A DNA stretch of 33,147 nt from Parcubacteria group bacterium 21-54-25. Its GTDB lineage: Bacteria > Patescibacteriota > Minisyncoccia > Phycocordibacterales > Phycocordibacteraceae. Made by a program: the position numbers and the translations under genes. The notes under the pieces were generated by a model, which did no database searches, was not told where the DNA came from, and worked only from the letters and a program-made list of their open reading frames with translations. Position 1 is the first letter of the stretch; each line of letters begins with the position of its first letter. This document shows, piece by piece, positions 1-33,147 of this stretch. The stretch lies in contig NCBJ01000008.1 in the NCBI GenBank assembly GCA_002255585.1, forward strand, positions 1 through 33,147, in the 5' to 3' direction.

Positions 1-113
1 CCCCCGCTGCCCGCGCCGCGCTCATCCACACCCTCCAGACCAAGCTCCTCGCTCTCCTTACCGAGCTCGTGCACCTCCTTGAGGGGGAGCTGGCGGCGGT
101 TGGTAATAACTAA
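1..113 (+). CDS. C-terminal end of an unidentified protein (partial)
   Basis: An open frame enters from the left edge (first full codon at 3) and ends at TAA 111-113. The visible 36 residues are rich in Leu and Ala, with repeated short blocks such as LLALLTELVHLLEGEL, and look like an amphipathic or coiled-coil tail ending in VGNN. Leu/Ala-rich tails of this kind are often seen at the end of secreted or peptidoglycan-associated proteins of Parcubacteria; that is a recollection of style, not a family assignment. The gene converges on the minus-strand FAD oxidase, which ends at 149. No function can be assigned from this fragment. Confidence 0.6.
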   Translation, partial: PAARAALIHTLQTKLLALLTELVHLLEGELAAVGNN

Positions 114-148
114 GATAATAAAAAACAGTTTTGCGTGTGTGCACGAAG

Positions 149-1819
149 CTATTCGCTCGAATGCAAAATACTTTCTTTGATGTCTTCAAATGTACCCCCG
201 ACTTTTTTCCCAGGATTAAAAATATTTGATGGATCAAACACACGTTTTGTTTCCTCAAAAAGTGCTATCATTTCCTTTCCAAAAAGTTGTGGCAGGTAGG
301 GAGTGCGAATAATTCCATCGTTGTGCTCACCGGTTGTGGTGCCGCCATAGCGGATAACAAGGTCGTATACCTTTGGTGATAGTTCGAGGATAACCTCGCG
401 ACTTTTCGGCTTTGAAAGGTCCATGAGTGGAATAATATGAAAATTGCCATTGCCAATGTGCCCGGCAATAGTATAGATGAAGTCATTTTTGTATTGATCA
501 AGAATGGTATTTAACTCAGGCAAAAACTTCGGATATGTTTCAGGCGGGACGACGAAGTCGTCTATGAACGGGGAGGCGTAGTACCCATGCAAGCTCTTGC
601 GCAAGAGTGCAAAACTTTCGCGCCGCACAATCCAATATTTTTCAGATTTCTCTTCATTCTTTTCGATCGTAACTGTTACCGGTAAATCGGCAAGTAGTTC
701 TTTCGCTTCAGCGGCTTTTTTATCCGCTTCCTCTATCGTGTGCTCGGCAAATTCAGCCATAAGAATGAGTTTCGGTACTCCGCCCACAATGACTTTCTCT
801 ACTTCCGGAAGAAACTCGATGCCTAAGTGAATGGCTTTTGCCAAACCCATTTGAGAAAGAAGATCTGTCAAAAAGCGCGTCGCCATAGTAAAGGTTTTGT
901 CATCATACGATTCGAAGGACTCGGGGTGGAGTGTGAGCACGCGTTTTACAATTTCGGGCAGAATAGTAAGATCTGAAAGAAAGATGACGAGCATAGCACG
1001 TCGTTCTTTCGGTTTTATGAGACCGAGTTTCGCGCGCGTCCACAGCGCCAGAGTCCCTTGTGAGCCACAGATGAGCTTGGCGAGATTAAAGGAACCGGTC
1101 TGTTTATCGCGTATGTTCCATAGTCCGTATCCAGCGGAATTCTTTGAAACTTTCGGGCGGCGCTCTTCGATAAGGGCGCTGTTTTTGGTTAGGAGCGCAT
1201 CCATAGTGCGATAAATCTCACCCTCGAGTGTTTCAAGCTTCTTTTTTTCCTCAAGCTCAGCGGGGGAGAGGGCCGTAAGGGTGGCGGTAGATCCGTCTGA
1301 AAGCACCACATCGAGCTCCTCGACGTACCGTTCTGTTTTCCCATACGCAAGCGTGCGTTCACCGCCGGAATCGTTTGCAACAATTCCGCCCATGGCGCAA
1401 AGTTCACGCGAAGCAGGATAGGAGGGGAGCAGCAACCCCTTCTGGGCAAGCGTTTTCTTCTCAAAATCACGGTAATACACCCCCGGCTCGGTGATCGCAA
1501 AGTCGTTACCAACCTCAATCATGTGGTTCATGTATTTCATGAAATTCGCAACGATGGAAGTTGTGAGGGGGCCGCCGGACATGTCAGTTCCCGCCGCGCG
1601 TGCGGTAACGGAGACGTTTTCACCGCGGTCTTTTGCTTGGCGCACGGTTTTAACAAGTGTAACAACATCGTTCGTGTCTTTGGGGTAGACCACGAGTGAC
1701 GGCATGCGTGAAAAAAGACTCGTATCGCGGCTCATGGACGTGCGTACATCCTCGGCGGCGGTTACGTCTCCTTTTAGCACGTTCGTAAGTTGGTCGGCTA
1801 CCGAGTCGTAATCACTCAT
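149..1819 (-). CDS. FAD-linked oxidase, D-lactate/glycolate dehydrogenase type
   Basis: About 556 residues in the GlcD/Dld family, which oxidises D-2-hydroxy acids (D-lactate, glycolate, 2-hydroxyglutarate) with FAD. The N-terminal half is an FAD_binding_4 (PCMH-type) domain, with the segment TARAAGTDMSGG and the block GGIVANDSGG. The C-terminal half is the FAD-oxidase C domain, with AGHIGNGNFHI, the histidine-containing TTGEHNDGI and the family ending FDPSNIFNPGK. No iron-sulfur cluster motif follows, so it is the single-subunit form. ATG at 1819 is preferred over an upstream TTG at 1828, because a TATAGT hexamer lies 8 nt before this ATG. It follows the P-type ATPase gene by 20 bp. Substrate is not determined; D-lactate is favoured because an NAD-dependent D-lactate dehydrogenase is also present at 17868. 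Confidence 0.87.
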   Translation of the reverse strand: MSDYDSVADQLTNVLKGDVTAAEDVRTSMSRDTSLFSRMPSLVVYPKDTNDVVTLVKTVRQAKDRGENVSVTARAAGTDMSGGPLTTSIVANFMKYMNHMIEVGNDFAITEPGVYYRDFEKKTLAQKGLLLPSYPASRELCAMGGIVANDSGGERTLAYGKTERYVEELDVVLSDGSTATLTALSPAELEEKKKLETLEGEIYRTMDALLTKNSALIEERRPKVSKNSAGYGLWNIRDKQTGSFNLAKLICGSQGTLALWTRAKLGLIKPKERRAMLVIFLSDLTILPEIVKRVLTLHPESFESYDDKTFTMATRFLTDLLSQMGLAKAIHLGIEFLPEVEKVIVGGVPKLILMAEFAEHTIEEADKKAAEAKELLADLPVTVTIEKNEEKSEKYWIVRRESFALLRKSLHGYYASPFIDDFVVPPETYPKFLPELNTILDQYKNDFIYTIAGHIGNGNFHIIPLMDLSKPKSREVILELSPKVYDLVIRYGGTTTGEHNDGIIRTPYLPQLFGKEMIALFEETKRVFDPSNIFNPGKKVGGTFEDIKESILHSSE

Positions 1820-1827
1820 ATCATTCA

Positions 1828-1833
1828 ACTATA
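1828..1833 (-). promoter_or_regulatory. Putative extended -10 element for the FAD oxidase
   Basis: On the minus strand TGC-TATAGT ends 8 nt before the ATG at 1819. A start site 6-8 nt downstream would fall at or next to the ATG, giving a leaderless or nearly leaderless mRNA. No good -35 box is seen. It lies in the short gap behind the ATPase gene, so it may only supplement read-through. Confidence 0.4.
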
Positions 1834-1839
1834 GCACGC

Positions 1840-4257
1840 TTACGCTGGTGTGCCTTCCGGTACTTGATCAGGCCGCGCATGAGTACGGGTAACGGGCATA
1901 ACCCGGTCAACAAACATTTTCCCGAGCTCAGTTACCTGCATCCAAAGGAGTGCCCACGCCCACGCAAAGCCAACGACCCAGAGCGGAATAGCAACGGTAA
2001 AGAGCCCGGACAGTGCCCAGGCAGTTGCAATAAGCTGAGTCGCAGTAAGCGCCACGATAACTTGCCAGCTCGGGAGCCAGCGGAACCAGCGCTGTCCGGT
2101 GTGAGCGATGTAGATGAGCAGATCGCCCGATATGACCAGTTGCAGGAAAAAGAGCGTCTGTATCTGACTCCATGGAAGTCGTGCAACCACGAGTGCGATC
2201 CAGAGCATGAGCAAGCTGTTTACCACACCCACAACACCGTAGGTGGTACCGAGCAAGAAACGCCGTTTAACATTGATAGATGATGGCACGTGTGCGGTGT
2301 GCACGTGGTCAAACGCAAGCGAAACAATTGGCAGATCATTAAGCACGACGAGTAGTATCACCTGTACCGGCGTCAGTGGGTAATTGCCCATGAATAGACC
2401 AACTATAGTAATCGTGACAATAAGGCGCGCGCTTTCAGAAATACGATACACAGAGTAGTGGTAGACGCGCAAAAATACTTTACGCGCTTCAATAATGGCG
2501 TCCCGAACAACTGAAATACCGTTAGTGAGAAGCACAATATCGGCAGTACTACGTAGGGCATCAACCGCATTCTTGACGGCAATCCCTACATCTGCCGCCT
2601 TTATCGGTGGCACGTCATTTACACCGTCTCCCGTTACCGCTACCACATGTGTTTTTTTCGCTGTTTCCACCGCAAGAAACTTGTCTTTAGGTAGCACTTC
2701 TGCAAAACCAGACGCAGTCTCTAGTGCTTTTACAAGCGCATCAGGGGAGTCAAAAACATCGCGTGTGACAATTTCGCCAGTAAGATCAAGCTCACGTGCG
2801 ACCTTTCGCGCAATCTCAACGCCGTCCCCAGTAAGCATTCTGACTGAAATACCCTCGTGGCGCATTGCGGTAATAGTTTCTTTTGCATCAGCGCGCAGTG
2901 TGTCCGACAAGAACAAAATGCCAAGGGGCACCAGGTCTTTTTCGGTCGTTGCGTGATCACGCGCAGCAACCGCGAGTGCACGATCGCCGCGTTCTGCCGC
3001 CTCTGCCACCCCCTGATCAAACTGGTCTTCTAACTCTTTCGTTGGGAACGTGCAGAACGTCTTTACAACTTTCGGTGCGCCAAGCGTCACAACCCAAGGA
3101 ACACCGTCCTTTGTGACTGTTGCGGTGCTGCGCTTCCGTTCGGAGTCCCCGGGGGTGAAATGGCTTTGCGGTAACCCTGCGACGAGCATCTCCTTTGCTT
3201 TCGTGATAACGGCATTTTCGAGCGCATTGCCTTCGGCAGGGTCTGTCGCGCTTATCGCAAAGGCCACTACCTCCTTTTCATCTTTCGCAGCAAGCGTCAA
3301 GACACGATCAACGCGAATGCGGTTCTCCGTGAGCGTCCCTGTTTTATCAGAAAGAAGGAAGTCAACATCAGCGAGATCTTCAAGTGAGGCGAGACGCCGT
3401 ACGATAGCGTGTTTTTTTGCCAGATCTAAAACGCCGATACTGATTATGAGGCTCATGACAGTTGGCAAGGCAATCGGAATACCGGCAATGAGCAGAGAAA
3501 TGTCCAGGGTTAAAAGATCAATCAGGTCAATGCCTGGGCGTCCAACAAGGCCGAGCGAGAGGATGATGATGGCAACAATAGCGAATATAGCGAGGAAGCG
3601 AGAAATAGTGAGAATATCTGTTTCGAGTGCACTTCGTTTTTTTGCGTGCTCGACTGAAGCAAGCGTTTTCCCAAAGTAGGTACGATTTCCCGTTGCGGAG
3701 ATTGTAATTATTGCGTTACCCGTTGCGACGAAAGAACCAGAATACACTGTCTCTCCTTCACCACGCGTGCGTGGAAGCGATTCTCCCGTGAGCATTGACT
3801 CGTTAAGAGAAAGATTCGTTTCTGCGTGGATGAGTGCATCCGCTGGTACAATAGATCCAACCGTAAGCATAACGATGTCACCGGGAACCAACTCAGTTGC
3901 AGACAAGCGTTGCCAGGCGCCATCGCGACGGGTGCGTGAAAAGACCGTGAGGTGTTCCTGTAGTTTTGCGATTGCCTGGTCTGCTTTGCCCTCATGCCAG
4001 ATACGGATACCAAAATTCGCAAGAAACAGCGCCAGTATTATCCACCCGTTTCCTGATTTTCCAGACACGAAAGATAACCCTGCTGCAGCAAGCAGCATGA
4101 GTGAAATGGGAGTTAGAATCCACGATACGAATTTTGCCAGTGCACTTTGTTTTTTTTCCTCGAGAATATTTGTGCCTATTTTTTGACGAATGCGCGCGGC
4201 GTCGGTCGATGAAAGGCCCGCTGGTTCAGGAAGATGTGGTGCGTCAGAAGGTGTCAT
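1840..4257 (-). CDS. Plasma-membrane type P-type H+-ATPase (type III)
   Basis: About 805 residues. This family pumps cations, usually protons, out of the cell using ATP through a phospho-aspartate. Visible elements in order are the N-terminal actuator segment with TGES, the M4 sequence IPIALP typical of proton and heavy-metal pumps, the phosphorylation motif DKTGTLTEN (Asp about residue 304), the hinge MLTGDG and TGDGVNDVPPIKAADVGIAV, then several C-terminal membrane helices. Length and motif order match plant/fungal PMA-like and archaeal proton pumps. The usual NDAP is NDVP here. The start is taken as ATG 4257, because the longer frame begins at a TTG inside the upstream gene. That upstream gene ends only 4 bp away at 4262, so the two are probably co-transcribed. 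A proton pump is plausible for a cell without an obvious respiratory chain; ion specificity is inferred. Confidence 0.9.
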   Translation of the reverse strand: MTPSDAPHLPEPAGLSSTDAARIRQKIGTNILEEKKQSALAKFVSWILTPISLMLLAAAGLSFVSGKSGNGWIILALFLANFGIRIWHEGKADQAIAKLQEHLTVFSRTRRDGAWQRLSATELVPGDIVMLTVGSIVPADALIHAETNLSLNESMLTGESLPRTRGEGETVYSGSFVATGNAIITISATGNRTYFGKTLASVEHAKKRSALETDILTISRFLAIFAIVAIIILSLGLVGRPGIDLIDLLTLDISLLIAGIPIALPTVMSLIISIGVLDLAKKHAIVRRLASLEDLADVDFLLSDKTGTLTENRIRVDRVLTLAAKDEKEVVAFAISATDPAEGNALENAVITKAKEMLVAGLPQSHFTPGDSERKRSTATVTKDGVPWVVTLGAPKVVKTFCTFPTKELEDQFDQGVAEAAERGDRALAVAARDHATTEKDLVPLGILFLSDTLRADAKETITAMRHEGISVRMLTGDGVEIARKVARELDLTGEIVTRDVFDSPDALVKALETASGFAEVLPKDKFLAVETAKKTHVVAVTGDGVNDVPPIKAADVGIAVKNAVDALRSTADIVLLTNGISVVRDAIIEARKVFLRVYHYSVYRISESARLIVTITIVGLFMGNYPLTPVQVILLVVLNDLPIVSLAFDHVHTAHVPSSINVKRRFLLGTTYGVVGVVNSLLMLWIALVVARLPWSQIQTLFFLQLVISGDLLIYIAHTGQRWFRWLPSWQVIVALTATQLIATAWALSGLFTVAIPLWVVGFAWAWALLWMQVTELGKMFVDRVMPVTRTHARPDQVPEGTPA

Positions 4258-4261
4258 AGCT

Positions 4262-4684
4262 TTATGTATTGCGCTGTTTGAGTGCAAAATGGAAACTCAA
4301 GTATGAAAGATAGGTTGTTGCGACTACGCCAATCCACGAAAGCCACACCGGCACGAGCCAGCTACCAAGCACGAGGTCCATGCCAAATGCGATACGCACC
4401 CAGTGTACCAACGCAACAGCTGCAAATAGAACACCCACCACCATAAGCATTGTGCGCTCACGCATCGTACGTACCGGCAGTTTAATACCCCAACCATAGT
4501 GTGCGAGGAGGAGGGCGAGTACCGAGTCAAACACAACCGCTGGAACCACGAGCGTCTGTGTTATGGACGCACCAAAGAAATCTATTGGCAAGAGATGTGC
4601 GCTGGAGAGCCAGAGTGCTGACAGGGCATCGGCGAGTACGAGGCCGGTTGCGAGTTTTGCGAGCTCTCTAAGGTTGTGGTGCAT
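4262..4684 (-). CDS. Small multi-spanning membrane protein of unknown function
   Basis: About 140 residues starting MHHNLRELAKLATG. The protein is mostly hydrophobic, with roughly four predicted membrane segments and short charged loops (RTMRERT; HWVRIAFG). I do not recognise a family. The longer frame begins at a TTG in a region lacking coding character, so ATG 4684 is chosen. The stop lies 4 bp before the ATPase start, suggesting an operon and possibly an accessory role for the pump; that role is only a guess from position. Confidence 0.65.
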   Translation of the reverse strand: MHHNLRELAKLATGLVLADALSALWLSSAHLLPIDFFGASITQTLVVPAVVFDSVLALLLAHYGWGIKLPVRTMRERTMLMVVGVLFAAVALVHWVRIAFGMDLVLGSWLVPVWLSWIGVVATTYLSYLSFHFALKQRNT

Positions 4685-4805
4685 ATACTGTTGATTCAAT
4701 AAATAAAAATACGCGAGAACGCTTCTCTTAGTATGAGCCCTGGTTGCTCTCGTTCGCAACCGAGTTATGCACTACTTTCCAATACGGTTGCGTTGCGCAA
4801 CGGTG

Positions 4806-4814
4806 TGGTACCAT
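4806..4814 (+). promoter_or_regulatory. Putative extended -10 for the SIS isomerase gene
   Basis: TGG-TACCAT ends 9 nt before ATG 4824. A perfect 12-bp palindrome, CGTTGCGCAACG (4792-4803), sits directly upstream where a -35 region would be. Weak sequence match; proposed because the same spacing recurs at other genes in the window. Confidence 0.3.
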
Positions 4815-4823
4815 CATCTACAT

Positions 4824-5813
4824 ATGGACATGCAGGAACAAATTACACGTATGCTGGGGCAGTTTTCGTGGGAGCCAATGCTTGAGCGTGTGGATGTGCG
4901 CGCGGCACCTCCACGCAAAATAATTGTTTGTGGCATGGGCGGCTCGCACTTGGCAGCAGAACTATTGGCACGCGCCGCACCCGGGCCAGCTTTTCTTATT
5001 CATCATGACTACGGGCTTCCGCCACTTTCTAACACGGATAAAAATGGTGCGCTCATACTCATAAGTTCATATTCTGGCGAAACCGAAGAAGCGCTTTCGG
5101 CGTTTGACGCGGCACAATCGGCCGGCGTGTCTATGGCGGTAATGACTTCTGGCGGCAGGTTACTCGAGGAGGCGCGTACCGCGGCGTTGCCAACGGTTGT
5201 ACTACCACGTGAAGACATTGAGCCGCGTATGACCTTGGGATACATGTTGCGCGGTCTCGCAGGCCTTTTGGGTGACGCATCGCTCGCAGCGCGCATTGCG
5301 GCGGTTGCGCAGGCAGTACACAACGACCGTGCTCGCACCACCGGCGAAGCACTTGCAAATGCACTTGCCGGTGGCGTGCCGGTGCTTTACGCATCTTCAC
5401 ACAACGCATCGCTCGCATACATTCTCAAAGCAACCTTTAATGAAACTGCAAAAATACCTGCCTTTTGGGGTACCGTACCAGAAGTGTGTCATAACGAACT
5501 CTCAGGATATGACTTTGGGGCATCGTTTGCTCCAGTGGCCACGCAGCTTCGTCCCATTTTCATCACCGATACGGCTGATCATCCGCGCGTACAAGTCCGT
5601 ATCGCGCTGATGCGCACACTCTTGGAAGAGCGCGGTGTTGCAACAAGTAGTATTGAAGTGTCTGCAGACAACACCTCGCTTGCGGCAGGCATGCAGGCTA
5701 TTCTTATTGGTACGTGGGCTGCCGTATTGCTCGCAGCGCAATACGAGGTGCCTAATGCCAAAACACCACTCATTGCTACCTTTAAAGAACAATTGGTCCG
5801 TACGCCGACATGA
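4824..5813 (+). CDS. Bifunctional phosphoglucose/phosphomannose isomerase-like SIS protein
   Basis: About 329 residues with two SIS sugar-phosphate folds. The N-terminal half has GMGGSHLAAELL and ISSYSGETEE, the Ser/Thr-rich phosphate-binding loop. The C-terminal half has PEVCHNELSGYDF, matching the HNE active-site region of the archaeal-type bifunctional PGI/PMI family. The expected reaction is interconversion of fructose-6-P with glucose-6-P and mannose-6-P in the cytoplasm. ATG 4824 is chosen over ATG 4767 because family members start just before a short helix like MQEQITRMLGQF and because a -10-like element precedes it. The stop overlaps the ATG of the ROK kinase by 4 bp, so the two are translationally coupled, linking sugar phosphorylation with isomerisation. 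Confidence 0.87.
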   Translation: MDMQEQITRMLGQFSWEPMLERVDVRAAPPRKIIVCGMGGSHLAAELLARAAPGPAFLIHHDYGLPPLSNTDKNGALILISSYSGETEEALSAFDAAQSAGVSMAVMTSGGRLLEEARTAALPTVVLPREDIEPRMTLGYMLRGLAGLLGDASLAARIAAVAQAVHNDRARTTGEALANALAGGVPVLYASSHNASLAYILKATFNETAKIPAFWGTVPEVCHNELSGYDFGASFAPVATQLRPIFITDTADHPRVQVRIALMRTLLEERGVATSSIEVSADNTSLAAGMQAILIGTWAAVLLAAQYEVPNAKTPLIATFKEQLVRTPT

Positions 5814-6628
5814 TGTTGGCTGTAGATGTCGGAGGAACAAACACACGTGTTGCAATAAGCAGGGACGGTGCCACCCTCACTGCGTTAGAAATGTTCCCTA
5901 CACCGCCTGAAGCGGCTGAGGGGCTTACCAACATACGAGAAGCTGCAACACGTCTTGCGGAAAACGATACGGTTACGCAAGCCGCGCTCGGCATTGCGGG
6001 CCTTTTTTCGCCAAACCGCGCGGAGTTAATTGCTTCGCCGCATTTGCCGAAATGGGTTGGACGGTGCAACCGCACGTATGCGGAAGAGTTGCTTGGTGTG
6101 CCAGTTCAGTTTGAAAACGATGCAGCGCTCGGCGCGCTTGGAGAGGCGACGTTCGGTGCCGGCCGTGGCTTTGATATTGTCGCATACATCACTGTCGGCA
6201 CGGGCGTAGGCGGCGCACGCGTCACCCGCGGCGCGCTTGACGCAACTCACTTTGGTTTTGAGATTGGTCACCAGCTCATTAGCATGAACGGTGAGACCAA
6301 CGAACTAGAATCTTTTATTTCCGGCAGTGCGTTCAAAGAGCGATACGGCGAAGTACCTACGGCAGTGCACAATCCGCTCGTGTGGGAAAAGGTCGCGCAA
6401 GAATTAGCAGAGGGCCTGTACAACACCATTTTGCATTGGTCACCCGACGTACTTGTGCTTGGCGGTTCAATGATGAAAGATATTCCACATACTGCAATCA
6501 TCGAGCGTTTGCGTGCTCGCATGCGTTTGTTTCCCGAACTACCCGAGGTGCGTGCCGGTGAGCTTGGAGACCATGTCGGACTTTATGGCGCACTTGCGCT
6601 CATGCATGCTTCAAAAGCGACTCAATGA
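5810..6628 (+). CDS. ROK-family sugar kinase (glucokinase-like)
   Basis: 272 residues with the ROK order: ATP phosphate-binding loop DVGGTNTR (residues 6-13), LGIAGLF, FENDAALGALGE with the catalytic Asp near 104, TVGTGVGGARV, and FGFEIGHQ (His near 154). It probably phosphorylates glucose or a related hexose at C6. The usual ROK zinc-binding cysteine cluster after the His is absent; the segment reads ISMNGETNELESFISG and has no Cys. The overlapping ATGATG at 5810 offers two starts. The gene is coupled to the upstream isomerase, and its last 29 bp overlap the 3' end of the opposing HAD gene. Sugar specificity cannot be read from sequence; mannose or glucose fits the neighbourhood. Confidence 0.85.
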   Translation: MMLAVDVGGTNTRVAISRDGATLTALEMFPTPPEAAEGLTNIREAATRLAENDTVTQAALGIAGLFSPNRAELIASPHLPKWVGRCNRTYAEELLGVPVQFENDAALGALGEATFGAGRGFDIVAYITVGTGVGGARVTRGALDATHFGFEIGHQLISMNGETNELESFISGSAFKERYGEVPTAVHNPLVWEKVAQELAEGLYNTILHWSPDVLVLGGSMMKDIPHTAIIERLRARMRLFPELPEVRAGELGDHVGLYGALALMHASKATQ

Positions 6629-7349
6629 ATTGCTTTGTGTCGTCTGGATCTGTGACGGCATGCGTGGGGATGCCGGTGGCGATGACCACCTCATCGTTTC
6701 CTCCTGGGCGTAGCTCATCACCGACGTACAGCATGTGCGCAATGGGAATAGAAAGATATTCAGCAAGCCGGTGCACACCATAGGCCTTATCGATTCCTTT
6801 TTTTGTTACGTCGATAGTCGTGGTGCCACCGATTCGTACCTCATAGTTTGGCAGAAGTGGTGCCAACGCGGCCCGCAGTGCCTCACGCTTTGTGCGGCCC
6901 GGATCCCATTTCTGTTTTGCTTCGATAGGCGCTTTTTGTCCGAGCACTGAAAGCGATACTTCTGCACCGCGGAACTCTATTCGCTCACCGTACGCTGGTT
7001 CTGAGAAATCAATAACGTGTACCTGTTCGTTTGCCTGGTGCATGGCGCGTTCGATAGTGTTTGCTTCGTCTTGCGAAAGCGCCTCTTCATACACCTGTTT
7101 CCATACACCGTTCTCATACACGTAGAGTGCTGCACCAGAGGTAGGGAGGAGATACAACCGTTCCAGTGGTGCGTGGGGTGGCAGACGGTCGGCAACTTGG
7201 GTCTGTAGCTGATCACATTTTCCACCGGAGGCAACCGCGACACGCGCTTTAGTCAGGAGTGCTGCGAGAGTGTGCGCCATTGCCGCATCGATCGGTTGCT
7301 TGCTCTTTGCAAGCGTTGTATCAAGATCAAAAATTATGCAATCAGGCAT
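6600..7349 (-). CDS. HAD-superfamily (IIB type) sugar-phosphatase or phosphomutase-like protein
   Basis: About 249 residues. The N terminus MPDCIIFDLDTTLA has the HAD motif I DxD (Asp8, Asp10) but with Thr-Thr where DGT is usual. The C-terminal YVGDELRPGGND is motif IV. The intervening cap and the lysine region fit Cof/sucrose-phosphatase-like HAD-IIB enzymes, which act on sugar phosphates; eukaryotic phosphomannomutase is also in this group. ATG 7349 is chosen because it places motif I at the N terminus and overlaps the end of the upstream GH130 gene by 8 bp, so it belongs to that mannoside operon. Either Man-1-P dephosphorylation or Man-1-P/Man-6-P interconversion would fit the context; the choice is inference. 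Confidence 0.78.
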   Translation of the reverse strand: MPDCIIFDLDTTLAKSKQPIDAAMAHTLAALLTKARVAVASGGKCDQLQTQVADRLPPHAPLERLYLLPTSGAALYVYENGVWKQVYEEALSQDEANTIERAMHQANEQVHVIDFSEPAYGERIEFRGAEVSLSVLGQKAPIEAKQKWDPGRTKREALRAALAPLLPNYEVRIGGTTTIDVTKKGIDKAYGVHRLAEYLSIPIAHMLYVGDELRPGGNDEVVIATGIPTHAVTDPDDTKQFIESLLKHA

Positions 7350-9276
7350 GAGGATCGCTGGCTTCCTTGAGCGCATCGAGCACATGCGAAAGACTTCCGG
7401 TAGCGACACCAGTCACACGATCACCACCGCCATAGTAGACAAACAACGTGTCATCACGCACAACACCACCGCACGAGAAGACAACATTATGTACCTCGCC
7501 GTCGCGTTCATACGGTTCAACAGGCTCAAGGATAGGGTCGGCCGTGCGTGCAAGGAGTGCTGTTCCTGTGGGGTCAAGGAGTACTGCGCCGAGGCGGTAG
7601 CGTGCCCGATGCGAAACACCATGGTAAATAAGGAGCCACCCACCATCGACAGGAATCGGTGGGCCAGCAATGCCAACTTTTGCTGCGTCCCACATGCCTT
7701 CGCGCGGACCTAGGATGTTTATGCAGCGCGATATACGTTTATCGAGCGAAAGATCGGGGAGCAAATCAGCACATATATGGTTCGAAATACGGTGATACAG
7801 CAAATAATTTCCATTTATAGTCGCTGGCAATAATCCCAAATCCTTGTCATCAACATTGTCTGGGGTAACAAGATGCGGCATCGACCACTGATCGAATCGG
7901 CGGGCGCGGAAATCGTCGAGCGATAGGGAGGTGAGCGCTCCGTGCGGAGGATGCACGCCGTCATAGGCGGTATAGGTCATATAGAGACGATCATTGATGA
8001 CAACCGCACGCGGATCTTCGCACCCAGAGTTGCCGTGCGGGCCGCCTTTTTTTTGTTCGAAATCAGCCCGAGGAATATATATTGGCGTATCAAGACGCTC
8101 ATCAATATGCATACCGTCTTGGGAGCGCGCGTACCCGACGACCGAAGTGTTGTCTTTCCCCATAGCGCGATACAGTAGGTGTATAGAACCATCGAGGTCG
8201 AATGCCGCAGTGTTAAACGCAGCAGTTTCTTCAAAACCAGATCCGCGCGGTTCCAGAATCGGGTTTTGGGCTGCACGGGTAAGCGTGCGTGCCGGACGAG
8301 ATGGGTCGAGCGCACGTAAGATGTCAGAAAGACGAGTCGTCGCTTTCGCACACACCGTGTCGGCGGCACCGTACCAGATATCGAGCGTATCATCAGCTAC
8401 AGTTGCTCCAGAAGGGAAGACGATATTGGGCACTAAGCCATAGCGTTCGTATATCTCCTCGGGCACGAGGAATGGATAGGTACGCGAGACAAGGCGTTGA
8501 GGGTTCTCGTTGTCAAGAATAGCTGCTTCAAGACCAAACGTGCGCCGATGTTCGTCGTAGAAATGTTGAATGTATGAATAAATGAGCAGCCAACCATGCT
8601 TAGTGCGAAGGGGTGTTGCACCCACCTCTATATGATCGTCGTCGGCGCGCCGCAATTCGGGGAGCGCGTGGCTTGGAAGCGTCGCGTGCCACCGTTGCCA
8701 GTACGCTGGGTCCCAAAAGTCCTCAATGCGCCGTGCGCACGCAATGCCGATAGTCGGACGCGGGTGCTCAGCCGTCCAATCGGTGTGTGCGGTGAGCATC
8801 AGGACGACATCACCACCAATGCGCTCCGGGAACAGTGTCGCTGCTTTCGCATTGAAAGGTGTAACCAGGTGTTTCTCTGTAAATTCATCTGGCGCGTCTC
8901 CAATAGCAACGCCGACTTTTATATTGTCGGGACCAAATGGAAAGCCACCAAGTGCCGTATAAAATGCGTACCAGCGCCCTTCGAAGAAAGTAACGCGCGG
9001 GTCCTCGCAACCGAACTGTTCCCAAGGTTCTACGGGCGCAATAACCTGTTTTCGTGAGTGGAAATGGACGCCATCTTCGGAAAAGGCCGTGCCGATGGTT
9101 GAGAGGCCAGAGTTCGGTGTCGTGAGCGCGTCGGGACTACCTACTGCGCGATAGTATATGCGCGTACCGTCTTCACTATGTAGTGCAGATGGGTTGTAGG
9201 TAGCGACTGCTTCCCACGGGTGTGCACGATCTGGGGAGAGTATCGGGTTATCGGTTTCGCGACGGATGACAAACAT
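7342..9276 (-). CDS. Double-domain GH130 protein, beta-mannoside phosphorylase-like
   Basis: 644 residues made of two consecutive GH130 five-bladed propellers, about 1-325 and 330-640. Each starts with an RxxxNPIL segment and each carries the hallmark GCEDPR, with its presumed catalytic Asp at residue 92 and residue 421. Each half ends with a YYGGGD/YGAAD-type blade followed by a VATG or AKATT segment. GH130 enzymes cleave beta-mannosides with phosphate to give mannose-1-phosphate (some are hydrolases). Usual members have one domain of about 300-350 residues, so the fusion is notable. There is no signal peptide, so it should be cytoplasmic. The gene overlaps the HAD gene by 8 bp. The substrate is unknown. 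Confidence 0.85.
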   Translation of the reverse strand: MFVIRRETDNPILSPDRAHPWEAVATYNPSALHSEDGTRIYYRAVGSPDALTTPNSGLSTIGTAFSEDGVHFHSRKQVIAPVEPWEQFGCEDPRVTFFEGRWYAFYTALGGFPFGPDNIKVGVAIGDAPDEFTEKHLVTPFNAKAATLFPERIGGDVVLMLTAHTDWTAEHPRPTIGIACARRIEDFWDPAYWQRWHATLPSHALPELRRADDDHIEVGATPLRTKHGWLLIYSYIQHFYDEHRRTFGLEAAILDNENPQRLVSRTYPFLVPEEIYERYGLVPNIVFPSGATVADDTLDIWYGAADTVCAKATTRLSDILRALDPSRPARTLTRAAQNPILEPRGSGFEETAAFNTAAFDLDGSIHLLYRAMGKDNTSVVGYARSQDGMHIDERLDTPIYIPRADFEQKKGGPHGNSGCEDPRAVVINDRLYMTYTAYDGVHPPHGALTSLSLDDFRARRFDQWSMPHLVTPDNVDDKDLGLLPATINGNYLLYHRISNHICADLLPDLSLDKRISRCINILGPREGMWDAAKVGIAGPPIPVDGGWLLIYHGVSHRARYRLGAVLLDPTGTALLARTADPILEPVEPYERDGEVHNVVFSCGGVVRDDTLFVYYGGGDRVTGVATGSLSHVLDALKEASDPHA

Positions 9277-9283
9277 ATGGTGA

Positions 9284-9289
9284 ATTATA
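9284..9289 (-). promoter_or_regulatory. Putative -10 element (TATAAT) for the double GH130 gene
   Basis: A consensus TATAAT on the minus strand ends 7 nt before the ATG at 9276, so transcription would start at about the ATG. A second hexamer, TATAGT, lies at 9312-9317 and would give a leader of about 28 nt. No convincing -35 was found for either. Confidence 0.45.
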
Positions 9290-9353
9290 AATATAGTAAA
9301 TCAATGCCTCTACTATACGGTACGCACTGCGCAAAGCGAGAGGCGCTATCCAC

Positions 9354-10058
9354 CTATGGTCGATATGTCACCCCGGTTGATAGATTGGTGAAGACGTCGT
9401 CGCAGTCACCCACACCGACAGAGGCCCCATTTATTTTATTAGGACCACCAGAAACAATAGCGTTCATGGCACAGTCCTGGTTACTCGCTGTTTCCCAAAC
9501 AGTATTACCAAGTATGGTACCCGTATGTGTGCAGGCAATAATTGCATATTTTGCAGGAGGAGATGCACACCCGGCGTATGGATAATAATCTGATTTGAAC
9601 CAATAAGGTTTCCCCCAAGGGTCAACCGGAACGCTAGACATGTAGGGACCGCTCCAGTTGGAGGGAGAACCCCAAAAACAATATGCGGGGTGTCCGGTGT
9701 ATAGATCTACCCAATTAGTGCTTTTTGGGCTCCAGTTCGTAAGCGCATTTGGGTTGTAGCCGCTAGGGGGAGTGGAGAGGCCACTATAAATGCTTGTTGC
9801 TGGAATCGCGGTTGGTTGGCCAGGAGACGTACTTTGAATAGGATCAAACGTCGAGCAGCCATTTTCATTTTTTCCCGTATCGGCATAGAGTGAATTTATA
9901 GCATTAAAAACCTGCTGTTCTTCTTGCGTGGCGGCGGCAATGTTGCCTTTCTGAAGGGCTACATTGAGCGACGCAAGCACCACGCTTGAGAGAAGACCGA
10001 TGATTGCGATTACGACCAGGAGTTCAATAAGGGTAAAACCAGATCGCCCTGTCGTCAT
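9354..10058 (-). CDS. Type IV pilin / GspG-like pseudopilin
   Basis: 234 residues. The short basic leader MTTGRSG is followed by FTLIELLVVIAIIGLLSSVVL: a class III prepilin peptidase site between Gly7 and Phe8, Glu at mature position 5, then the N-terminal membrane helix. The globular part contains a segment like GPYMSSVPVDPWGKPYWF, the GspG-type 'VP.DPWG.PY' calcium-loop signature of major pseudopilins and type IVa-like pilins. Four or more cysteines in the distal part could form disulfides. It should be exported, processed and assembled by machinery not present in this window. It sits between two GH130 genes (9 bp from the upstream one), an odd location for a pilin. Confidence 0.85.
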   Translation of the reverse strand: MTTGRSGFTLIELLVVIAIIGLLSSVVLASLNVALQKGNIAAATQEEQQVFNAINSLYADTGKNENGCSTFDPIQSTSPGQPTAIPATSIYSGLSTPPSGYNPNALTNWSPKSTNWVDLYTGHPAYCFWGSPSNWSGPYMSSVPVDPWGKPYWFKSDYYPYAGCASPPAKYAIIACTHTGTILGNTVWETASNQDCAMNAIVSGGPNKINGASVGVGDCDDVFTNLSTGVTYRP

Positions 10059-10067
10059 GGAGACATT

Positions 10068-11249
10068 CTAACGTACTCCTACTCTTTCGAGCGATTGAGG
10101 AGCGAGCTGGGGTGTTTCTTCGTGAATGAGCGCATTCAAAAAAGTGGCGAGTGGTGCGGTCGCCACTGCCACCACCTTGTCACCGCCGCCGTAGTACACA
10201 TAGAGAGTGCCGTCCAGTACGACAGCGCCACAGGCATATACAATGCCGGGTTTCCCGTCGTTTTCGTACGCAGCATCCGGTTCCAGAACTGGCTGGGGCG
10301 AGCGGTGGAGGATCTCGGTTGGATCTTCAAGATCAAGAAGCATCGCCCCGAGCTTGTAGCGATCGGGCTCATTAGGATCCATGGCGTGATAGAACAGCAA
10401 CCAGCCGAGCTGCGTTTTAACCGGCGGCGGCCCGGCGCTGCGTATACGATAGTGCCAGGTGATGGGCGTGTTGGGGAGAGCGTGCGGGTCTGGGCTCTGG
10501 AAGGACTGCAGGGAAGGATCAAATGTCTCTATACTATCTACGTATTCGATACGGACGTGTGTAGCGTCTACGCCACTAATGCTGTGCAGGACCGCAACTT
10601 TTCCGTGGATTTTCTCTGGGAAGAGCACCCAATTTTTGTGCCGTTCTCCAGCACGCGAAAGTAAGCACGGCACGGCCCAGTTCCAACGCCCCGCAACAAG
10701 ATCTTCTTCTGAGAGTGACGTAACAGCGACACGAATGAAGTCCCAGCCATCAAACGCGTTGTAGGTAACGTATACGCGCCCATCAATTTTCGCTACGCGC
10801 GGATCCTCGCAGCCGCCCCAGCTGCCGCCTGATGGATAAAGCACGGGGTTATACCGTCGTTGGTGTGCCGCTACATTACGTGGATTCGGTGCCGCATACA
10901 CAGGATAGGGAAGACGCACGTCAAACGTCAGCCCATCTTTTGACGACGCGTATCCCAAGCGCGATACCCCGTCCATACCGAGAGCACGATAGAACAGGTG
11001 CACGCGTCCTCCGGCAACAAGCGCTGCGGGATTTAATACCGCAGCCGCTTCCCATGCGTTTGGACGTGGCGCAAGAATAGGGTTTTTCAAGAAACGCGTA
11101 AGTGAGAGCTCAGGTCGACGCGTCCATTTCGCAATCTGCGTTGAGACACGCTCACGTATTGACGAGGAAAAAAGTACGCCAACAAGGGCACCCGCAATAA
11201 ATACGGAAAGAAAAAGCGCGAGCAAGTTCGCTATGAGTATAAATATCAT
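10068..11249 (-). CDS. Membrane-anchored GH130 protein
   Basis: 393 residues. Residues 1-28 form a single hydrophobic N-terminal helix (starting MIFILIANLLALFL), followed by a basic stretch (RERVSTQIAKWTRR) consistent with a cytoplasmic-side anchor. A single GH130 propeller follows from about residue 52, with NPILAPRPNAWE, YRALGMDG, GCEDPRVA (presumed catalytic Asp149) and a closing YYGGGDKVVAVAT blade. It is most like the second half of the neighbouring two-domain protein. The start overlaps the cupin stop (ATGA, 11246-11249), so the pair is translationally coupled. Membrane attachment of a GH130 enzyme suggests action on a lipid-linked or envelope mannoside; that is inference. Orientation relative to the membrane is not certain. 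Confidence 0.85.
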   Translation of the reverse strand: MIFILIANLLALFLSVFIAGALVGVLFSSSIRERVSTQIAKWTRRPELSLTRFLKNPILAPRPNAWEAAAVLNPAALVAGGRVHLFYRALGMDGVSRLGYASSKDGLTFDVRLPYPVYAAPNPRNVAAHQRRYNPVLYPSGGSWGGCEDPRVAKIDGRVYVTYNAFDGWDFIRVAVTSLSEEDLVAGRWNWAVPCLLSRAGERHKNWVLFPEKIHGKVAVLHSISGVDATHVRIEYVDSIETFDPSLQSFQSPDPHALPNTPITWHYRIRSAGPPPVKTQLGWLLFYHAMDPNEPDRYKLGAMLLDLEDPTEILHRSPQPVLEPDAAYENDGKPGIVYACGAVVLDGTLYVYYGGGDKVVAVATAPLATFLNALIHEETPQLAPQSLERVGVR

Positions 11250-11608
11250 GGCCCGGCTGTACGGCCGAAATCATCTTCTAAGCGGACAATGTCCGTTTCA
11301 TCAAAGTCGCCCAACGCTATTTCAAGAATGAGCAGGCCTGTAGGGCCAGCGGTAAGCCGGTGCAGTGTTCCTGTGGGCACCTCGAATTCATCGCCTGGTT
11401 GAGCGGTATATTCTTTGTCGCCGATGTGAGCACTACCGCTACCAGAAATGACACGCCAGTATTCGCTTCGATGCGCATGCTGTTGGAGGGATAGTCGCTT
11501 GTTGGGGGCGACGGTAAGTAGTTTGACAGTGCTCGATTCGTTTTGAGTGAATCGATCAAAAGAACCCCATGGACGGTCATCATGGCCGCGGTGCGCAAGC
11601 AGCGACAT
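11246..11608 (-). CDS. Cupin phosphomannose isomerase (type II PMI-like)
   Basis: 120 residues forming one cupin barrel, like the C-terminal isomerase domain of ManC/AlgA. The N terminus has DDRPWGSFDRF. The metal-binding motif is HAHRSEYW (His44, His46, Glu49), and a later histidine is at 83 (PTGTLHRL). Such proteins interconvert mannose-6-phosphate and fructose-6-phosphate. It is coupled by a 4-bp overlap to the anchored GH130 gene. It is the first gene after the flavin-reductase gene, with a TATAGT element 8 nt before its start. With the SIS protein this gives two possible PMI activities in one neighbourhood. Confidence 0.82.
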   Translation of the reverse strand: MSLLAHRGHDDRPWGSFDRFTQNESSTVKLLTVAPNKRLSLQQHAHRSEYWRVISGSGSAHIGDKEYTAQPGDEFEVPTGTLHRLTAGPTGLLILEIALGDFDETDIVRLEDDFGRTAGP

Positions 11609-11616
11609 ACCTTTAT

Positions 11617-11622
11617 ACTATA
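11617..11622 (-). promoter_or_regulatory. Putative -10 element for the cupin/GH130 operon
   Basis: TATAGT on the minus strand ends 8 nt before ATG 11608, the same spacing as at the FAD oxidase gene, and again predicts an essentially leaderless mRNA. A perfect DnaA-box-like 9-mer lies about 30 bp upstream. Confidence 0.4.
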
Positions 11623-11650
11623 GCTCTATATCACTCGCGGCCGCTATGGA

Positions 11651-11659
11651 TTATCCACA
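11651..11659 (+). promoter_or_regulatory. Solitary DnaA-box-like 9-mer
   Basis: TTATCCACA matches the classical DnaA box consensus exactly. It lies in the 64-bp gap between the flavin-reductase stop and the cupin start, upstream of the cupin promoter. It is inside the 11-bp dyad TGGATTATCCA. No cluster of further boxes, AT-rich unwinding element or dnaA gene is nearby, so this is not an origin. It may be chance or a regulatory site. Confidence 0.3.
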
Positions 11660-11672
11660 GATACTACTGTTT

Positions 11673-13184
11673 TTAAGCAAAACCAGGGAAGTAGTCCGTC
11701 TTGATACGCGAAGCAGGGACATCAAGGTCGCGTAAGGTGGTGTGCATTCCAGCGACAAGTCCGTGGGGACCAGAAATGTAGAATGTGCGGTCCAGAAAGT
11801 CAGGTACTGCCGTGCGTATTGCCGCGGCATCAATTCGTGAAATACGTGTTGCGGTTGTTGGATCTTTCGAAATTGCGTGTACGGTGCGTACCCCAAGTGC
11901 CGTCGCGCGCTCAAGGAGCTCGCGGTACGCCACTTCGGCAGTGGTGTTGTTTGCATAGAGAAGCACTATATCGCGCGCCTCATTTTCGTTAAGCATGTGC
12001 CGAATCATGCTCACAAAGGGGGTGATGCCAATGCCGCCGGCGATGAAGACCAGTTTCCGGTGTTTGTCGCGCGGCAAGGTGAAGTCCCCAGCAAGTTGCG
12101 ATGCAATAAGCTGGTCGCCGCGCGCAAGTGAACCAAGGGTTTTTTTAAACGAGCTTGCGGGGTCGTAAAATTTTACACCAAGCCGTACGGCAGAATCTGA
12201 AGGGGCGGATGCGATGGTGAAATAGCGTCGTACGCCGCGGCTGTCGTACGCTTCATGGGGGAGCGTCCATTCAAGATATTGCCCAGACTGAAAGGCAAGT
12301 GGCCGGTTGGGAGCGAACACAAATTCGTACATGCTTGGGGATAGGCGGATGCGGTTGGTCAAAGTGAGCACAAGCTTTGTTTTTGGACTCATTGCATAGG
12401 AAAGGAGGTTGCCTGCGAGCAGCGCAAGCTCGGGGGTGAGATACGTACCCCCAACATGGAGATCTGGATAGAACAACAAGCCAACAAAAACGCCGTAGAG
12501 TATGCGCAGCGCACGTGTCGGTGGCGTTGTGAGCGGCTCAGTGAGCATTACGCTTGCAAAGAATATCGTTGGCACAAGCACAACGGCATTAGTGAGACCT
12601 TGGAAGAGGCCGATGCCGTGCACCAGTGCGGAAAAAACAATACCGCTACCGGCAGTGACGAGAAAGGCGCTTACCAAATCAAATCGTTTGATTTTGCGTA
12701 CCACGAGGAAGCCGCCGATGAGGACGAAAGGAAGCATGGTGCTCGTGCCGATCCACCATGACGCCGACTGGCCAAGGATAAGCGCTGTGGCCGCAACGCC
12801 AAACGCTGCCGGATTGAAAAGGTGCTTGTCGCGGATAGCAAAAATATATTTCGACGCTATCGCCCAACCGGTTGCCCAAAAGGCAAGTGTTAAAAACGCC
12901 TGATCTGTAAAAGACGCGGGTGGAGATATTATAAGCGCGAGTATAAGTGCGGTGATATATGTGGATTCTGGATTCGTTGGCGCATCAAAGGCGTAGGCGA
13001 AAACCATGTTGAAAACAAAAGCTCCGAGGGCGATGAGCGCCACCGACCAAGCTAAGTGGAGTACAGAGAAGGGGAGCCAACCAAAAGCGCTTACTACACC
13101 AGCGACAAATAGAAGTGCAAGCAGCTCATACAGCACGAGCCGATACATAGTTATGCGATTTAAAAAAGTATCAATAAAGCTCAT
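11673..13184 (-). CDS. Fusion of RnfD/NqrB-like membrane domain and ferredoxin-NAD(P)+ reductase domain
   Basis: 503 residues. Residues 1 to about 270 contain 8-9 hydrophobic helices of the RnfD/NqrB/UreT-like fold, including VMLTEPLTTPPTRALRILYG, close to the conserved 'TDPVT.P.TR.GR..YG' stretch of RnfD. The SGAT flavinylation site of true RnfD/NqrB is not visible. From about residue 275 a flavodoxin-reductase (FNR) module follows, with the FAD motif RRYFTIAS, the NAD(P)-ribose motif GGIGITPF and a C-terminal YFPGFA. It should pass electrons from NAD(P)H via FAD across or into the membrane. Its ATG overlaps the ApbE stop (13181-13184), and the exported FMN-binding protein is the next gene upstream. 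Together they look like a minimal extracytosolic flavin electron-transfer chain. Confidence 0.85.
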   Translation of the reverse strand: MSFIDTFLNRITMYRLVLYELLALLFVAGVVSAFGWLPFSVLHLAWSVALIALGAFVFNMVFAYAFDAPTNPESTYITALILALIISPPASFTDQAFLTLAFWATGWAIASKYIFAIRDKHLFNPAAFGVAATALILGQSASWWIGTSTMLPFVLIGGFLVVRKIKRFDLVSAFLVTAGSGIVFSALVHGIGLFQGLTNAVVLVPTIFFASVMLTEPLTTPPTRALRILYGVFVGLLFYPDLHVGGTYLTPELALLAGNLLSYAMSPKTKLVLTLTNRIRLSPSMYEFVFAPNRPLAFQSGQYLEWTLPHEAYDSRGVRRYFTIASAPSDSAVRLGVKFYDPASSFKKTLGSLARGDQLIASQLAGDFTLPRDKHRKLVFIAGGIGITPFVSMIRHMLNENEARDIVLLYANNTTAEVAYRELLERATALGVRTVHAISKDPTTATRISRIDAAAIRTAVPDFLDRTFYISGPHGLVAGMHTTLRDLDVPASRIKTDYFPGFA

Positions 13185-13936
13185 GGATAGGTGTATTGGT
13201 CGAACCCTTGTGTAAAAAATGCACGTTGATCCTGAGTAATGGCATAGCCCTCATATCCGGACAGCGTCTCGATAAATGCTGGCCCCTGTTCGCCCATAGC
13301 AAATGCAGCAGTGGCGAACCGGTCAGCGTCATAGACAGTAGGCCCAATAACCGTGAGGCTCACAAACGGTGTTTCAACTGGCGCATTGGTTTTTGGGTTG
13401 TAAATGTGGCGCCCACGAATGTACGTACCGGATGTCGCAACGCCGTGCCCTTTTGGATACACTACTTTCGCTATTTTTCCGGGCGCAAACGGATGACGAA
13501 TACCTACAGACCACGGTAGCGCATCACTATTGGTCCCGCCCGTAGCAACGTCGCCACCCGCGTCAATACAAAAACGCGTAATCCCGCGTTCATGCGCGCG
13601 TGCCGCTGCCTCGTGCACCGCCCACCCCTTCACGATGCCGGAGGGATCGATGGTGCCGTTTGGCGTACGAATGTCAAAATATCCATGGGATTCCTCATAG
13701 GTTATCTGTGCGCGCTGATAGATGTCCTGCACTTCCGCAGAGGCTTCCGCAAGCAACAACTCCCCGCGGCTTATGCGTGAGACAGGGCTTTCTGGTTTGT
13801 AGGGGCTAAATATTTCATCGACATGATGGAAATAGGAAAAGAGGTCTTCAAGTGCTTCTTTTGTTGCTCCGCTGTCAAGCAATTCGATAGTAATCGGCAT
13901 GCCCATGCTTACGCGCGTTTCTTTGAAGCGGGTCAT
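13181..13936 (-). CDS. apbE: FAD:protein FMN transferase ApbE
   Basis: 251 residues. ApbE transfers FMN from FAD to a Thr in (S/D)GAT-type motifs of extracytosolic proteins, using Mg2+. Family markers visible are an N-terminal MGMPITIEL, FDIRTPNGTIDPSGIVKGWAV (with the conserved Lys) and FCIDAGGDVATGG, the metal and flavin-binding AGGD. The last part (YDADRFATAAFAMGE) is also typical (DALAT-like). Most ApbE proteins are about 300-340 residues and exported; here no signal peptide or lipobox is seen and the protein is shorter, so a cytoplasmic location is possible. It is 20 bp downstream of its likely substrate and overlaps the reductase fusion gene. Confidence 0.9.
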   Translation of the reverse strand: MTRFKETRVSMGMPITIELLDSGATKEALEDLFSYFHHVDEIFSPYKPESPVSRISRGELLLAEASAEVQDIYQRAQITYEESHGYFDIRTPNGTIDPSGIVKGWAVHEAAARAHERGITRFCIDAGGDVATGGTNSDALPWSVGIRHPFAPGKIAKVVYPKGHGVATSGTYIRGRHIYNPKTNAPVETPFVSLTVIGPTVYDADRFATAAFAMGEQGPAFIETLSGYEGYAITQDQRAFFTQGFDQYTYP

Positions 13937-13956
13937 AACACGTTGCGTAATAAAAA

Positions 13957-14523
13957 CTACGCAGCCTTTGCGAGCGCGGAGGATAGCGACTGCTGGAACC
14001 CGCCGCTAGTTTCTGTTGCGCCGGAAACAGTATTAACGTTCGCGTTTTGTGTCGAAAGCGCCTCTTGGCGCAGGAGAGGCATCGCGTAGTTATTAACCAT
14101 AATGGAATAGCCGCGGTCGTTCGGATGTGATAGGAACTGCACGTCGGCAATAGCCCCATCTTTAATGGTCGCCTGTACTTGGACGTACCCATAGTACACA
14201 TACACGCTTGATCCGGTATAAGTACCGTCCACGTACGGACCCTTGCGCGTTTGCTGGGCTGGCGGAGCTACTGATGCACGTGTGGGTGTGGCCGCGGCAG
14301 TTTGTGTGGTGGTCTTTGAGGAAGCGGAAACCGGTGTGTTTTGTGGTGGAGGCGCCGTCGAAGCCGCAGGAGCATTTTGTGTTTGTGACGAGGACGTCGT
14401 CTGGAGCGTGTTGGTCGATGGAGAGATGGTTGTTGCCACCTGCGCCGCACCACTTCCCGGTCGGAAAAGCGTATACAATGCAAAGACAGCAATAAAGGCG
14501 GTTGAGGAAACAATTTTTTTCAT
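13957..14523 (-). CDS. Exported FMN-binding domain protein (ApbE substrate)
   Basis: 188 residues. The N terminus is an export signal or membrane anchor (MKKIVSSTAFIAVFALYTLF). A linker of about 65 residues rich in Thr, Ser, Ala, Pro and Gln follows. The FMN_bind domain runs from about 90 to 185, beginning GPYVDGTYTG and ending with VNTVSGATETSGGF. In this family FMN is attached as a phosphoester to the Thr of SGAT, here Thr170. The domain is the same as in NqrG/RnfG and in stand-alone surface flavoproteins. Its long low-complexity linker would let the flavin domain reach away from the membrane. It heads the ApbE/reductase gene set. Confidence 0.88.
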   Translation of the reverse strand: MKKIVSSTAFIAVFALYTLFRPGSGAAQVATTISPSTNTLQTTSSSQTQNAPAASTAPPPQNTPVSASSKTTTQTAAATPTRASVAPPAQQTRKGPYVDGTYTGSSVYVYYGYVQVQATIKDGAIADVQFLSHPNDRGYSIMVNNYAMPLLRQEALSTQNANVNTVSGATETSGGFQQSLSSALAKAA

Positions 14524-14605
14524 GAGGTATGTCGGAAGCAGCCGTCAATCCGCTCGTGGCTTTTCATGCCGCTTCGTATAGTACTACGCGTATACCAAGC
14601 CATTA

Positions 14606-15319
14606 TTACAGTGCGCCCTTAGTCTCGAGTTCGGTATTGGTAAAAATGGCGTACGTCCGCGGGAAAAACTTAAGACATAAACAATAAATCGTGTAGGTAA
14701 TGAAATAAGCACCGAATACGTCAATTGAATAATGCAGATGCCCAAGAAGCACAATGAAGGCAAAAGCTATCGATATGAAAAGGAAGGTGTAGCGTATGCG
14801 CGGCCACTTCCAGAAAATGAGCGCAAGGAGAAACGGCATTCCGGTGTGGCCCGAGAAGAACAAATCGCCGCCGAAGAACATTTTAGTAATTGTCGTGCCG
14901 AAGTCTGTTGAAGCGTGCGTTGGGTATGGTGCGATATGGGTAAGGGTAGTAAATCCTGCTCGAATCACCCAAAAAAGTGCAAGCGAGTTTAGAGTAAAGG
15001 GGATATATTTTGGATGCGTGAGAAGGAATATAACCACAAAGCCGGCAAAGAGAAAGGTGCCATATACGAAAAGTCGGTCAACATCAAAGAGCGGTACGTT
15101 TGAGAGGATAATATCAGTAACCGTGTTACTTGCACGTTCAGTAGCGTATGCAATAGCTGCAAGATTTATACCAAAAGAAGCAATAAGTGCGAGTGCCGAA
15201 ATGATAAGCGTGCTGCGGAACCCGTTAAGTGCGAGTACGTCATGCCAGCGGTGAATAGCCCTACGAAATAACCCCGTACGCTGCGGGGGGAGTGTTGGGA
15301 CGGTTGGGTGCGATTCCAT
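14606..15319 (-). CDS. PAP2-like membrane phosphatase (sphingomyelin-synthase-like C-terminal type)
   Basis: 237 residues with about six membrane helices. FFSGHTGMPF and the later GHLHYSIDVFGAYF form the His-based lipid phosphatase/phosphotransferase site of the PAP2_C group (SGHT plus HYSIDV). Such enzymes remove phosphate from, or exchange headgroups on, membrane lipids or polyprenyl phosphates, with the active site on the outer side. The gene is divergent from a glycosyltransferase gene with about 100 bp between them. A TATACT hexamer lies 19 nt upstream (15339-15344, minus). An envelope-lipid role fits the adjacent glycosyltransferases; the substrate is not known. Confidence 0.8.
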   Translation of the reverse strand: MESHPTVPTLPPQRTGLFRRAIHRWHDVLALNGFRSTLIISALALIASFGINLAAIAYATERASNTVTDIILSNVPLFDVDRLFVYGTFLFAGFVVIFLLTHPKYIPFTLNSLALFWVIRAGFTTLTHIAPYPTHASTDFGTTITKMFFGGDLFFSGHTGMPFLLALIFWKWPRIRYTFLFISIAFAFIVLLGHLHYSIDVFGAYFITYTIYCLCLKFFPRTYAIFTNTELETKGAL

Positions 15320-15401
15320 GTGCCAGCGGTATTCTCAGAGTATACTACGCACGCCACTATGCAATATGAACACCTCTTGTTGTGGCGATTTGGTAGCGGG
15401 G

Positions 15402-15407
15402 TATACT
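15402..15407 (+). promoter_or_regulatory. Putative -10 element for the first glycosyltransferase
   Basis: TATACT lies 14 nt before ATG 15422. Possible -35 boxes are TTGTTG at 15377 (19 bp spacing) or TTGTGG at 15380 (16 bp spacing). Confidence 0.4.
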
Positions 15408-15421
15408 GCTCAGAACGATTT

Positions 15422-16144
15422 ATGCTGTCCATCATCATTCCGACGCTGAACGAAGAACGCGCCATTGAACAAACGCTCAAGAATCTTCGCTCAATACACT
15501 CGCTGCTGTATGAAATCATCATCGCCGATACCAAGAGCACCGATCGCACGCGCGACATAGCAGAAAAATACGCCGACACGGTCGTGGTGTACCAGGGTAC
15601 GAAAAAACCAAATGCCGCCATCATTCGGAATCTCGGGGCGACCGTTGCAAAAGGTGACGTGCTGCTCTTTCAAGATGCCGACGTCATTTTGAAAGATGCG
15701 GATGCGTTTGTCGTGCGTGTGCGCGACGTGCTGCAAAAGAATCCAGAATTCGTTGCGTTGACTGTCTCGACGCGTGTTGACTCGGCGACGGCGACGCTTA
15801 TGGACGGCTTCATGAGTTGGGCTATCAACATGTCATTTATTATCCTCAATAACGTGCTGCACGTCGGTGGTGCATCTGGTGAATGTCAGATTGTGCGCCG
15901 CGAGGCGTTCGACAAGGTAGGTGGCTATGACGAGTCACTCCCGGTTTCAGAAGATGCCGACCTTTTTCAAAAATTAGCACGCGTGGGGCGTACGCGTATG
16001 TTAACCGATTTGCTTACGGTGCAGAGCGGTCGGCGGCAGCACGCCATTGGGTGGCCGCGACTCCTGCTGCAGTGGTGGGGGAATTGGATTTCAGTAACTT
16101 TTTTTCATACATCAGTGACCAGCCATTGGGAGGAAATTCGCTAA
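15422..16144 (+). CDS. Family 2 glycosyltransferase
   Basis: About 240 residues. The GT-A fold starts directly at the N terminus with LSIIIPTLNEE. STDRT and the DxD-like FQDADV bind the nucleotide sugar and metal. GGASGECQIVRREAF and VSEDADLFQKL are the acceptor-side and catalytic ED segments. A C-terminal hydrophobic stretch (WPRLLLQWWGNW) probably associates with the membrane. ATG 15422 puts the first beta strand at the N terminus as usual. It is similar in layout, including an SGRR motif near the C terminus, to the glycosyltransferase at 16949. Sugar and acceptor cannot be told. Confidence 0.85.
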   Translation: MLSIIIPTLNEERAIEQTLKNLRSIHSLLYEIIIADTKSTDRTRDIAEKYADTVVVYQGTKKPNAAIIRNLGATVAKGDVLLFQDADVILKDADAFVVRVRDVLQKNPEFVALTVSTRVDSATATLMDGFMSWAINMSFIILNNVLHVGGASGECQIVRREAFDKVGGYDESLPVSEDADLFQKLARVGRTRMLTDLLTVQSGRRQHAIGWPRLLLQWWGNWISVTFFHTSVTSHWEEIR

Positions 16145-16179
16145 CTGCAAATCTCGAAACCTGGTTACGACACAAGCAA

Positions 16180-16208
16180 TTGACTTTGTAAAATCACGCG
16201 CGTATAAT
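16180..16208 (+). promoter_or_regulatory. Canonical sigma-70 type promoter
   Basis: TTGACT (16180-16185), 17-bp spacer, TATAAT (16203-16208). A start near 16215 gives a leader of about 60 nt with a 6-bp hairpin (AACTTC 16226-16231 with GAAGTT 16241-16246) and then a strong Shine-Dalgarno AGGAGG at 16264-16269. Confidence 0.75.
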
Positions 16209-16275
16209 TAATCTCAGGCAGCTCTAACTTCGGGCCTTTTGAAGTTTGTTTCTCAACGAAAAAAGGAGGTTCACG

Positions 16276-16863
16276 ATGAACAACCAGTATCGTTTTGCGG
16301 TCGCTCTGGGTGTATTTTGGCTGCTCATCGCTCTGCAGTTTGGCGACGCGTGGCTCAGGGGCTGGGCGACACATGCGCAAATGCGTCGGAGACACGGTCT
16401 GGGCGAGCACGGGGGACTGATTGTTGATATACCCTTATCCCTGCTGTTTGCCTATCTCGTTGCCAAATACCACTTTTTCTGGTTCTCAGATTGGAGCATG
16501 GGAATCTTGGGCGGGTGGTACGTGGCCTGGAACATTCTCACGTTTGTCGTGTTTGTGCCAGCTGGAAGGACTAAACCGGAAGCTCACACAGCCAATGGCA
16601 AGGTCTTTCTGGCAATGCACGTTCACAACGTGTACGCGGCACTTCTCTCTTTGATTGCCACAATGGTGTTTCTCCCTGGATTCAGCACACCAGAAGTTTC
16701 CAAGGGAGATATCTGGTTCATGGCCATATTCTTATGCGTCTGGGCCTTCTTTGGGGTGAGGAAATTCAACCCTCACTGGAACTTCGACACGGCAACCAAA
16801 CAGCAGGTCGGTGCCGAAATTGCCCTTCTTCTGGCACTGGCCGTAGGGCGCACGATTTTGTGA
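16276..16863 (+). CDS. Membrane protein of unknown function in a self-contained expression cassette
   Basis: 195 residues from ATG 16276, which is fixed by AGGAGG ending 6 nt upstream. The protein is largely hydrophobic with about five to six membrane helices. Soluble stretches include MRRRHGLGEHGG and GRTKPEAHTANG, and there are several His and Trp residues (AMHVHNVYAAL). I do not recognise the family. It is unusual here in having a consensus promoter, a leader hairpin, a perfect Shine-Dalgarno and its own strong terminator, all fitted between two related glycosyltransferase genes. This suggests an independently acquired transcription unit. Confidence 0.75.
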   Translation: MNNQYRFAVALGVFWLLIALQFGDAWLRGWATHAQMRRRHGLGEHGGLIVDIPLSLLFAYLVAKYHFFWFSDWSMGILGGWYVAWNILTFVVFVPAGRTKPEAHTANGKVFLAMHVHNVYAALLSLIATMVFLPGFSTPEVSKGDIWFMAIFLCVWAFFGVRKFNPHWNFDTATKQQVGAEIALLLALAVGRTIL

Positions 16864-16890
16864 CGGTGTGTGCCAGGCCAGTATGTGACA

Positions 16891-16925
16891 TGCGCAAGAC
16901 TTCGGTCTTGCGCATCTTTCTTTTT
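16891..16925 (+). terminator. Intrinsic terminator
   Basis: A perfect 10-bp stem TGCGCAAGAC / GTCTTGCGCA closed by a TTCG tetraloop (16891-16914), followed by a T-rich run to about 16925. It ends the transcript of the preceding membrane-protein gene. Confidence 0.9.
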
Positions 16926-16948
16926 ATCAGTACTATTTGTTATATTTC

Positions 16949-17719
16949 ATGCGTATCAGTTTTGTTATTCCGGCCTATAACGAAGAGACATTCCTGCCCA
17001 AATGTCTCGCATCAGTTGAGCGTGAGCTTGCCCGCACCCCATGCGACGCTGAAGTGATTGTGGTCAACAATGCGAGCACCGATCGCACCGGTGACGTGGC
17101 GCGCACGTTCGCGTGGGTACGCGTTGTTGATGAGCCGCACAAAGGCCTTGTGCGTGCGCGGCACGCGGGTCTCCAAGTCGCTACAGGCGACATTATCGCT
17201 AACGTTGACTCTGATGCCATTTTGCCGGAAGGCTGGCTTGCGAAAGTTATCACCGAGTTTTCACATAATGAACGTTTGGCGGCCCTTTCAGGCCCGTATA
17301 TCTATTACGACCTGTCGTGGTTTCAGCGCGCGCTGGTGCGTGTCTTTTACACTGGCGGGTATCTGTCGCATCTTTTTAATCATCACGTCCTACGTGCAGG
17401 AGCGATGCTGCAGGGAGGGAACTTCGTGGTACGTCGTGCGCATCTTGAGCAAGCGGGTGGGTTCGACACCTCGATAGAGTTTTATGGTGAAGACACCGAC
17501 GTAGCGCGCCGTATCAGTAAGATGGGTCGCGTAAAGTGGACGTTTGGTCTCCCCATGTACTCTTCCGGTCGCCGCCTCGCGCACGAAGGCGTTGTTACCA
17601 CAGGGTTGCGCTATGCGGCGAACTATTTTCATACACTTCTGCGCGGCCGTCCGCTCACAACCACCTATGTGGATATTCGGCCAGAGGCGGTACCGACACA
17701 CCGCACACACAGTGGATAA
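16949..17719 (+). CDS. Family 2 glycosyltransferase
   Basis: About 256 residues. RISFVIPAYNEE starts the GT-A fold, with NNASTDRTGDVA, the DxD motif NVDSDAI and FYGEDTDVARRI as the catalytic region. The C-terminal tail includes SSGRRLAHEG and a short amphipathic part. ATG 16949 is chosen so that the first beta strand is at the N terminus. A TACTAT hexamer lies 12 nt before it. It is a likely paralogue of the glycosyltransferase at 15422. Acceptor unknown. Confidence 0.85.
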   Translation: MRISFVIPAYNEETFLPKCLASVERELARTPCDAEVIVVNNASTDRTGDVARTFAWVRVVDEPHKGLVRARHAGLQVATGDIIANVDSDAILPEGWLAKVITEFSHNERLAALSGPYIYYDLSWFQRALVRVFYTGGYLSHLFNHHVLRAGAMLQGGNFVVRRAHLEQAGGFDTSIEFYGEDTDVARRISKMGRVKWTFGLPMYSSGRRLAHEGVVTTGLRYAANYFHTLLRGRPLTTTYVDIRPEAVPTHRTHSG

Positions 17720-17852
17720 ATCGCGCGCGCACGGCTTTTGTGTTTGATACTATGAGCAGTATGGCTTCTGTCATACGAGATAATGATGTGTCCCTTAGCT
17801 TTGAGAGACACAGCAAAGATTCGGCTGCCCATAGATATCAATCAATTTAGTG

Positions 17853-17858
17853 TAAAAT
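17853..17858 (+). promoter_or_regulatory. Putative -10 element for D-lactate dehydrogenase
   Basis: TAAAAT ends 9 nt before ATG 17868. No clear -35. Part of the recurrent near-leaderless arrangement in this window. Confidence 0.35.
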
Positions 17859-17867
17859 GAAACGCAT

Positions 17868-18884
17868 ATGAAACTTATATACATTGCACAGGAGGAGTGG
17901 GAGCAGGGTTATTTGAAAGACAAGCTTGCCGCGGCTGGTTGGGAGACGGCGTTCTACGCGGCCGGTGATAGCGCGGCACTTGCGGGCGATCCCGATGCCG
18001 AAGCGCTTTCGATATTTATCACCACGCACATTGGCGCAGCCGAACTCGATAAGTTCCCAAAGCTAAAACTCATCGCCACGCGCTCAACGGGGTTTGATCA
18101 TATCGACTTGGAGGAGGCAAAGAAGCGCGGCGTCGCCATTGCCAGCGTCCCTTCGTACGGTATTAACACGGTTGCCGAATTTGCGTTCGCGCTCATCCTT
18201 GCGCTCGCGCGACGCATTTGTGAAGCGCACAACCGCGTGACTAATACCGGCTCATTTTCACAGGACGGGCTGCGCGGTTTCGACCTCGCAGGTAAGACAA
18301 TCGGTATTGTGGGCACTGGCCACATTGGTGTACACGCTATCAAGATGGCCAAGGGGTTCGATATGAACGTACTCGCATTCGACGCGTTTCAGAAAGAAGG
18401 GCTCGACAAGGAGCTTGGTTTTACCTATGTGCCGCTCAACGAGCTTCTCAATACATCCGACATCGTCACTCTTCATGTGCCATACAACCCCCACACACAT
18501 CACCTCATTAACAAAGACAACATTCACGAATTTAAGAAAGGCGCGTATCTCGTGAACACCGCTCGCGGTGCCGTGGTGGAAACCGAGGCACTTGTGGCCG
18601 GGCTTATGGACAAGACACTCGCTGGTGCTGGACTCGACGTACTTGAGGAGGAGGGCGATATGCAGGACGAAGCGCGTCTTTTCTCACTCCCACACCCGCG
18701 CGAGGAAGAGCTTAAAACCACACTTGCCAACCACTACCTCATTGATCATCCACGCGTACTCGTGACCGCACATGTTGCGTTTGATACGCAAGAGGCCATA
18801 GAACGTATTCTCGATACTACGCTTGAGAATGTCGTTGCATTTGGCAAGGGTGCACCACAAAACGTGCTCGCGCCCAAGGTGTAG
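17868..18884 (+). CDS. ldhA: NAD-dependent D-lactate dehydrogenase (2-hydroxyacid dehydrogenase family)
   Basis: 338 residues. It reduces pyruvate to D-lactate with NADH, regenerating NAD+ in fermentation. The nucleotide-binding loop is GTGHIG (149-154), with an acidic residue at the end of the second strand (LAFD) favouring NAD. The catalytic set is Arg233 (NTARGAVV), Glu262 (LDVLEEEG) and His302 (TAHVAFDT); the HVAFDT context is typical of LdhA-like enzymes. Length matches the family. It is a single gene with its own putative -10. It may work with the FAD-linked oxidase at 149-1819 in D-lactate cycling; that link is inferred. Confidence 0.9.
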   Translation: MKLIYIAQEEWEQGYLKDKLAAAGWETAFYAAGDSAALAGDPDAEALSIFITTHIGAAELDKFPKLKLIATRSTGFDHIDLEEAKKRGVAIASVPSYGINTVAEFAFALILALARRICEAHNRVTNTGSFSQDGLRGFDLAGKTIGIVGTGHIGVHAIKMAKGFDMNVLAFDAFQKEGLDKELGFTYVPLNELLNTSDIVTLHVPYNPHTHHLINKDNIHEFKKGAYLVNTARGAVVETEALVAGLMDKTLAGAGLDVLEEEGDMQDEARLFSLPHPREEELKTTLANHYLIDHPRVLVTAHVAFDTQEAIERILDTTLENVVAFGKGAPQNVLAPKV

Positions 18885-18994
18885 CGATTTGCCGACGCAT
18901 AATCCACGGACCTTCGCCGTGTACCCTCACGGTAATTGGTTCGTGCTAAGGTGTTGGCAGGAGTTCTTCGTTAATCACACACGAGGTACGCACC

Positions 18995-19669
18995 ATGGTA
19001 AGTAAAATAAAGGAGCAAGTACTATTTAAAGTTCTGGATTGTCCACTACGGTCCACAAAACGGCACTTAGACCGATTGGACCAGGGGCATGGTCCGACGG
19101 TGGGTACGCGCCAATTCATGGTCCGAATTCGTCGGGCACAGCGTGAAATCCTGGAGCGTCTATACACTGGTTTCCAGAATGACGGGCTACTAAGAGTAGA
19201 TATCGACATCACGCTATCGACGGAGGACACAGGTATCGCAGTGGGGGTGACTGTTTCAGGAATAGCTCTCTATCTTGGCAAGCATAGCTGGCAACCACTT
19301 GAGCAAGCGCGACTATCTCTGGGTCAACTGGGCGACTTGGCGGCATACGCGTGGAGCCGTGCTGCCCACTTCGCTATCAGTGATCGTTTTCTCTCTCGGG
19401 CATGTGTTGTCTGTGGGCGCGAAGAATATGACAGCCGACTTAAAACCAATGACGGCTATCTGCTGGGTTGGCGCTTTGTAACTGATATTTACAGCAATCA
19501 TCCGTGCGGGAACCCCGACTGTTACTCCCATCGACTCAATGATTCTTTGGGGATGCCCGAAGGAATGTCCATACATGCGTTGCGTGCGGCTGAAGATGTT
19601 GCGCAACGTGAGCATAAGAGAGTCATAAGGGCGATCCGAAGACAGCGCGTCCCATCCGAACCGGGCTAA
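18995..19669 (+). CDS. Unknown protein with a putative zinc ribbon
   Basis: 224 residues, family not recognised. The start is set by a GAGGT Shine-Dalgarno 7 nt before ATG 18995. The N-terminal half is basic (RSTKRHLDRLDQ; RIRRAQREIL), the middle is mixed alpha/beta, and the C-terminal third has CVVC (residues about 137-140) and CGNPDC about 35 residues later. Four Cys in this spacing could hold a structural zinc ion. The C-terminal tail is again Arg-rich, suggesting nucleic-acid contact. It is a single-gene unit with its own terminator, and the 5' region contains alternative CACGG/CCGTG hairpins (18905-18932). Confidence 0.65.
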   Translation: MVSKIKEQVLFKVLDCPLRSTKRHLDRLDQGHGPTVGTRQFMVRIRRAQREILERLYTGFQNDGLLRVDIDITLSTEDTGIAVGVTVSGIALYLGKHSWQPLEQARLSLGQLGDLAAYAWSRAAHFAISDRFLSRACVVCGREEYDSRLKTNDGYLLGWRFVTDIYSNHPCGNPDCYSHRLNDSLGMPEGMSIHALRAAEDVAQREHKRVIRAIRRQRVPSEPG

Positions 19670-19679
19670 TGCCTGAACC

Positions 19680-19747
19680 TGAGCAGCAATCCGGGGCATC
19701 GGCTTGCTGCTCAGTAATTAGAAAATGGCTCTGTCGAGCCGTTTTTT
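19680..19747 (+). terminator. Tandem hairpins with intrinsic terminator
   Basis: A first hairpin has a 10-bp stem TGAGCAGCAA / TTGCTGCTCA (19680-19713). A second, GGCTC-TGTC-GAGCC (19727-19740), is followed by GTTTTTT. The second is the actual terminator for the zinc-ribbon-like gene. Confidence 0.8.
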
Positions 19748-19781
19748 GTTTATATACAGGAGTATGTTCAAGCCAGAACAC

Positions 19782-19811
19782 TTGACAGATTACATGTCAA
19801 TGTGTTAGTGT
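19782..19811 (+). promoter_or_regulatory. Promoter with dyad over the -35 box
   Basis: Consensus TTGACA (19782-19787) is the left arm of a perfect inverted repeat TTGACAgattacaTGTCAA (19782-19800). A weak extended -10, TGT-TAGTGT, lies at 19803-19811 (18-bp spacer). The predicted 5' end is followed by a small hairpin AAGGCA-GAGA-TGCCTT (19821-19836). The dyad could be a repressor operator for the 3D-domain gene. Confidence 0.5.
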
Positions 19812-19846
19812 GCAGCGCATAAGGCAGAGATGCCTTTTCTTCGTTT

Positions 19847-20455
19847 ATGACATTCATTGCTACTGCCCTTATGGGCATTTTCTTTTTGCCTGGCGCAGCC
19901 ACTCACGGTCCGTTGGTGATGGCTACCAGTACTCCGGTAACCTCCGTCGTCGCGGCGGACGCTGGAGAAATTCCTTTATCCGGACCCACGCTTACTGTTA
20001 AACTAACTTCATATAACGCCGTGCCGGCCCAGACAGATGGGACGCCTTTTGAGACGGCAAGTGGCGCATATTCGAATCCAGAAGTTGTCGCTGCCCGTTC
20101 AAACGATTTAACGAAAGAACTGCCGTTCGGCACGATTATTGCCATTGAGCGACCACAACGCCAGGCAACGTGCGGATATTCAGATGTCGAGCAGCTTGTG
20201 GGGTACCGTGTTATCGCTGACACAATGAATCCGCGTATGCACAATCAAGTCGACGTTCTACTCAATCAGCATGATACTGTGCGACTGGGAAAAGACGGGG
20301 CGCCTAAAAACCCAAGTGTCGTGCTTGGCGTCTGCCGAGGCGTGACCATTCGCGTGGTTGGACATGTCGCCATTCGCGATATTCCTAAAACACAGCACGA
20401 GCTTGCGCTATTGGTTTCTGGTGACGCTACGTCGAACGCGCTCGCGCTCCGCTAG
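19847..20455 (+). CDS. Exported 3D-domain protein (cell-wall-associated double-psi barrel)
   Basis: 202 residues. The N terminus (MTFIATALMGIFFLPGAATHG) is a probable signal peptide or anchor. The core is a 3D domain named for three conserved Asp: VKLTSYNAVPAQTDGTPF with TASG, then LPFGTIIAIE, and YRVIADTMNPRMHNQVDVLL. The domain is shared with Bacillus YabE/YuiC and resembles lytic transglycosylase A/RlpA, so peptidoglycan cleavage or binding in the envelope is likely. It has its own promoter, with a dyad over the -35 box and a 5' hairpin. Two cysteines (ATCGYS, GVCRGV) might form a disulfide. Confidence 0.82.
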   Translation: MTFIATALMGIFFLPGAATHGPLVMATSTPVTSVVAADAGEIPLSGPTLTVKLTSYNAVPAQTDGTPFETASGAYSNPEVVAARSNDLTKELPFGTIIAIERPQRQATCGYSDVEQLVGYRVIADTMNPRMHNQVDVLLNQHDTVRLGKDGAPKNPSVVLGVCRGVTIRVVGHVAIRDIPKTQHELALLVSGDATSNALALR

Positions 20456-20485
20456 TCCTTGGAGAAAAAGATCTAAAGAGACAGC

Positions 20486-20532
20486 ATAAAAACAGCATGC
20501 GCGGCAGGTCAGGGGACCCGTCGCGCATGCTG
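20486..20532 (-). terminator. Intrinsic terminator of the SHOCT gene, shared region with the 3D gene
   Basis: An 11-bp stem CAGCATGCGCG / CGCGCATGCTG (20493-20503 with 20522-20532) has an inner GGTC/GACC stem. On the minus strand it is followed by TTTTTA, giving a good terminator for the SHOCT gene. On the plus strand there is no T run, but the hairpin may still protect or end the convergent 3D-gene transcript. Confidence 0.75.
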
Positions 20533-20552
20533 CGGTGTTCTTCTAAAAACTA

Positions 20553-20822
20553 TTACTCGCTCGTAAGTACTTTCTTTCGTTCCTCGTACTCTTTCGTGTC
20601 AATTTCACCATTGGCGTAGCGCGCCCGAAGGATTTCAAGCGCCTCAAGCGCTGATGACTTGTTCCAACCGCGCATATGGTCCGGTTTTCCGAGCATGTGC
20701 CGAATAAACATAATTACGGCCACAATAAGCACAATCCAAAACACGAGCATGAGCAACGCACCTAGGGGGCCAAGCCCCATCCCTGCGCCACCAGGCCCAT
20801 ATCCATTCCAGTATCCAATCAT
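20553..20822 (-). CDS. Small membrane protein with SHOCT domain
   Basis: 89 residues: a Gly-rich start (MIGYWNGYGPGGAGMG), one membrane helix (about 22-42), then a C-terminal SHOCT motif with SALEALEILRARYANGEIDTKEYEERKKVL. SHOCT domains are short oligomerisation or interaction modules. Function unknown. It lies 50 bp downstream of the cyclopropane synthase gene on the same strand, with a TATAGT hexamer in the gap (20859-20864, minus), and is followed by a strong terminator. Confidence 0.82.
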   Translation of the reverse strand: MIGYWNGYGPGGAGMGLGPLGALLMLVFWIVLIVAVIMFIRHMLGKPDHMRGWNKSSALEALEILRARYANGEIDTKEYEERKKVLTSE

Positions 20823-20872
20823 AAATCTATGAAATTAGCGGATAATCTCTCTATCTATACTATACTCTACTA

Positions 20873-21991
20873 TTAACGCACCGAACGGTAGCCGTCTTTC
20901 ACTCCTCGTGAGAAAACCACTTGCCAGAGCTGGAGGCGTCGAGCACGAAAACTGCCTGCGCTAACGAGCAAATAGTAGCGCCACATGCGGCGGAAACGCT
21001 CATCGTAGTGCTCTGAAAGTGTATCCCATGCGTTTTCAACATTGTGGTACCAAGACATGAGTGTTTTGTCGTAATCAGTACCGAAATTATGCCAGTCTTC
21101 CATAATGAAACGACCCTGCGCCGCGCGGACTACCTGACGAAGTGTCGGCACAATACCGTTCGGGAAAATATACTTATTAATCCATGGGTCGGCACCTCCG
21201 CGGCGTTTATCGGCACCGATAGAGTGCAAAAGAAACAGCCCATCATTTTTTAATACGCGGTCAACGACAGAAAAGTAGTCTTTATAGTTTTTCGGACCAA
21301 CGTGTTCGAACATGCCAATCGACACGACGCGATCAAACGTTTTGCCATACTCCTTTGGCATATCGCGATAATCAAGCAGACGTAGCTCAACCGGCAGGTC
21401 GCCGACGCGCTCTTGCGCGAGAGCAATTTGCTCTTTCGAAACCGTCACCCCGACGACCGAAACGCCGTATTCTTTTGCGGCGAAAATAGCGAAGCTCCCC
21501 CAGCCGCAGCCGATGTCGAGCACACGCATGCCGGGCGCAAGCTTAAGCTTTTCGCAGACAAGTCGCAGCTTGTGCTCCTGCGCTTCTTCGAGATTTTTTG
21601 CATCCTTCCAATACCCGCAAGTGTAGGTGAGTCGACTGTCGAGCATCGCTTTGTAGAGATCATTGCCAACGTCATAATGTTTTTCACCCACCGTAAATGC
21701 ACGGCGCACGCTTTGAAGGTTAAATATGTGACTCGCAAGGTACAGTAGCGCCCTACCGATAAAATTGAAACGGCTGTCGTCAAGCTTGTTGACGAGGAGG
21801 CGAGCAAAAAAGCCATCAAGCGATTTACTGTCCCACCATCCGTCCATGTAACTTTCGCCAAGCCCCAAAGATCCGTGAAGCGCAATGCGCCGGAAAGTGC
21901 GCGGATCATGTACTGTGACATCCCACGGACGGGCGCCGTTTATGTGAATATCGGCCCGCCCCGCAAGCTGGGCAAGTGTTTTTTTAAGCAT
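20873..21991 (-). CDS. cfa: Cyclopropane-fatty-acyl-phospholipid synthase
   Basis: 372 residues, near the usual 380. It uses S-adenosylmethionine to add a methylene bridge to unsaturated acyl chains of membrane phospholipids. The N-terminal lipid-binding domain includes GSLGLGESYMDGWWD. The methyltransferase has VLDIGCGWGSFA (SAM loop) and SIGMFEHVGPKNY, then KYIFPNGIVPTLRQ and the C-terminal SAGSFRARRLQLWQVVFSRG, all as in E. coli Cfa. In that last block E. coli has a Cys (NACAGAF) where this protein has Ser (LVSAGSF). The gene is divergent from the DUF2127 gene with only 40 bp between start codons. Confidence 0.92.
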   Translation of the reverse strand: MLKKTLAQLAGRADIHINGARPWDVTVHDPRTFRRIALHGSLGLGESYMDGWWDSKSLDGFFARLLVNKLDDSRFNFIGRALLYLASHIFNLQSVRRAFTVGEKHYDVGNDLYKAMLDSRLTYTCGYWKDAKNLEEAQEHKLRLVCEKLKLAPGMRVLDIGCGWGSFAIFAAKEYGVSVVGVTVSKEQIALAQERVGDLPVELRLLDYRDMPKEYGKTFDRVVSIGMFEHVGPKNYKDYFSVVDRVLKNDGLFLLHSIGADKRRGGADPWINKYIFPNGIVPTLRQVVRAAQGRFIMEDWHNFGTDYDKTLMSWYHNVENAWDTLSEHYDERFRRMWRYYLLVSAGSFRARRLQLWQVVFSRGVKDGYRSVR

Positions 21992-21998
21992 CCGCCAA

Positions 21999-22024
21999 AC
22001 TATATCATAATTATTTGCTACAAT
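21999..22024. promoter_or_regulatory. Divergent near-leaderless promoter pair
   Basis: Minus strand: TGA-TATAGT (21999-22004) ends 7 nt before the cfa ATG at 21991. Plus strand: extended -10 TGC-TACAAT (hexamer 22019-22024) ends 7 nt before the DUF2127 ATG at 22032. Both predict transcription starting at the start codon. Confidence 0.5.
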
Positions 22025-22031
22025 AAGGTTT

Positions 22032-22526
22032 ATGGCGTTGACTCACAGCGAGCGGGAGGTAGGTTTTTTCTTTCGCCTGAGCGTTTTCCTCAAAGGTGTT
22101 GATGCTGTGCTTGAAATTGTTGGTGGCGTTCTCGCCTTTCTCGTTTCTCCCACAACGGTTGCATGGCTCGTTGACGTTCTCACCCGCAAAGAGCTCATTG
22201 AAGACCCGCACGATAAAATTGTCGGACTCCTGCGCCAAGCGGCTGAACACTACTCCATCACGGGGAGCACCTTTCTCGCCCTTTATCTTCTCGCACACGG
22301 CCTCGTGAAAATATTCTTAGTGGTCGGCCTTTTGAAAAACAAAATGTGGGCGTACCCTGTTTCACTTGTCGTGCTCGGCATGTTTATGGTGTATCAACTA
22401 TACCGCTACAGTTACTCACACTCTCTCCTTATGCTCGGCCTTACTATCTTTGATCTCATTGTTGTGTGGCTCATTTGGCGCGAGTATCTCATACAACGTC
22501 GGCATCATAGTGCACACGGCAGGTAG
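22032..22526 (+). CDS. DUF2127 family membrane protein
   Basis: 164 residues with four membrane helices: FRLSVFLKGVDAVLEIVGG, then TFLALYLLAHGLVKIFLVVGLL, the segment WAYPVSLVVLGMFMVYQLYR, and TIFDLIVVWLIWREY. This order and these motifs match DUF2127, whose function is unknown. Transcription probably starts at the ATG itself. The next gene starts 8 bp after its stop, so the two likely form an operon. Confidence 0.82.
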   Translation: MALTHSEREVGFFFRLSVFLKGVDAVLEIVGGVLAFLVSPTTVAWLVDVLTRKELIEDPHDKIVGLLRQAAEHYSITGSTFLALYLLAHGLVKIFLVVGLLKNKMWAYPVSLVVLGMFMVYQLYRYSYSHSLLMLGLTIFDLIVVWLIWREYLIQRRHHSAHGR

Positions 22527-22534
22527 CGTTTCAT

Positions 22535-22846
22535 ATGAACACACCTTATCTATTAGCACGCCCCGCGGTTCTGGTGGCAGGCCTGTGCATTTCGCTTGTG
22601 GGTATTGGTCTGGTCTCAGGAAGTTCCGCGGCGTCGCAGTCGCTGAACACGTCAAACACAACTCCGGTTGCAGCACAAGGCGCTGCTTCCACCCCGGCAG
22701 CCCAACGCAACAGTCAGACACCTGCCGCGTCTTTGGGCCCGTCTTCTACAGGATCCACTATCCAAACAACCGCTCCTTCATCTTCAACCCAGATACCGCC
22801 ACCACGACATTTCGAGCGTGGAGAGGGTGGGGGATTCGACGACTAG
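22535..22846 (+). CDS. Small exported Ser/Thr/Pro-rich protein
   Basis: 103 residues. An N-terminal hydrophobic segment (about 7-30, ending near SGSSAASQ) looks like a signal peptide or anchor. The rest is low-complexity Ser, Thr, Ala, Pro and Gln, ending IPPPRHFERGEGGGFDD. No enzyme motif. Probably an envelope or surface peptide; family not recognised. Composition makes the gene prediction less certain, but it follows the DUF2127 gene closely in the same direction. Confidence 0.55.
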   Translation: MNTPYLLARPAVLVAGLCISLVGIGLVSGSSAASQSLNTSNTTPVAAQGAASTPAAQRNSQTPAASLGPSSTGSTIQTTAPSSSTQIPPPRHFERGEGGGFDD

Positions 22847-22869
22847 TGGCCAATTGAGGCGGACGCGCT

Positions 22870-22898
22870 TTGCCAAGTGTTGGCAGATTCGCTATACT
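22870..22898 (+). promoter_or_regulatory. Promoter of tRNA-Asn
   Basis: TTGCCA (22870-22875), 17-bp spacer, TATACT (22893-22898). The -35 lies in a perfect dyad TGCCAAgtgTTGGCA (22871-22885). A start near 22905 gives a 5' leader of about 44 nt to be removed by RNase P. Confidence 0.6.
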
Positions 22899-22948
22899 CG
22901 ATCGTGCTGTGCCGTCCGGTGTATCGTCGCGTGTTCACAGCAACACAT

Positions 22949-23020
22949 TCCGGTGTAGCTCAATGGTAGAGCAGCTCCCTGTTAAGGAGTTGGTTGTAGG
23001 TTCGAGTCCTACCGCCGGAG
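22949..23020 (+). tRNA. tRNA-Asn (anticodon GTT)
   Basis: 72 nt full cloverleaf. The acceptor TCCGGTG pairs with CGCCGGA, the D stem is GCTC/GAGC, and the anticodon arm is GCTCC with loop CTGTTAA (anticodon 22981-22983) and GGAGT. The T arm is GTAGG-TTCGAGT-CCTAC, and the discriminator is G. The 3' CCA is not encoded and must be added. An intrinsic terminator follows at 23047. Confidence 0.95.
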
Positions 23021-23046
23021 CAGAGTTTGGAAATCAGAGTCAGAAG

Positions 23047-23078
23047 ACCCTTTTACCTTTGTGGTAGAAGGGTTTTTT
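23047..23078 (+). terminator. Intrinsic terminator of tRNA-Asn
   Basis: An 11-bp stem ACCCTTTTACC / GGTAGAAGGGT (23047-23057 with 23063-23073, one G-U pair), a 5-nt loop and a run of T to 23078. It also separates the tRNA from the converging restriction operon. Confidence 0.88.
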
Positions 23079-23111
23079 GATGTTCGAGAATGGCTACGAG
23101 GCCTTGAAAGG

Positions 23112-23462
23112 TCAGATGAAGGAATGGGAGTAGGAATGTATGAATTGTCCTTGGAAATAGGGCGTTTCGTGCTTTCCAGTGCAGGTTCGAGAATCTTGTT
23201 CACCTTCGGCATCCACGTCGCCGTCTTCAGTAACGTCGGTGTCTAACAAGCTACCGAAAGGTACAAAACACTCTACGTCTGCATTTTCTGGCCTTGAGAG
23301 AATGTCATCAATCAGGTTCGCAAACGCGAGATACTGCGCATTTCTGGCTGGAGTGACCTCGATGACGTCTACATCGTGGAGCAACTTTTCGAGAAAGTCG
23401 TAGAGCTTCGTATAAACGACGTGGAGTACGTCAAGGTCGCTATGGCTGGACTTGGTCTTCAT
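23112..23462 (-). CDS. Small protein of unknown function at the 3' end of the hsd operon
   Basis: 116 residues. The first 70 are helical in character (LHVVYTKLYDFLEKLLHDVDVIE; AQYLAFANLIDDILSRP). They are followed by an acidic stretch (DTDVTEDGDVDAEGEQD) and a tail rich in aromatic residues and His. No family recognised. It starts 21 bp after the hsdR stop on the same strand, so it is probably the last gene of the restriction operon. It could be a regulator, an antitoxin-like partner or a degenerating remnant; sequence alone does not decide. Confidence 0.5.
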   Translation of the reverse strand: MKTKSSHSDLDVLHVVYTKLYDFLEKLLHDVDVIEVTPARNAQYLAFANLIDDILSRPENADVECFVPFGSLLDTDVTEDGDVDAEGEQDSRTCTGKHETPYFQGQFIHSYSHSFI

Positions 23463-23483
23463 AGTTCATGTTCATGTTCGTTT

Positions 23484-26400
23484 TTATTTATCCCACACGT
23501 CGGCGAATAGTTCGGCCTGCTTCAGGACGGTCTCGGTAGCGATTGCTTGCTTGTCGGGCGGATAGCCATACTGGTTGAGCGTGCGCTTCACCAGGACACG
23601 CAGACGTGCCTGTACATTCTCGCGAATAGTCCAGTCAATCGAGGTGTTCTTGCGCACCTTATCCACGAGGACACGAGCGAGGTCGCGCAACTCGTCGTCA
23701 CCGAGCACTTCGCGAGCACTCTCGTTTTCAGCGAGTGCGTCGTAGAACGCTATCTCGTCATCAGAGAGACCGAGACCCTTGCCGCGCTCGTCTTCCTGAT
23801 GGATCTGCTTGGCCAGCTCGATAAGCTCTTGGATGACCTCGGAGGCAGTGAGAAGGTTGTTCTGGTATTTCTTGATAGTCTTGTCGAGCATCTCCGAGAG
23901 CTTCTTGCCCTGGATACCGTTGCGACGTAGGCGCAGTTTTATTTCATCGTTCAAGACCTTCCGCAAAAGTTCCATCGCGAGGTTGCGGTGCTTCATTCCT
24001 TGCACCTCGGCGAGGAACTCGTCGGAGAGCACGGACAGGTCGGGCTTCTGCACACCCGCTGCGGCAAAGATGTCCACGACACCCTCAGCCACGAGTGCCT
24101 GGTCGACGATTTGGCGGATTGCCGAGCCGATGTTCTCGGTACCAAGTGCACCTTCTGGCTCAAACTTTACGAGTCGTGCCTTGATTGCCTGGAAGAACGC
24201 AATCTCGTCGCGTATCTCCATTGCAGCTTCACTCGGCACTGCGAGCGCGAACGATTGCGAGAGCGCCATCACTTCTCTGATGAATCGCTCCTTGGCACTC
24301 GTCCGTTTCTTTTCTTTGCCCGACGCACCTCCATCGTCTTGGTCTTGTGCGAGGATGTGCTCCTGAGCTTCGAGGATGATGCCGAGTTTCTCTCGCGTAT
24401 CAGCGGCGAAGTAGCGTTGATAGTCGAAGCCATGGAACATCTGCTTCACGACCTCGTACTTCTCGAGCATTATCTCGATGGCCTTATCTTGCGTGACGGT
24501 CGGGTCGCCCTTGCCGCCACTTTCTGTGTAGATGGCGAGCGCTTTTTGTAGGTCGGAAGCAAAGCCGATGTAGTCCACGATAAGGCCTCCTGGCTTGTCT
24601 TTGTAGACGCGATTGACGCGAGCGATGGCCTGCATGAGGTTATGTCCGCGCATGAGCTTGTCTATGTACATCGTGTGTAGGCACGGAACGTCGAAGCCCG
24701 TGAGCCACATGTCTCGCACGATAACGAGTTGGAGCGGATTAGCAGGGTCCTTGAAGCGCTCAGCGAGTTTGCGACGGTTCTGCTTGTTCGTGTGGTGCTG
24801 CTGGAACTCGCTCGGGTCACTCGAACTTGCTGTCATCACGACTTTGATTTTGCCCTTATCCAAATCGGGACTGTGCCACTCGGGACGGAGCGCAACGATT
24901 TCCTCGTACAGCTCCACCGCGATACGGCGGCTCATCGCGACAACCATCGCCTTGCCTGTGAAGGCCTCCTGACGCTTCTCGAAATGTTCCACGAGGTCAT
25001 GTGCAACTTCTTTGACGCGCTCACGATTGCCGACGATAGCTTCGAGCTGCGCCCATTTCGCTTCGGCCTTCTCCTTCGCAGAAAACTCGATACCCTCAGC
25101 GACTGCTTCCACGTCGTCGTCCATCTCGGCCTTCTTATCGTCGGGCAGGTGAATCTTCACCAGGCGGCTCTCGTAGTAAATAGGCACGGTAGCTTTGTCC
25201 TCCACGGCGCGCTGGATGTCGTACACATCGAGATACTTACCGAAGACGGCGAGCGTGGACTTATCGTCGCTCTCAATGGGCGTGCCCGTGAAGCCGATAA
25301 ACGAGGCGTTAGGGAGCGCATCACGCAGATACTTGGCGTTGCCGTAGCGTGTGATGGCTTCGTCATCCTTGAAGACTGTCCGCGCGGCGAAGCCGTACTG
25401 GCTGCGGTGCGCCTCGTCCGCAATGACGACGATGTTCTTGCGGTCGGACAGCTCGTCGTATGTTTCGCCCCCATCCTCGGGGAAGAACTTCTGGATGGTG
25501 GTGAAAATGATGCCGCCGCCCGCTGTCTGCAAGAGCTTCTTCAAGTGTTCGCGACTTTCGGCCTGCACTGGCTCCTGTCGCAATAGGCCGCGAGCTGCGG
25601 CAAACGTATCAAAAAGCTGGTCGTCGAGGTCATTGCGGTCGGTGAGCACCACGACCGTCGGGTTGTCGAGCGCAAGTACGACCTTGCCCGTGTAAAACAC
25701 CATCGAGAGCGACTTGCCCGACCCTTGTGTGTGCCAGACGACACCGATCTTGCGCTCGCCGTGTTCGGCGGTCGCTTTCGTGGTCGAGGTGATAGCTTTG
25801 TTCACTACGTAGTATTGGTGGTACTGCGCAATCTTCTTGATAGTCTCAACAATGGTTTGCCCCGTCTTCGCGTCTTCGCGGCGTGTCTTCTCGAAGACCG
25901 TAAAGCTGCGCATCACGTCGAGCAGCACTGCGGGTGGCAGCATCTCCTCAACGAGCACCTGCATCTGCGGAGTGGTCTTCTCCTTCTCACGTTTGCCGTC
26001 GGGCGCACGCCAGATAGCGAAGCGCTCCCACTCGGTCGTGAGTGCTCCTGCTTTGGCGTCTATGCCGTCAGACGCCACCAGGACGCTGTTGTAGACGAAT
26101 AGTTGCGGAATAGCTCGCTTGTAGTTGTCGAGCTGCATGTGCGCTTTGCGTACGGTCGCGTTTTCGTCGGTCGGGTTCTTCAACTCAATAACAACGAGCG
26201 GCAGACCATTGACGATGAGCACCACGTCAGGGCGCTTGCTAGTGTTGTCGTGGAGCACCGAGAACTGGTTGGCCACTACGAGGTCGTTACTTTGCGGATC
26301 TGCGAAGTCGATGATGCGGACGATCTCTCCGCGCTGCTCGCCGTCGGCATAGGAAGATACGCTCACACCATCGGTAAGCATCCGCTGGAACTCCTCGTTT

Positions 26401-26642
26401 GCCTCCACCAAGTGAGGGGAGGAAGCTAGTGCGAGAACTTTCTTCACGGCATCTTCTCGTGCCTCTGCGGGCACGCCTGGATTGAGGCGCTCCACCGCGT
26501 CTCGTAGGCGCATCTGCAGCACCACGTCGTGCAGGTCGCCGCGCTCGGCTTCCTGTATCTCGGGCGCTAGGTACGTGTAGCCCTGCTGCTCCAGTGCCTC
26601 TATAGCCCACTTCTCTATGTCGCTTTCGTAGATTCGGTTCAT
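23484..26642 (-). CDS. hsdR: Type I restriction enzyme, motor/nuclease subunit HsdR
   Basis: 1052 residues. HsdR translocates DNA with ATP and cuts it when the site is unmethylated. The N-terminal PD-(D/E)xK nuclease is visible as RPDVVL (Asp139) and VIELKNP (Glu153, Lys155). The superfamily 2 helicase motor follows with Walker A HTQGSGKS (Lys310), DEAH box VVIADEAH (409-412), motif [10 protein letters not shown] (450-456) and, further on, the motif VI region [12 protein letters not shown]. The C terminus is helical, for binding the methylase core. All key residues are present, so it should be active. It starts 2 bp after the HEPN-like gene's stop, in one operon with hsdM and hsdS. Confidence 0.95.
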
Positions 26643-26644
26643 AC

Positions 26645-27451
26645 CTAAAATAGTGTCTTTGATACTTTTCTTACGCCAGTAACCAAATCCTCCACCTCTT
26701 GTTCTTTCGGTTCTCTGCCTGTTTTGTGGTCGCAGATGTTACGGATGTCAGCGAGGAACTGCACATTCCTCCACACTGGCACATCTATCACATTGGCGTT
26801 CTTTAGAGCGTCGTTATAGTCCGCGATGGTGGGCCTCTTTTTTTTGATGGAAATACTGTGTGTCGAACACACTTCACGTAAGTGTGACTCTAGAACAACA
26901 CCAGCTAAAGCACCAGCCGCACGGAGAAACCCTTTTTTCTTCAACTCATCCGAGGCGTCCAACTCATCATCAAACAAGTCAGCTTGCAGGAGTGCGCGAA
27001 TGTCAAAAAGCGAGCCATCAAAGGTCTTTTGCAGAGTTTCAATTATTTTCACTTGCTGTCGGAACTTTGGAATGGCTGCATCCGCCCCGACCACCTTCTC
27101 TCCAGAGTAGCTGTGAGTTAGGTTCAATCCGTTTAGACAGTCCTGGATGGTGTAGTTCTCGTAGTTTATGTCGTTTTTCTTGCGAGTTTTCTCTGGACGA
27201 TAGTACGCAACAAAGTCGTCAACTCGCGAAGGTAGAATCTGTCGCAATACTTCCAATGCCTCTGAATACCATGTCTGGTATTCTTCGCTGAAGTGTCCAA
27301 CTGCCTTTTTTGTATTAGTGATGGCCGCCTTGTCCAGACCCGACTGTGCCAGCTCTTCCTCGTCGAGATAGTCGATTATCATTCGGTAATAAAGGACATG
27401 ACCTTTGTCGACTAGCTTTTTGATGTCTGCTTTGTATTTTTCGTTTTTCAT
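26645..27451 (-). CDS. HEPN-like protein embedded in the hsd operon
   Basis: 268 residues. The N-terminal two thirds are helical, with no recognised enzyme motif ([29 protein letters not shown]). The C-terminal part, from about residue 175, has [18 protein letters not shown] and then [17 protein letters not shown] followed by a long helix. RNICDH fits the HEPN RNase consensus (RNxxxH, that is R-x4-6-H), and the helix-plus-motif layout also recalls DUF4145-like HEPN proteins. HEPN proteins of this sort cut RNA in toxin-antitoxin, abortive-infection and CRISPR systems. The ATG overlaps the hsdS stop (ATGA, 27448-27451) and the stop is 2 bp from hsdR, so expression is tightly coupled to the restriction enzyme. 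RNase activity is inferred. Confidence 0.75.
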
Positions 27452-28632
27452 ACCCGTATTTCGCCACTCATCAGTTGTGGCAGGAGAGCGTCACGCAAGC
27501 TCGGCAGAAGGCCTAGCTGGGAGTTGTTCGCGATGACTTTGTTGAAGATGGGTGCTAGGAGTGCGTCGGCGTCTGATAGCGTCTTTTCGTCTGGAACCAC
27601 AACTTCGGCTTGGTCGAGATGATGGCGCTGGATGTGCCCCATTGTCGTTGCTTTATTCGCAGCTATCGTGCGGAAGTCGGGCAGATGATGCAGTAGCCAC
27701 AAGTAAACGAACCATTGTGGGTACTTGTCTGACGAAACCTTGAACAGATGCTGGTTCAACGCTCCCTTTCCGTAACGCCAGAGCACCACCTCCAAGCTAC
27801 CCGACCAAGAGAAAAGAAGGTCGCCATCTTCGATGATGTATTGCGCAGGGACTCCAGCATTGACCTTATCTGTCGCTTCAGTGATACCTGCCTTCAACTC
27901 GCGTATCTTTATTGCTGGGAGCGATGGCTCTCCGTCGATGGCGGGATACTTCTGTAAAGCGATACCGTTCAGAAAGTCGGCAATGTCAGTCAGCCCAGCC
28001 ATTTGCCATCCATCTGGCAGAGAGCCGTCGGCCGTCGGCTTCACGAACCACTCGTTGAAAATCGCCTGGGCGATCTGCTCCAGCGTCTCGTTCTGTTTCC
28101 GCAGCAGCTCGATTTTGTCATCCAAGCTGGAGAGCACGGCCGCGATGGAGCGTTGCTCCTCCAACGACGGCAGAGGTATCTCAAGGCCTGACAGCTGCTG
28201 AAGATTTATGTTCGCCTGTACAGATTGCGCGACGATGGAGTTGGTGAACCTGACGACCTTCTTATCCTGAAGCAGAAAGGCAAGAAAGCGCGGGGAGACC
28301 TTCCCAACGTCAGGTCTTACAATCGCCACCGCCTGATTTGTATTAGCTGGTAGAACATCGTTGTTTACGAGCGCAGAGCGTCCTATGGCTCCAGCGATTG
28401 AAAAAAGGATGTCGTCTTTTTCAAGCACGGAACGCGAGAGTGCTTGGTGAGTTTCGTTAGTTATGTGTGCGAACTTTTGCGGGAGCAGTCTGCCATCGTC
28501 AGTAATGGATTCGACTTTTACAAAGTTGACTCCCTCGGGCACAAACTCGTATCCGAGCGTCGTCGGTGTCGTACCTTTCGTAATCTTGGTCGAGACGTCA
28601 CCAAGCGTCGCTTCTTCCCATTCGGCTGCCAT
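27448..28632 (-). CDS. hsdS: Type I restriction-modification specificity subunit HsdS
   Basis: About 394 residues. There are two target recognition domains. The first runs from EWEEATLGDVSTKITKGTTP to about 150 and the second from DGWQMAGLTDIADFLNG to about 345. Each is followed by a helical conserved region: LPSLEEQRSIAAVLSSLDDKI with ETLEQIAQAIFNEWFV, and the final [20 protein letters not shown]. Two half-sites give a bipartite recognition sequence that cannot be read here. ATG 28632 is chosen because family members start close to an EWxxxxLGD segment; ATG 28644 would add four residues and overlap the KAP gene by 11 bp. Confidence 0.93.
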   Translation of the reverse strand: MAAEWEEATLGDVSTKITKGTTPTTLGYEFVPEGVNFVKVESITDDGRLLPQKFAHITNETHQALSRSVLEKDDILFSIAGAIGRSALVNNDVLPANTNQAVAIVRPDVGKVSPRFLAFLLQDKKVVRFTNSIVAQSVQANINLQQLSGLEIPLPSLEEQRSIAAVLSSLDDKIELLRKQNETLEQIAQAIFNEWFVKPTADGSLPDGWQMAGLTDIADFLNGIALQKYPAIDGEPSLPAIKIRELKAGITEATDKVNAGVPAQYIIEDGDLLFSWSGSLEVVLWRYGKGALNQHLFKVSSDKYPQWFVYLWLLHHLPDFRTIAANKATTMGHIQRHHLDQAEVVVPDEKTLSDADALLAPIFNKVIANNSQLGLLPSLRDALLPQLMSGEIRV

Positions 28633-28633
28633 G

Positions 28634-30109
28634 TTAGCGATCATAATCTCGATGGTTATCTTTTATGTATTTGCCTGTACGGACGTACTCAATAAGAGCA
28701 TCATAAAAGAAGCGCGCTCGATGCGCTGGAGAGCCCTCTATTGAAAAACCGCGAGCGTTCAGGTCAGCGGGTGTTTTGAAGGGATACTTGCCCCACATGA
28801 CTGTCTGGTCTCCCTTCAAGTTTCCATTCGTTATCAGGTCTTTCATCATTGCACCGATGTACGCTTCATACGGAGTCCGTGTGCGCTCCTCATCGTCCTG
28901 GATGCTGGCGCGTATGGCCTCAAGTTGTTTTACGAATGCGCCAGGTGCACCGCCAAAAATAGCCACCAACACTTGGATACCTACGTCGACAAGATGATGG
29001 AAGCTGTCCCTAAACGGGTCGTTCGAATAGACCCCTTTTTGAAGTTCTTGGAAGAGATGGTTCAACGGCCTATACAGTTGACGTAGATTTAGTTTATTTA
29101 TAGCGAGTGAGCGAGTGAGCACTTCGCTCAACAAAAGTTTTATGTAGCCATTATCGCCTATAGCATCCTTGATGCTTGGTTCTGCATACATGACTTGCTT
29201 CACAAGCTCCGAGACACGCTCCGCAATGTGCTTGGTGCCGAGGTGGTACGGACGGATAGTAAAGAACTTATCGAAGTATCCCGCGAAATCCGTATCAGCT
29301 CCGTACTTGTGATGGAAGATGTTCTTGATGTTGTCCACGTCTCCAACGATAACTACATGGTCGAAACCGAACTTGTTCTCGTCATCATCGTTCATGTGCA
29401 CTGACATCACGTTCAAAATGCGGAAGATGTGCTCTGGGTCAACACGATCAAAATCATCCAGGACGAGAACGCCGCGCTTTTCAGTGCCTTTGAGCTCCGC
29501 GATTTTTCCTCGCAGAAGGTGGCCGATGTAGTCGGTGGCAACTGGGTCGCCCTCGGCCTCTATCTTTGCCAGGAAGGTTTCAACAGCTCCCTTATCTCCC
29601 GAAAGGTATTCTTTCTTGAAAGCTTGAAACTCTTTATCGAGTTCGAGCAGGTCGTTCAACGGCCGACCGAGTTTGCTAATGGCCTGAATGAACGGGTCTG
29701 GCGAAAGTGAGAGAACATCGCCAGTAGCAGATACGGAAGATTGCAGAAATCCGCGGAAAAGGTCGCGGTCTTTTGCAAAAGCGCCGAACAGCTTGAGCCA
29801 GCCAGATGCACCTTTGGCGTCGTTTGTTGTAAACGCGTCAGGATACTTTTTCAGTAACTCAACGAGGACGTCGTACTTGAGAAGTTCAACTATGTTTTCA
29901 GTGCTCGCAAGCTGATACCGAATCGGAAAGAGGTGGTACACATCATACTTATCGCCATTATCGGCAAAGAACTGTTGCAGGAAGTAGGTTTTGCCAATCC
30001 CAAAACGACCAGAGAAGAAGATGCGTTTATTATCTGGGGCCGCGAGAAACCGCTCGAAATCTGCCTTCGGCGCATCAATCGGTATCTGATTTTCTTCCGT
30101 CGTAGCCAT
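28634..30109 (-). CDS. KAP-type P-loop NTPase in the hsd operon
   Basis: 491 residues. Walker A is FSGRFGIGKT (Gly34 to Thr41). Walker B is GVLVLDDFDRVDP (Asp218, Asp219), with a following arginine as in KAP and other STAND-like NTPases. HVVIVGDVDNI and YFDKFFTIRPYHL match the sensor region of KAP P-loop proteins. Unlike many KAP members, no transmembrane insert is seen between Walker A and B, so it should be soluble. The C-terminal 190 residues are helical without known motifs and may be an effector or sensor domain. It lies 3 bp after hsdM and abuts hsdS, so it belongs to the restriction operon. KAP-like ATPases linked to restriction loci are known; its role here is not established. Confidence 0.82.
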   Translation of the reverse strand: MATTEENQIPIDAPKADFERFLAAPDNKRIFFSGRFGIGKTYFLQQFFADNGDKYDVYHLFPIRYQLASTENIVELLKYDVLVELLKKYPDAFTTNDAKGASGWLKLFGAFAKDRDLFRGFLQSSVSATGDVLSLSPDPFIQAISKLGRPLNDLLELDKEFQAFKKEYLSGDKGAVETFLAKIEAEGDPVATDYIGHLLRGKIAELKGTEKRGVLVLDDFDRVDPEHIFRILNVMSVHMNDDDENKFGFDHVVIVGDVDNIKNIFHHKYGADTDFAGYFDKFFTIRPYHLGTKHIAERVSELVKQVMYAEPSIKDAIGDNGYIKLLLSEVLTRSLAINKLNLRQLYRPLNHLFQELQKGVYSNDPFRDSFHHLVDVGIQVLVAIFGGAPGAFVKQLEAIRASIQDDEERTRTPYEAYIGAMMKDLITNGNLKGDQTVMWGKYPFKTPADLNARGFSIEGSPAHRARFFYDALIEYVRTGKYIKDNHRDYDR

Positions 30110-30112
30110 GTT

Positions 30113-31675
30113 TTATAAGTCGAACCCAACCTTCTTCAACTGCTTCGCAATCTCGGCGTTGAGCTGCTCCTCCTCGGCCATCTGCGACTTCAGTGTCGAG
30201 GTGAGGCGCTTCATCTTTTCATCAAACGGCTCGCCATCGTCGGCGACGGCAGCCGCACCGACATAGCGGCCAGGAGTGAGGACGTATTTGTGCTTTTGGA
30301 TTTCGGGGAGCGCGGCCGACCTACAGAAGCCCTTCACGTCCTCGTACTTGCCGTCTTTGCTGCGCCATTCGTGATACGTTTGAGCTATTTTCTGCACGTC
30401 TTCGTCGGTGAACTCGCGGTGTGTGCGGTCGACGAGGTGTCCCATTTCCGAAGCGTCGATAAAAAGCACCTCGCCCGTGCGCTTACGGTCACCGTTGCCG
30501 AGGCGCTTGCGCGAGATGAACCAGAGGCACGCGGGGATACCTGTGTTATAGAAAAGCTGCTTGGGGAGCGCGACGATACAATCCACAAGGTCGGCATCCA
30601 CGATGTTCTGGCGGATTTCTCCCTCGCCGCTTTGATTGGACGAGAGCGAGCCGTTTGCGAGTACCATCGCCATCACGCCCTTCGGCGCGAGGTGATAAAT
30701 CATGTGCTGCATCCATCCGAAGTTGGCGTTGCCCGACGGCGGCATGCCGTACTGCCAGCGCGGGTCGTTCTTCACGATGTCCCAGCCCCAGTCATCCTGA
30801 TTGAACGGCGGATTGGCGAGGATGTAGTCGGCCTTTAGGTCGGGGTGTGCGTCTTTGAGGAATGAGCCTTCGTTGTTCCACTCGACCTGCGAGCCGTCGA
30901 TGCCGCGAATGGCGAGGTTCATCCGCGCGAGGCGGTAGGTGGTGTGGTTGCTCTCTTGGCCGAAGACGGAGATGTCGTCGATGCGGCCGCGGTGCGAGAG
31001 CACGAACTTCTCGCTCATCACGAACATGCCGCCCGATCCGCACGCAGGGTCGTACACACGACCTTTGTGCGGCTCAATCATGTCGACCATCAGCTCGACG
31101 ATAGAGCGGGGCGTGTAGAACTGGCCGCCTTTCTTGCCCTCGGCGGACGCGAACTGTCCGAGAAAGTATTCATAAACACGACCGAGGATGTCCTTCGACT
31201 TCGCCGCCTCGTCACCGAGCGCGATGTTACTAATGAGGTCGATAAGTGCACCGAGTGCGAGCTTGTCGATGTTCGGCGATGCAAAAACCTTCGGGAGGAT
31301 ACTCTTGAGTGTCGGGTTGTGCTTCTCGATGGCATCCATCGCAGCATCGAGGTCTTTACCGATAGATGGTTGCTTCGCGCGAGAGTGGAGGTGCGTCCAT
31401 CGCGCTTCCTGCGGTACCCAGAAGACATTCTCGGCGCGGTACTCATCAGGGTCTTCGGGGTCGGCTCCTGCGTAGTCCGCCTTACCCGACGAGAGCTTCT
31501 CGTGCATCACCTCGAAGCTATCGGAGATGTATTTCAAAAAAATAAGACCGAGGACAATGTGCTTGTACTCGGCTGCGTCAATGTTTTTGCGAAGTTTGTC
31601 AGCGGCAGAAAAGAGCTGGCCTTCTAGGCGAGCGTTTTGGCCGTTCTTTTCCGTGGAGTCATTCTTCATTTTCAT
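30113..31675 (-). CDS. hsdM: Type I restriction-modification DNA methyltransferase HsdM
   Basis: About 520 residues. HsdM methylates adenine N6 in the recognition site using S-adenosylmethionine. The N-terminal helical domain has [30 protein letters not shown], the family signature. The SAM motif I is [10 protein letters not shown] and the catalytic motif IV is [21 protein letters not shown] is also diagnostic. The frame could begin at GTG 31699, but ATG 31675 (or 31669) is preferred: a TAGAGT -10-like element (31690-31695, minus) lies 14 nt before it, and the core family start follows soon after. First gene of the restriction operon, divergent from a small acidic gene. Confidence 0.94.
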
Positions 31676-31730
31676 CTCATTTTGAGAAAACTCTACCACA
31701 TTTCGTCACTTTTTTCGAGTGTTTTTGAGG

Positions 31731-31736
31731 TATTAT
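31731..31736 (+). promoter_or_regulatory. Putative -10 element for the acidic miniprotein
   Basis: TATTAT ends 6 nt before ATG 31743, predicting a leaderless mRNA. It lies in the 67-bp gap between the divergent starts of hsdM (31675) and this gene, near the likely hsdM -10 (31690-31695, minus). Confidence 0.4.
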
Positions 31737-31742
31737 TTCGCT

Positions 31743-31907
31743 ATGGACGACACGCTTGATGAAGACGATGACCTACCCGAAGATGAGGAGGTGCGTCAGT
31801 TGATGGAAGACCATGACATCGATGCGGACACTGCCGAAAAAGCACAGGAACTTATCGACGAAGGACTCGACGAGGACGACGCCGTAGAGTTGGCGGACGA
31901 GCTCTAG
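31743..31907 (+). CDS. Highly acidic 54-residue protein divergent from hsdM
   Basis: 54 residues from ATG 31743, of which 16 are Asp and 11 are Glu, with only one Lys, one Arg and one His. The N-terminal 16 residues are almost all acidic (MDDTLDEDDDLPEDEE). The remainder looks like two to three short helices with a repeated theme, DIDADTAEKAQELIDEG then LDEDDAVELADEL. No Cys and no membrane segment. I do not recognise a family. It is transcribed away from hsdM with 67 bp between the start codons. The charge would suit a DNA mimic or a partner of a basic protein; that function is speculative, and small acidic proteins also occur in these genomes without such a role. Confidence 0.65.
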   Translation: MDDTLDEDDDLPEDEEVRQLMEDHDIDADTAEKAQELIDEGLDEDDAVELADEL

Positions 31908-31918
31908 TTGATGTTGAC

Positions 31919-31953
31919 CTGACCCCCGTTTGTCGGACCACTCTCTAGACGAT
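31919..31953 (+). mobile_element. Solo insertion-sequence end (35 bp), left copy
   Basis: The 35 bp beginning CTGACCCCCGTTTGTCGGAC is identical to 33053-33087, in the same orientation. The right copy extends outward to TGTACTGACC, which has the look of IS3/IS150-type terminal inverted repeats. Identity stops exactly at 31953. Directly inside that boundary is a tRNA-Arg half instead of transposase sequence, so this is a remnant end, not a complete element. Confidence 0.65.
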
Positions 31954-31991
31954 ATAGAAGCGACCTGCTCGATCCATTGAGCTACGAGGAG
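31954..31991 (-). pseudogene. 5' half of a tRNA-Arg (TCT) gene, truncated
   Basis: Read on the minus strand from 31991: 7-nt acceptor CTCCTCG, TA, D stem GCTC, loop AATGGATC, D stem GAGC, A, then the 5' anticodon strand GGTCG and loop CTTCTAT with anticodon TCT. This is 38 nt in standard tRNA spacing. It ends after loop position 38, exactly where the 35-bp IS-end repeat begins. The expected 3' half (CGACC, T arm and CGAGGAG) is not found on either side. Whether an intact copy exists elsewhere cannot be seen here. Confidence 0.6.
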
Positions 31992-32029
31992 GATAAGCAG
32001 GTTTAGAGTTTTTATCCCCTAGCCTCTCA

Positions 32030-32058
32030 TTGACACCGCGCGTGCATGCGCGTAAGGT
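32030..32058 (+). promoter_or_regulatory. Putative promoter upstream of a short hairpin transcript
   Basis: TTGACA (32030-32035), 17-bp spacer, TAAGGT (32053-32058; a weak -10). The predicted start near 32065 is directly followed by a strong hairpin with a T run at 32071-32104, so the transcript would be very short unless read through into the NYN gene at 32143. Confidence 0.45.
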
Positions 32059-32070
32059 ATCTACATACCC

Positions 32071-32104
32071 GCTCCGGCTGGCCGAAAGGCTCGCCGGAGT
32101 TTTC
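32071..32104 (+). terminator. GNRA-capped hairpin terminator or attenuator
   Basis: Outer stem GCTCCGGC / GCCGGAGT (32071-32078 with 32093-32100), a small internal loop, then inner stem GCC-GAAA-GGC (32081-32090), followed by TTTTCGTT. It may end the acidic-gene transcript or act as an attenuator for the next gene. Confidence 0.65.
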
Positions 32105-32129
32105 GTTATACCGCCGCCTCATTCCCTGA

Positions 32130-32135
32130 TAGAAT
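32130..32135 (+). promoter_or_regulatory. Putative extended -10 for the NYN gene
   Basis: TGA-TAGAAT, with the hexamer ending 7 nt before ATG 32143; it predicts a leaderless mRNA independent of the upstream hairpin. Confidence 0.4.
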
Positions 32136-32142
32136 ATATGGA

Positions 32143-32748
32143 ATGGAAACAATCCTTCTTATCGACGGTGAAAACTTTAAAGGTAAAATGAAGAGTGTCT
32201 TCAAAGATGCAGGGAAGAAGCGCCCAGTTTGGTATGAATACGACTTCAAGGGTCTTTTGGATAAGGTACTAGATGGTCTTCTCATAGACCGGAGAATCTT
32301 CTATTTCGCACACGTAAAGGAACACGAAGATAGTCGTGAGAAATCGAAACGTCTTGTTGAAGAACAGCGTCTCCTTAAGAACCATCTTGAGACGCTGGGA
32401 TTCGAAGTCATCCTTTCTGGACGGGTGCGTGGCCAATGGGAGGAGGGACAAGATGGTAAGAAAGCACTAATCTTTAGGGAGAAGGGCGTCGATGTGAAAA
32501 TTGCCGTCGATATGGTGAGTCTCGCCTGCGACAAGAAAGTAAAGGAAATAATCCTCGGCAGTTCTGACTCTGATCTCCAACCGGCTATTAAGGAAGTGCG
32601 AAGAAGGGGATCAAATTGTGTGTATCTTGGATTCGAAGCACAACCAAATAAAGGCCTCACGTTTACGACTAATCGTACGCTTCTCATACGGAATTCAGAA
32701 GTAATTAAGTTCGAGAACATACAGAAACCTTCAACCGCCTTGCCCTGA
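32143..32748 (+). CDS. NYN-domain (PIN-like) putative RNase
   Basis: 201 residues. The N terminus METILLIDGENFK gives the first conserved Asp and the Asn of the NYN fold. VDVKIAVDMVSLACDKKVKEIILGSSDSDLQPAIKEVRRRG supplies the remaining acidic residues (VDxxIAxDM and SSDSDL) and is typical of LabA/DUF88-like proteins. NYN domains are metal-dependent RNases related to PIN toxins. Between these segments is a charged helical region. It is a single gene that lies between two direct copies of an IS end, next to the restriction island. Its target is unknown; a link to defence or to RNA turnover is inference from family and position. Confidence 0.83.
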   Translation: METILLIDGENFKGKMKSVFKDAGKKRPVWYEYDFKGLLDKVLDGLLIDRRIFYFAHVKEHEDSREKSKRLVEEQRLLKNHLETLGFEVILSGRVRGQWEEGQDGKKALIFREKGVDVKIAVDMVSLACDKKVKEIILGSSDSDLQPAIKEVRRRGSNCVYLGFEAQPNKGLTFTTNRTLLIRNSEVIKFENIQKPSTALP

Positions 32749-32938
32749 CGCTTACGGGCAATCTGCCGCCAGCCGATTGGTGCCCCTTGCGGCTTGCTGC
32801 GGCTCTTGGTGACGCGAGTTTCGGATCGATACTATGATTGCCATTGATGCTCCGAAACACCCTTGTTTTGTCTCTACACACAGGTTCTAACATCGACCAA
32901 CATGCGGAGCCAGTTCTGAACCTGTCTAGCCAGTAGCA
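32749..32938. other. Non-coding gap with two inverted repeats
   Basis: No convincing gene is visible. Two hairpin-forming inverted repeats are present. The first is GTTTCGGA / TCCGAAAC (32818-32825 with 32851-32858, 25-nt loop). The second is ACAGGTTC / GAACCTGT (32880-32887 with 32918-32925, 30-nt loop). Neither is followed by a T run, so they are not clear terminators. Confidence 0.45.
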
Positions 32939-32967
32939 TTGACGATATATTGATTTTTATCCATAAT
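32939..32967 (+). promoter_or_regulatory. Sigma-70 type promoter of the interrupted gene
   Basis: TTGACG (32939-32944), 17-bp spacer, CATAAT (32962-32967). The leader has a small hairpin ATGAGC / GCTCAT (32986-32991 with 32998-33003) and then AAGGAG (33014-33020 region) about 8 nt before ATG 33028. Confidence 0.6.
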
Positions 32968-33027
32968 TTGCTACTCTAGTATCGGATGAGCAATTCCGCT
33001 CATTGTCATTCCCGAAGGAGAACACCG

Positions 33028-33049
33028 ATGAAAATGCAAATGATGCCTT
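33028..33049 (+). pseudogene. 5' end of a gene interrupted by an insertion sequence
   Basis: ATG 33028 has a good Shine-Dalgarno (AAGGAG), a promoter and a leader hairpin. Only about seven codons (MKMQMMP) follow before the IS end beginning TGTACTGACC at 33050. The frame stays open through the IS to the window edge, but that part is read in IS sequence. The original product is unknown. Confidence 0.45.
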
Positions 33050-33147
33050 GTACTGACCCCCGTTTGTCGGACCACTCTCTAGACGATTGCGTGCATTGTA
33101 TCAGCGGTGTGCAGACGGGCAAATTCACGCGGAGCCATGCGGAGCGC
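33050..33147 (+). mobile_element. Left part of an insertion sequence (IS3/IS150-like end), partial
   Basis: Begins TGTACTGACCCCCGTTTGTC, which resembles IS3-family terminal repeats. It contains the 35-bp segment shared with 31919-31953 and then a reverse-strand open frame that stops inside the repeat. The element continues beyond the window. Confidence 0.6.
33079..33147 (-). CDS. C-terminal end of a probable transposase (partial)
   Basis: On the minus strand 22 codons and a stop (TAG at 33081-33079) enter from the right edge, ending PREFARLHTADTMHAIV. The stop lies about 30 bp from the IS terminus, as is usual for transposase genes in IS3-like elements. Too short for family assignment; the call rests on its position in the IS end. 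Confidence 0.45.
   Translation of the reverse strand, partial: ALRMAPREFARLHTADTMHAIV

Follow-up and report, generated by a model that had tools for sequence, protein, structure and literature searches.

The closest described counterpart of the locus analyzed here is the "NQR/RNF-like" system, in which an NqrB/RnfD membrane domain and a PF00175 domain form one protein encoded within a flavinylation gene cluster (Meheust et al. 2021, PMC8238504). In the accessible text of that study, the system is found mainly in Actinobacteria and in CPR bacteria, and electrons are proposed to flow one way, with NAD(P)H as donor and an external FMN as recipient. The accessible text of a later study presents an AlphaFold-multimer model of the system with the same one-way flow from NAD(P)H to the outside and a membrane domain without a covalent-FMN site (Huang et al. 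2024, PMC11334425). A biochemical test of any NQR/RNF-like member was not found in the portions of the literature covered.

The window, that is, the whole stretch of DNA analyzed, comprises 33,147 nt of contig NCBJ01000008.1 from the assembly of Parcubacteria group bacterium 21-54-25 (GCA_002255585.1). The genome measures 0.84 Mb and is 99.5% complete, and statements made about it as a whole are based on family searches. Absence of ribosomal protein L30 is a mark of Patescibacteria/CPR; L30 (PF00327) is absent from this genome and present in 13 of 14 control genomes. The locus consists of three genes on the minus strand in the order FMN_bind, ApbE, and RnfD/NqrB-FNR fusion, with a 20-bp gap between the first two genes and a 4-bp overlap between the last two (Table 1), so that the ORF positions bear out the layout given in the preliminary description. 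The FMN_bind and ApbE genes are clustered with the fusion, and hydropathy places an N-terminal hydrophobic segment on the FMN_bind protein, in agreement with the NQR/RNF-like definition.

Table 1. Features of the three-gene locus, in window coordinates, with the evidence for each assignment.
Feature	Position	Strand	Evidence
FMN_bind protein, 188 aa	13957..14523	-	ORF; PF04205 36.9 bits (cut-off 22)
SGAT flavinylation motif, residues 167-170	14014..14025	-	sequence; homologue comparison
ApbE FAD:protein FMN transferase, 251 aa	13181..13936	-	PF02424 144.7 bits (cut-off 25.6)
Fusion, 503 aa, of an RnfD/NqrB-like membrane half and an FNR-like FAD/NAD(P)H half	11673..13184	-	ORF; profile searches
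Fusion membrane half, residues 1-268	12381..13184	-	PF03116 in homologues; hhalign to RsxD/RnfD; hydropathy, motifs
Fusion FNR half, residues 269-503	11676..12380	-	PF00175; PDB matches to NqrF; invariant columns

The membrane half of the window protein matches the Pfam family PF03116 (NQR2_RnfD_RnfE) with E 7e-5 and 22.7 bits, under the cut-off of 27.7. The NqrB/RnfD assignment of this sub-threshold protein is nevertheless settled by its homologues, 46 of 49 of which match PF03116 at E <= 0.01 (best E 4e-13) in the aligned set, and by an hhalign comparison in which the fusion-family profile aligns with RsxD/RnfD over about 200 columns (probability 95%, E 2e-8). The FNR half matches NAD_binding_1 (PF00175) with 51.2 bits against a cut-off of 22, as do all 49 homologues with the same family, and NqrF structures are its best PDB matches. 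A membrane domain of the RnfD/NqrB type joined to a reductase domain, as proposed in the preliminary description, agrees with the sequence. The motifs RRYFT (FAD), GGIGITPF (NAD(P)H), and FNPAAFG and MLTEP (both in the membrane half) are conserved or largely so. The covalent-FMN motif [ST]GA[ST] is absent from the window membrane half and occurs in the membrane half of only one of the 49 homologues; a motif check of the entire window fusion found no SGAT. A structure prediction of the fusion from a two-sequence alignment gave a pLDDT of 45.

The FMN_bind protein is composed of an N-terminal hydrophobic leader or anchor, an Ala/Pro/Thr-rich linker, and a C-terminal FMN_bind domain whose end segment carries SGAT. 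Thr170, correctly named in the preliminary description as the threonine of this motif, is the predicted FMN acceptor. The acceptor motif is present in 54 of 59 FMN_bind homologues (SGAT in 41 and SGAS in 13), and a strong hydrophobic segment precedes the domain in 57 of the 59. With leaders and signal segments judged from hydropathy and by eye, the homologues resemble exported proteins, having positive residues ahead of one N-terminal hydrophobic segment, and then a Pro/Thr/Ala-rich linker. The ApbE protein carries the motifs AGGD, HIYNP, and D-x3-T. Family searches of the genome found one FMN_bind protein and one ApbE, both those of the trio, and no RnfA/E or NqrD/E subunit (PF02508).

With a probability of roughly 0.78, we consider the trio to be a minimal NQR/RNF-like electron exporter that passes electrons from NAD(P)H through FAD, a membrane flavin, and an external FMN to an acceptor outside the cell, one-way and without an ion pump. 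In the cytosol, the FNR half would oxidize NAD(P)H using FAD, and the electrons would cross the membrane via a non-covalent flavin in the RnfD/NqrB-like half. They would then be taken up by an FMN that ApbE is predicted to place covalently on Thr170 of the FMN_bind protein; exported and anchored to the membrane, this protein would in turn deliver them to an acceptor outside the membrane. One-way flow without the Rnf/Nqr ion pump is suggested by the lack of any RnfA/E or NqrD/E subunit. This route, as sketched in the preliminary description, agrees with the sequence and with the accessible part of the published model (PMC11334425).

As far as the accessible text of the two papers goes (PMC8238504, PMC11334425), the trio shares with the NQR/RNF-like system the PF03116-PF00175 fusion, the exported FMN_bind protein, the clustered ApbE, the lack of a covalent-FMN motif in the membrane half, and the occurrence in CPR, with no essential difference. 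Given the definition of 2021 and the model of 2024, the trio is a further example of a published kind. The novelty implied in the preliminary description is therefore not supported, since the same fusion and gene set, CPR included, appear in the accessible text of the 2021 paper; the reading of the fusion as a hitherto undescribed architecture was likewise rejected, both papers having described it. What the locus shows is that a published electron exporter is widespread among Patescibacteria, a group generally described as having no electron transport chains. Three subsidiary results appear to be less well known, namely the leaderless ApbE, the lack of a canonical FAD synthase, and a trio on a Mesorhizobium plasmid; no discussion of the leaderless ApbE, the absent synthase, or rhizobial copies was found in the accessible text of either paper.

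Other known systems resemble the trio in part. Canonical Rnf and Na+-Nqr share the RnfD/NqrB-like membrane domain, the NqrC/RnfG-like FMN_bind partner, and the NqrF-like reductase domain. Unlike these complexes, the window has no RnfA/E or NqrD/E, its membrane and reductase parts are fused, its FNR half is without the 2Fe-2S domain that NqrF has, and ion pumping is not expected. The flavin-based extracellular electron transfer of Gram-positive bacteria, as in Listeria with PplA and FmnB, likewise pairs an FMN_bind protein at the cell surface with an ApbE-type transferase. Listeria FmnB flavinylates outside the membrane, according to the accessible text of PMC9973259, whereas the ApbE of the window is leaderless and electrons are supplied by the fusion. 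A Streptomyces cluster (L131) combines an SGAS FMN_bind protein bearing an N-terminal hydrophobic leader, a leaderless ApbE, and a membrane reductase of the ferredoxin-reductase family, one half of which binds FAD and NAD; the membrane half of this reductase looks like another, ferric-reductase-type protein.

The ApbE of the trio has no export signal although its FMN_bind target is exported, a point missing from the preliminary description. The MGMP motif begins at residue 11 in the window protein, and most of 47 close homologues have about 6-9 residues ahead of it, too few to form a leader; homologues with longer N-termini look like over-extended ORFs. Read in the same way, the ApbE of a genuine Nqr operon (L132) has a clear leader. 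Most ApbEs are secreted, and cytosolic ApbEs are known for cytosolic targets (2025 review). A transferase without a leader is at odds with flavinylation as it usually occurs, in the periplasm, and counts against the exporter reading of the trio. Since leaderless ApbEs also stand beside exported FMN_bind proteins in Streptomyces and Lactiplantibacillus, the pattern is a broad one, and the idea of a speciality of Patescibacteria was rejected. It is the most interesting open question of the system and a testable one: where do extracytosolic flavoproteins acquire their flavin?

A canonical FAD synthase (PF06574) was not found in this genome. A search of 52 genomes, the majority of which carry the trio, gave no match that reached the family cut-off; in this genome and 51 others, the absence of the enzyme coincides with the use of an FAD-dependent flavin transferase. 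A family search of the genome found no TatC. We can suggest, as a somewhat doubtful solution, that a cytosolic ApbE puts FMN on the FMN_bind chain while it is still unfolded, either ahead of Sec export or in the course of it, in cells seemingly without a canonical FAD synthase, so that the protein would be flavinylated inside and used outside. Flavinylation in the cytosol would make an FAD exporter unnecessary.

Full-length fusions occur in about a third of 148 relatives and, by a count from the listing, in about 60 of the 380 genomes sampled across the phylum. Both partner genes lie near the fusion in 50 of 82 loci, one partner in 17, and neither in 15, some of these loci ending at contig edges. 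The arrangement is thus not due to chance, and its commonest order is FMN_bind, ApbE, fusion; the survey of CPR genomes called for in the preliminary description accordingly finds the gene order recurring across the phylum. Some fusions may use other partners, given the 15 loci with neither gene nearby. No relative was found in the viral contigs scanned, and in the named genomes a single scan yielded one that is full-length, from a Bradyrhizobium MAG (L034). The whole trio is present in this MAG and on plasmid pB2-1-1 of the cultured Mesorhizobium sp. B2-1-1 (L129, NZ_CP083955.1). In a quick tree with few non-CPR sequences, the Mesorhizobium and Bradyrhizobium copies are nested within patescibacterial sequences, in a group (SH-aLRT 99) that also holds members of the window's genus. 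The placement makes a transfer of the trio between Patescibacteria and rhizobia likely, while a direction from patescibacterial sequences to rhizobia is only suggested, because the tree is quick and the non-CPR sampling thin. With the plasmid copy in Mesorhizobium, deletion and assay of the system become feasible in a cultured host.

Several loci depart from the common pattern. Four fusions without FMN_bind or ApbE (L064, L107, L118, L124) lie near a cupredoxin-like exported protein, possibly an alternative external electron carrier. Second fusion copies in three genomes (L059, L060, L061) are located near genes that, by a look at the sequence, are LexA-like, Y-family polymerase-like, and sigma-factor-like. 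A distant trio on a plasmid labelled Pseudomonas sp. DR48 (L130, NZ_CP081947.1), accompanied by argS- and lysA-like genes, looks misassigned and is perhaps actinobacterial.

What the module does for the cell can be read in several ways, and the neighboring genes that might point to an acceptor (dehydrogenase, VIT, and cupredoxin-like) are none of them decisive. It is possible, if tentative, that the module exports surplus electrons and so balances the NAD(P)H of a sugar-fermenting cell. In ten loci from the window's genus, a gene of the NAD(P)H-dependent D-2-hydroxyacid dehydrogenase family directly precedes the module and has the same orientation; these loci cluster in one part of the tree and may reflect a single event, and the dehydrogenase of the window (17868-18884) is 4.7 kb from the module on the opposite strand. 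An oxygen reductase is encoded in the genome as well: CyoA, CyoB, CyoC, and CyoE of a cytochrome bo3 oxidase pass the NCBIfam cut-offs (L137, contig C5 500-15500), with a cytochrome b gene nearby, and a family search found no cytochrome bd. The premise of a fermentative cell, presumed in the preliminary description, is weakened by these genes and is an unsafe one. Cyo-type oxidases are known in soil CPR, and quinone synthesis genes are reportedly absent from the CPR genomes that bear cyo (PMC8407418), which leaves the electron donor open. The module might then be the NAD(P)H-oxidizing entry to a short aerobic chain or oxygen-scavenging route ending at this oxidase, but such a role is quite improbable, since the cyo genes and the trio are on different contigs and since CyoA resembles quinol oxidase subunits, without a CuA-type motif, so that direct transfer from an external FMN is not expected.

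A module acting mainly as a reductase of ferric iron (or another metal), supplying reduced iron for uptake, is unlikely. A VIT-family gene adjoins the trio in the cultured Mesorhizobium, VIT genes lie near two further loci (L093, L040), an NRAMP-like gene, by a look at its sequence, adjoins another (L120), and six such clusters with VIT1 are given in the accessible text of PMC8238504. VIT genes are nonetheless near only 2 of the 82 sampled loci, and the scan of genes surrounding the window trio detected no member of an iron transporter family. The leaderless state of the close ApbE partners could also mean that the FMN_bind domain remains in the cytosol and that the module is not extracytosolic at all. 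We regard this as very improbable, because the homologues show the N-terminal segment and linker typical of exported proteins and because the homologous NqrC/RnfG domains are extracytosolic. The electron exporter remains the preferred reading of the trio.

Other genes of the window were noted. Downstream of the trio lie two genes of GH130, a mannooligosaccharide phosphorylase family (7342-9276 and 10068-11249), together with a mannose-6-phosphate-isomerase-like cupin. An FAD-linked oxidase (149-1828) and the D-2-hydroxyacid dehydrogenase mentioned above may form a redox pair for D-lactate or another 2-hydroxyacid. The type I restriction-modification genes HsdR, HsdS, and HsdM occupy positions 23484-31699, and between them are a KAP-family NTPase (28634-30109) and an ORF without a match (26645-27451).
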